Positions 1 through 51,817 of a DNA stretch of 51,817 nucleotides are shown piece after piece. The DNA comes from Gemmatimonadota bacterium (GTDB lineage: Bacteria; Gemmatimonadota; Gemmatimonadetes; Gemmatimonadales; GWC2-71-9). The first letter of the stretch is position 1. Every line of letters starts with the position of its first letter. The stretch spans positions 1 through 51,817 of the forward strand of contig QHUJ01000148.1 in assembly GCA_003221895.1 (NCBI GenBank), read 5' to 3'. A model generated the notes under the pieces. The model saw only the letters and a list, made by a program, of their open reading frames with translations, had not been told where the DNA came from and did not search any database. Both the position numbers and the translations under genes were made by a program.

Positions 1-269
1 TAGAGGAATGCCACGCCGGGCCCATAGGCTTCGCGCAGATAGACGTATCCGCCGCCGGCCTCCGGGAAACGGGCGGCGAGGGCCCCGTAGCAGAGTGCCC
101 CACTCAAGGCCATCGCCCCCATCAACAGCCAGACGACGAGCAGCCACAGGGGCGAGCCGACGGAGCGCGCCATGGTCGCGGGGGTCAGGAAGATCCCGAT
201 GGCGATGACTTCGCCGACCACAAGCGCGGCCATCGCCCGCACGCCGAGGTGGCGCTGGAGTCCATTCAT
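1..269 (-). CDS. APC-family amino-acid permease, N-terminal part (cut by window edge)
   Basis: The first 89 codons of a membrane transporter are visible; the gene runs off the left edge. The start is ATG at 269. The protein opens with a short hydrophilic stretch, then a first membrane helix containing GIFLTPATMA, the unwound TM1 region typical of LAT/APC amino-acid permeases, then a second hydrophobic segment and the EAGGGYVYLREAYG motif usual between TM2 and TM3 of this superfamily. The substrate cannot be assigned. A second, unrelated APC permease lies at 40174-41544. Confidence 0.8.
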   Translation of the reverse strand, partial: MNGLQRHLGVRAMAALVVGEVIAIGIFLTPATMARSVGSPLWLLVVWLLMGAMALSGALCYGALAARFPEAGGGYVYLREAYGPGVAFL

Positions 270-452
270 GGGCTGCCTAAGTTCGCCGTCGTGAAGGCAT
301 TCTCAAGCCCCCCTCAGACTGTCTTTACCAATTTCGTGGCACCTTGTCGCCAAGACACACATCCTGATCGTCTACGCCACAACCGAGGGCACACGCGGAG
401 AATCGCGCTGAAGGAGGAGAGCAAGCGATCTAGCGAGGAGCGCTGATCGGGG

Positions 453-458
453 TATTGT
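453..458 (+). promoter_or_regulatory. -10 box for the small ORF at 466 (leaderless type)
   Basis: TATTGT lies 7 nt before ATG 466, so transcription would start at or next to the start codon. No good -35 is seen, and no Shine-Dalgarno sequence at a useful distance. The spacing matches other genes in this window. Confidence 0.35.
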
Positions 459-465
459 TGACCCC

Positions 466-636
466 ATGGCGTTCCGTCGCGGCATCTACATGGTCCCGAC
501 GCACCGCTGGTACATCGGGCGGACGGTATGGCTGATCGCGGGTGTCGTCCTGCTCACGAGCACCGCACTCGAGGCGCTCGTTGATCCCCGATACATTCTG
601 TGCCGCGGCCTCGCCCCAGTCGCTCAACTGCAGTAA
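466..636 (+). CDS. Small single-pass membrane protein, DUF2892-like
   Basis: A 56-residue protein. After the basic segment HRWYIGR comes one hydrophobic helix (about residues 20-38, including TVWLIAGVVLLTSTAL), then VDPRYILC. This resembles the first half of the short DUF2892/YgaP-type inner-membrane proteins, but the usual second helix is missing and the last dozen residues look unrelated, so it may be truncated or frameshifted. It is the only plausible gene in the 420 bases between the permease and the Spy-like gene; the rest (270-465, 637-689) shows no clear feature. Confidence 0.4.
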   Translation: MAFRRGIYMVPTHRWYIGRTVWLIAGVVLLTSTALEALVDPRYILCRGLAPVAQLQ

Positions 637-689
637 GAGATCCTCGAACAGCGCCTTGACCGTGAACCCCTTTTGAATACGGAGACTCT

Positions 690-1217
690 ATGAAAGTGCT
701 GGGATTCATCACATTCAGCTTGTGCTGTATTGCCGCGCCGCTCGCGGCGCAGGACACGACACACGCGCGACATCCAGGAATGGGCCCCGGCATGGGACGC
801 GGGGGCATGGACGAGATGATGGGGATGATGCGTGAGATGATGGCTCCGATGATGGGTGTCATCGCATACACACCAGGGCATTTGCTGGCGCAGAAAGACT
901 CCCTCAAGCTGACCCCCGACCAAGTCAGCAAACTCACCAACATTGAGAACTCAGCAAAAGTGGCGCACGAGGCCGGCGCGGCCGATTTCAAGACGCACAT
1001 GGGTGCTGTCTCGCAAGCATTCCAGACCGCCGCACCCGACACCACGGCGCTGCGGCCGCACTTCGAAGCCGCCCACTCGGCGATGGGGAAGGCGCATTGG
1101 GCCATGGTGGCGGCCGCAGCACAGTCGCGCGCCGTACTCACGGATGCGCAGCGTCAGAAGGTCGATGCCTGGGTGACCACGATGCAGCAGCGCATGCAGC
1201 AAGAGCACACGATGTAA
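690..1217 (+). CDS. Secreted Met-rich Spy/CpxP-like protein
   Basis: A 175-residue exported protein. Residues 1-20 are a signal peptide ending in AAPLAAQ. A Met/Gly-rich segment follows (GMGPGMGRGGMDEMMG), which could bind metal. Two LTxxQ motifs (LTPDQ and LTDAQ) frame a predominantly helical domain; LTxxQ is the hallmark of the periplasmic Spy/CpxP/heavy-metal-sensor family. GGAG lies about 6 nt before the ATG. The gene appears to be a single unit ending at the terminator at 1300. Role as chaperone or metal-stress protein is inferred from family only. Confidence 0.7.
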   Translation: MKVLGFITFSLCCIAAPLAAQDTTHARHPGMGPGMGRGGMDEMMGMMREMMAPMMGVIAYTPGHLLAQKDSLKLTPDQVSKLTNIENSAKVAHEAGAADFKTHMGAVSQAFQTAAPDTTALRPHFEAAHSAMGKAHWAMVAAAAQSRAVLTDAQRQKVDAWVTTMQQRMQQEHTM

Positions 1218-1299
1218 CGTCGTCGCGCGATTGATTCACAGTCGCTTCACCACGCGACTGCGAACGACGCGCCACGCGGGGAAGTAAGCAAAGCGCCCC

Positions 1300-1332
1300 C
1301 GCCCCCGATCGACGGTGATCGGGGGCGTCTTT
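1300..1332 (+). terminator. Intrinsic terminator after the Spy-like gene
   Basis: An 11-bp perfect stem (CGCCCCCGATC / GATCGGGGGCG) with a 6-nt loop, followed by TCTTT. It sits 83 nt after the Spy-like stop codon and just before the trxC promoter. Confidence 0.75.
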
Positions 1333-1360
1333 GCGGCCCCGAACGTTGGTCGTTTACCTT
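1331..1360 (+). promoter_or_regulatory. trxC promoter (leaderless type)
   Basis: TTGCGG (1331-1336), an 18-nt spacer, then TACCTT (1355-1360), ending 5 nt before ATG 1366. The implied transcript would begin at the start codon; no Shine-Dalgarno sequence is present. Confidence 0.5.
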
Positions 1361-1365
1361 ACTTC

Positions 1366-1799
1366 ATGGTTGAGATGCGCCAGGCGACGGTGGCGTGCCC
1401 TTTCTGCAGCACGCTCAATCGAGTGGACCTGACCAAGGTCGATAAAGGCCCCAAGTGCGGGAGCTGCGGCCGGCCGATTCTGCTCGATCGGCCGATCGCC
1501 GTGTCGGATGCGAACTTCGACCAGGTGACGACCGATACAACTGTCCCGGTAGTGGTCGATTTCTACGCGGATTGGTGCGGGCCCTGCAAGATCATGGCCC
1601 CGTTGCTCGACGATGTGGCGCGGCGCCGTCAGGGTGAGCTCTTGGTCCTGAAACTCGATACCGACCGCAATCCGCAAACCGGACCGCGGTTTGGCATTCG
1701 GGGGATTCCAACGTTGATCGTCTTTCGGAACGGCAAGGAAGTGGCGCGGAAGGTCGGCGCCGTTCCGCAGGCGGACCTGGAGGGCTTCCTGAACGGGAT

Positions 1800-1803
<4 letters not shown>
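1366..1803 (+). CDS. trxC: Thioredoxin 2 (zinc-ribbon thioredoxin)
   Basis: A 145-residue cytosolic disulfide reductase. Two CxxC pairs at residues 11-14 and 31-34 form the N-terminal zinc ribbon characteristic of TrxC; the thioredoxin fold follows, with active site WCGPC at residues 70-74 and the cis-Pro region [14 protein letters not shown] 1366 was chosen because it directly follows a -10 box and gives the normal TrxC N-terminus; ATG 1375 is also possible. The stop codon shares the palindrome CTAG (1800-1803) with the stop of the convergent aconitase gene. Confidence 0.92.
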
Positions 1804-4543
<2,740 letters not shown>

Positions 4544-4547
<4 letters not shown>

Positions 4548-4930
4548 TGCCCCACGACCTTCACAGCGACCACGAAATACTCCGTCTCACCGAAGCAGCT
4601 CGTGGGAACTCCTTTGTGCTGCTGGTAGGTAAGCGCGACCCGCTTGCCGAGAGACGCGTTGATGTGCTGGGCGACGTCATCATCTCTCACAGTAAAGTAG
4701 AATTTCTCCGGATTTGTGCCCGGCATCGACACCATTGCCAGCTCGCCCTCCCAGGTCTTACACAGCCATCCCTTCTTCGAGAATTTCTGCACGAATCCGG
4801 CGCGTTCGCCTTCCGAGTAGCTCCACTGGAGCGCGGACCACGTGTAGAGCCCGAAGATCAGGATCGGAGTGAGCACGATTCCTGCGATGATGAACTTGCG
4901 CTTGCGCGTGAGCTGGAAGTTGAAATTCAC
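4544..4930 (-). CDS. Membrane-anchored protein of unknown function upstream of acnA
   Basis: A 128-residue protein starting at GTG 4930, coupled to the upstream GNAT gene by a GTGA overlap and to acnA by ATGA. After a basic N-terminus there is one transmembrane helix (about 14-32: [19 protein letters not shown]), then a soluble domain with [20 protein letters not shown], a pattern seen in short uncharacterised proteins sometimes misnamed 6-phosphogluconate dehydrogenase. No catalytic motif is visible. Location in an aconitase operon is the only functional hint. Confidence 0.75.
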
Positions 4931-5451
4931 GAGGCGGAATCTACCTCGTACTTTTCGGTGCGATAAGGCGTAAACCCGCGCTTCAGGTAATTGGGTAGCG
5001 CGTTGGGGTGGTCCAGCGTACAGGTGTGCAACCAGACGCGTTTGGGGCCGAGCGCCCAGGCGTCCTGGACGGCGCTCGACAGCAGGTGCTTGCCGAATCC
5101 ACGCCCGAACTCCGCCGCGACGATTCCGAAGTACGCGATTTCCACCGAATCATCGTCAACGACGCGCCGCAATTCGTACCAGCCGGCGAGATCGGCGTGT
5201 TTGTTGCCGGTCGTCCGCGTCGCGACGAACAGCTGAATGGCCGGATCGCCGAGATGCCGGTTGATCTCGTCGTCGGTCCAGTCCCAGCGGTCGCGCCAGT
5301 AAAACGCCTCCCCTACGGCGCGGTAGCACTGCCGGTACAGTTCCGGCAGGGGGCGCTTGGCGTGTGCAATGGCGACGTCGGGAAAATCGGCGAACGCCGA
5401 CTTGAATTGCCCACGATCTTTCAGTTCCAGGTAGGTTCGAGTCACCTGCAT
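4927..5451 (-). CDS. GNAT-family N-acetyltransferase
   Basis: A 174-residue cytosolic protein with the GNAT core: a beta4 segment (VEIAYFGIV) followed by the acetyl-CoA pyrophosphate loop EFGRGFGKHLLSSA (R/QxxGxG/A type) and a C-terminal segment (VWLHTCTLDHPNALPNYLKRGF) that closes the fold. Substrate unknown. It is the first gene of the GNAT / membrane protein / acnA operon. A TAGATT -10 box ends 6 nt before its ATG, suggesting a leaderless mRNA, and its start lies only 28 bp from the divergent gene at 5480. Confidence 0.85.
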   Translation of the reverse strand: MQVTRTYLELKDRGQFKSAFADFPDVAIAHAKRPLPELYRQCYRAVGEAFYWRDRWDWTDDEINRHLGDPAIQLFVATRTTGNKHADLAGWYELRRVVDDDSVEIAYFGIVAAEFGRGFGKHLLSSAVQDAWALGPKRVWLHTCTLDHPNALPNYLKRGFTPYRTEKYEVDSAS

Positions 5452-5457
5452 GCGTGA

Positions 5458-5474
5458 AATCTACGTGTTATGTT
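5458..5474. promoter_or_regulatory. Back-to-back -10 boxes between divergent genes
   Basis: On the minus strand TAGATT occupies 5463-5458, 6 nt before ATG 5451. On the plus strand TATGTT occupies 5469-5474, 5 nt before ATG 5480. The two boxes are 5 nt apart, so each promoter's -35 region must lie inside the other gene. Both imply leaderless transcripts. No strong -35 hexamer is seen on either side. Confidence 0.45.
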
Positions 5475-5479
5475 TGCGC

Positions 5480-5839
5480 ATGACCTTCAACAGAATGGGC
5501 ACGCTACCCCTCCCGCTGGCCCTGCACCTCGCAACGCATACGGTGATCGGCCTGTTCTGTGCTTTCGCCGGCGGTCTCAACCTCATCGATCCCACCAAGA
5601 TCATCCCAAACGCGGTCATTTTCCTCGGTCTGGCGGCGTTCAGCTGGGGCTACGTATTCGGGATTCTCATGGCGCGCAAGGAAGTGGTGGGGCTCGGCGT
5701 GGTCGCCAGTGTCGGCTACATCGTGGCCGGCATCTGGCAGCTCGGGCCGCACTGGGCACTCGGCGCGCTGCTGCTGGCGATCGGCGCGTACGGCCTGGCG
5801 ACACTCGCACTATACCGTCGCAGAATCCTGGAAGCGTAA
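5480..5839 (+). CDS. Small integral membrane protein of unknown function
   Basis: A 119-residue protein with about four predicted membrane helices (for example HTVIGLFCAFAGGLN, FLGLAAFSWGYVFGILMA, LGVVASVGYIVAGIWQLG, ALGALLLAIGAYGLATLAL) and a basic C-terminus. ATG 5480 was preferred over the upstream in-frame ATG 5450 because the latter lies in the GNAT start region and the -10 box is just before 5480. No family is recognised. Confidence 0.65.
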   Translation: MTFNRMGTLPLPLALHLATHTVIGLFCAFAGGLNLIDPTKIIPNAVIFLGLAAFSWGYVFGILMARKEVVGLGVVASVGYIVAGIWQLGPHWALGALLLAIGAYGLATLALYRRRILEA

Positions 5840-5878
5840 GCCCTCGGGTCCTGGGGAACCGCGGGTTGTTCCTGTGAC

Positions 5879-6907
5879 ATGAGCACTAATTTCACGCTAG
5901 CGGACAGGGCATTGCCCGGCGATCCGCCGGCCTCGCCGGCGCAGGTTCCTTCCGATACTGACTTGCTGGACGCCTATTCTCGCACCGTCAGCGGTGTGGT
6001 GGATCGCGTCGCACCCGCCGTCGTCAGTGTCGAGGTCCATCACCGTCGCCGCGGCGGGTCACCGCGCGAGCAGCAGGGCCATGGATCGGGATTCGTCTTC
6101 ACACCCGACGGTTTCATACTCACGAATAGTCACGTTGCGCACGGCGCTACCAAGACCGACGTCGCGTTTCCCGACGGCCGCCGGCTGCATGCCACTCTCG
6201 TCGGCGACGATCCGGACACCGATCTGGCGGTGCTGCGGGTCGACGCCCCCGCACAGGTCACGGCTCCGCTGGGTGATTCCGCGGCGCTGCGCGTCGGCCA
6301 GGTGGTCATCGCCATCGGCAATCCGTTGGGATTCCAGAGCACGGTGACCGCCGGCGTCGTCTCCGCGCTCGGCCGTTCCTTCCGGTCCGTATCGGGACGA
6401 TTGATCGACAACGTCATCCAAACAGATGCGGCGCTCAATCCCGGGAATTCCGGCGGACCGCTGCTCGATTCGCGCGGCACCGTCGTCGGTGTGAACACCG
6501 CCGTCATTCTTCCGGCTCAGGGGATCTGCTTCGCGGTCGCCGTGAGTACGGTAAAGCTCGTCGTGGGGCAGCTGATCGCGTACGGACATGTGCGCCGGGC
6601 GCGCATCGGCGTCGGCGGACAGAATGTTTCGTTGCCGCGTCTCGCCGTTCGCGCGCATCGGCTGATTCAGCCGAGCGGTGTGTTGATCACGACGGTCGAA
6701 GCGGGCAGTCCGGCGGCGCGCGCGGGGCTGCAGCCGGGGGACATCATCGTCGCGTTCGATCGACAGCCAGTGCACGGGATCGACGATCTCCACCGTCTGC
6801 TTACCAGCGATCGCATTGGCGCGGCAACAACGGTGGCCGCGGTGCGCAAAGCGGAACGTTTGGAGCTGTCGATTACCGCAACCGAGACGTTGCAACCGCA
6901 GCCGTGA
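5879..6907 (+). CDS. HtrA/DegP-type serine protease with one PDZ domain, apparently cytosolic
   Basis: A 342-residue S1C-family protease. The catalytic triad is His85 (TNSHVAHG), Asp115 (DPDTDLAVL) and Ser191 (NPGNSGGPL); a single PDZ domain covers roughly residues 225-330 (AGLQPGDIIVAFDRQPVHG). Unlike most HtrA proteins it has no signal peptide or membrane anchor: the N-terminus is polar and Pro-rich, and the protease domain starts near residue 35. It may therefore act in the cytosol, unless the true start lies upstream, where I see no exported extension. A leader-type transcription unit follows. Confidence 0.9.
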   Translation: MSTNFTLADRALPGDPPASPAQVPSDTDLLDAYSRTVSGVVDRVAPAVVSVEVHHRRRGGSPREQQGHGSGFVFTPDGFILTNSHVAHGATKTDVAFPDGRRLHATLVGDDPDTDLAVLRVDAPAQVTAPLGDSAALRVGQVVIAIGNPLGFQSTVTAGVVSALGRSFRSVSGRLIDNVIQTDAALNPGNSGGPLLDSRGTVVGVNTAVILPAQGICFAVAVSTVKLVVGQLIAYGHVRRARIGVGGQNVSLPRLAVRAHRLIQPSGVLITTVEAGSPAARAGLQPGDIIVAFDRQPVHGIDDLHRLLTSDRIGAATTVAAVRKAERLELSITATETLQPQP

Positions 6908-6928
6908 CAAGGCCGTGACGCGATGGTG

Positions 6929-6958
6929 TTGACCGCTCGGGGCCCTCGTTTGTACCTT
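6929..6958 (+). promoter_or_regulatory. Strong sigma70-type promoter of a leader transcript
   Basis: TTGACC (6929-6934), an 18-nt spacer, then TACCTT (6953-6958), ending 6 nt before ATG 6965. It drives the leader ORF and attenuator-like region before the HAD gene. Confidence 0.6.
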
Positions 6959-6964
6959 GGTGCC

Positions 6965-7036
6965 ATGATGATCACGGCCTGCCACAAGAATATGCACCAC
7001 ACCGGGAACCTTCTCGGGGGGGCGGCCGCTAGCTGA
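6965..7036 (+). CDS. Putative 23-residue leader peptide
   Basis: An ORF starting exactly where the promoter at 6929 should begin transcription. It reads MMITACHKNMHH then TGNLLGGAAAS and stops at TGA 7034-7036. Three His codons lie in its middle. Its last codons (7019-7028) are the strand that can pair with the left arm of the following terminator. An internal ATG at 6992 could also be the start. It is probably regulatory rather than a functional protein; translation is an inference. Confidence 0.45.
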   Translation: MMITACHKNMHHTGNLLGGAAAS

Positions 7037-7097
7037 AGCGATACACGATGTCGCAAACGCACAGAGCGGCCCGCCCCACACTGGAGCGGGCCTTTTT
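7019..7097 (+). terminator. Intrinsic terminator with competing antiterminator (attenuator-like)
   Basis: The terminator is a 7-bp stem GGCCCGC (7068-7074) / GCGGGCC (7086-7092) with a T5 run at 7093-7097, 30 nt before the HAD gene. The strand GGGGCGGCCG (7019-7028), inside the leader ORF, can form 10 pairs (one bulge) with 7067-7077 and would block the terminator. Alternatively the unit 6965-7097 is a free small RNA. Confidence 0.55.
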
Positions 7098-7127
7098 AGT
7101 GCGCAGCCGTCAACGAAGGGAGATGGG

Positions 7128-7952
7128 ATGAAGAGGCATTACCTGCTGGCAAGCGATTTCGATCAGACACTGAGCTTCAACGACTCGGGCCACATCCTGA
7201 GCGAGATGCTGGGGATCCCGAGTTTCCGGGAGCGCGTCGCCTCGTTGTCGCAGCTCAATCTCGTTCAACAAGGTGCCGAGCTGGCCTATCTACTCGCGCA
7301 CGATCCCGATTTTCGCCGCGTTACCCGCAACGATCTGCTGGAAGTCGGCCGCCGCGTCCGCCTCAAGCGGAATGTCGAGCTGCTCAGCCGCATGCTCGCG
7401 CAGGGGATCGACGGGCATCGCTTCGATTTCTACGTGATTTCGGCAGCCCCGGAGGAGGTCGTACTCTCCGCGCTCGACGGCATCGTGCCGCCGGACCATG
7501 TCGTTGGCACGCGATTTCAGTTCCAGGAGAATGGCGGGCAAATCGGGTCGCTGGTGCGTGTGGCCGCGGGCTACGGCAAGGTCGCAGCGGTCGAAGAGAT
7601 TCGCGCCCGGCACATCGTGCCGCGCGACCAGGTCATCTACGTCGGTGACGGGCAGTCCGACATTCCGGTCATGCTCCACGTCAACCGCGGAGAAGGGTTC
7701 ACGATCGCCGCTTCCGAAGCGCGTGAAGTCGCGCATATCGCGAAGCGGACCGTGATCAGCGATGACGCCCTCTCGGTGCTGGTACCTATCCTCGAAGAGA
7801 TCGCGGGGTTCGGGCCGGCGCAGATTCGCGCGCTGTTCGAGGATCAGGGTCTCGTGATTCAGGAATGGGACCGCGTGCGTACCGACTGGCTGACGATCCG
7901 CGACGGCGCGAGCGACGGCGCGGTGCGGCTCGACCTCGCATCGGGGACCTAG
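7128..7952 (+). CDS. HAD-superfamily phosphatase (SerB/MtnX-like)
   Basis: A 274-residue cytosolic hydrolase. HAD motif I is DFDQTLSFND (residues 9-18), motif II is in FYVISAAPEE and motif III is YVGDGQSDIP. The layout resembles phosphoserine-phosphatase-like proteins, but the substrate is not evident. AGGGAG precedes the ATG at good distance. Expression may be controlled by the attenuator-like leader just upstream; its His codons raise the possibility of a histidinol-phosphate or other amino-acid link, but that is speculative. Confidence 0.85.
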   Translation: MKRHYLLASDFDQTLSFNDSGHILSEMLGIPSFRERVASLSQLNLVQQGAELAYLLAHDPDFRRVTRNDLLEVGRRVRLKRNVELLSRMLAQGIDGHRFDFYVISAAPEEVVLSALDGIVPPDHVVGTRFQFQENGGQIGSLVRVAAGYGKVAAVEEIRARHIVPRDQVIYVGDGQSDIPVMLHVNRGEGFTIAASEAREVAHIAKRTVISDDALSVLVPILEEIAGFGPAQIRALFEDQGLVIQEWDRVRTDWLTIRDGASDGAVRLDLASGT

Positions 7953-8017
7953 GGGAGAGGGGAGGGGGGGACGGTCTACCGGGCGCTGGGGCGGCCGCAC
8001 TATTTTGGAACAGAGTC

Positions 8018-8497
8018 ATGACTCCGCCCTGGCTGGCGTCGCTTACCGCGTTGACAGTTGCAGCGACCGCGTTACCGGCTCAAAAACCGGATAGCGCGCC
8101 CGCCGCCCCCCCCGCTCCCCCCGCTCCCCCCGCTGCCGCTGCCCCTAAGGCTGCGGCGCCGCGCCCTCCGAAAAGCAGCAGCAAACTCATCACCGTCGAG
8201 GACATCGAACGGGCGCGGCCAACGGCGGGAAGCGCGTATGACGTTGTGCAGCTGATTCGACCGCAGTGGCTGAGGACACCCAGAAACATGCTGAACCTTC
8301 CAGGTGCCACCGCCGGTGACACGGGGCCGGAGTTTTCGGTTTTCGTGAACGATCACGAGATGGGCGGCCTGAGCTATCTCAGGTCCGTCCCAGTCGACCA
8401 GATCGACTCGCTACGCTTTATGACTATGAGTGAAGTCGGCGCCCGTTATGGACCAACAAACGGTCCTGGCATCGTCGTGATGCTGAAGCAGCGTTAG
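8018..8497 (+). CDS. Exported protein with a stand-alone TonB-plug-like domain
   Basis: A 159-residue protein: signal peptide (about 1-21, ending in TALPAQ), an Ala/Pro-rich linker (about 25-55) encoded by tandem 9-nt GCTCCCCCC-type repeats, then a domain starting ITVEDIERARPTAGSAYD and ending ARYGPTNGPGIVVMLKQR. The order helix / VVQLIRPQWL / VFVNDHEMGG / IDSLRFM / YG-GIVVM matches the plug domain of TonB-dependent receptors without any barrel. A paralogue lies at 17420-17812. ATG 8018 was chosen because it gives the signal peptide. Its stop overlaps the convergent DUF1501 gene by 4 nt (TTAG). Confidence 0.7.
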   Translation: MTPPWLASLTALTVAATALPAQKPDSAPAAPPAPPAPPAAAAPKAAAPRPPKSSSKLITVEDIERARPTAGSAYDVVQLIRPQWLRTPRNMLNLPGATAGDTGPEFSVFVNDHEMGGLSYLRSVPVDQIDSLRFMTMSEVGARYGPTNGPGIVVMLKQR

Positions 8498-9765
8498 ACC
8501 CTGATCGCTCCGGGGAATCGACTGGCGACCGGGGCGTAGCCGGGGAAAACGGGGGTGAGGTCTGTCGCGCCGAGGTGGCGCGCCAGGATCTCGCCAAACA
8601 GGTCGCGGAAGTCGGTTGTGACCGCCACGTCGCGGGCTTCGAAGCGCTGGTCGATCTCGAGCCCCGGCCAGCGGCCGAGTACCTGGCCGCCGTTCACCGG
8701 TCCCCCCATCACGAGCATCGCCGTCGCGTGTCCGTGGTCGGTGCCGCTGTTGCCGTTCTCCCGAATCGTGCGGCCGAATTCGGACATGGTCAGCACGACG
8801 ACGTTGTGCATGCCGTCGCCGAGGTCGCGCGTGAAGGCCGACAGCGCGAGCCCCAGCTCGCGCAGCCGCGCCGACAGCTGTCCCTCGCTCGAGCCCTGGT
8901 TCACGTGAGTATCCCAGCCGGTGCAATCGGCGAATGCGATTTCCAGTCCCACATTCGCTTTGATGAGCTGCGCGATTTGCAGCAGCGTCCGGCCGAGACG
9001 ACCGGAGGGATACTCGACATCACCGGCGGGCCGGTACTGCGTGGGATCGGCGCGCTTCAGCATCTGGATCGCCTCGAATCCTTCGCGTGATGACGATGCC
9101 AGGAGACCGGTCCCGGCCCCATCGTACAGCTCTTCGAAGGCCTTGGTGAGCCGATCGCGCGCGTCCTCCTGCGGCACGCGCAGTCCGAACGCTTGCAGAT
9201 CGTCGATGGCCAGCGAGGGTGCGCTGCCGGCCAGAATGCGCGGCAGTTGCGGGCCGAATGCCACGGCGCGGAACGGCGTGTCGGCGTGCTCGCGATCGTG
9301 TTCGCAGTAGCGGTTCAGCCAGCCATCGCCCGTCGACTTCAGGCCGGGCGTGCCCGATTCCATGTAATCCTGTGCATCGAAATGGCTGCGAGTGGAATCG
9401 GGTGAGCCGATCCCGTGCAGCACCGCCAGGCTCTTGTTGTCCCAGAGCGATTTCAGGGGCGCGAGGCTCGGATGCAGGCCGAAATGGCCGTCCAGGTCCA
9501 CGACGTCGCTGGCCGGGATCGCGATGCGGGGTCGTTCCTGGTAGTACAGGCGATCGCCATGTGGGACGATCATGTTCAGTCCATCGACGGCACCGCGCTG
9601 GAAGAGGCAGACCAGAATGGGGCGGTCGGAGGCCGAAAGAGGGGATAGAGGGGATAGCCGGCGGGTTTTTGCGAATGCGGCCCTCGCGAGAAAAAGCGGA
9701 TCCAACCCGAGGCTCACGAGGGCGAGCCCGCCGGCCCGAACAAATACGCGACGAGAGATGGTCAT
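8494..9765 (-). CDS. DUF1501 family protein, Tat-exported
   Basis: A 423-residue protein with a twin-arginine signal (SRRVFVRAGG, residues 4-13) followed by a hydrophobic stretch and the AxA-type end ARAAFAK. The mature domain belongs to the sulfatase-like DUF1501 family, recognisable from CLFQRGAVDGLNMIVPHGD near the start and VVVLTMSEFGRT and GTDHGHATAMLVMGG near the C-terminus. It is translationally coupled (ATGA) to the upstream DUF1800 gene, its usual partner. Biochemical role is unknown. Confidence 0.9.
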   Translation of the reverse strand: MTISRRVFVRAGGLALVSLGLDPLFLARAAFAKTRRLSPLSPLSASDRPILVCLFQRGAVDGLNMIVPHGDRLYYQERPRIAIPASDVVDLDGHFGLHPSLAPLKSLWDNKSLAVLHGIGSPDSTRSHFDAQDYMESGTPGLKSTGDGWLNRYCEHDREHADTPFRAVAFGPQLPRILAGSAPSLAIDDLQAFGLRVPQEDARDRLTKAFEELYDGAGTGLLASSSREGFEAIQMLKRADPTQYRPAGDVEYPSGRLGRTLLQIAQLIKANVGLEIAFADCTGWDTHVNQGSSEGQLSARLRELGLALSAFTRDLGDGMHNVVVLTMSEFGRTIRENGNSGTDHGHATAMLVMGGPVNGGQVLGRWPGLEIDQRFEARDVAVTTDFRDLFGEILARHLGATDLTPVFPGYAPVASRFPGAIRV

Positions 9766-11360
9766 TGCTTTTGGAAGTCCGGCCCACCGAGCGCCAGGCC
9801 AACGGCGAGCACGCGCGCCTGGGTGGGATCACTGATGTCGCCGAGCTGCGCGAGAATCACGCTCTTGGTGTGCGCAGACATGGTACTGCCGAGGATGCGC
9901 TCGTCCACCCGGTCGACGAGCTGTGCATGATCTGTGGTGGCGGGGATGACCGCATCGAGATTCGCATCGATGCCGGGTAGCCGTCCCCCCGCCAGGGCGA
10001 CGGCGGCGTTCATTCGGGCCAGCAATGAGCCGCTGTTGACCCAGTGCGCTTCTGTTTCTGCGTAGCCCGTGGGCGCCGGCTGCTGATACAGCGGTTCGCC
10101 CAGCCGGGCGACCATCTGCGCGAGTCTCGGCGTCGAGTCGGGGTCAGCCGAGATCGCGCGGGCTGCGCTTATGACGAATTCGAATGGCGTTTTGACTTTC
10201 GACCGTACGACGCGCGCATCCCAGAAGTCGGGCGATGTGAAGATCGCGCGCAGGACTGCGCGCATGTCGCCGCGGGTGTGTTGCCACGCGGCGACGGCCG
10301 CGTCGATGCATCCGTCCGGCGGGTCGTCGGCGACGAAACGCATACACAGTTTCGCGCTGACGTGATGCATGGTGGCCGGCTGGTTGGCGAGGAACTTGAG
10401 AAGGCGAATGCCCTCGTCCTTGCCGTCGTTGTGGAACGTGAGTCCAAAGACGTGCTTGGTGCCGCGGTCGTGGGCCCAGTCGCGGAACACGAATCCCGCG
10501 CCGCGGTCCGGCGGCTCGATGCTCCAGCCGGTGAAAATCCGCGCCACTTCGATAATGTCCTGCTGCGTATAACCACCATCGATTCCGAGCGTGTGGAGCT
10601 CGAGGAGCTCACGGGCGTAGTTCTCGTTTATTCCCGTCGGACGGGACCTCACCCCCTGACCCCCTCTCCGCCGTGCGAAAAGGGGGAACGGGGGTGAGGA
10701 ACCCGGTGCCACACTCTGCGCATTGTCGAGATAGAACAGCATGGCGGGACTCTCGGCTGTCGCGATCAGCAGGTCTTCAAACCGGGCCAGAGCCCGAGGC
10801 CGGATCGTTTCCTCGATGTATGAAGGCAGCAGGAAGCGGTCGGCGCCTTTCCCGACGAAGACGTTGAAATGATTGGTCCAGAAATCGACCATGACCTCAC
10901 GGAGCTGGCGCTCGGAGAGCGTCGCACGGACGATGGCGAGCTGCTGGAGCTCGCCGCCGAGCTCGCGGAATTCCCGCATCGGTCTCATGTCCGTTCCCCC
11001 TCTCGGCGAGGCGGAGAGGGGGTCAGGGGGTGAGGATTCCCGCTGCAGGCGCTGCCGTTCCCGCTGCACATCACGAAAGCGTTGCGCGAGGTCTTCGCGG
11101 TCGTAACTGAGGATCTTGAACTCGCGTTCGCGCTGCTGCAGGGCCGCGTCGTCGATGCGATCGGGATCGAGTTGCTGGTCGATCCAGCGCATGACCCCGA
11201 TTCTGACCACGCTATCGACTTCACCGGGGCGGGGACCGTACGCCAGCCGGTTCAGGGCGTGCAATGCCGAGTCGCGCGTGCTGAGCTGTGGAGCCTGCGC
11301 GGCCAGCGGGCGTGGCGACACCACGGCGAGTGTCGCGGCTACAATAAGGAAATGGCGCAT
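9762..11360 (-). CDS. DUF1800 family secreted protein with two palindromic-repeat insertions
   Basis: A 532-residue protein with a Sec signal peptide (residues 1-21, ending PLAAQ). Family motifs include LNRLAYGPRPGEVD near the N-terminus, MVDFWTNHFNVFVGKG and ENYARELLELHTLGIDGGYTQ. Two Pro/Arg/Gly-rich stretches break the domain (SSPPDPLSASPRGG and SSPPFPLFARRRGGQG); both coincide exactly with GC-rich inverted repeats at 10995 and 10647 that keep the reading frame open. The gene precedes DUF1501, as is common in many bacteria. A divergent promoter region separates it from the ABC transporter. Confidence 0.88.
   Translation of the reverse strand: MRHFLIVAATLAVVSPRPLAAQAPQLSTRDSALHALNRLAYGPRPGEVDSVVRIGVMRWIDQQLDPDRIDDAALQQREREFKILSYDREDLAQRFRDVQRERQRLQRESSPPDPLSASPRGGTDMRPMREFRELGGELQQLAIVRATLSERQLREVMVDFWTNHFNVFVGKGADRFLLPSYIEETIRPRALARFEDLLIATAESPAMLFYLDNAQSVAPGSSPPFPLFARRRGGQGVRSRPTGINENYARELLELHTLGIDGGYTQQDIIEVARIFTGWSIEPPDRGAGFVFRDWAHDRGTKHVFGLTFHNDGKDEGIRLLKFLANQPATMHHVSAKLCMRFVADDPPDGCIDAAVAAWQHTRGDMRAVLRAIFTSPDFWDARVVRSKVKTPFEFVISAARAISADPDSTPRLAQMVARLGEPLYQQPAPTGYAETEAHWVNSGSLLARMNAAVALAGGRLPGIDANLDAVIPATTDHAQLVDRVDERILGSTMSAHTKSVILAQLGDISDPTQARVLAVGLALGGPDFQKQ
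10647..10699. repeat. GC-rich palindromic repeat, copy A (inside the DUF1800 gene)
   Basis: Left arm CCTCACCCCCTGACCCCCTC and right arm ending CGGGGGTGAGG form an imperfect inverted repeat. It is inserted in frame in the DUF1800 coding sequence. Shares the CCTCACCCCCTGACC core with copies at 10995 and 26019. Confidence 0.75.
10995..11034. repeat. GC-rich palindromic repeat, copy B (inside the DUF1800 gene)
   Basis: CCCCCTCTC / GAGAGGGGG stem followed by TCAGGGGGTGAGG. Same element as copy A in the opposite orientation, 300 bp away, also in frame in the DUF1800 gene. Confidence 0.75.
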
Positions 11361-11403
11361 GGGTCTATATGCTGACGCTACTGTTCATGCGAAGTTAACG
11401 AAT

Positions 11404-13299
11404 ATGGCCTCCAACTCGCCTCGCTCCCCCCACTCCCTCGGCTCCCCCCGCTCCGCCCGCACAAGACGCGGCCACGATGACGGGCCGCCACCCTCCTGGG
11501 GTGAGCGGCTCGCGGCGGTCAGGCATGTGCCGCCCCTGGTGCGGCTCGTGTTTCAAACGCACCGAGGCTACACACTCGCGATCCTGCTGCTACGGGTGGT
11601 CCGGTCGTTCATTCCGGTGGCGGTCCTGTGGATCGGGAAGCTCATCATCGATGCGGTCATCGCGGGCGTGGCGGCTGTACATGCCGGCCGCCCGGCAGCC
11701 TGGCCGCATCTCGCGGCTCTCGTGGGCATCGAATTGGGGATTGCCGTCGTGGGCGAGGGGTTGGCGCGATTGTCCTCGCTGCTCGAGAGCCTGCTCGGCG
11801 ACCTCTTCGGCAACCGCCTCAGCGTGCGGCTGATGGAGCATGCCGCGACGCTCGACTTGGCGCAGTTCGAAGACCCCGAGATCTACGATCACCTGGAGCG
11901 GGCGCGGCGACAGACGATCGGCCGCATCGGGCTCTTCACGTTACTGCTTGGGACGGCACAGGACCTCATCACGCTCGTCTCGCTCGGGACCGTGCTGCTC
12001 GTTCAGTTGCCATGGCTGCTGTTGCTGCTCACCATCGCGGTAGTCCCCGCGTTCCTCGGCGAGGCGCATTTCGCTTCGTTGGGCTATTCGCTGCTGTTCC
12101 AGTGGACGCCCGAACGGCGTTTGCTCGATTATCTGCGCTACATGGGCGCGTCCGACGAGTCGGCGAAGGAAGTAAAGCTGTTTGGACTCTCGAGTTTCCT
12201 GGTGGGTCGCTACGCGGAGTTGTCGGACAAGTTCTACGAGGAGAACAAGAAGCTGGCGGTGCGGCGCAATGTCGTCTCCACGTTGCTGGTGACCGTCGGA
12301 ACGCTCGGGTACTACGGAGCCTATGCCGTGATCATCTATCGCACCGTGCTGGGCGCGTTCACCATCGGCACGCTCACGTTCCTGGCCGGCTCGTTCCGCC
12401 AAAGCCGCGATTCGATCCAGCGCGTGCTGCTCGCGCTGTCGCAGATCTACGAGCAGAGTCTCTATCTCAGCGATCTGTTCACGTTCTTCGACGTCCGGCC
12501 GACGGTGGTGTCCAAACCGGGCGCCCAGCCCGTGCCCCGGCCGATCACCACCGGGTTTCGCTTCGAGGACGTGGGGTTCCGCTACCCCGGTTCGCAGCGC
12601 TGGGCCGTGCGCCATCTGACATTCAGCTTCGAGCCGCACGAGCGCATCGCTCTCGTGGGCGAGAACGGCGCCGGCAAGACGACGCTCGTGAAGCTGCTCG
12701 CGCGCCTGTACGATCCCGACGAAGGCCGCATCCTGCTCGATGGCGTTGACTTGCGCGAGTACGATCTCGAGAGTCTCCGCAAGAACACCGGCATCATCTT
12801 CCAGGATTTCGTGCGCTACGATTTCATCCTGCGCGAGAATATCGGTGTGAGTCAAGTCGAGGCACTCGACGACGACGCCCGCATTCGCGAGGCGGCGCGG
12901 CGCAGCCTGGCCGATTCGGTGGCGCAGCGTGTCCCGCAGGGATTCGATCAGATGCTCGGCAGGCGCTTCGACAATGGCGTCGACTTGTCGGGCGGAGAGT
13001 GGCAGAAGGTGGCACTGGCGCGCGCGTACATGCGGGAGGCGCAGGTGTTGATTCTCGATGAGCCGACCGCCGCACTCGATGCGCGCGCCGAGTACGAGGT
13101 GTTCTTGAGGTTTGCCGAGCTGACGAAGGGGCGGATGGCCGTGCTGATTTCGCACCGCTTCTCGACAGTGCGAATGGCCGATCGGATTCTCGTGTTGAAG
13201 GGCGGCGAGCTGGTGGACGACGGCACGCACGAAGAGCTCGTCGCCCGTGGCGGGTTGTACGCGGAGCTGTTCAGCCTGCAAGCTGCCGGTTACCGCTGA
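11404..13299 (+). CDS. ABC transporter, fused permease and ATPase (exporter type)
   Basis: A 631-residue half-transporter that should work as a dimer in the inner membrane. Residues about 50-340 are the membrane domain with several hydrophobic helices; the C-terminal ATPase has Walker A GENGAGKTTL, Q-loop IIFQDF, signature LSGGEWQK, Walker B VLILDEPTAALD and switch His in LISHRFST. The N-terminus is Ser/Pro/Arg-rich and disordered. ATG 11404 is the first start giving this protein; there is no strong Shine-Dalgarno. The substrate is unknown. It is divergent from the DUF1800 gene. Confidence 0.92.
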   Translation: MASNSPRSPHSLGSPRSARTRRGHDDGPPPSWGERLAAVRHVPPLVRLVFQTHRGYTLAILLLRVVRSFIPVAVLWIGKLIIDAVIAGVAAVHAGRPAAWPHLAALVGIELGIAVVGEGLARLSSLLESLLGDLFGNRLSVRLMEHAATLDLAQFEDPEIYDHLERARRQTIGRIGLFTLLLGTAQDLITLVSLGTVLLVQLPWLLLLLTIAVVPAFLGEAHFASLGYSLLFQWTPERRLLDYLRYMGASDESAKEVKLFGLSSFLVGRYAELSDKFYEENKKLAVRRNVVSTLLVTVGTLGYYGAYAVIIYRTVLGAFTIGTLTFLAGSFRQSRDSIQRVLLALSQIYEQSLYLSDLFTFFDVRPTVVSKPGAQPVPRPITTGFRFEDVGFRYPGSQRWAVRHLTFSFEPHERIALVGENGAGKTTLVKLLARLYDPDEGRILLDGVDLREYDLESLRKNTGIIFQDFVRYDFILRENIGVSQVEALDDDARIREAARRSLADSVAQRVPQGFDQMLGRRFDNGVDLSGGEWQKVALARAYMREAQVLILDEPTAALDARAEYEVFLRFAELTKGRMAVLISHRFSTVRMADRILVLKGGELVDDGTHEELVARGGLYAELFSLQAAGYR

Positions 13300-13321
13300 C
13301 CAGCTGCGCGACCGTGCGCTT

Positions 13322-14137
13322 CTAGTGAATCAACGCCGGGGCGGGCCGCAGGTTGCCGCCATCCGCGACGAACTTCCACGTCTTGTCCCTCTGTCGTTTC
13401 CAGATCGTCAGGTACTTGCTGTAGTGATGTAGCGAGCTGATCGTCGCCTCGCCCACGGTACAGCCCAGATCGCCGGACTTCGCGATCTCGACGGCCACGG
13501 GCCGCCACTTGAGGACCGCGCCGGCGGGGAAGTTGTCAAACGCCGCGCCGATCGCCTCACGGCCTTCATTCATCTTCACCCCAGGTCCAAACGACACCGC
13601 CTGCTCTGCAGCGTAGGCGAGGAACGCCTGCTTGGCTCCGCGCGCGGCTGACATTGCGGCGAATGCGGAATCGGCCTTCAGCAGGTCGCGCGGATTCGCG
13701 TGGCCGCGCACGGGAGGAGTCGAGTCACGCTTGCCGACGAGATGTGCGGGCGCGGAATCGGGTACCGGCACCGTGCCGGCGAACGCGGCCAGTCGCCAGC
13801 CGGTCGCGGCCTTGCGCCAACAGGCCAGGTATTTGCCGCGCGTCGCTTCGAAGTGCGTCCACCCCCACGTGTAGCCCAGCGAGCCGTCGGCGGACACATC
13901 AGCGAAGACGGGCTCGCGCTGGAGACCGCGTGCGATTTTGGCGTTCGTAAGAAATGTGCCGATGTAGCTTGCGCCGCGAACCAGTGGCGAACCGGGATGG
14001 AGATATGACGCGCTGTCGGTGAACGACGCGCCCTCGAGCGCGAGCGTGCTATCGGCAGCGAGCAATGCCTGTCGATCGGCAGCTCGATCGGATGCGGTCG
14101 TGACGAGCAGGGTGAGTCCGATGAGAAGGCTTCGCAT
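13322..14137 (-). CDS. Exported protein with two NTF2/SnoaL-like (DUF4440-type) domains
   Basis: A 271-residue protein with an N-terminal signal peptide (about 1-19). The two halves are similar: each has a helix with an ADS[TA] stretch (LLAADSTLAL; LLKADSAFAAM) and ends in a strand containing W..A..G (YLACWRKAATGWRLAAF; YLTIWKRQRDKTWKFVAD). This is the cone-shaped NTF2-like fold used by SnoaL/DUF4440 proteins. No active-site assignment is possible. GAGGAG lies 5 nt before the ATG. It converges with the ABC transporter, 22 nt apart. Confidence 0.75.
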   Translation of the reverse strand: MRSLLIGLTLLVTTASDRAADRQALLAADSTLALEGASFTDSASYLHPGSPLVRGASYIGTFLTNAKIARGLQREPVFADVSADGSLGYTWGWTHFEATRGKYLACWRKAATGWRLAAFAGTVPVPDSAPAHLVGKRDSTPPVRGHANPRDLLKADSAFAAMSAARGAKQAFLAYAAEQAVSFGPGVKMNEGREAIGAAFDNFPAGAVLKWRPVAVEIAKSGDLGCTVGEATISSLHHYSKYLTIWKRQRDKTWKFVADGGNLRPAPALIH

Positions 14138-14195
14138 AGAGACTCCTCGTGACTGTTACGGCTGAATGTGTGCCCTTACACGCCGCAGTGCTGCC

Positions 14196-14217
14196 GAGCC
14201 CGGGCTCTCAGCCCGGG
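14196..14217. repeat. Perfect palindrome between divergent genes
   Basis: GAGCCCGGGCTC (14196-14207) is a 12-nt perfect palindrome, followed by TCA and a second GCCCGGG. It lies between the NTF2-like gene and the LytS-type kinase; it could be an operator or a degenerate repeat. Confidence 0.4.
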
Positions 14218-14267
14218 AAATTCACATACTTCTGACCGCTCTCGCCAATGTGACCTTCGTAGCATGG

Positions 14268-14273
14268 TACAAT
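14268..14273 (+). promoter_or_regulatory. -10 box of the kinase/regulator operon (leaderless type)
   Basis: TACAAT ends 7 nt before ATG 14281. The in-frame ATG at 14272 overlaps this box, so 14281 is the more likely start. Confidence 0.5.
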
Positions 14274-14280
14274 GAGGCTC

Positions 14281-15342
14281 ATGAAACGGGCTGTGCTGGT
14301 TTTCGGCGCGTGGACGGCGGTGGCGCTGCTGTTCGCGATTCAAATGCACTATCAGATCGTGCAGGGCAGCCCGCGGCCCTGGCGGTGGATCATCGCGTGG
14401 CAGCTCAGCGGATGGTGGAGCTGGGCGTTGTTTACCGCTCCAGTGTGGGCGTTCGCCGCCTGGGCCGTGCGAATCCGTCGCCCGCTCGCCATCATCGCGG
14501 CTCACCTCCCGGCGGCGCTGCTGATCGGCAGTGCCTGCGCGGCGTTCGAAGGCGCAGTGAAGGGAGCGCTCGGTCTCTATATCACGCCCCATACCGTGTG
14601 GACCGGCGCCACCGACGCGGTGCAGATGTACTGGACCTTCAATCTGCTGGTCTACGCGATGCTGGCCGGGTTCTATCACGCCTGGCGCGCATCCCGGCTC
14701 GAGACCCAGCTCGTGCAGGCGCGGCTCGACGCGCTGGTTGGCCAGCTCCAGCCGCATTTCCTCTTCAATACCCTCCACACGATCTCGGCCTTCGTGCTCG
14801 AGGATCCCAAGCAAGCCAATCGCATGATCACGCGGCTGTCGGAGCTCCTGCGCCAGTCGTTTAACCGTGAGCGCGGCCCCCTCGTCACACTGGAGGAGGA
14901 GCTCGAGCTGCTGGACCACTACGTCGCGATTCAAGAAGCGCGCTTTGGCGATCACCTGCGGGTCACGTTTCGCGTGGATCCGCGGGCCGCATCGGCAGTC
15001 GTGCCCACGCTGCTGTTGCAGCCCCTCGTCGAAAACGCGATCCGGCACGGTGCCGCCCCCAAGGGCGGCGTCGCGGAGGTAGAAATCGCCGCGACTCGCA
15101 CCGGCGATCAGCTGCATCTCGAGGTGCGCGACAACGGCCCCGGTCTCGCCGCGGGAGCGGGTCTGACGAAGGGAGGGGAGGAGCGTGGCGCCGGCCTCGG
15201 CCTCACAAACACCCGGGCGCGGCTGTCGGAGCTATACGGGCCGAGCCACCGCTTCGATCTGGTCAACGCCCCCGCTCCCAACACGGGTGCGGTGGCGACG
15301 ATCGAGATTCCGTTCACCGATCATGCGCGCGATCATCGTTGA
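14281..15342 (+). CDS. LytS/YehU-family sensor histidine kinase
   Basis: A 353-residue inner-membrane kinase. Four hydrophobic helices fill residues about 5-135, without a recognisable ligand domain; a short coiled segment leads to the His_kinase domain QLQPHFLFNTLHTISAF, where His159 is the phosphate acceptor. The HATPase domain has LLQPLVENAIRHG (N box) and VRDNGPGLA (G1 box) with GLGLTNTRARL (G2). This is the family that normally pairs with LytTR response regulators. The next gene overlaps its last 20 nt. Confidence 0.92.
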   Translation: MKRAVLVFGAWTAVALLFAIQMHYQIVQGSPRPWRWIIAWQLSGWWSWALFTAPVWAFAAWAVRIRRPLAIIAAHLPAALLIGSACAAFEGAVKGALGLYITPHTVWTGATDAVQMYWTFNLLVYAMLAGFYHAWRASRLETQLVQARLDALVGQLQPHFLFNTLHTISAFVLEDPKQANRMITRLSELLRQSFNRERGPLVTLEEELELLDHYVAIQEARFGDHLRVTFRVDPRAASAVVPTLLLQPLVENAIRHGAAPKGGVAEVEIAATRTGDQLHLEVRDNGPGLAAGAGLTKGGEERGAGLGLTNTRARLSELYGPSHRFDLVNAPAPNTGAVATIEIPFTDHARDHR

Positions 15343-16009
15343 CGACGAAGCCCCGGCTCGGCGGCGGCTGCGCGGCGTGCTCCAGCAGATCCCGGCCGTC
15401 ACACGCATCGACGAGTGCGCTAGCGGGCGTGACGCCGTCGAGCTGCTGAAGCGCGGCGCGCCGGACCTCGTCTTTCTCGACATCCAGATGCCCGACCTCG
15501 ACGGTTTTGCGGTCGCCGCGGCGGCTGCGGAGGAGCGGCCGCCCGCGATTGTGTTCGTGACCGCATATGACGAGCACGCCGTCCACGCCTTTGAGATTCA
15601 GGCGTTCGATTATCTGCTGAAGCCGTTCGACGACGATCGCGTGATCGGCACCGTCAAGCGCGCGGCGGAATTCCTCGAGTGGATCCGGCGGCCAGGAGCC
15701 GGCGACGCGGCGCTGCACGGCTTCGGCGACGTGACCGTGGATTTCGCCACGCATCAGGTGCGGCGGGCGGGCCGCATGGCGGAGCTCCGGCCCAAGGAAT
15801 ACGCGTTGCTGGTCGCCCTGCTCAAGCGCGGCGGGCGGGTCGCGAGCCGGCTCGAGCTGTTGCGGGAGGTGTGGGGCTACGCGGACGACGTGATGAGCCG
15901 GACGGTGGATACGCACGTTGCGATGCTGCGCCGCAAGCTGGAGCACGATCCCGCGCATCCGCGGCACATCGTCACCGTGCGGACGTTCGGCTACCGGATC
16001 GAGCGCTAG
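15323..16009 (+). CDS. Response regulator: LytR-type receiver joined to an OmpR-type winged helix
   Basis: A 228-residue regulator. The receiver (1-118) has acidic residues DDE (7-9), phospho-acceptor Asp53 (FLDIQMPDLDGF) and the FVTAYDEHAVHAFEIQAFDY / LLKPFDDDR region typical of LytTR-linked receivers. The output domain (about 130-228) is instead a Trans_reg_C winged helix: LRPKEYALLVALLKRGGR, LLREVWGY, RTVDTHVAMLRRKLE, TVRTFGYRIER. ATG 15323 lies inside the kinase gene, so the pair is translationally coupled. The domain combination is unusual for a LytS partner. Its stop shares CTAG with the convergent hydrolase gene. Confidence 0.92.
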   Translation: MRAIIVDDEAPARRRLRGVLQQIPAVTRIDECASGRDAVELLKRGAPDLVFLDIQMPDLDGFAVAAAAAEERPPAIVFVTAYDEHAVHAFEIQAFDYLLKPFDDDRVIGTVKRAAEFLEWIRRPGAGDAALHGFGDVTVDFATHQVRRAGRMAELRPKEYALLVALLKRGGRVASRLELLREVWGYADDVMSRTVDTHVAMLRRKLEHDPAHPRHIVTVRTFGYRIER

Positions 16010-17091
16010 CGAAACAGGTAGGAGTCCGCAATCCGTTCGGCGATCGCGCCGGGCTCGCCACTCGAGCGGTTGGTCAGCACGATCACGGTAAAGCGGCGCG
16101 CGGGGAAGCGCTGAATCGCGTTGCGAAAGCCGCTCGTCTCTCCCGTGTGACGCCAGCGTTTTTCGCCGCGATAGCTGTCGATGAACCAGCCAAAGCCATA
16201 CTCCGTCGCGGCGCCCTGCGGGAGCGCGGGCGGCGTCGTGGCGAGTGCCAGCAGCGCCGCGTCGGCGAGTGTGGTGTCCGACAGGGCGCGATCCCAGCGC
16301 GCCATGTCGTCGATGTTGGTGTAAATCCCGCCGTCGCCCAGCGTCGCGCTGGTCACACTTTGATCGGTCTGTTCGAAGCCGCCGCCGCGCGGAGAATAGC
16401 CGTACGCGCGATGCGGTATGGTGTCCCGTCCTTCGACATGCGCGACGCTGGCAGTCATGCCCAACGGTCCGAAGATCCTCGCTTGCACAAACTGGGGAAA
16501 TGACATCCCCGAAACTCGCGCCACGATCATGCCCAGGAGCACGTACCCCGAGTTGCTGTAGCGGTAGGCCGTGCCAGCAGGGAAGTACACCGAGTCTTTG
16601 GACGCGAGCAGCGTGAGCACGTCGTTGTCGTCGAGCTGCGCCGTGCGCGTCTCGGGAATCAGGTCCTCGTAGTCCACCAGGCCCGAGGTGTGATTCAGCA
16701 GATGGCGGATGGTGACCGGCGCGGCGGCCGGGGGCAGCTCGGGGAGAATGCTGCGGGCCGGCTTATCGAATTGCAGCTTGCCGTCTTTCGCGAGCAGCAT
16801 GATGCACATCGCGGTGAACTGCTTGGATACCGAAGCCAACCGGTATTCGGTCTCGGGAGCCGCCGGGGTTCTGCGCTCGAGGTCGGCCATGCCGTAGGCG
16901 CGGCGCACGACGACGTTCCCGTCGCGGATGACGATGACGCTCGCGCCGGGACGCGACGTGCCGGAGTACGCCGCGAAGAGGGAATCGACGGCGCGCGGAT
17001 CGTCAGCGGCCACGCGAGCACCTCCGGTCGCGCAGGCGGCCAGGAGTAGCGCGGCGGTCAGGACTTGGAGGCGGCGTACCAGGCGTTCCAC
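16006..17091 (-). CDS. Beta-lactamase-fold serine hydrolase, lipoprotein
   Basis: A 361-residue class-C beta-lactamase/AmpH-like hydrolase. Start is GTG 17091. The signal ends in a lipobox (LLAAC, Cys20), so it is probably membrane-tethered outside the cytoplasm. The catalytic SxxK motif is SVSK (87-90) and the YxN motif is YSN in YRYSNSGYVLLG; an HTSGL segment precedes it. The physiological substrate (peptidoglycan, ester or peptide) is not evident. The gene starts 34 nt inside the ArsC-like gene, in the same direction. Confidence 0.88.
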   Translation of the reverse strand: MERLVRRLQVLTAALLLAACATGGARVAADDPRAVDSLFAAYSGTSRPGASVIVIRDGNVVVRRAYGMADLERRTPAAPETEYRLASVSKQFTAMCIMLLAKDGKLQFDKPARSILPELPPAAAPVTIRHLLNHTSGLVDYEDLIPETRTAQLDDNDVLTLLASKDSVYFPAGTAYRYSNSGYVLLGMIVARVSGMSFPQFVQARIFGPLGMTASVAHVEGRDTIPHRAYGYSPRGGGFEQTDQSVTSATLGDGGIYTNIDDMARWDRALSDTTLADAALLALATTPPALPQGAATEYGFGWFIDSYRGEKRWRHTGETSGFRNAIQRFPARRFTVIVLTNRSSGEPGAIAERIADSYLFR

Positions 17092-17414
17092 GTCTCCTGA
17101 GCGGGTCCAGTGGTGAGTTGTTGTTGGTAGCGGACGAGCGGCATGCGCAGCAGCAGAGGCTCGAGGCTGAGCTTCTCAAGCCAGCGCTCGTCGCTGAGCC
17201 GCGCGGCGCCGAGGCCGAGGTCGCCGAAGCGGCGGGAATCGCGGTCGACGAGCGCGGCGACGCCGAATTTCTGGGCAAAGCGCCGCAGCTCACCCACCGA
17301 CGCGGCGCGCTCGTTCAAATCGACGAAGTGGACTTTGATACGCCGCTCGGCAAAGAAGCGCAGCGCGGCACGCGTATCGGCGCTCTTTCTGACGCCGAAG
17401 ACTTGCACTTCCAC
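17058..17414 (-). CDS. ArsC/Spx-like thioredoxin-fold protein lacking the active-site Cys
   Basis: A 118-residue protein of the ArsC family. Recognisable parts: beta1-alpha1 (VQVFGVRKSADTRAALRFF), HFVDLNERAAS, the domain region FGVAALVDRDSRRFG and the near-C-terminal EPLLLRMPLVR. The position normally held by the catalytic Cys after beta1 is Ser (RKSADTR), so arsenate reduction by the usual chemistry is unlikely. Start is taken as GTG 17414, 5 nt after the preceding gene's stop; GTG 17408 is also possible. It lies between the plug-like lipoprotein and the hydrolase in one operon. Confidence 0.78.
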   Translation of the reverse strand: MEVQVFGVRKSADTRAALRFFAERRIKVHFVDLNERAASVGELRRFAQKFGVAALVDRDSRRFGDLGLGAARLSDERWLEKLSLEPLLLRMPLVRYQQQLTTGPAQETWNAWYAASKS

Positions 17415-17419
17415 GTGAG

Positions 17420-17812
17420 CTAATGGGGCAGCGTCTTGACTTCGATCGCACCGAGGAGGTGTCCCGGACCGAACTGCGCTTCGGCGCTCCCGGGCGAGTA
17501 GTAGCGCACCGTCGAGACGCTCCTCCACTTGAGCAACCGGAGACTGTCGAATCCGCCATAGCGCGTGCCGTCCACATAGACGATCAGCTGGCCCTGGTTC
17601 TGCCGCATCATGGCGGTAGGCTGCGCGCGCATTTCCCAGTTGGGCCGCAGCTGGCGCACGGCGTCGAACACTGTGGACCCGGTCGTCCGGGCGAGCTCGT
17701 CCGCCACGATGAGATCGGGATCGTGGCTGGGTGTGGGCGACTCGCTGCGGGCCGCGTTGGGGCTCGAGCAGGCTGCCAGGAAGACTGCGGCGATCAGGAG
17801 CGGAGATCTCAT
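17420..17812 (-). CDS. Lipoprotein with a stand-alone TonB-plug-like domain
   Basis: A 130-residue lipoprotein. The signal ends in FLAAC (lipobox). The domain begins LIVADELARTTGSTVFDAV and ends QFGPGHLLGAIEVKTLPH, with RQLRPNWEM, LIVYVDGTRYGG and VSTVRYYSPGSAEAQFG between: the plug-domain pattern of TonB receptors. It is a paralogue of the protein at 8018-8497 (RQLRPNW versus IRPQW; FGPGHLLGAIEV versus YGPTNGPGIVVM). ATG 17812 was chosen because it gives the lipoprotein signal and follows a -10 box by 8 nt. Confidence 0.72.
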   Translation of the reverse strand: MRSPLLIAAVFLAACSSPNAARSESPTPSHDPDLIVADELARTTGSTVFDAVRQLRPNWEMRAQPTAMMRQNQGQLIVYVDGTRYGGFDSLRLLKWRSVSTVRYYSPGSAEAQFGPGHLLGAIEVKTLPH

Positions 17813-17820
17813 CGTCACAG

Positions 17821-17852
17821 AAAGTACCACGTTTCCCGCTCGCGTCTATATT
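17821..17852. promoter_or_regulatory. Divergent -10 boxes for the plug-like lipoprotein and EamA gene
   Basis: Minus strand: TACTTT (17826-17821), 8 nt before ATG 17812. Plus strand: TATATT (17847-17852), 22 nt before ATG 17875, leaving room for the GGCGAGG Shine-Dalgarno. Confidence 0.4.
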
Positions 17853-17874
17853 CTTCGCTCCCCGGCGAGGGTTC

Positions 17875-18705
17875 ATGAGTCCCCGATCCAAAGTCCTCTG
17901 CGCGGCCGTATTGTTTTCGAGCGGCGGCGCGGCGATCAAGTTCTGCAGCTTCAGCGCGTGGCAGTTGGCCGCGTTTCGGGCCGCCCTGGCGCTGCTCACG
18001 ATCTTCGTCCTGCTCCCCGAAGCGCGCCGCGGCTGGACCTGGCGCACCATCGTCGTCGGCTTTGCCTATGCCGCCACGACGCTGCTGTACGTGCAGGCCA
18101 ACAAGCACACGACGGCGGCGAGCGCGATCTTCCTGCAGTCGACAAGTCCGCTGTTCATTCTCTTGCTCGCTCCCGTGCTGCTGGGCGAGCACGCGAACCG
18201 GCGCGACATCGCGCAGATGGCGGTGATGGCGGTGGGCCTGGGCCTGTTCTTCCTCGGCACCGACCGCCCCTCCACGACCGCGCCCGATCCTGCGCTGGGC
18301 AACGTCCTGGCGTCGGTCTGCGCGGTGACATGGGCGTTCACGGTGATCGGCTACCGCTGGCTGGCGTCGCGCGGCGCGTCGGTCGCGGCCGCCGCCGTAG
18401 CGGGCAACATGACGGCGAGCATCATTGCCGTGATCATGGCGGGACCGCTGATTGCCGGCCGGCCAGTCGATTGGGCGGTGGTCGCGTTCCTCGGCGTGTG
18501 CCAGCTGGGGATTCCGTATCTCTTTCTCGCGCGTGCCGTGCCGCAGCTGCGGGCGCTCGAGGTAGGGCTCTTCCTTCTTATCGAGCCGGTGTTGAATCCG
18601 ATCTGGGCGTGGATCGTGCACGGGGACCGCTCGCACGAGCGGGGGGTTGTAGCCAGTAGGGCGGGTCGCCTCAGGGAATCGCACCCACGGCACGCGCGGC
18701 GTTGA
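17875..18705 (+). CDS. EamA-family (DMT) transporter, last membrane helix missing
   Basis: A 276-residue inner-membrane transporter with nine predicted helices and the EamA repeat (SSGGAAIKFCSFSAWQLAAF; QSTSPLFILLLAPVLLGE; LIEPVLNPIWAWIVHGD). Normal family members continue after EPVLNPIWAWIVHGE with a tenth helix. Here the sequence switches to a polar, Arg/His-rich tail (RSHERGVVASRAG onward) that runs 35 nt into the convergent subtilase gene. It is probably a C-terminally truncated gene, perhaps non-functional. A GGCGAGG site lies before the ATG. Confidence 0.8.
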   Translation: MSPRSKVLCAAVLFSSGGAAIKFCSFSAWQLAAFRAALALLTIFVLLPEARRGWTWRTIVVGFAYAATTLLYVQANKHTTAASAIFLQSTSPLFILLLAPVLLGEHANRRDIAQMAVMAVGLGLFFLGTDRPSTTAPDPALGNVLASVCAVTWAFTVIGYRWLASRGASVAAAAVAGNMTASIIAVIMAGPLIAGRPVDWAVVAFLGVCQLGIPYLFLARAVPQLRALEVGLFLLIEPVLNPIWAWIVHGDRSHERGVVASRAGRLRESHPRHARR

Positions 18706-20200
18706 CTCGGCCGCTCCCGAAGAATGGATCCTTGCCCTTCGCGCCCAGATCGTCGCTCGTTCGCTCCACGATCCTGCGGATTTGCGAAGGTTGCGTTTGG
18801 CCATTCGCAATCACCAACGCAACGACGCCGGCGACATGTGGGGATGAGAAGCTTGTGCCCACCGCTGCCACAATCGAGATAAAGCCCGGAGGGGGCTGGC
18901 ATGCAGGCCCGTCGATTACCGGTGGCGGCGGCGGAGCTCCAGGTGATGGCGGAGCGTCCTGGTGCCATGCCAATGCCGTCTGCGAGCATTGTCCGATGAT
19001 AAACGAGAGCAGCGACGGGGTCAGGCCACCCCCCGGCGCCGCCACACTCACAGACCGACCGAAGTTGGAATAGGACGCGAACGTATCGGGGTTTCTGACT
19101 TGACCGCCCACGACGGCGTTCGGGCCGGTCGCCGAGACGCATAGGACGTGCGGAGCATCGCAGTAGGCGAAGTACGCGTTGGCGAATGCGTCCATCCGTG
19201 CAGCCTCATTGCCGGCCGCAACCACGATCACGGTGCCGTTCCGGTTTGCGTAATTGAAGACCCGGTTGATGACGGACACGAATCCTGGGTTGAGCTTCTT
19301 CAGGAACGCCCCACCGAGGCTCATGTTGATTACGTCGGCGCCCTGATCGACGGCGTACACGATTCCGTTCAATATTGCTGCCGTCGAACACGTGTTGAAC
19401 ACGATGCAGACCTTGACTCCAAAGAGCGTGGTCCTGCTCGTCACACCGGCGAAGAGACTTGCTTTACTTGCGACGAGCGACGCGACCAGGGTGCCGTGCG
19501 CGTTCAAGTCCGTAATGGGATGCAGCCCCGCCGGAAACCAGCCATTACTGACGGCGTCAGCCAGTCGCGCGTCCTCATCGGGTCGCAGCGAGATCGAGCG
19601 ATTCAGATCCACCAGCCCCGCGAGGTCCGGTAGCCGATAATCGATGCCAGTATCAAGAATCGCTACGGAAACGTCTGGTGAACCGAGGGAACCACCCGCC
19701 CAGGCAGCGTCCGCCGCGATCGCACGCAGGCTCCACTGGAACCCGTAGAAGAACGCGCCCTGAGGTGCCGCTACACTCTGTATGTCGACGTCACCCGTCT
19801 CCAGTTGTTCCGCCGGACGCACCGGGTCGATCGCAAATTCCACATCGGGCTCGACGCTGCTCACGCCGCTCAACTGTCCAAGGCGGGCCGCTCTCTCGGG
19901 CGAGAGACCAGAGACGACCGCGAAGCCGAGCTTGTCATACGCGCCTTCGAGGGCCCCGCCGCTCGAGCGAAGCGCAGCGCTGACATCCGAACTTGCGGCG
20001 CCGCCTGGCCTGTAGACGACCAGGTATCGCCCTGCGATTCCGGACGTTGCTGTGGATGCGGTGACTTGGAGCGAGGGGCTGTTGGATGTCGTTGCTGCGG
20101 TAATCGAGTTGTCCTTCGGAGTGACTGGGGCGTCGTACACGCAGGCAGCTGCGACGATCGAGACCATCGCGAGAGTAAATCGCTGGACGTGTTTGAGCAT
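18671..20200 (-). CDS. Subtilisin-like (S8) serine protease, lipoprotein
   Basis: A 509-residue secreted protease. Start ATG 20200 gives a lipoprotein signal (VSIVAAAC, Cys20). An I9-like propeptide follows (about 57-125, ending VEPDVEFAID). The catalytic triad is Asp183 (AILDTGIDY), His235 (NAHGTLVAS) and Ser450 (GTSFSSPHVAG), with oxyanion Asn331 (AAGNEA). A Pro-rich insertion (about 417-440) with several Cys precedes the catalytic Ser and may form a disulfide-bonded loop. The end GSGRVNAARAV is the normal S8 C-terminus. It overlaps the truncated EamA gene tail-to-tail by 35 nt. Confidence 0.92.
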   Translation of the reverse strand: MLKHVQRFTLAMVSIVAAACVYDAPVTPKDNSITAATTSNSPSLQVTASTATSGIAGRYLVVYRPGGAASSDVSAALRSSGGALEGAYDKLGFAVVSGLSPERAARLGQLSGVSSVEPDVEFAIDPVRPAEQLETGDVDIQSVAAPQGAFFYGFQWSLRAIAADAAWAGGSLGSPDVSVAILDTGIDYRLPDLAGLVDLNRSISLRPDEDARLADAVSNGWFPAGLHPITDLNAHGTLVASLVASKASLFAGVTSRTTLFGVKVCIVFNTCSTAAILNGIVYAVDQGADVINMSLGGAFLKKLNPGFVSVINRVFNYANRNGTVIVVAAGNEAARMDAFANAYFAYCDAPHVLCVSATGPNAVVGGQVRNPDTFASYSNFGRSVSVAAPGGGLTPSLLSFIIGQCSQTALAWHQDAPPSPGAPPPPPVIDGPACQPPPGFISIVAAVGTSFSSPHVAGVVALVIANGQTQPSQIRRIVERTSDDLGAKGKDPFFGSGRVNAARAVGAIP

Positions 20201-20359
20201 CGTGAACCCCACTGTGTTGATGATCAGGACGGGCGCTTGCGATTTTGAAGGTGGCTGGGTTTTCACGAGCCCGCAAGCACGTCCTCGACCGCCTCCACCG
20301 GATTCGCCTGCCGTGCCAGTCGGCCATCCGATGCTCGAGGAGTGAGAGTCGCTCAATGC

Positions 20360-20365
20360 TATATT
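20360..20365 (+). promoter_or_regulatory. -10 box of the MFS gene
   Basis: TATATT ends 9 nt before ATG 20375, with no Shine-Dalgarno sequence between; leaderless or nearly so. Confidence 0.4.
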
Positions 20366-20374
20366 CCTGCGCGC

Positions 20375-21617
20375 ATGCCCGCATCTCGTTCCCGCATCGG
20401 CGTCATCTTCTTCACCGTCCTGATCGATCTGATCGGCTTCGGGATCGTGCTGCCGATCCTGCCGTTTTATGCGCAGCGGTTCGGCGCGGCGGGACTGGGC
20501 TATGGCGCGGTCGTGGGCGTCTTCTCGCTCATGCAGTTTGTCGCGACGGCGCTCCTCGGCAAGCTGTCGGATCGTATCGGGCGCCGGCCGGTGCTGCTGA
20601 CGACGATGGTGGTGAACGCCGTGGGCTACACGTTGTTCGCCTTCGCGGGGTCATATTGGGTGCTCTTCATCTCCCGCGTGGTCTCCGGGTTCGCGGGTGG
20701 CAACATTTCGGCGGCGCAAGCGTACGTCGCCGACATCACGACGCCAGCCGAGCGCTCGCGCGGGATGGGGATGATCGGCGCCGCGTTCGGGATCGGGTTC
20801 AGCCTGGGTCCGGCCATCGGTGGGTTTGCGGCGCATTGGGGCGGGCCCGCCGCTCCTGGCCTCGTCGCGGTAGGGTTGTCCGTCGCGAATTTTCTGTCTG
20901 CGTATTTCATCCTGCCGGAGTCATTGGGTCACGAGCTACGCGTACGCCGTCCAATGTTCGACCTGAGACACATCGGAGAGGCGATCGCGCGGCCACGGTT
21001 GCGCCCGTTGATGGCCGTCTGGGCGCTGGTCCCGCTCGGCTTTGCCGGGTACACCGTTGCGCTGCCGCTGCGCGCGGCAGCCGTGTTGGGCTGGCGAGAA
21101 CGCGAGTTGGCGATCTTGTTCACGATCATCGGGGATCACGGCGGCGTCCGTGCAGGGATACTTCTTTGGGAAGATCGTCCGGCGCACTGGGGAGCGCGCC
21201 CTCGTCACCGCCGGGACGGTCGGTATGGCGATCTCAATCGCGGTCGTTCCGTTTCTCGCGACTTCGGCGCAGCTGTACGCCTGGACATTCGTGCTGGCGG
21301 TTTCCAACAGCGTCTTCGCACCGGCAGCAACCGGCCTGGTCTCCATCTATGCAGACCCCAACGAGCAGGGGACCGTGCTCGGCGCGGCGCAGGCGATCGG
21401 CGCGCTGGGTCGCACGGCAGGGCCACCGCTGATCGGGACCGTGTACGACGTGAGCCCGGTCACGTCCTTTCTGTTCGCGGGACTCTTCATGGCCATCGCC
21501 GCGCTCGCCGCGCTGCGCCTCGCACCGGTTGGACCTCAGGCGGCACTCAGTCCTGCGGCTCCCGTTCCTCCGATTCCCACGGCGCCGTTACCTGAGCCCC
21601 CTCCCTCCGAGTCTTAA
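20375..21617 (+). pseudogene. MFS transporter with a single-base frameshift
   Basis: The first part (20375 to about 21130) encodes an MFS drug/H+ antiporter-like protein: VLIDLIGFGIVLPILPF, LLGKLSDRIGRRPVLL (motif A) and SRVVSGFAGGNISAAQAY. After ILFTIIG the frame is lost; the remainder continues in the next frame as ITAASVQGYFFGKIVRRTGE and runs to TAA 21617 with further helices and a Pro-rich tail. Removing one G from the G4 run at 21131-21134 restores one protein of about 413 residues. It could be a real mutation or a sequencing error. Without repair the protein stops at 21595 with a nonsense C-terminus. Confidence 0.82.
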
Positions 21618-21668
21618 CGTCATCTAAGCTTCAGCGTCACAAGACCAGACTTCTTCCGGAGTATCGTG

Positions 21669-22310
21669 ATGCACAGACGCATGACCGTCGCAGTAGCCGC
21701 GCTGGTGTTTGGCGCGGCCTGCAATCAGGATCCCACGAGCGCGAGCTCGACGACGAACGAGCTGGTGCTCGCGCAGAACGCGCAAGTGATTGCCGACAAC
21801 GTCGCCGCTACTCGCGACGGCGGAACCACCTGTGAAGGCTGGTTCGGTCGAGTGATCGACACGCTCCGCACGACCGATAATCCCGTTGCCATTGCGTACC
21901 TCGACTCGGCTCGCGCCAACCGCGACTCGGCGTTCCACGCATGGATGGCCGGCGATACCGCCCAGGCTCGCGCGTACCGTCGGGCCGCGTTCCGCGACCT
22001 GTTGTCTGCGGTGATCGCGATCTTCCCGAACGCGCCCGAGCGCACCGGTGCGGCGGTCGATACGGCCGTCGCGCGCATCGAGAAGTTCCTGGGCGATCAG
22101 CCCGCGCCGCGAATTCGCGCGATCCTGGCGCACGTCGACACGCTGCGCGCCAGCGCCGATTCGGCATTGGCCGCCGGCGACAAGGTCACGGCGCTCGCGC
22201 TCAATCTGCGAAGTCTCCAAATCCTGCACAGGCTGCGCGAGCACGTCGAGTTTGCGCACCACGATCACGACGACGTGGCGGATGGGGAGATGGAAGAGGT
22301 AGGCAGCTAA
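21669..22310 (+). CDS. Helical lipoprotein of unknown function with His/Asp-rich C-terminus
   Basis: A 213-residue lipoprotein; the signal ends VFGAAC. The rest is mostly alpha-helical and Ala-rich, with repeated DSAxA and DTA motifs (YLDSARANRDSAFHAW; VDTLRASADSALAAGDK) and a His/Asp/Glu-rich end (FAHHDHDDVADGE) that may bind metal. GGAG at 21658-21661 lies 7 nt before ATG 21669, which decides the start. It is followed by a strong terminator. No family is recognised. Confidence 0.72.
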   Translation: MHRRMTVAVAALVFGAACNQDPTSASSTTNELVLAQNAQVIADNVAATRDGGTTCEGWFGRVIDTLRTTDNPVAIAYLDSARANRDSAFHAWMAGDTAQARAYRRAAFRDLLSAVIAIFPNAPERTGAAVDTAVARIEKFLGDQPAPRIRAILAHVDTLRASADSALAAGDKVTALALNLRSLQILHRLREHVEFAHHDHDDVADGEMEEVGS

Positions 22311-22330
22311 AGACGCTGTGATGAACGCGA

Positions 22331-22365
22331 GAGGCCGAGGGCCCAGTCCCTCGGCCTCTTTTTTT
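22331..22365 (+). terminator. Strong intrinsic terminator
   Basis: An 11-bp perfect stem GAGGCCGAGGG / CCCTCGGCCTC with a 6-nt loop and T7 run, 20 nt after the lipoprotein gene. It separates this gene from EF-G2. Confidence 0.92.
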
Positions 22366-22432
22366 ATGATCTAGCCGTGTCCCCGCCTCGCCGGTCATAT
22401 TTCTTTCCCCCCTTGCAGGAGAATTGCGCCGT

Positions 22433-24529
22433 ATGCGCGTGTACAAGACGCCGGAGATCCGTAATGTGGCCGTCGTCGGCCACGGCGCGAGCGGCAAGAC
22501 CTCCCTGGTCGATGCGCTGGCGTTCGTGGCCGGAACGAGTAAACGACATGGGTCTGTGAAGGACGGTACCGCCCTCACCGATTACACCGCAGACGAAATC
22601 GAACGCAAATACTCCATCAACCTCGCGCTGGCTGTCGCCGAGTGGATGGACACGAAACTCAACCTGATCGACACTCCCGGATACCTCGACTTCACCGGCG
22701 ACGCGCTCGCCGGGGTGTACGCGGCCGACTCCGCTGTCGTCGTGTTGTCGGCGACCTCGGGCGTCGAGGTGGGGACGGAGAAAGTCTGGGACTACTGCGA
22801 GAGCCGCTCGCTGCCGCGGTTGTTCTTCGTGTCGTTGATGGACAAGGAGCACGCAAACTTCGAGCGCGTCTTCAATCAGATCAAGGATCGGCTGACGCCC
22901 AAGGTGATCCCGGTGGAGATTCCCGTCGGCGAAGGACCGGAATTCCACGGGATCATCAACCTCTTCTCGAAGAAGGCGCATCTCTACAAGAAGGGTACGA
23001 AGGCCGGCGAGTACGAAGAGGTCGATGTTCCCGACGAGTACAAGGATCGCTTCGAGAAGTACTCCCAGGAGCTGATCGAGAGCATCGCCGCCACCGACGA
23101 CCAGCTGCTCGAGCGCTACCTCGGCGGCGAAGAGATCGGCCGCGACGAAGCGATCGCCGCGATGAAGGCCGGCATGGCGAAGGGTGAGCTGTTCCCGCTC
23201 TTCTGCGGGGCCGCCGAGCTGACGTATGGCACGCGCGCGCTTCTCAACAAGATCGTCGAGCTGTGTCCCGCGCCGCAGGAGCGGCCGCCGGTGGAAGCGC
23301 AGAAGTGGGGCAGCGCCGAGCGTCTCACGCTCAAGGCCGAGGACAACGGCCCGCTGGCGGCGCAGGTCTTCAAGACCGTGTCGGAGCCGCACGTCGGCGA
23401 CGTCACGCTGTTCCGCATCTTCTCCGGTACGGTCAAGAACGGGCAAGACGTCTGGAATGCGCCGCGCGATCTATCCGAGAAGCTGAACCATCTGTGCGTC
23501 GCGGTCGGGAAGGAGCGCATTGAAGTTCCCGAGCTGCACGCGGGGGACATCGGCGTCGTCGCGAAGCTGCGGGATACGCATACGAACGACACGCTGTCCA
23601 CCAAAGACAAAGGGCTCGTGCTTCCCAAGATTCCGTTCCCTGAGCCCGTGATCACTGTGGCGGTCGAGGTGAAGCAGCGGGGGGAGGAGGACAAGCTCTC
23701 GACCGGGCTACACAAGCTGCACGAGGAGGACCCCACGTTCCATCACGAGTACAATGCCGAGCTGGCGCAGACGCTCATTCGCGGCCTGGGCGAACGGCAT
23801 CTCGAGATCGTCGTGGGCCGGCTGGCGCGGAAGTTTGGTGTCCACGCGCAGACCGCGAAGCCCAGAGTCGCCTATCGCGAGACCTTCCGTGGGAAGTCCG
23901 AGGGGCAGGGGAAGCACAAGAAGCAGACCGGCGGTCGCGGCCAGTATGGCGATTGCTGGATTCGGATCGCCCCGCTGCCCCGTGGCTCAGGAGTACAGTT
24001 CGTGGATGAGATCGTCGGCGGCGTGATCCCGCGCCAATACATCCCGGCCGTCGAGCGCGGCGTGCTCGAGGCGGCGCACAAGGGGCCGATCGCCGGCTAT
24101 CCGGTCGTGGATTTCAAGTTCGAGCTCTACGACGGCTCCTACCACGACGTGGACTCGAACGAAATGTCGTTCAAGATGGCCGGCATCCTGGCGTTCCGGA
24201 ACGTGAGCCCGGGCGCGCGGCCGGTGCTGCTCGAGCCGATCATGGATGTCGAGGTCTGGACGCCGGACGAGTATCAGGGCGCGGTGATGGGCGATCTCTC
24301 CTCGCGTCGCGGGCACATCGTCGGAACGGAGAAGGATGGACGACTCACGAAGGTCAAGGCGCTCGTCCCGGAGGCTGAGCTCGACCGGTACGCCACGACG
24401 CTACATTCGATCACGCACGGGCGCGGGACGTACAAGATGAAGTTCCACGTGTACCAGGACGCTCCGGCCGAGATTGCCGCCAAGGTCACTGAAGCCCGGA
24501 AGAAGGAGCTCGAGGAAGCGAAAGCGTAA
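22433..24529 (+). CDS. Elongation factor G paralogue (EF-G2 type)
   Basis: A 698-residue translational GTPase. P-loop GHGASGKT (16-23), G3 DTPGYLDF, then domains II-V including GGRGQYGDCWIRIAPL (domain IV) and the terminal HGRGTYKMKFHVYQ. The P-loop lacks the AHIDAGKTT of canonical EF-G, switch I reads ERKYSINLALA and the G4 region is SLMDKEHANF, all features of the EF-G2 subfamily rather than the main fusA. Its role (ribosome recycling or a stress variant) cannot be decided here. AGGAG at 22417 lies 11 nt before ATG 22433; an in-frame TTG at 22424 is the alternative start. Confidence 0.93.
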   Translation: MRVYKTPEIRNVAVVGHGASGKTSLVDALAFVAGTSKRHGSVKDGTALTDYTADEIERKYSINLALAVAEWMDTKLNLIDTPGYLDFTGDALAGVYAADSAVVVLSATSGVEVGTEKVWDYCESRSLPRLFFVSLMDKEHANFERVFNQIKDRLTPKVIPVEIPVGEGPEFHGIINLFSKKAHLYKKGTKAGEYEEVDVPDEYKDRFEKYSQELIESIAATDDQLLERYLGGEEIGRDEAIAAMKAGMAKGELFPLFCGAAELTYGTRALLNKIVELCPAPQERPPVEAQKWGSAERLTLKAEDNGPLAAQVFKTVSEPHVGDVTLFRIFSGTVKNGQDVWNAPRDLSEKLNHLCVAVGKERIEVPELHAGDIGVVAKLRDTHTNDTLSTKDKGLVLPKIPFPEPVITVAVEVKQRGEEDKLSTGLHKLHEEDPTFHHEYNAELAQTLIRGLGERHLEIVVGRLARKFGVHAQTAKPRVAYRETFRGKSEGQGKHKKQTGGRGQYGDCWIRIAPLPRGSGVQFVDEIVGGVIPRQYIPAVERGVLEAAHKGPIAGYPVVDFKFELYDGSYHDVDSNEMSFKMAGILAFRNVSPGARPVLLEPIMDVEVWTPDEYQGAVMGDLSSRRGHIVGTEKDGRLTKVKALVPEAELDRYATTLHSITHGRGTYKMKFHVYQDAPAEIAAKVTEARKKELEEAKA

Positions 24530-24569
24530 GAGGTCTTGCTCGACACTACCGTACCGGAGGACGATCGCA

Positions 24570-24932
24570 ATGGACCTGAAGGCGCTGTGCGGCGCTGTGA
24601 GCGCCCTGGCGTTGCTGTGCGCATGCAAGGGGAAAGAGAAAGTCGGCCAGAGCGGCGCAGAGCAAAGAGCGTCGGGAAGTCAGCCAGCCAGGACCGCGAC
24701 GATCGAGGGATTCAAGACGCCCGAATCGGTCAAATGGGACTCGACGCAGGACGTTTACTTCGTGTCGAACATCAACGGCGCACCCAACGCGAAGGACGGG
24801 AACGGCTACATCAGCACGAATCTCATCAAGGGTGTGCCCAGTCCGGCGGACATTGGATACGACGCGAAGCGAAATCGCGTGCTGATACCGATTTTTACGG
24901 GAAATCGGGTAGAAATCTGGCAACTGCCGTAA
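24570..24932 (+). CDS. Miniaturised copy of the adjacent beta-propeller lipoprotein
   Basis: A 120-residue lipoprotein (signal ends ALLCAC). Residues 46-82 (GFKTPESVKWDSTQDVYFVS and onward to NGYIS) match residues 60-96 of the next gene, and residues 86-120 (GVPSPADIGYDAKRNRVLI and the EIWQL end) match its last 35. The roughly 194 residues between these parts, most of the propeller, are missing in frame. Signal, Shine-Dalgarno (GGAGG at 24556) and stop are intact. It is either a decayed duplicate or a small protein keeping only the first and last strands. Confidence 0.75.
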   Translation: MDLKALCGAVSALALLCACKGKEKVGQSGAEQRASGSQPARTATIEGFKTPESVKWDSTQDVYFVSNINGAPNAKDGNGYISTNLIKGVPSPADIGYDAKRNRVLIPIFTGNRVEIWQLP

Positions 24933-25011
24933 CCGCGACCGAGAGTCGTGTGCTGCGAATCACAGGGAACCCCCCTTTACGTCGACGGCAGTTTCGTGCG
25001 ACCCTTGGGGG

Positions 25012-25995
25012 ATGAGACCGACCGTACTCTGCGTTACCCTAGCAGCACTCGCGGCCTGCCAACCGGTGGACCGCCGCCGACCGCCGCCGCAAGCGTCGGA
25101 CGCCGCGGACACGCTTGCCCCAGCGACCGCTCAACCCCAGCCCCCGCCCCCGACTCCCTCTCCAGGGGGGACCAAGGTCGCGACGATTGTCGGGTTTCTG
25201 TCGCCCGAGTCAGTGCTCCATGATTCGGCGCAGGACATCTACTTCGTCTCGAACATCAACGGCGGCCCGCTGGCCAAAGACAATAATGGCTTCATCAGCC
25301 GCCTGCGGCCGGAGGGCGCCCTCGAGGTCCTCAAATTCATCGAGGGTGGTCGAGCAGGCGTGACCCTCAACGCACCCAAAGGCCTCGCGGTATCGGGCGA
25401 CACGCTCTGGGTGGCCGACATCGACGTCCTGCGTGCATTCAACGCGCATAGCGGTGCTCCGGTGGACAGCGTCAAACTCGACAGCCTCGGCGCGGTCTTC
25501 CTGAACGACATCGCGATCGCTCCGAATGGCGCGATCTACGTCACCGATACCGGCATCCGGTTCGATGACGTGGGCAACATCCTGCACCCCGGGCCGGACC
25601 GCATCTTCCGCGTGGGGCCGGACCGTAAAGTGTCCGTCGCGGTGCGGGGTGACACGCTCGGCCGGCCCAATGGCATCACGCTCGACGCCGTGGGGCGCCG
25701 GTTCATCATCGTGCAGTACGGCGGCAAGGCCGTGATGGCGTGGAAGCCTGGCGATCGCGCGCCCACCGTCATTGCGAGAGGCGCCGGCGGGTTCGACGGC
25801 GTCGAGATGATCGGCGGGAAGGTTGTCGTGTCGAGCTGGACGGATTCGTCGATCACGCGGTTCGACAGCACGCAGGGTACCAAGATCATCACCGGGGTGC
25901 CGAGCCCTGCTGATATCGGCTACGACGCCAAGCGCAACCGCGTGCTGATTCCGATTCTCACGGGGAACCGCGTTGAGATTTGGCAGCTCCGGTAG
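25012..25995 (+). CDS. SMP-30/gluconolactonase-like beta-propeller lipoprotein
   Basis: A 327-residue lipoprotein: signal ending LAAC (Cys16), a Pro-rich linker (about 20-55), then an SMP-30/NHL-type six-bladed propeller with repeated blade motifs (APKGLAVSGDTLWVADIDVL; LNDIAIAPNGAIYVTDTG; RPNGITLDAVGRRFIIV; PSPADIGYDAKRNRVLIP). It is probably attached to the membrane on the outside. Ligand or lactonase activity is not established. A run of G directly precedes the ATG. It is the full-length parent of the miniature gene upstream. Confidence 0.85.
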   Translation: MRPTVLCVTLAALAACQPVDRRRPPPQASDAADTLAPATAQPQPPPPTPSPGGTKVATIVGFLSPESVLHDSAQDIYFVSNINGGPLAKDNNGFISRLRPEGALEVLKFIEGGRAGVTLNAPKGLAVSGDTLWVADIDVLRAFNAHSGAPVDSVKLDSLGAVFLNDIAIAPNGAIYVTDTGIRFDDVGNILHPGPDRIFRVGPDRKVSVAVRGDTLGRPNGITLDAVGRRFIIVQYGGKAVMAWKPGDRAPTVIARGAGGFDGVEMIGGKVVVSSWTDSSITRFDSTQGTKIITGVPSPADIGYDAKRNRVLIPILTGNRVEIWQLR

Positions 25996-26018
25996 ACTTC
26001 GGCTGGCACCACCTCATT

Positions 26019-26055
26019 CCCCTCTCCGCCGGCGGAGAGGGGTCAGGGGGTGAGG
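26019..26055. repeat. GC-rich palindromic repeat, copy C (end of the agmatine deiminase gene)
   Basis: CCCCTCTCCGCC / GGCGGAGAGGGG stem followed by TCAGGGGGTGAGG, the same core as copies A and B. It provides the last codons and the stop of the agmatine deiminase gene. Confidence 0.75.
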
Positions 26056-27071
26056 ACGGGTTCCTGCTGCGTGAGGCAGTGCAACGTGCCGAGCCCCCAG
26101 ACGAGATCCACGGCATGGATCCCGACGACGGGACGGTCGGGAAACAGCTCGGCGAAGATGCCTAGCGCGATACGATCCTTGGGATCGTTGAACGTCGGCA
26201 CCAGCACCGCGGCATTCGCGATGTAGAAGTTGGCGTAGCTGGCTGGTAGCCGGACGCCAGCGAAGAACAACGGGGCGGGCATGGGGAGGTCGATCACCTC
26301 CACAGCCCGCCCATTTTCCAGGTGCATCCCCTGCAACCGCTCGCGATTCTCGGCCAGCGGTTTGTAGTTCACATCCTTCGGATTCTCCTCGTGGCACAGC
26401 ACGACGGTTCCCGGATTCACAAAGCGGCACAAGTCATCCACGTGCCCGTGCGTGTCGTCGCCCGCGATCCCTTTGCCGAGCCAGAGCGTGTTCGTGACGC
26501 CGAGCGTCTCCCGAAAGACGTTCTCGATCTCGTAGCGCGACAAACCGGGATTGCGGGTCTGCACTTTTGGATCGAGGAGACACTCCTCCGTCGTGAGCAG
26601 CGTGCCACGTCCATTCACGTCGATGCTGCCACCCTCGAGCACGATCTTGCCGTCGATCAGCGCCAGCTTGCATTGCTTCGCGGCACGCCCAGCGACCAGA
26701 TCATCCTTCTTCCAGTCCTTGTACTTGGCCCACGCGTTGAAATGGAAGCGCGCGATGGCGAGCCCCTTCGCTCCACGCACGAAGATCGGTCCGAAGTCAC
26801 GCGTCCAGCCGCGGTTGGTAGGAAAACGGAGAAAGTCCACGCGTGCGAGATCCACGCCGACCTTTTTGAGTATGCGACCTGCCTGAGCCTGGTGTGCCCG
26901 AGAGTTGACCAGAATGCGGACCAGTTCGCCCCGCGCGAGCGCGCGGACGATTTCCCCGTACACCCACGGTATCGGCGGGAACTTGCCGGGCCAGTCGCTT
27001 TTGTTGTGGGGCCAGCCGAGCCAGGTCGCCGCGTGCGGCTCCCACTCGGCGGGCATTCTGTAGTCGGTCAT
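26043..27071 (-). CDS. aguA: Agmatine deiminase
   Basis: A 342-residue cytosolic enzyme hydrolysing agmatine to N-carbamoylputrescine and ammonia. Family motifs: MPAEWEPHAATWLGWPH at the N-terminus, TRDFGPIFV, GGSIDVNGRGTLLTTEEC, HGHVDDLCRFV (catalytic His-Asp) and nucleophile Cys332 in GTLHCLTQQEP. The last residues (VLTP) and the stop lie in palindromic repeat copy C, so the original C-terminus may have been trimmed by the insertion. It follows the amidase gene on the same strand; together they convert agmatine to putrescine. Confidence 0.95.
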   Translation of the reverse strand: MTDYRMPAEWEPHAATWLGWPHNKSDWPGKFPPIPWVYGEIVRALARGELVRILVNSRAHQAQAGRILKKVGVDLARVDFLRFPTNRGWTRDFGPIFVRGAKGLAIARFHFNAWAKYKDWKKDDLVAGRAAKQCKLALIDGKIVLEGGSIDVNGRGTLLTTEECLLDPKVQTRNPGLSRYEIENVFRETLGVTNTLWLGKGIAGDDTHGHVDDLCRFVNPGTVVLCHEENPKDVNYKPLAENRERLQGMHLENGRAVEVIDLPMPAPLFFAGVRLPASYANFYIANAAVLVPTFNDPKDRIALGIFAELFPDRPVVGIHAVDLVWGLGTLHCLTQQEPVLTP

Positions 27072-27074
27072 CGC

Positions 27075-27127
27075 TAATCAGTTCTCAGTTGGTTTTCTGA
27101 TGACCTACGACCGATGACCTAATCAGT
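27075..27127. repeat. Short direct repeats between aguB and aguA
   Basis: GATGACCTA occurs at 27099-27107 and 27113-27121; TAATCAGT at 27075-27082 and 27120-27127. The whole gap is made of such degenerate repeats. Confidence 0.5.
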
Positions 27128-28033
27128 GAGAAAACGATGCTCAATGCCGCCGTACGCATCCGTGCGTCGGTCCCGTAGAAACGGCCAGTTGCGGCGCACT
27201 TCCTCGATCCGCGCCACATCGACGTCGGCGAGTACGAGCGCCTCGTCCTCGGCAGCCTCGGCGACGATGACGCCGAAGGGATCGCAGACGAACGAGTGAC
27301 CCCAGAACTCGATCCCCGCGCCCTCACCGCTCAGCTGCTCAAAGCCGACGCGGTTCACCGCCGCGACCCAGCAGCCATTGGCGATCGCGTGGCTGCGCTG
27401 GATCGTGGTCCACGCATCGAGCTGCTGCGCGCCGTATTGCTGCTTCTCGACGGGATGCCAGCCGATGGCGGTCGGATACAGGAGGATGTTCGCGCCTTGC
27501 AGCGCCGTCAGGCGGGCAGCCTCCGGGTACCATTGATCCCAACAGACGAGCGCGCCGATGGGGCCGACTTTGGTGTCGAAAGCGCGGAAGCCGAGGTCGC
27601 CGGGCGTGAAATAGAACTTCTCGTAGTAGGCCGGGTCATCGGGGATGTGCATTTTGCGATAGATCCCTTTGACCTTGCCGTCGGCATCGATGACCGCCGC
27701 CGTGTTGTGATACAGACCCGCCGCGCGGCGCTCGAATAACGACGCAATCAGCACTACTCCCAATTCACGCGCGACCTTCCCCAGAGTCTCGGTGGTGGGG
27801 CCGGGGACGGCCTCGGCCAGATCGAAGAGTGCGTGATCTTCGCGCTGGCCGATGTAGAGCGTGCGGAACAACTCGGGCAGGCAGATGAGGTTGGCGCCCT
27901 GCCGCGCGACTTCTTTGATGCGCGTGACCGCCTTGGCAAGGTTTGCGTCGGGGTCGGCGCTCATGCTCATTTGCACGAGGCCGACCTTGAACTTCAGTGA
28001 CGCTCCCCCGCCCTTCACCCCACTCGTAGTCAT
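27119..28033 (-). CDS. aguB: N-carbamoylputrescine amidase (nitrilase superfamily)
   Basis: A 304-residue carbon-nitrogen hydrolase that converts N-carbamoylputrescine to putrescine, CO2 and ammonia. The catalytic triad is Glu54 (CLPELF), Lys127 (GIYRKMHIPD) and Cys164 (ALVCWDQWYPE); WDQWYPEAARLTALQGAN is characteristic of this branch. It pairs with aguA 47 nt downstream, supporting polyamine synthesis. ATG 28033 has a TATTCT -10 box 7 nt upstream, implying its own leaderless promoter rather than transcription only from the nitrogen operon. Confidence 0.95.
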   Translation of the reverse strand: MTTSGVKGGGASLKFKVGLVQMSMSADPDANLAKAVTRIKEVARQGANLICLPELFRTLYIGQREDHALFDLAEAVPGPTTETLGKVARELGVVLIASLFERRAAGLYHNTAAVIDADGKVKGIYRKMHIPDDPAYYEKFYFTPGDLGFRAFDTKVGPIGALVCWDQWYPEAARLTALQGANILLYPTAIGWHPVEKQQYGAQQLDAWTTIQRSHAIANGCWVAAVNRVGFEQLSGEGAGIEFWGHSFVCDPFGVIVAEAAEDEALVLADVDVARIEEVRRNWPFLRDRRTDAYGGIEHRFLTD

Positions 28034-28040
28034 GGGGTGA

Positions 28041-28046
28041 AGAATA
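28041..28046 (-). promoter_or_regulatory. -10 box of aguB (leaderless type)
   Basis: TATTCT on the minus strand ends 7 nt before ATG 28033, just past the stop of the amt remnant. The -35 is weak. Confidence 0.45.
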
Positions 28047-28048
28047 AC

Positions 28049-28467
28049 TCAGAATGCCTTGCTCGCCGACAGGACGATCGTGGACCCCGCCACGTCCTCC
28101 ACGATCGCGCCCGAGATCAGGGCGGGCGTGATGATCGCGAACATGCCCTGGAACATCGCGTGCGCCTGCAGGGGAATTGTCGCCGAATACGTCGGATTAG
28201 GGTCCAACCCTACGTTGTTGAAGCCAACCCACGACAGGCCGCCGAGCCACGAGTTGCCGGGGCGAATGCGATGGAATACCCGACCAGCATCCACTGGACG
28301 CCGATCACGCTGAGGGCGACGACGCTCATCATCATCGTGTTCAGCGCGTTCTTGGGGCGCACCAGGCCGCCGTAGAAGAACGCGAGACCAACGGTCATCA
28401 ACAGGACGAGCGCGCTCGAAACGAGTACCCAGGCAGTATCGCCCGCCGAAACTGTGGCTTGTGTCAC
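28049..28467 (-). pseudogene. amt: Ammonium transporter remnant (frameshifted and truncated)
   Basis: Starts at GTG 28467 with a perfect GGAGG, just after the PII stop, the classic glnB-amt arrangement. Encodes the first helices of Amt (LVLLMTVGLAFFYGGLVRPKN, VIGVQWMLVGYSIAFAP), then loses frame near 28257, where one G/C is missing. The next frame continues NSWLGGLSWVGFNNVGLDP and FQGMFAIITPALISGAIVE, then departs from the family and stops at 28049. About three-quarters of a normal 400-residue Amt is absent. The break lies at a 10-bp inverted repeat. Confidence 0.85.
28075..28107. repeat. Inverted repeat at the amt truncation point
   Basis: CGATCGTGGA (28075-28084) and TCCACGATCG (28098-28107) are perfect 10-bp arms around 13 nt, exactly where the amt homology ends. 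It may mark a deletion junction and could also fold as an operon-end hairpin. Confidence 0.65.
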
Positions 28468-28477
28468 GCTGCACCTC

Positions 28478-28863
28478 CTAACCGGCTGCGTTGATCGCCG
28501 CGCGTTGCACCGCGTCGGCATTGACGGCGGTCAGAGCGGCATTGTCCACCTCACCCGTGCGGATGCGGATCACCCGCTCGATCGGCTGTATGAAGATCTT
28601 GCCGTCACCCACCTCGCCCGTGCGGGCCGAGGAGAGGATCGCTTGCACACACGGCTCGACGAACGGCTCGGAACACACCATGTCGATCTTGACCTTCTCG
28701 TGGAATTCCATGACGAGCGCGGTACCTCGATACTGCTCGTGCCGCTCGTGCTCGCCGCCGTGGCCGCTGACTCGGCTCAGCGTGATGCCGGTGATCCCGG
28801 CCCGGAACAGCGCGGCCTTGACCTCGGCGAGACGGTCGGGACGCACGATCGTTGTGATGAGCT

Positions 28864-28867
<4 letters not shown>
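28478..28867 (-). CDS. PII nitrogen-regulatory protein without the uridylylation Tyr
   Basis: A 129-residue PII protein, the trimeric sensor of ATP/ADP and 2-oxoglutarate. Starts MKLITTIVRPDRLAEVKAAL and ends with the signature TGEVGDGKIFI and RVIRIRTGE. The T-loop is atypical (GHGGEHERHEQYRGTALVME): Tyr46 is kept but position 51, the uridylylated Tyr in E. coli GlnB, is Leu. The C-terminus is about 15 residues longer than usual. It lies between gltB (ATGA overlap) and the amt remnant. Regulation may rely on ligand binding alone. Confidence 0.93.
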
Positions 28868-33254
<4,387 letters not shown>

Positions 33255-33255
<1 letters not shown>

Positions 33256-33332
33256 TATCGCGCCCTGCCGCTCCCTATTGAAGGTGTGTGCGGATTATTA
33301 ATCGGCAGCGGGGTGTTCGTATGTTTATGCAT
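33255..33332 (-). CDS. Putative 25-residue gltB leader peptide
   Basis: ATG 33332 to TAG 33257-33255. The peptide begins MHKHTNTPLPINNPHTPS and ends SGRAR; it is rich in His, Asn, Thr and Pro. Its last codons form the antiterminator strand, and its TAG overlaps the GTG at 33255 by one base. A ribosome reaching the stop would cover the antiterminator and favour termination. Translation is inferred. Confidence 0.4.
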
Positions 33333-33343
33333 GCGCTGACATA

Positions 33344-33372
33344 AATATGCGACTGCGTTCGGAACTCTGCAA
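33344..33372 (-). promoter_or_regulatory. gltB leader promoter and overlapping dyad
   Basis: Minus strand TTGCAG (33372-33367), a 17-nt spacer, CATATT (33349-33344). The inverted repeat TTTATG-N10-CATAAA (33324-33345) overlaps the start of transcription and could be an operator. Confidence 0.45.
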
Positions 33373-33388
33373 GGGGGGGAACCGAGGG

Positions 33389-34462
33389 TCATCCGACCAG
33401 AATGCGTTCCAGCGGTTGCGTATACCGGTAGGTCTTGCCCGTGTAATTGCGCAGCACCACTTCGGTATCAGTCAGTTTGACGACGTACTCGGGGAGCAGG
33501 GGGATCTTGCCGCCACCGCCCGGGGCGTCGATGACGAAATGTGGAACGGCGAGCCCGGACGTCCAGCCGCGCAAGGCCCTGATGATCTCCAGCCCCTTCT
33601 CGACGCTGGTTCGGAAGTGCTCGGCCCCCGCCACCTGGTCGCACATATAGATGTAGTACGGCCGCACCCGGGCGGCGAGCAGCCGCTGCATCAGCAGTTT
33701 CATGACCTCCGGATCGTCGTTCACGCCCTTGAGCAGCACCGTCTGGCATCCGAGCGGAATGCCGGCGTCGGCGAGCATGCCGAGGGCGTTGACCGCGGCC
33801 GGCGTCAGCTCGGCGGGGTGATTGAAGTGCGTGTTGAGGTACAGCGGGTGGTACTGCTTCAGGATCGCGCACAATGCCGGCGTGATCCGCTCGGGCAGGT
33901 GGCAGGGCACCCGGCTGCCGATGCGCAGGACCTCGAGATGCGGAATCGCCCGCAGCCGCTTGCAGATATCGTCGATGCGCCGGTCGGAGAGCAGCAGGGG
34001 ATCGCCCCCCGACATGATCACGTCGCGGATCTCCGGGTGCTCCGCGAGATAGCGGAACGCCGACTCGAGTTGCGACATCGGGATCTTCTCGGGGTCGCCG
34101 ACCTTGCGGCGCCGAGTGCAGAACCGGCAATACGCCGCGCACACTGGGGAGACGAGAAAGAGCGCCCGGTCGGGATAGCGATGAGTAATGTTCGGAACGG
34201 GGGAGTTGGCGTCTTCCTCGAGCGAATCCACCAGCCCGTCGTGCACTTCCAACTCCTGCACGGTGGGCACGTACTGACGCCAGATGGGGTCGCCCGGCGT
34301 CTGGATCAAATCCACCATCGCCGGAGAAATGCGGAATTCGAAGTTTTCGGCGGCTTGTCGAAGCCGGTCGATTTCGCCGACGTGCTCGGGGCCGAAGCGC
34401 TCGGCCAGCGCCTCGAGCGATGTGATGCTCCGCTTACGGAGCAGCTCCTGCCAAGTCTCCAT
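33389..34462 (-). CDS. kamA: Lysine 2,3-aminomutase (KamA-family radical SAM)
   Basis: A 357-residue radical-SAM/PLP enzyme interconverting L-lysine and L-beta-lysine. The cluster motif is Cys108-x3-Cys112-x2-Cys115 (VCAAYCRFCTRR). The PLP lysine is Lys319 in DAPGGGGK. Asp275 (YMCDQVAG) and Asp312 (VIDAPGGGG) align with the two Asp residues that bind the lysine side chain in clostridial KamA, so lysine is the likely substrate. It is the last gene of a four-gene overlapping operon after a GNAT and two ATP-grasp ligases, and overlaps the GNAT by 29 nt. No EF-P or epmA is present in the window. Confidence 0.93.
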   Translation of the reverse strand: METWQELLRKRSITSLEALAERFGPEHVGEIDRLRQAAENFEFRISPAMVDLIQTPGDPIWRQYVPTVQELEVHDGLVDSLEEDANSPVPNITHRYPDRALFLVSPVCAAYCRFCTRRRKVGDPEKIPMSQLESAFRYLAEHPEIRDVIMSGGDPLLLSDRRIDDICKRLRAIPHLEVLRIGSRVPCHLPERITPALCAILKQYHPLYLNTHFNHPAELTPAAVNALGMLADAGIPLGCQTVLLKGVNDDPEVMKLLMQRLLAARVRPYYIYMCDQVAGAEHFRTSVEKGLEIIRALRGWTSGLAVPHFVIDAPGGGGKIPLLPEYVVKLTDTEVVLRNYTGKTYRYTQPLERILVG

Positions 34463-34934
34463 TCGTCAGATCCTTGGTAAAGATCACGAGATCGTCACCC
34501 GGCGCGTAATACCCCGGGATGGTCGCGGTTCTGGCGTAGCCGCGTGTTTCGTAAAAGCCTCGCGTCGGTCCATAATCGGCGCGCGACGAGGTCTCCACGA
34601 CCACGAGCCGCCGGCCGTTAGCCCTCAGCCGATGCTCCACCTCTCGCAGGAGCTGCGAACCCACGCCGGTATTCTGGCGCTCGCGGTCCACGACGATCCA
34701 GTAGAGATCGCTGGTCGCCGTCGTGCCCGGCGTCGGGCCCCAGCACGCGTAACCGACCAGGTGATCGCCGTCGAACGCGCCGAGGAACTGATAGTCCTCG
34801 TCGCCCTGGAGGGACTCGTCCAGCAGCTCGACCGCGGTCGCGACCTCTTCCGCGCGGAAGAGACCGGTCGCCCGCGTCAGCTGCTCAAGCCGTGCGCGGT
34901 GCGCGTGCCCGACGGGGCGCAGCGAGCAGCTCAC
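34434..34934 (-). CDS. GNAT N-acetyltransferase of the kamA operon
   Basis: A 166-residue GNAT. The acetyl-CoA loop is RQNTGVGSQLL in the context DLYWIVVDRERQNTGVG; a C-terminal block has VVVETSSRADYGPTRGFYE and GYYAPGDDLVIFTK. It starts at GTG 34934, inside the upstream ligase gene (50-nt overlap), and ends inside kamA. Archaeal and some bacterial kamA homologues (ablA) sit next to a GNAT (ablB) that makes N-epsilon-acetyl-beta-lysine; this protein is shorter, so an acetyltransferase for beta-lysine or a derived peptide is an inference. Confidence 0.85.
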   Translation of the reverse strand: MSCSLRPVGHAHRARLEQLTRATGLFRAEEVATAVELLDESLQGDEDYQFLGAFDGDHLVGYACWGPTPGTTATSDLYWIVVDRERQNTGVGSQLLREVEHRLRANGRRLVVVETSSRADYGPTRGFYETRGYARTATIPGYYAPGDDLVIFTKDLTNGDLAGAAP

Positions 34935-35904
34935 GCGCGGCCTTCGTCCCCTGCGCCTCGCGCAGGGCCCCTTCGGCAATGCGGCGTATCAACTCGGAGT
35001 AATCCCACCCGGCGGCCTTCGCCATGCGCGACAGTCCGGCTTCGTCGGTGAGGTCGGGATTCGGGTTGACCTCCAGAATCCACGGCTTCCCCGCGTCATC
35101 CACGCGGATGTCGACGCGACCGTAGCTCTTTCCCTGCATCGTCCGCCAGGCGGCCTCGGCGAGGCGGGACAAGCGGTCCGCGAAGCGCTGCGAGATCTGC
35201 GCCGGGCACACCGGTCTGCTGCCGAGATCCTCCACCGATCCGGCCTGCCACTTGGCAGCATACGTGAGTATCGGCCAGGTCCCCGCGGGCATGTCGCTGA
35301 AGTCGATCTCGGCCAGAGGCAGCGTGCGGTCGCCAACGATGCCGACATTGAATTCGCGTCCGGCGATGTACTGCTGCACCAGGACCTCGTCGAACTGCTC
35401 CGTCATCGCGGCGATGCGCGCCTTGAGGCTCTTGCGATCGGCGACCACCGACTGGCGGTCGACTCCGGCGCTCGCATCCTCGGCGGCTGGTTTGACGATC
35501 GCCGGGAGCGGGAAATCCTCGTCGATCTTTCCCTGCGCCAGCGTCCAGCGCGGCACGGGCAATCCGGCGCGCTCGAGCAGCATGTTTGCGACGGCTTTGC
35601 GCCGGCACGTCGCCGTGGTCCATGGCCCGGCGCCCGTATACGGGACTCCGGCGAGCTCGAGCGTGCCGACGACGTGATCTTCCCATTGCGCCACACCGCG
35701 CACGCCTTCACACAGATTGAAAACGAGATCGGCGCGGCGGCAGGATCGGAACCACCGCATGTCGTGGCGAACGGGGACGCGCTGAACCTGATGACCCACA
35801 GTGCCGAAGATGGCCGCAATGTCGTTGACAGCCTCCATCACCCCCGCGACGTCTTCGGCGGTCCAGTCCTCGGCTCCAGGATCATACAGAACGACGACCC
35901 TCAC
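34885..35904 (-). CDS. ATP-grasp ligase, D-Ala-D-Ala-ligase-like (second in operon)
   Basis: A 339-residue ATP-grasp enzyme. N-terminal MRVVVLYDPGAEDW, then LVFNLCEGVRG, PYTGAGPWTTATCRRKAV, the ATP-binding strand PAIVKPAAEDASAGV, Glu-rich hinge VLVQQYIAGREFNVGIVG, and Mg-binding EVNPNPDLTDEAG near the C-terminus. Start is GTG 35904, a GTGA overlap with the first ligase. True Ddl enzymes are smaller and have different substrate residues, so a carboxylate-amine ligase for another amino acid or peptide is more likely. Confidence 0.88.
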   Translation of the reverse strand: MRVVVLYDPGAEDWTAEDVAGVMEAVNDIAAIFGTVGHQVQRVPVRHDMRWFRSCRRADLVFNLCEGVRGVAQWEDHVVGTLELAGVPYTGAGPWTTATCRRKAVANMLLERAGLPVPRWTLAQGKIDEDFPLPAIVKPAAEDASAGVDRQSVVADRKSLKARIAAMTEQFDEVLVQQYIAGREFNVGIVGDRTLPLAEIDFSDMPAGTWPILTYAAKWQAGSVEDLGSRPVCPAQISQRFADRLSRLAEAAWRTMQGKSYGRVDIRVDDAGKPWILEVNPNPDLTDEAGLSRMAKAAGWDYSELIRRIAEGALREAQGTKAARELLAAPRRARAPRTA

Positions 35905-36953
35905 GCGCTCGCCGCCGCTGTGGCCGGGAGAACCGCCCGGCCCATCATCCTTCTCCAGGCGATCCGCAAGACTTCCTGGATCAGCTCGTCATACGAGTAC
36001 CCGGCGACCCGCGCGGCTTTCGGGAAGCAGGAGTTCATCGCAGGATCGGGAATAATTCCCGGGAGCGGATTCAACTCGACCACATTTGGTACGCCGAAGC
36101 GATCGACGCGCACATCGATGCGACACCAGTCGCGGCAACCGAGCGCGCGGTACGCATCGAGCGCGACGCGCTCCGTCTCCCGGCACAGCGAGTCGGAGAC
36201 CCCGATCGGCGGACACTGGAAGATCGCGAGCGGATGCTCGCGCGTGTCCCAGATCCACTTCGCCTCGTAGCCGTAGACGGGCGGCGCGCCGGTGGGCAGG
36301 GTGGCGAAATCGAACCCGACGATCGGCAGGCAACGCACATCGCCGTTGTTGCCGAGGATTGCGACCGTGAACTCCGGGCCCGGGAGATAGGTCTCGACGA
36401 GTACGGGCTGATCGTAGCGGTCTAAGAGGAAGAGGACGCGTTCCGCGAGCTGCGCGGGGGTCTCGCATAAGTTGTTGACGAATATCCCTTTACCGGATCC
36501 CTCGGCGACCGGCTTCACGAACAGCGGAAAGGGCAATGGCATCCGCTCGATGTCCGACAGGCGCTCGATGACACGGAACGGCGCGGTCGGGACGCCGCGA
36601 TACGCGAGAATCTCCTTGGTCCGCCCCTTGTGCAGCGTCAGCGCGAGTGTGAGCGGGTCCGATCCCGTGTATGGGATGTTCAAGTACTCGCACAACGCCG
36701 GGACGTGCGACTCGCGACATGGCCCGTGCAATCCTTCGGCCATGTTGAACACGATGTCGGGACGGGCGAGCGTCAGTTTTTGCGGGAAGGATTCGTCGGC
36801 TTCGAGTCGAACGACCGTGCCGAAGAGACCGAGAGCCTGCTCGACCGCATCGATGGTGGATGGATCATCCCATTCGGCGTAAGCATCAGACGCGGAATTC
36901 GCGTCAGGCTTCTCATTGTATGCGAGGCCTATTCGCATTCTGAAAAACAACAT
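35901..36953 (-). CDS. ATP-grasp ligase, D-Ala-D-Ala-ligase-like (first in operon)
   Basis: A 350-residue ATP-grasp enzyme, paralogous in design to the next gene. Motifs: DIVFNMAEGLHGPCRESHVP, IPYTGSDPLTLALTLHKGRT, PLFVKPVAEGSGKGI, VLVETYLPGPEFTVAILG and Mg-binding VELNPLPGIIPDPAMNS. ATG 36938, five codons in, is an equally good start and begins MRIGLAYNEK. It opens the operon with the second ligase, GNAT and kamA. Upstream is a 120-135 nt gap with CGACGA repeats. Confidence 0.88.
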   Translation of the reverse strand: MLFFRMRIGLAYNEKPDANSASDAYAEWDDPSTIDAVEQALGLFGTVVRLEADESFPQKLTLARPDIVFNMAEGLHGPCRESHVPALCEYLNIPYTGSDPLTLALTLHKGRTKEILAYRGVPTAPFRVIERLSDIERMPLPFPLFVKPVAEGSGKGIFVNNLCETPAQLAERVLFLLDRYDQPVLVETYLPGPEFTVAILGNNGDVRCLPIVGFDFATLPTGAPPVYGYEAKWIWDTREHPLAIFQCPPIGVSDSLCRETERVALDAYRALGCRDWCRIDVRVDRFGVPNVVELNPLPGIIPDPAMNSCFPKAARVAGYSYDELIQEVLRIAWRRMMGRAVLPATAAASA

Positions 36954-36985
36954 GCGAAATCATCTCTCGATGCGCAAGAGAGAAA

Positions 36986-37070
36986 CGACGATTCTCTGCG
37001 ACGAGGTCTTCGACGATTTTCTTTTCGACGACGGTGTTGGACGGTTGCGTGCGACGAATTCTTTCGACGT
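36986..37070. repeat. Iterated CGACGA hexamers before the ligase/kamA operon
   Basis: CGACGA at 36986, 36999, 37011, 37026 and 37052, and CGACGT at 37065: spacings 13, 12, 15, 26 and 13, roughly multiples of 13. The stretch between is AT-richer than its surroundings. On the minus strand it reads as Ser/Lys/Arg-rich codons after the thyX stop, with no start codon, so a regulatory role is considered more likely than coding. Confidence 0.5.
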
Positions 37071-37073
37071 CGT

Positions 37074-37883
37074 CTACACCTTATGGTGGAGAACACGTGC
37101 CGCTTCTTGTTGATCAGCGGCAGTGTAGATCTCGAAGTCGGAGAAGAGCGCGCCCGCTTCTTTCTGCAAGACGCGCAACACCGCCATCGCCATCCGCCGG
37201 ATTTCCAGCTCGGCGCCCTCGCCGCAGCGCAGCTCGAGCATCGTGCGCCAGGCGCGCGCGTTTCCGGAAACGACGATCTTCACTTCGGTGGCATTGGGGA
37301 GCACGCTCCGGGCCGCTTCGCGCGACATCTTCCGGCGGTGCACCTTGTCCGTCACCCACTCGTAGCGCCGCATCAATCCTTCGACCGCCTGAACGTACGC
37401 CGCCTGCGCCGCGGTGACCTGGCGCTCCCATTCCGCTTCGAGCGCCGGGTCGCCCGCGACCGCGGGCGGCATGACGAACGCGGCGTGCGATTCGTCGACG
37501 TAGCGCTGTGAAAGCTGCGAATAGCCGAACCCCGCGCGGTGACGCACCAGCTCATGAGAGCAGGAGCGCGAGATGCCCTCGATAAGCAGCACGTACACCG
37601 CATGCTCCAGCACAGAGCCATGGCCCTGTTTCTTGATGTTCTCGAGGTATTCGGCGGTCGTGCGGTTCACCGGATTGTGCTGGCTCATGTAGCAGAGCCG
37701 GCCGGCATACTCGGCCAGCCGCTCGCCGTCGCTCGCCTCTCCCCGCCACTTCACGGCTAAATGCTCCGGTTCGAGGAATTGCGGCCGGGCGATCAGGGAG
37801 ATCCGGGGCTCGCGGAAGATCTCCACGGAGTCGGTCAGGTTTCCGGTGTCTGGCGTGCCAATTCCGGTTTCGGTGTGGCCCAT
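37074..37883 (-). CDS. thyX: Flavin-dependent thymidylate synthase
   Basis: A 269-residue enzyme making dTMP from dUMP with FAD and methylene-tetrahydrofolate. The ThyX motif appears as HELVRHRAGFGYSQLSQRYV, the variant typical of long-form ThyX. Further conserved parts: YMSQHNPVNRTTAEYLENI, GHGSVLEHAVYVLL and NARAWRTMLELRCG. ATG 37883 is preferred; it lies 49 nt inside the upstream oxidase gene, so the two are probably cotranscribed. No thyA is seen in the window. Confidence 0.94.
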   Translation of the reverse strand: MGHTETGIGTPDTGNLTDSVEIFREPRISLIARPQFLEPEHLAVKWRGEASDGERLAEYAGRLCYMSQHNPVNRTTAEYLENIKKQGHGSVLEHAVYVLLIEGISRSCSHELVRHRAGFGYSQLSQRYVDESHAAFVMPPAVAGDPALEAEWERQVTAAQAAYVQAVEGLMRRYEWVTDKVHRRKMSREAARSVLPNATEVKIVVSGNARAWRTMLELRCGEGAELEIRRMAMAVLRVLQKEAGALFSDFEIYTAADQQEAARVLHHKV

Positions 37884-39418
37884 GCTGCACTGCGCTCCAC
37901 GTCTCGTAGTCGGGTGGCGATGTCGTCGGGGATCGCCGCTGCGCCGTCGCCGACCTTCAGCGCGTCCAGGGGCGACCAATCGGTCGCGGGAATGATAACA
38001 CCGGGGTTGAAGATGGTCAGCGGGTCGTAGGCGCGCTTCACGTTGCGAAACAGCTCCATCACCTCGCGCCCATAGAACCGCTCCAGCACTCCCGCGCGCA
38101 ACCGGCCCACGCCATGCTCACCCGACGGCACGCCGCCGAGGCGAACGAGGACATCGGTGACATCATCGAACAGCCGGCGCAGCGCATCCCGCCACCCTGG
38201 TCGCGTGATGTCGGGAAGTGCATTCACGTGCACGTGGCCGTCGCCCGCGTGTCCAAAGATGGCCACGGGGATGCCGTGCCGTGTGGCCGCGCCGCGGAGA
38301 CCGGTGACGTACTCTCCCAACCGCTCCACCGGGACGCAGCCGTCCTCGATCACCTGGAGCGAGCGCTGCGGGAGCGGCAGACGCGCGAGGGCAGGTGAGG
38401 CGAGACGCCGCACCTGCCACAGCTTCTCGAGGCCAGCCCGATCGACTGCCGTCTCCACTTGCGCCAGCGAGTGCTTCAGGCCACGGACGGCGTCGCCAAC
38501 GACCCCGCGCGCGGCAGCGGCGGTTTCGCGCTCGAACTCGACAATGAGCAGGCAGGCGACTGCCGGCGCATCAGGGATGAACTTGAGCAGCGTGTCATCG
38601 AGCAACTCCAACGTCGACGGTTGCAGCGACACGAGATAGCGGACCGCCTCGGCCATCGCTGCCAGGTCCCCAAAGCCGAGCGCGGCTCCTGCGCTGTGAG
38701 GCGGGATCGGATCGAGGCGCCACAGGACCTCCGTGATGACCGCGAGCGTGCCTTCGGAGCCGACCAGCAGGTCCACTTCATCGCCGGTTTCCGCGAAGTG
38801 GTCGAGCGCGTAGCCGGACGAACTTTTGGGCGTCCTCGGAAACCGCTCGGCGATCAGGCGTCTGATGTCTGGTGTCAGATTGACCCGCTCCCCGCTCCCA
38901 GCTGCCCGCTTCACGGTTCGCACCGTCCCCTCCGCCCCGACCACCTCCAAACCCTCCACCCACCGCCTCACGCTGCCGTACCGCACCGAGCGAGGTCCGG
39001 CAGCATTGGTCGCCACCATCCCGCCGCATGTCGCAAAGAGTCCCGATGATGGATCTGGAGGAAGGCGGAGGCCGTAGGGTTTGGCGGCTGCGTTCACTCC
39101 CGCCCATGTCACGGAGGCGCCGGCACGCGCGCTGCGGCTGTGTGAGTCCACCGTGAGAGCGGAGAAACCAGCGCTCATGTCGATTATGACACCACGCCCG
39201 ATATTCCCTCCCGGCATCCCGCTCCCGGCTCCTCGAGGAATGAGTGTCGTGCCGGAGGCGGCCGCATGTTGAACGAGCGCGACGACTTCAGCCGTGTCCC
39301 GGGGAATCGCGACCGCATCGGGTACGATACGATACACCCCGGCGCCCTCGGCGTACGCGGCGCGAATGCGTGGATCAGTGACTAACACACCCCAAACTTG
39401 ACACCCGTGAACCACCAC
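37835..39418 (-). CDS. FAD-linked oxidase, GlcD/D-lactate dehydrogenase family
   Basis: A 527-residue 2-hydroxyacid dehydrogenase. The FAD-binding (PCMH) domain has LIPRGAGSGMPGG, GGMVATNAAGPRSVRYG and VGSEGTLAVITE; the FAD-oxidase C-terminal domain has IFGHAGDGHVHVN and GGVPSGEHGVGRLR, the substrate/FAD-contact motifs of GlcD and Dld. There is no Fe-S domain. Glycolate, D-lactate or another 2-hydroxyacid cannot be separated. Start is GTG 39418, or GTG 39388 giving a more typical N-terminus. Confidence 0.9.
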   Translation of the reverse strand: MVVHGCQVWGVLVTDPRIRAAYAEGAGVYRIVPDAVAIPRDTAEVVALVQHAAASGTTLIPRGAGSGMPGGNIGRGVIIDMSAGFSALTVDSHSRSARAGASVTWAGVNAAAKPYGLRLPPDPSSGLFATCGGMVATNAAGPRSVRYGSVRRWVEGLEVVGAEGTVRTVKRAAGSGERVNLTPDIRRLIAERFPRTPKSSSGYALDHFAETGDEVDLLVGSEGTLAVITEVLWRLDPIPPHSAGAALGFGDLAAMAEAVRYLVSLQPSTLELLDDTLLKFIPDAPAVACLLIVEFERETAAAARGVVGDAVRGLKHSLAQVETAVDRAGLEKLWQVRRLASPALARLPLPQRSLQVIEDGCVPVERLGEYVTGLRGAATRHGIPVAIFGHAGDGHVHVNALPDITRPGWRDALRRLFDDVTDVLVRLGGVPSGEHGVGRLRAGVLERFYGREVMELFRNVKRAYDPLTIFNPGVIIPATDWSPLDALKVGDGAAAIPDDIATRLRDVERSAAWATPKPELARQTPET

Positions 39419-39437
39419 GTGAAGCTTCGTTCCTTCA

Positions 39438-40277
39438 ATGACTCGCGCTCAGCTCATCCACATCGAAGTCGATAGACGACTCGGGCACGAATGGGACGAG
39501 TGGGATGGACGTCCCCTTCCTCGCGCCGGTGACTTCTCGGCTGCGCCTGGTCTCTTCTTCCGATTCGCCGCCCTGACCGTGCTAGCCGCCGCGGGGGCCG
39601 TGGCCCTTCTTCTCTATCTGATCGGCCCGAGGCTCGGAGGGCTGTGGACTCCGCTGCCGCGGATCCTCTGGATCACGCTCGCCACGCTGACAGGCCTCTT
39701 GGCGCTGTATCTCAGCGTGCTGGCGGCGTCCCTCTACGGTGGGAAGAACCTCCTGCCCGAGCGCCTGATGGAGCGTGGCCCATATCTCCAGCTCATGAAT
39801 TACACGTCGTTCATCGCGCGGGGCTTCGGAAAGCGCGACTGGGTGGAGCATGCGGCGATCGACATCTACAACACCTTCGCCGAGCGGCGGGGCAGAAAGG
39901 TAGGGAAGGGCGAGCTGCTGGTGCTGATCCCTCGCTGCCTGTCGAAGCAGGCGCTCGACGGTGTGCTGGAGATTGCGGGCCGCTACGAGGTGCCCGTGTT
40001 CGTCGCGACGCGGGGCCAGCTGGCGCGCCGGGTGATCCGCGAACGGCGCCCCAGGGCGGTCGTCGCGGTGGCGTGCGAGCGCGACATGATGACGGGCTTG
40101 CGCGACGTCGCAGGTAAGCTCCCGGTGCTTGGTCTGACGATGCAGCTCCCGAATGGGCCGTGTCGCGATGCGGCTATCGACTTGGGGCAGATGGAGCGAT
40201 GGGTACAGGGGCTCGTTGCCGAAGCGCCAGGCCGACCACACACCAGGCAAGAAACGCCAGCCATTCCACTCCAGTAA
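39438..40277 (+). CDS. DUF116 family membrane protein
   Basis: A 279-residue protein: two membrane helices (about 41-65 and 72-98), then a cytosolic DUF116 domain with ELLVLIPRCLSKQALDGVLE, RRPRAVVAVACERDMMTGL and LTMQLPNGPCRDAAIDL, whose conserved Cys residues may bind a metal or cofactor. Function is unknown. A consensus TTGACA (39398) lies upstream, but the paired -10 is poor. Its last 104 nt overlap the convergent permease gene; the final 20 or so residues are Pro/Arg-rich and probably non-conserved. Confidence 0.85.
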   Translation: MTRAQLIHIEVDRRLGHEWDEWDGRPLPRAGDFSAAPGLFFRFAALTVLAAAGAVALLLYLIGPRLGGLWTPLPRILWITLATLTGLLALYLSVLAASLYGGKNLLPERLMERGPYLQLMNYTSFIARGFGKRDWVEHAAIDIYNTFAERRGRKVGKGELLVLIPRCLSKQALDGVLEIAGRYEVPVFVATRGQLARRVIRERRPRAVVAVACERDMMTGLRDVAGKLPVLGLTMQLPNGPCRDAAIDLGQMERWVQGLVAEAPGRPHTRQETPAIPLQ

Positions 40278-41544
40278 AGCTGCCCGGCACCGCAGGCACC
40301 ACCTTGATCAGCACGATCGCAATACTCACGCACGCACCGGCGCCCGCGGCTGTGAGGCCGGCGCGCGTGCCCGCGCGACGCGCCATCGCGATGAATGCGA
40401 GGCACGCCGCGGACCACCCGATTGCGGCGGCGGCGGCGCCTACTTCGCTGATCGGAACCAGGACCGCGTCTCCCAGAAACGCGGCGGCGCCGGTGAGCAA
40501 CGTGACGAGCGCAATTGCCGGGGCCGGCGTTCCGAACGTCGGATGGACGGCGCCGAGCGATGGTGTGACGAGACGCCGCCTACCCAGGGCATACAACAGA
40601 CGGGTCGCGGCCACAAAATTTCCGTTGAACACCTTGAACAGCGACAGCACCGCCGCGGCGATTATCAATCGCGCGATCCAGGGCGTCCCAAAGGCGCGGG
40701 CGAATGCTGCGTCGGTGCCGAGCTGCTGCCGAACGATGCCGGTCCAGGGATACACCCAGGAAACGACGCCGACGACCACTACATAGAACAGCCCACCGGC
40801 CAGCAAGGCAACCGTGATGAGCCGTGAGAGCGTGCCAGGTTGGAGTCCCGGTAGCGCTTCCTCCGACGCTTTGGGGATGGACTCGAAGCCCGCCATGAAG
40901 TAGGGCACGATCTGCAGCACCAGAAGAACGGAGATGAACGGCCCGGCAGGTGCAAACAACGGCTGCACGTTCGTCGCCGACCCGCGACCGATCCCGAGCA
41001 GCACGAACACCGCGAAGCACGCGAGCAGGCCGATGGTGGTGAGGTCTTGGAAGCGCCCACTGAGGCTGATGCCGCGGTAGTTCACGATACCGATGACAGC
41101 CGTCAGCACGAGTCCGGCAACCAGCCTCGGTAAGGTGATGACTTTTCCTGCGACCGTGTAGAGCGCGACCGCGTTCATTTCCGGAAACAGGCGCGCCAAC
41201 AGGTTCCCGATCGCCACTGCCTCCCACGGACAGACGATGGCGTAGGCCAGCATCATCATCCAGCCGGCGATGAAACTCGCGGTCGTGGGGAACACGCGTT
41301 CGGTATATGCGACTTCGGCGCCGGCATCGGGAATCATCCGGACCAGGCGACCATATGTCAGGGCAATGGGCATGAGCAGCAGCGCGCCGCCGAGAAAGCC
41401 GAGCATCGCGCCGCCGGGACCGCCACGTCCCAGCCAATCGTCCATGACGACGAGCCAGCCGGCCCCGACCATACTCCCGAAGCCGAATGTGAAGTACTCC
41501 AGTGCGCCGAGGCTTTGGCGGAGGCTAGTAGTTCGTGACTCCAA
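40174..41544 (-). CDS. APC-superfamily amino-acid permease
   Basis: A 456-residue membrane protein with about 12 helices. The N-terminal GFGSMVGAGWLVVMDDWLG is the TM1 substrate-binding region; YGRLVRMIPDAGAEVAYTE follows TM2 and FMAGFESIPKASEEAL is the TM6-TM7 signature. Substrate unknown. Start ATG 41544 lies 20 nt inside the upstream lipoprotein gene. It is the last gene of the thiolase-led minus-strand operon and overlaps DUF116 tail-to-tail by 104 nt. Confidence 0.92.
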   Translation of the reverse strand: MESRTTSLRQSLGALEYFTFGFGSMVGAGWLVVMDDWLGRGGPGGAMLGFLGGALLLMPIALTYGRLVRMIPDAGAEVAYTERVFPTTASFIAGWMMMLAYAIVCPWEAVAIGNLLARLFPEMNAVALYTVAGKVITLPRLVAGLVLTAVIGIVNYRGISLSGRFQDLTTIGLLACFAVFVLLGIGRGSATNVQPLFAPAGPFISVLLVLQIVPYFMAGFESIPKASEEALPGLQPGTLSRLITVALLAGGLFYVVVVGVVSWVYPWTGIVRQQLGTDAAFARAFGTPWIARLIIAAAVLSLFKVFNGNFVAATRLLYALGRRRLVTPSLGAVHPTFGTPAPAIALVTLLTGAAAFLGDAVLVPISEVGAAAAAIGWSAACLAFIAMARRAGTRAGLTAAGAGACVSIAIVLIKVVPAVPGSFTGVEWLAFLAWCVVGLALRQRAPVPIAPSAPSR

Positions 41545-41992
41545 GCTTGTCCTTGAGTGTCGCGAGCAGTCGCGCGGCGTGGAGTTGACCGGGCGAGCCG
41601 GGCGGCGAGGCGCGCTCGAGGTCGCGCTGCGAACGTGACGGATCCTCGATCGGGCGATACACCGCCTCTATCGTGACGCGGGACCTGCCGGGCACATCGG
41701 GATCGGCCCAGAGACGCAAGCGGTGGGTGCCGGCGAAGTCCTTGGTCTCGAGCCACGCGTCGCGTGCGTTCACGAAGCGCACGGGGATGGTATCCGCGGC
41801 GAGGAGCTGCGCGGCTGCCTGTGCGACGGTGGCGGGAGGGGCGTTGATTACGGCGTGCAACGCCTCAGGAATCGGGGCGAACGAGGGCCGCGTGGAAACC
41901 GGAGTGCATGCCGCAACACAGAGCGCGACTGCGGCGTGCGAAGTGCGGCGCAGCACGTCGAGTCTCGGGGCGAGAAACGCCGCACGCCGCAT
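41525..41992 (-). CDS. Lipoprotein of unknown function
   Basis: A 155-residue protein with a lipobox-like site (ALCVAAC, near residue 29) after an extended basic N-terminus. The mature part has one alpha/beta region (PPATVAQAAAQLLAADTIPV; LRLWADPDVPGRSRVTIEAVY), reminiscent of small envelope proteins but not assignable. Start overlaps the DUF2231 stop by one base (TGATG); its end overlaps the permease. Confidence 0.7.
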   Translation of the reverse strand: MRRAAFLAPRLDVLRRTSHAAVALCVAACTPVSTRPSFAPIPEALHAVINAPPATVAQAAAQLLAADTIPVRFVNARDAWLETKDFAGTHRLRLWADPDVPGRSRVTIEAVYRPIEDPSRSQRDLERASPPGSPGQLHAARLLATLKDKLGVTNY

Positions 41993-42597
41993 CAGTGACT
42001 GTGCGGCGGTGTGCCGGGCGGGTGGGGGGGGGTGTGTGTGGCTTTCGCCGTGTCGGCCGGCTTTATGGTGTCCGCCGCAGCCCCCCCCCCGTGCTCGTGC
42101 TCCTCACCCGCTTCGTGTTGGTGTCCCGCTTCGCGGTTTTCGATTTCCGCCTGGAGCCTTTGCGTGGGGATACCGGCCGCATGCTCGAACACGAGCCTGC
42201 CACCGAGAATGCCGGTCCAGATCAAGCCGAGGATCCCGACGACACTCAACGCGCGGGTGAGCGCCAGCTCCTGCGCGGGCATCTGAAAGCGGCGCGCCAT
42301 TTTCCAGATCAGCACGATGGTGAACAGGCCCATCGTCATGAGCGCCATACTTTCGTGCTTCTCCATGATCTCGTGAATCGCCTCGCCGTGCTCAATCGAG
42401 CTCTCGGCGAGCTTGCCCGCGATGACTGCGACCCACCCGCCAATCACGCCGGCCCAGAGCGTCCAGATGGCGGCCCACATGAGCGACTCGCGCTTCAACG
42501 CGGCAGCTGCGAGGTCGAACAGCACCGCGACGAACAGCAGCGCGGCGGGCAGGTCGTTGAGCACGGCGTGCCAGCGGGCGGCGTCGTAACCAAACAT
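41992..42597 (-). CDS. DUF2231-like membrane protein with His-rich tail
   Basis: A 201-residue protein. The N-terminal HAVLNDLPAALLFVAVLFDL fits the first helix of DUF2231 proteins, followed by three more helices. The C-terminal 60 residues are polar and His-rich (HQHEAGEEHEHGGG and a Pro/His end) and could bind metal. Two homopolymer tracts, G9 (42024-42032) and C10 (42081-42090) on the plus strand, lie in the tail and make it prone to slippage. Confidence 0.75.
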   Translation of the reverse strand: MFGYDAARWHAVLNDLPAALLFVAVLFDLAAAALKRESLMWAAIWTLWAGVIGGWVAVIAGKLAESSIEHGEAIHEIMEKHESMALMTMGLFTIVLIWKMARRFQMPAQELALTRALSVVGILGLIWTGILGGRLVFEHAAGIPTQRLQAEIENREAGHQHEAGEEHEHGGGAAADTIKPADTAKATHTPPHPPGTPPHSH

Positions 42598-43484
42598 TAG
42601 AGCCCCAGGTTGTTGACGATCGGTGGATTGGCGGAGTAATCGTAGAAGCCTTTGCCGCTCTTCTTGCCGTACATCCCGGCGAGGACCATGCGCTTGAGCA
42701 ACGGCGGTGGTGCGTACCGCGGCTCCCGGTACTCCTTGAACATGATCTCGGCAATGTGGTGCGTCGTGTCGAGCCCCACGAAATCGAGCAGCGTCAGCGG
42801 ACCCATGGGATAGCCGCAGCCGAGCACCATCGCCTTGTCGATGTCGGGAACGCTGCCCACGCCGCGCTCCACCGCGCGAATCGCGTCGAGCAGATAGGGG
42901 ACGAGCAGCAGGTTCACAATGAAGCCCGAGTTATCCTTGGCGGCGACGGGCTCCTTGCCGAGCGATGCCGCGAACGCGAACGCGCGCTTGAAGGTCTGCT
43001 CCGACGTCGTCACGGTGCGGACGACCTCGACGAGTGCCATCAGCGGCACGGGATTGAAGAAATGCAGCCCGACGAAGCGGTCCGCCCGTTTGGTCGCCGC
43101 GGCCATCTCGGCGATCGTGAGGCTCGACGTGTTCGATGCGAAAACCGTCCCCGCGCCACACAGGGTGTCCAGTTCCTTGAAGAGCGCGTTCTTGAGCGCG
43201 AGGTCCTCGGTGATCGCCTCGATCACGATATCCACCGGCTGGAGATCGGCGACCGCGGTCGTGAATGTGAGCCGCTGGAGCGCCGCGTCGCGATCGGCGG
43301 CCGGGAGCTTGCCTTTCTCGACGAATTTCGCGAGCGATTTCTCGATCCCGGCCCGGCCGCGGTCGAGGAACTCCTTAGAGACGTCGCGCACGATCGTGTC
43401 GTAGCCTGCGGTGGCGGCGACTTGTGCAATTCCGCTCCCCATCAAGCCACACCCCAGCACCCCGACGCGCCTGATCTCGGCCAT
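42597..43484 (-). CDS. 3-hydroxybutyryl-CoA dehydrogenase
   Basis: A 295-residue NAD(H)-dependent enzyme interconverting acetoacetyl-CoA and 3-hydroxybutyryl-CoA. NAD motif GVLGCGLMGSGIAQ at the N-terminus; catalytic region HFFNPVPLMALVEVV; C-terminal domain with NSGFIVNLLLVPYLLDAIR and GPLTLLDFVGLD. It shares the operon with a thiolase, suggesting beta-oxidation, butyrate or polyhydroxybutyrate-type metabolism. Stop overlaps the DUF2231 start by one base. Confidence 0.95.
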   Translation of the reverse strand: MAEIRRVGVLGCGLMGSGIAQVAATAGYDTIVRDVSKEFLDRGRAGIEKSLAKFVEKGKLPAADRDAALQRLTFTTAVADLQPVDIVIEAITEDLALKNALFKELDTLCGAGTVFASNTSSLTIAEMAAATKRADRFVGLHFFNPVPLMALVEVVRTVTTSEQTFKRAFAFAASLGKEPVAAKDNSGFIVNLLLVPYLLDAIRAVERGVGSVPDIDKAMVLGCGYPMGPLTLLDFVGLDTTHHIAEIMFKEYREPRYAPPPLLKRMVLAGMYGKKSGKGFYDYSANPPIVNNLGL

Positions 43485-43492
43485 GACGGTCT

Positions 43493-44326
43493 TCAGCTCC
43501 TCGGCTTCGGCTTGGGATTCTCGAATACTTTGCGGACTTCCTCGGCGATGCGCACGAACGGCAGCGCCGTCTGGCTCGGTGACCCGCGAGTCTCACCGCG
43601 CTCCAGGCGGTCCAGTACCTGCTCGAGTCCGACCTGCATGCGCTCGTTGGCGCCGCGGTGCGTGCGCGCGATCATCGCACCGCCCAAGGTCAGGCCGACA
43701 CCGGGGACCATCGCGAGGATCTGGGCTAGCGCCAGCGGCGGAGCGATGAGGGCGGTCGCGCCCGTCAGCCCCCAGCCGAACACCGCCATGACCATTCCAC
43801 CGGTGATGCGGGTTCGCCGCTGCTGGCTGATATCGGCTTCGAGCCGTACGAGGCAGAATCCCGGCTCGAGCTGGACGACCTGGGAAGTGATGTCGCGCGC
43901 GCTGGCGAGTGAATAGCGGCGTCGTCCCGAGATCGCGCGCTGGATCGAAGCGAAGGCGCCGGCTTTGGCCTCCCAGGACGTCCGGTCGGCGTATTGGCGT
44001 TTGGGCTGGAGCAGCTCGTCATCCGTCATCCAGCGGCTGAGCGCGCGCTCGACGGTGGCGCGGTCGCCGGGAACGACGCGATGCGCGACGAGCGAGTGGG
44101 GTCCGCTCAGCCACGCCCAGGTGCCGGTTGGCGACTCCGGTGCGGTGCGTGTCCGCTCCTCGAGCATGGCCTGTCGGAGATAACCCTCGGGGATCCCAAC
44201 GTCCTTGCCGAGTGCGAGGACGTCCTGGCTCGTCAGGCCCTCGCCGATCTCCTGCGATCCTGCCTGCAGCTCGGCGGCGCGGCGGACGATCCGCTCGAGG
44301 GCCTTCCGGTCGATCAGGTCGCTCAC
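43493..44326 (-). CDS. Membrane protein of unknown function between slipin and HBD genes
   Basis: A 277-residue protein. The N-terminal 60 residues are helical ([20 protein letters not shown]) and resemble a short regulatory domain with a predicted helix-turn-helix-like segment ([19 protein letters not shown]). Two membrane helices lie around residues 175-225 ([38 protein letters not shown]). A Pro/Lys-rich tail ends it. The same N-terminal layout occurs in uncharacterised proteins next to band-7 genes, but no function is known. ATGA overlap with the slipin. Confidence 0.75.
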
Positions 44327-45171
44327 GTCTTGGCTTTCGATTTCCGCGGAGCGTCGGGCACACGTTCACCGGACGTCCGGGCGGGCAACGTGCGGGTGTT
44401 TGAGTTGTCAGAGGCGCTCGCCGCTCTCGCGGCGTTTTCGATGAACCCGCGGAACAGATCGATGGGAATCGGAAAGATCGTGGTCGAGTTGTTCTCTGAC
44501 GCGATCTCGTTCACGGTCTGCAAATAGCGCAGCTGAATCGCGGCCGGCTCGCGGCCGATGATGTGCGCCGCCTGCGCCAGTTTTTCGGACGCCTGCAGCT
44601 CGCCCTCGGCGTTGATGACTTTCGCGCGCCGCTCGCGCTCGGCCTCGGCCTGCCGCGCCATCGCGCGCTTCATCTCGGGCGGCAGATCGACGTCTTTCAC
44701 TTCCACCGCCGACACTTCGATGCCCCAGTCTTCCGTACGCGTGTCGATGATCTGACGCAGGATGGCGTTGATCTTGTCGCGGTCGGCGAGCAGCTGGTCC
44801 ATCTCCGTCTCGCCGAGTACGGAGCGCAGAGTGGTCTGCGCGAGCTGGCTCGTCGCATAGAGGTAATTCTCGACCGCGACGACCGCCTTGTCGGGTGTCT
44901 TCACCCGCATGTACAGCACCGCGTTCACCTTGATCGAGATGTTGTCGCGCGTGATGACGTCTTGGGGCGGGATGTCGATGGCCATCACGCGCAGCGATAC
45001 CTTCTGCATCTTGGCGAGGAGCGGCGGCAGGAAAATCAGTCCCGGTCCCTTGGTGGGACGCAGATGTCCGAGCAGAAAGTAGACGCCGCGCTCGTACTCG
45101 CGCAGCACTCGGAGCCCCGAAAACAGATAGAGGGCGATGACGCCGAGGGCCGTGACGAGGATATTGGTCAT
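44323..45171 (-). CDS. Slipin (stomatin/SPFH band-7 membrane protein)
   Basis: A 282-residue membrane-anchored scaffold protein. One N-terminal helix ([18 protein letters not shown]), then the SPFH domain with [33 protein letters not shown] and [19 protein letters not shown], and a charged coiled region ([20 protein letters not shown]). Start ATG 45171 shares ATGA with the thiolase stop. No NfeD partner is adjacent, as is common for slipin-type proteins. Its place in a fatty-acid operon may point to membrane-domain organisation. Confidence 0.93.
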
Positions 45172-46364
45172 AACGCTTCGACGATGACCGCCGCTCCCTG
45201 TCCACCACCGATGCACGCCGAGCCGAGTCCAAAGCGTTTCTGTTCGCGGCGCAGCGCGTGGAGGAGGTGGATCGTGATTCTGGTGCCGGTCGCCGCGAGT
45301 GGATGGCCAATCGCGATCGCGCCGCCGCACGCGTTGGTGCGAGACCGGTCGAGACCAAGCTCGCGCTCGACGGCGAGGTATTGCGGCGCGAACGCTTCGT
45401 TCACTTCGACGAGATCCATCTGCTCGAGTTTCATGCCCGCCTTGGCGAGGGCTTTGCGCGCGGCGGGCGCCGGCCCGATCCCCATGTGCCTGGGCTCGAC
45501 GCCGGCCACCGCCCAGGCGACCAGCCGGCCGAGCGGCTTCCGCCCGCGGGTCTTGGCGTACTCCTCGCTCGCAATGACGGTGGCCGCGCCGCCGTCGGAA
45601 ATGCCCGACGCGTTCCCGGCGGTCACGAGCCCGTCCTTCTTGAAGTACGGCTTGAGCGTGCTGAGGATTTCGAGCGTCGTTTCAGGCCGCATATGCTCGT
45701 CGGTCCGGAACTCGACCTCCTTGCCCTTCACCTTGACCGGCACCGGGATGACTTCGTCCTGGAAGGCGCAGGCGTCCCACGCCTGCTTCGCCCGTTTTTG
45801 CGAAGCCACGGCGACCGCGTCCACCTCTGTGCGCGTCAGCTTGTACTTCTCGGCGAGACTCTCGGCCGTTTCAGCCATCGACAAGCCGCATTGCGGGTCC
45901 TTCAGCGCTTCCCACAGCAGGTCCTCGAGCGGCGCCGGTCCCAACCGCAGGCCCCAGCGCGCGCCGCGCACGACGTGGGGTGCCTGGCTCATCGATTCGG
46001 CGCCGCCCGCCAGCACCGCGTCGGCTTCGCCGAGCAGAATGAGCTGCGCGCCCTGGGTGATCGCTTCGAACCCGGAGCCGCACAGCCGGTTGACGGTGAC
46101 GGCCGGCGTTTCGATCGGCAGCCCAGCCTTGAGCCCAACGTGGCGGGCCATATAGATGGCATCGGCGGATGTCTGGAGCGCATTGCCGAACACCACGTGC
46201 CCAAAGTCGGTCGCGGGAACGCCTGACCGCTGGATCGCGTGGCGTGACGCCACCACGCCTAAATCGATGGCCGACAAATCTTTCAACGAGCCGCCGAATG
46301 CGCCGAATCCGGTCCGTACACCGGACAGGAAGACGACGTCCTTGGTGGCGCCCTGGGTTTTCAT
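45168..46364 (-). CDS. Acetyl-CoA C-acyltransferase (thiolase)
   Basis: A 398-residue thiolase. The acyl-accepting Cys95 is in [11 protein letters not shown]; the second active-site block [14 protein letters not shown] and the C-terminal Cys in [13 protein letters not shown] are intact. Biosynthetic (acetoacetyl-CoA) versus degradative use cannot be separated. GGAG lies before ATG 46364. It leads a minus-strand operon: slipin, membrane protein, 3-hydroxybutyryl-CoA dehydrogenase, DUF2231, lipoprotein and APC permease. Confidence 0.95.
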
Positions 46365-46403
46365 GGGGATGACTCCGCTACGAGACTCGGGGGAATATAG
46401 TCG

Positions 46404-47474
46404 CTACAAACCTGCGGCGATGGCGGCGGCGACGTCGCGCGTCGTGGACGTGCCGCCCACATCGGGCGTCCGCGCGCCGGCTGCAAGCGCTTGTGTGACG
46501 GCGCGTTCGAGATCGCGAGCGGCGTCGGGGTGTCCCAGCTGCTCCACCATGAGCGCGCCGGTCAATACGGCTGCGACCGGATTCGCCATTCCCTTCCCGG
46601 CGAGCGACGGTGCCGAGCCGTGGACCGGCTCGAACAATCCACCGCGACGTCCGGGGTGCAGGTTCGCGCTCGCCGCAACTCCGAGCCCGCCCACGAGCCC
46701 CGCTCCGAGATCCGAGAGGATGTCGCCGTACAGGTTGTTGGTCACGATCACCTGAAAGCGCGCCGGCTCGCGGACGAGTTCCAGCGCGAGCGCATCGACG
46801 TAGCGATGCTCGCTTTGAATCCCCGGGTATTCCGCCGCGATTGCTTTGAACTTCTCCTGCCAGATCTTGTGCGTGGGGATCGCGTTCGACTTGTCGCTCA
46901 TCGTTACGCGTGTCTTGCGGTGACTCCGTGCCCACTCGAACGCGGCGCGGATTATGCGCTCGACCCCCTTGCCCGTGTTCACTTCTTCCGCGATATGCTC
47001 ATCGCCGCTGTCTCGGCCGCGACCGAGGTATTGGCCCTCGGTGTTCTCCCGAAAAATCACGAAATCGACGGGCGAGACGGGCGGTAATCGCAGGGGGGTG
47101 AGGTCCGGGTGGAGCAGGACAACGGGACGGAAGTTGACGTACAGGTCCAGTTTGAATCTCAAACCGAGCAGAATGTCTCGGGCATGCTCGTTCCCGGGCA
47201 CTCGGGGATCGCCGAGGGCACCCAGCAGGATTGCGTCGACGTCATCGCGCAGATGGTGGAAGGCAGCATCCGGCAGCGTTTCTTTCGTCTGGAGGTAATG
47301 ATGTGCTGAGTAGGGAAGTCTTTCCCAGAGAATAGCAAAGCCGTGCTTTTTCGAGGCGCCATCAATGATCGGAATCGCCGCCTCGATGACCTCGGGCCCG
47401 ATACCGTCACCCGCGATCACGGCGACGTGATGTGTCTTCAACGGCCCGTCATTCGAATCCCGTCGCTCTCCCAC
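46404..47474 (-). CDS. Isocitrate/isopropylmalate-type decarboxylating dehydrogenase
   Basis: A 356-residue NAD-dependent beta-decarboxylating dehydrogenase. Motifs: VIAGDGIGPEV, FRENTEGQYLGRG, VTMSDKSNAI and TNNLYGDILSDLGAGLVGGLG. The RENTEG loop is more like isocitrate/homoisocitrate/tartrate enzymes than LeuB, while DKSNAI resembles LeuB, so the substrate is uncertain; no leu genes are nearby. GTG 47474 lies 26 nt inside the upstream gene; TTG 47441 would give the more typical MKTHHVAVIAGDG start. Confidence 0.88.
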   Translation of the reverse strand: MGERRDSNDGPLKTHHVAVIAGDGIGPEVIEAAIPIIDGASKKHGFAILWERLPYSAHHYLQTKETLPDAAFHHLRDDVDAILLGALGDPRVPGNEHARDILLGLRFKLDLYVNFRPVVLLHPDLTPLRLPPVSPVDFVIFRENTEGQYLGRGRDSGDEHIAEEVNTGKGVERIIRAAFEWARSHRKTRVTMSDKSNAIPTHKIWQEKFKAIAAEYPGIQSEHRYVDALALELVREPARFQVIVTNNLYGDILSDLGAGLVGGLGVAASANLHPGRRGGLFEPVHGSAPSLAGKGMANPVAAVLTGALMVEQLGHPDAARDLERAVTQALAAGARTPDVGGTSTTRDVAAAIAAGL

Positions 47475-48096
47475 ACGCCAGACAATACGCCCATCCGACG
47501 TCCAGCACCGCGGCGCAGCCCTGGCATTTCAGCTCGCCCTCCTGCGGCTGCCCGCAGTGCGGGCAAAAACGAATCTTGCGATTGGCGGGAAGCACGCCGC
47601 CGCAATACTCGCACTGATTGGAGGATGGCTGATCGTTGGAGCGCGGGACGCGGAACGCGGCCGGCGGCACGTGGGACAGGGGGACGGGATTCTCGCCGGT
47701 CGCGTCGCTCAGCTCCTCATCCTCGTCTGGCGCACTCGACGGCGCATATGCGCGATCGGCATGCAGCATCCGCTCGGCCGCGCGCCCATTGACCATGACC
47801 TGCGCGTCAGGAAAGGTGCGGAAGTAGGTCGGATCGGGGTTGATCGTCGCGATCTCGCGCTGCATCGCTTCCCGCACGTTTTCCGGCTCGAGCTGCACGT
47901 AGCCGCGCTCGCCCGAGAGCAGGCGCAGCACGGCCATCTCGTAGTCCTGATGGGTGGCGACATTGAGGTGCGAGCGATTGGAGCGGTACGGCACGAGCCG
48001 CTCGTAAACATCGGCGGCAGGGAACGGCACGGCGATACGCGTTTCTCGCGCGAGCGCCGCGACCAATAACCCGAATAAGCGATCCAGTTCGTCCAT
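47449..48096 (-). CDS. Zinc-ribbon protein of unknown function
   Basis: A 215-residue protein. The N-terminal half is helical (DELDRLFGLLVAALARE) with YRSNRSHLNVATHQDYEMAV; the C-terminal 55 residues hold a double zinc ribbon: CEYCGG, CPHCGQPQ, CQGCAAV and CLACGR. ATG 48096 was chosen over an upstream in-frame start. It may bind nucleic acid or act as an adaptor; context (dehydrogenase, deaminase) gives no further clue. Confidence 0.78.
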   Translation of the reverse strand: MDELDRLFGLLVAALARETRIAVPFPAADVYERLVPYRSNRSHLNVATHQDYEMAVLRLLSGERGYVQLEPENVREAMQREIATINPDPTYFRTFPDAQVMVNGRAAERMLHADRAYAPSSAPDEDEELSDATGENPVPLSHVPPAAFRVPRSNDQPSSNQCEYCGGVLPANRKIRFCPHCGQPQEGELKCQGCAAVLDVGWAYCLACGRATGFE

Positions 48097-48118
48097 GGTC
48101 AGGATTCCCGCGCTGACG

Positions 48119-48601
48119 CTACGCCCCGTTTCTCCACGCGCTCGCCCATCGATCATACAACACGGGCACGACGCCACCCTGCTGTAACACCTCGACGCCC
48201 GACGGATCGCGGTACGCCTTCCGATAGAAGACGTGGGTGACGCCCGAGTTGATGATCAACTTGGCACACATCACACAGGGCGACGCGCTGACGAACACCA
48301 CCTTGTCGCGCACGCTGCCCGGCGCCTTCACGAGCGCATTCATCTCGGAGTGGATGCAGCCACAGTTCCCCGGGACGGTGGAGTCGCACTTGTTGGGCAG
48401 CCCGCGCGCGTTGCCGTTGTAGCCGATCGCCAGGACGTTCTCGAGCCGCTGATCGGTGACGACGGTCCCCACCTGGAGTCGCGCGCAGGTCGAGCGCTTG
48501 GCCAGCTCCTCGGCCATCCGCATATAGACCTCGTACAGCGGAATCCGATCGACCTGCAAGGACGGGTCGGCGGCGAGCAGGTGGTCCTTACTTGCGCTCA
48601 T
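48119..48601 (-). CDS. Deoxycytidylate (dCMP) deaminase family protein
   Basis: A 160-residue zinc deaminase of the ComEB/dCMP deaminase family. Zinc ligand and proton shuttle His84/Glu86 (CIHSEMNAL) with Cys109 and Cys112 (SPCVMC); N-terminal TCARLQVGTVV and YNGNARGLPN are typical. It should form dUMP for thymidylate synthesis, complementing thyX about 10 kb away. GGAG precedes ATG 48601. Its start overlaps the RNase H-like gene by 14 nt. Confidence 0.93.
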   Translation of the reverse strand: MSASKDHLLAADPSLQVDRIPLYEVYMRMAEELAKRSTCARLQVGTVVTDQRLENVLAIGYNGNARGLPNKCDSTVPGNCGCIHSEMNALVKAPGSVRDKVVFVSASPCVMCAKLIINSGVTHVFYRKAYRDPSGVEVLQQGGVVPVLYDRWASAWRNGA

Positions 48602-49172
48602 GTAACTCCTCATCGGGGTCGAAAGCGACGTATTTACCACGCGCCCGCTGTTGCGCCAGCCAGGTGTCGAAGCCGGAGGGGGTCAGGCCGTTGGAGCGTT
48701 CTTGCTGCTCCGCCGAGCGTATCGCCAGAAAGTTGGCGTATTCATTCTTGACGTGCTCGTTGTGGCCCCGCACCCACCGCCAGTCGATGGTATGATGAGC
48801 GGCCACCTGCGCCAGCGCCTGCCACAGCTCGACGTTCTCGAGCGTGCCGGTCTTGCGACGCCAGCCCCGTGCCTGCCAGGCGGGCATCCATTCGGTCATC
48901 CCTTTCACCAGATACTCGGAATCTGAAACGAAGCGCACGACGGCGTTGTGCCACTGGCGGCGAACCCACTCCAGCGTCGCAATCGCGCCGGCCAGCGCCA
49001 TCCGGTTGTTCGTGGTCTGCGGCGCGCAGTCGTAGAAATCCCAGCGCGCCACGCTGTCGCCCGCGGGCGCCTCGATCAGCGACGCGTTGCCGCCGCGGCT
49101 CGCCTTGCTCGAGTCGTTCCCGAGACAGCTCTCGTCGGCGTGCACGAGTACGAACGGCTGCCCTGCTGTCAT
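48588..49172 (-). CDS. RNase HI-like protein with two altered catalytic residues
   Basis: A 194-residue RNase H-fold protein. Asp13 (HADESCLGN) and Asp84 (FVSDSEYLVKGMTEW) match E. coli Asp10 and Asp70, but the Glu48 position is Ala59 (TTNNRMALAGAI) and the Asp134 position is Asn147 (GHNEHVKNEYANFLA). The WRWVRGH motif is kept. This matches a known variant subgroup of RNase H-like proteins; activity is uncertain. Start ATG 49172 has an ATGA overlap with the universal stress protein gene. Confidence 0.88.
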   Translation of the reverse strand: MTAGQPFVLVHADESCLGNDSSKASRGGNASLIEAPAGDSVARWDFYDCAPQTTNNRMALAGAIATLEWVRRQWHNAVVRFVSDSEYLVKGMTEWMPAWQARGWRRKTGTLENVELWQALAQVAAHHTIDWRWVRGHNEHVKNEYANFLAIRSAEQQERSNGLTPSGFDTWLAQQRARGKYVAFDPDEELHERK

Positions 49173-49924
49173 GGCTCGATCACGACGGGAATGTCGGTTT
49201 GCTGCAAGATCTCCTCGGCGTGGGAAGCGGTCACCTGCGCCCGCTGGCCGACGTGGGCCCCGGCAAACAGCGCGTCGCACCCAATGCGCTGAACCACCCG
49301 GGCCACGGCTTCACCCGGTGTGCCACGCTCGATGTGTGTCTCGAACGCCACGCCTTGCAACGACAAGACCGCCTCCGCTTCTCCAACGACCAGAATGCCG
49401 ATCGCCGGATCGATCGTCGCGTGGATGATGTGCACCGTGCTCTGCGTGACGCTCGCAAACCGGGCCACCGCTGCCAGCGCCCGTTGCGCCGTCGGCCGGC
49501 CGTCATACGCAATGGCGCAGGAGTTCATGGGCGACGGCTTGCTCGCGCACACGATCACGCTGCGCTCCGCGATCCGGATCAATGCCGAGACCGTCTTGCC
49601 CAGCCCATCCGCCGGTGAGGAGCGCCCGCGCTTTCCCACGAGCACTGTGTCGACATCACGCGCGAGCGTCGCGAGCTCTGTGCTGGGGTCACCGAACAGC
49701 TGAACCGTTTGTACCGGCAACCCGGCGTCGCTCACGCGCTCCTCGGCGCGGCTCAGCAGTTCACCGGAGTCGGAGGCGCGCCGTCCACCACCGAGCAGGT
49801 GCGTCTCCCTGACGTGCACGACGAGGAGCCGGGATTTGAATCGTTTGCCGACGACGACCGCCTGCTCCAGCGCTTCATCGGCGTTGGGGCTGCCGTCCAG
49901 GCCAATCAGCAATCGGGTGAACAC
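49169..49924 (-). CDS. Universal stress protein, tandem UspA domains
   Basis: A 251-residue protein with two UspA domains. The first has RLLIGLDGSPNADEALEQAV and ATP-binding GKRGRSSPADGLGKTVSALIR; the second has CAIAYDGRPTAQRALAAVA and a degenerate ATP loop (AGAHVGQRAQVTASHAEEIL). Start is GTG 49924. It is cytosolic and lies before the RNase H-like gene in the same operon. Which stress it responds to is not evident. Confidence 0.9.
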   Translation of the reverse strand: MFTRLLIGLDGSPNADEALEQAVVVGKRFKSRLLVVHVRETHLLGGGRRASDSGELLSRAEERVSDAGLPVQTVQLFGDPSTELATLARDVDTVLVGKRGRSSPADGLGKTVSALIRIAERSVIVCASKPSPMNSCAIAYDGRPTAQRALAAVARFASVTQSTVHIIHATIDPAIGILVVGEAEAVLSLQGVAFETHIERGTPGEAVARVVQRIGCDALFAGAHVGQRAQVTASHAEEILQQTDIPVVIEP

Positions 49925-49939
49925 GCTACGGAGCGGCGC

Positions 49940-50176
49940 TCAGGGCAGCACCGCGAAGCTCTCGAGGTCGCGCAAGCGAAACGCAAGCAGGTCGCCAGTC
50001 ATGGGTAACCGTCCCGTGAGCACGTCATCGCGCCCGCTCGTTTCGAGGCGCTCGGCCACGACGACATATTCGGTGCCGCGACGCCGGAGCGCTACCCGCA
50101 GGTGTTGCCGGACGGCGCGCTCCAACGCATCGAGCGCCTCCGGCGACAACGAGCGGTATTCGGGAATCGTGGCCAT
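49940..50176 (-). CDS. Small protein of unknown function downstream of selD
   Basis: A 78-residue protein starting MATIPEYRSLSPEALDAL, with an amphipathic helix (LERAVRQHLRVALRRRG) and the strand TEYVVVAERLE. No cysteine or membrane segment. It starts 10 nt after the selD stop, so it is probably cotranscribed. No family is recognised. Confidence 0.6.
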   Translation of the reverse strand: MATIPEYRSLSPEALDALERAVRQHLRVALRRRGTEYVVVAERLETSGRDDVLTGRLPMTGDLLAFRLRDLESFAVLP

Positions 50177-50186
50177 GAGCCGGGTG

Positions 50187-51227
50187 TCAGGAGACCGTAA
50201 TAGTTCCGGGCGGTCCACCCACAATGCGCCCAATGCGCGCCGCGGCAGGCGTCTTTTCATTCTTTAGTGCGGCCAGCAGTGAGTCAGCTCGATTGGGCGG
50301 CACGGCAATCAGCAAGCCACCTGATGTTTGCGCATCGAACAGCAGCACGCGAATCGTCTCGGGTACCGCGGCATCGAACCGCACTGTGTCCGCGAGGGCC
50401 TCGCGGTTGCGCTTGGTGCCGCCCGGGATCGCGCCGCGCGCTGCGAGATCCGCCGCCCTGGGGAGCAGCGGCACGCTCGCCGCGTCGATCTCGGCAGACA
50501 CACCGCTCGCCGCAAGCATGTTGTGCAGGTGGCCCAGGAGCCCGAATCCGGTGACATCCGTGGCTGCATGCGCGCCATTGGCGAGCATCGCGCGCGCGCC
50601 GCCGGCGTTGAGCGTCGCCATCGACGTCACGGCATCTGCCAGATCCGCTGCGGAAGCGAGATCGCGTTTCAGCGCGGTCGTCAGCACGCCGGTGCCGATC
50701 GGCTTCGTGAGAACGAGCACGTCGCCCGCTTGGGCGTTGGCCAGTGTTACGATGCGGTTTGGGTGTACCTCGCCGATCGCGACCATGCCGTACTTGGGTT
50801 CGGGATCATCGACGGAGTGGCCGCCGAGCACGAACGCTCCGGCTTCGCGCGCGATATCGGCGCCGCCGCGCAGCACGTCGCCCAGCAGCTCATAGGGCAA
50901 GGTGTCGCGTGGCCAGCCGACGATGTTCAGCGCGAGCAACGGCGTAGCGCCCATCGCATAGATGTCGGAGAGGGCGTTGGCAGCGGCGATGCGACCGAAG
51001 TCGTAGGCGTCGTCGACGATGGGTGTGAAAAAGTCCACGGTCGCCACGATCGCGCGATCCGGCGTCAACTGGTACACGGCGGCGTCGTCCCGCGTCGAAG
51101 CATCGACCAGGATGCGTGGATCCGTGAAGGTTGGCACGTGGCGCAAGACCTGCGCCAGCTCGGCAGGGCCGAGCTTGCAGGCTCAGCCGGCGCCGTGCGA
51201 AAGCGCAGTCAGCCGAATGGTCGTCAT
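50187..51227 (-). CDS. selD: Selenide, water dikinase with in-frame UGA (selenocysteine)
   Basis: A 346-residue enzyme making selenophosphate from selenide and ATP. Reading from ATG 51227 gives MTTIRLTALSHGAG, then TGA at 51185-51183, then ACKLGPAELAQVL and an uninterrupted SelD (VDFFTPIVDDAYDFGRIAAA; GGHSVDDPEPKYGM; TDVTGFGLLGHL; DAQTSGGLL). The TGA takes the place of the first Cys of the SelD active-site motif GCGCK, with Lys18 following, so it must encode Sec15. A conventional gene finder would start it near 51146 and miss the active site. A TATCTT -10 box lies 9 nt before the start. Confidence 0.93.
51148..51182 (-). promoter_or_regulatory. Candidate bacterial SECIS hairpin after the selD UGA
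   Basis: Immediately after UGA the mRNA can fold an outer 5-bp stem (CCUGC / GCAGG region) and a perfect inner 8-bp stem AGCUCGGC / GCCGAGCU with a 3-nt loop. Position and distance fit a bSECIS; the loop lacks the GG/GU usually seen, so this is tentative. Confidence 0.5.
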
Positions 51228-51236
51228 TGTGCAGCG

Positions 51237-51242
51237 AAGATA
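51237..51242 (-). promoter_or_regulatory. -10 box of selD
   Basis: TATCTT on the minus strand ends 9 nt before ATG 51227, with no Shine-Dalgarno between. Confidence 0.4.
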
Positions 51243-51243
51243 G

Positions 51244-51624
51244 CTACGAAAGACGCCAGGCGAGCAGCGCTCCCGCAGCGACGTACCGCGCAACATCACA
51301 CACGATATCGGTCACGATCGCGCGCCTTGCCATTCCCTCGGGTGCCGGTGTAAACCACTTCGGTGAAGAAACCAGCAATCCAAACAACAGAAACAACATC
51401 CACCACGCACCGCTCCCCAGCGAATCGAACCACAATGACGCGATCAACGTGAGCAGCGCGGCTTCCACGAGTCGCCGTTTGAGCACGAACGTCGGGACGC
51501 CTACGTAGACCGTGGCGTCCGGTGGCACGGCCAGCCGGTTGACGATATAGGTCGTGAGAAATGTCGCGATCTCGAACCACGCGCCGACGACGATCCAGGC
51601 GAATACGATCCGGCCGAGCGTCAC
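51244..51624 (-). CDS. Small membrane protein of unknown function
   Basis: A 126-residue protein starting at GTG 51624, with about three hydrophobic helices (GRIVFAWIVVGAWFEIATFL; ALLTLIASLWF; WWMLFLLFGLLVSS). Basic residues lie in the loops. No family recognised. It starts just ahead of the amidohydrolase stop codon (TAG at 51625-51627) and is followed by selD on the same strand. Confidence 0.65.
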   Translation of the reverse strand: MTLGRIVFAWIVVGAWFEIATFLTTYIVNRLAVPPDATVYVGVPTFVLKRRLVEAALLTLIASLWFDSLGSGAWWMLFLLFGLLVSSPKWFTPAPEGMARRAIVTDIVCDVARYVAAGALLAWRLS

Positions 51625-51817
51625 CTAGCGCGACCCGCGGTAGCCCGGCCCTCGCAGTCCCCGACCAGGCCGCTCGCTGGTGATCTGACCCTTCCGCAGC
51701 ACGGCCTTCCCGTTGACCAGCACATACTCGATGCCGGCGGATGTCTGATGCGGCTGCTCGAACGTGGCGCGGTCGATCACCGTCGCCGGGTTGAAGACGG
51801 TGATGTCGGCATACATG
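51625..51817 (-). CDS. Amidohydrolase / N-acyl-D-amino-acid deacylase, C-terminal end (cut by window edge)
   Basis: Only the last 63 residues are present; the gene continues beyond the right edge. The sequence MYADITVFNPATVIDRATFE, then YVLVNGKAVLRKG and PGRGLRGPGYR, is the C-terminal beta-sandwich of D-aminoacylase-type amidohydrolases, where the composite domain closes the metal site. Substrate cannot be inferred from this fragment. Confidence 0.8.
   Translation of the reverse strand, partial: MYADITVFNPATVIDRATFEQPHQTSAGIEYVLVNGKAVLRKGQITSERPGRGLRGPGYRGSR

Follow-up and report, generated by a model that had tools for sequence, protein, structure and literature searches.

The short open reading frame that precedes a propeller lipoprotein gene in this window (the whole stretch of 51,817 nucleotides that was analysed, contig C220 in a draft soil Gemmatimonadota genome of 250 contigs and 3.71 Mb that is 97% complete) is, to judge by its sequence, a deletion derivative of a paralogue, B, and not of the adjoining gene, A. 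It is best explained as a remnant of B, a gene whose loss is in progress while A is the working copy, and we give this reading a probability of about 0.6. The locus comprises the following features:

22424-24529, plus strand: elongation factor G (EF-G), the upstream neighbour
24556-24560, plus strand: ribosome-binding site GGAGG of the short frame, 9 nt 5' of its ATG
24570-24932, plus strand: short open reading frame of 120 aa, with the ATG at 24570 and the stop codon at 24930-24932
24815-24816, plus strand: deletion junction in the short frame, between GGCTACATCAGC and ACGAATCTCATCAAGGGT, placed by alignment at the segment ends
24933-25011, plus strand: spacer between the short frame and A, with homology to the sequence that precedes A in G002, G005 and G009
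25012-25995, plus strand: paralogue A, a 327-aa six-bladed propeller lipoprotein with an SMP-30/DFPase-like fold
26043-27071, minus strand: agmatine deiminase-like enzyme, the downstream neighbour and the marker of the same locus in relatives

The earlier note had described a propeller lipoprotein beside an in-frame miniature that lacks the centre, with an intact Shine-Dalgarno sequence. This description holds: both open frames are read, 193 residues are gone with respect to the neighbour (A residues 97-289), GGAGG stands before the ATG, and the frame is kept. The EF-G stop codon lies 41 bp before the start of the short frame. This frame is made up of a lipoprotein leader, blade 6 strand D, blade 1 strands A and B and part of strand C and, in frame after the junction, the end of blade 5 strand D and blade 6 strands A-C. 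By inspection the leader is lipobox-like (...ALLCAC-K), with LCAC-K found in the short frame and in B, and LAAC-Q in A. Two segments of DNA are shared with A, 24738-24815 with 25222-25299 (77% over 78 nt) and 24816-24931 with 25879-25994 (76% over 116 nt), both with a similarity far above chance, and PSPADIGYDAKRNRVLIP is identical in the two proteins. The ends had been called almost unchanged, which is true of the last 37 residues (89% identical to A) but not of the first-blade segment (~69%) or of the signal peptides, which are unlike.

A full-length B of 294 aa is present in the congener G007, and this single protein anchors the parent type. In a tree of 38 family proteins, the short frame is grouped with the G007 protein (bootstrap 97, SH-aLRT 91), and both fall outside clade A, which comprises 24 rows with 100/98 support and contains the A of the window; it is this grouping that points to B as the parent. 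The short frame and the G007 protein are 86% identical over 76 columns. Their first-blade DNA agrees at 88% over 120 nt, no other full-length match exceeds 77%, and the first-blade segment PESVKWDSTQDVYFVSNINGAPNAKDGNGYIS is nearly the same as PESVKWDSAQDVYFVSNINGVPNAKDGNGYIS of B. The last 37 residues alone cannot assign the paralogue, because they are too conserved across the propeller family.

The idea that A was recently duplicated in tandem and that one copy then lost its centre would agree with the adjacency of the two genes and with the near-identity of the last 37 residues, but it is hardly credible. The dS against A is ~2.1 in the shared codons, with the last segment beyond saturation and a small protein distance, and synonymous sites so near saturation mean that the two are not products of a recent duplication. 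The first-blade segment and the leader match B and not A, and both support values of the tree stand against this scenario. The tree and the DNA distances together rule it out, unless the short frame is a chimera that combines the front of a B with an A-like tail, for which some room is left because the tail is too conserved. The earlier note's suggestion of a recent deletion is thus retained as regards the in-frame internal deletion and is given up as regards a copy of the adjacent gene, since the tree names B as the parent. In G004, a divergent full-length propeller at the equivalent locus (L154:2134-2949) is weakly grouped with B (91/50), which suggests that the type of paralogue at this locus changes from species to species.

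The gene order in relatives suggests where B once stood. A gene of ~450 aa stands 5' of A in G002, G003, G005 and G006, EF-G is directly 5' of A in G008 and G009, and in G007, which has no A, the end of the 450-aa gene is directly 5' of B. The sequence after the stop codon of the short frame matches the region upstream of A in three of these genomes (G002, G005 and G009), which places B directly upstream of A. The simplest ancestral order that these sequences suggest would be 450-aa gene, B, A and agmatine deiminase, with B or A lost by lineage; alternatively, B may have been inserted at the locus in some lineages. No convincing traces of B were found in the spacers of congeners that have no B. 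A horizontal arrival of B is conceivable; the dS to G007 is 0.67 for the stump, somewhat low and based on 52 sites, versus 1.1 for two neighbouring genes.

The ~450-aa gene (L157 about 2395-3750, L156 about 490-1850) lies between EF-G and this locus in G002-G006; it is missing from the window (24530-24569) and from G008 and G009, and in G007 it seems to be truncated. Upstream of A in the window (24990-25014), the leader of ~40-50 bp seen in G002, G005 and G009 is missing, including the usual GAGGAG, and only a GGGGG run directly adjoins the ATG; from this sequence the translation start of A may be weak. The coding sequence of A is strongly constrained, with an omega of 0.05-0.08 against close relatives.

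The predicted structure of A (pLDDT 88.5, pTM 0.81) contains 24 strands in six four-stranded blades, and an N-terminal strand (residues 54-60) closes the ring. Four of its residues, E66, N165, N220 and D262, do not vary among 20 homologues. Aligned with B of G007, the short frame has one gap, in frame, of 185 codons (B residues 72-256). In the numbering of A, the missing part begins in blade 1 strand C (94-98) and stops in blade 5 strand D (288-294), and blades 2-5 are gone except for the end of blade 5 strand D. The remainder amounts to nearly two blades, with the C-D hairpin of the first blade ~9 residues short. Of the calcium site only the glutamate (residue 52) is left, and the other three invariant residues lie within the deleted part.

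In the proposed course of events, B, an anciently diverged propeller paralogue once directly upstream of A, would have undergone one in-frame deletion of ~555 nt that joined the middle of blade 1 strand C to blade 5 strand D. Blades 2-5 would thereby have been removed, leaving an exported stump of 120 residues. With one of the four calcium-site residues left, the metal-dependent chemistry of the parent would be impossible in the stump, which is probably functionless at present.

The nearest full-length B, that of G007, has no long repeat common to both ends of the deletion and, as it is not the immediate ancestor of the short frame, does not establish a microhomology at the junction. A junction inside the 'FIKG' of blade 1, where B has TTCATCAAGGGT and the stump the similar CTCATCAAGGGT, was rejected, as it would require two events. 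The last blade of G004 naturally has KLIKGVPTPAD, and a single deletion ending before TNLIKGVPSPAD is therefore simpler. The odd base composition of the last segment was also considered as a sign of decay and was ruled out, since the third-position GC of this segment is the same, ~0.60-0.69, in G002, G005, G007, G008 and G009.

It might be supposed that the organism has an intact B, which was collapsed by the assembler or in metagenome binning. The genome is indeed a draft and, of the genomes searched, it is the only one with the short form. However, none of its contigs carries the middle of B, an argument against a collapse; no other pieces of it were found on these contigs, where the one weak match to B elsewhere has an E value of 0.004 (35% over 62 residues). 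The G007 gene offers no long repeat at the deletion ends that could collapse, and chance would give a clean in-frame junction in one case out of three. An assembly artefact is thus rather improbable.

The codons that were kept carry a record of constraint. Between the short frame and B of G007, dN is 0.061 and dS is 0.668, the latter resting on ~52 synonymous sites. For the strictly retained segments omega is 0.062 against B, compared with 0.03-0.10 for pairs of A genes and 0.22 for one pair of low divergence (the G006 row, misregistered by one codon, is left out of the table). Under simple Poisson assumptions, a neutral phase after the deletion would occupy no more than ~10-25% (95% limits) of the period that has passed since G007 split off, and by these codons a long-dead gene is excluded. 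The low dN/dS indicates that the deletion is recent or that the stump is still selected, and one genome cannot decide between the two. The comparison of Ka/Ks in the shared segments, which the earlier note had put forward as a check, thus found constrained codons, a result compatible with a recent deletion as well as with a selected mini-protein. Counting against decay, the leader, the ribosome-binding site and the frame of the stump are all intact, and its codons are as constrained as those of most full-length A pairs. The remnant reading consequently needs the deletion to have occurred late on the branch, and we infer that it is recent there.

Alternatively, the short form may be a mini-protein kept by selection, exported as a lipoprotein with almost two blades. 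It would either self-assemble, three copies giving a six-bladed ring, or pair with A. Such a product is unlikely, though it deserves consideration: the retained codons are constrained, the translation signals, leader and frame persist, the deletion joins the blade segments roughly in structural register, and the chains of Pizza2, a two-blade design, trimerise into a full six-blade propeller (PMC7337062). Against it, only one genome carries the short form, the truncated hairpin leaves something other than two clean blades, the AlphaFold model has a pLDDT of 58 overall and below 50 across the junction (residues 68-83), and the constraint can lie wholly before the deletion. Its strongest form, a natural mini-propeller made in one step that is stable, exported, selected and self-assembling, or that caps the full-length neighbour, is very improbable. 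The swapping of strands into the full propeller, once envisaged for the miniature, found no support in view of the poor model and the loss of three of the four calcium-site residues.

The short form was found in none of nine congeners and in none of the other 101 of the 102 family genomes searched. Most of the named relatives to which sequence comparison led are metagenome assemblies of Gemmatimonadetes from soil. Absence from relatives, together with a lack of expression, had been named beforehand as evidence that would refute the case for the miniature, and the absence part is what was found. No second true mini form was detected, and the two fragments in G068 (C69) and G067 (C118) are not counterparts. 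In plasmid records there was a single match, weak and partial.

The G068 fragment (L149:1474-1710) is a C-terminal piece of another propeller paralogue, with an open frame of 109 aa and without the first blades; its sequence marks it as a remnant that arose independently within this bacterial family. In G067, the last ~30 codons of a propeller gene are repeated 3' of a response-regulator-like gene (L150:1462-1569 and 2191-2283), which is followed by a similar response-regulator gene, and this looks like the tandem duplication of a segment in which the tail of the gene was included. Both fragments indicate that pieces of the propeller family do arise and persist.

If the short frame is a remnant, the locus neatly captures the loss of one member of a tandem pair of paralogues, and both parental types can be recognised in related genomes. 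Should the stump instead fold and be retained, it would exemplify in nature the blade-deletion step that is assumed in propeller evolution and design. In either case, a short frame beside a similar full-length gene need not stem from that gene.

No paper on the A/B propeller gene in Gemmatimonadota was found in the literature. The closest solved relative of A is Cj1041c from Campylobacter jejuni (PDB codes 22gu, 22gv, 22gw and 22gx), a Ca2+-binding six-bladed propeller whose structure was solved both with and without Ca2+. The relationship is evident from sequence (phmmer E value 5e-22, profile E value 2e-36) and from the predicted fold (Foldseek E value 3.5e-20, TM 0.86 by target length, 30% identity). 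The PES, LND, PNG and DG motifs are common to both proteins, and the E/N/N/D residues of A align with the same residues in the Ca2+-bound protein. By this alignment A has all four predicted calcium ligands, and the short frame does not. A differs from Cj1041c in its long leader and in being a lipoprotein of Gemmatimonadota, and the short form has no counterpart in Cj1041c.

Foldseek also matched A to DFPase, gluconolactonase and designed Pizza propellers. The Pfam SGL (PF08450) score of A is 25.7 bits, below the cut-off of 26.3, so A is assigned to the SMP-30/DFPase-like proteins by fold and not as a curated SGL member; its NHL score is 28.2, above the cut-off of 20. The DFPase/SMP-30/gluconolactonase superfamily is like A in having six blades, with an N-terminal strand that closes the last of them. 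DFPase binds its calcium through E21, N120, N175 and D229, a pattern that matches the E/N/N/D of A by motif, with E66, N165, N220 and D262 as the corresponding residues. Three of these, E21, N175 and D229, are discussed at the DFPase calcium site (PMC3737025). The likeness suggests that the family of A consists of calcium-dependent hydrolases or lactonases; the short form, with its single calcium-site residue, differs from the superfamily in this respect.

As a short chain that comprises roughly two blades of a six-bladed propeller, the stump resembles Pizza2 and also the RSL lectin, another two-blade chain that trimerises into a six-blade ring. Both of these are marked by two complete four-stranded blades per chain, which the stump does not have. 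Its two blades are dissimilar, one of them has a truncated hairpin, the predicted structure is poor and the form is known from one genome; by analogy with Pizza2, a selected mini-propeller would be possible but is unsupported. The stump is closer to degraded bacterial paralogues and gene remnants, being an internally deleted copy in a single genome beside an intact paralogue, although, unlike these, it still has its frame, leader and ribosome-binding site intact.
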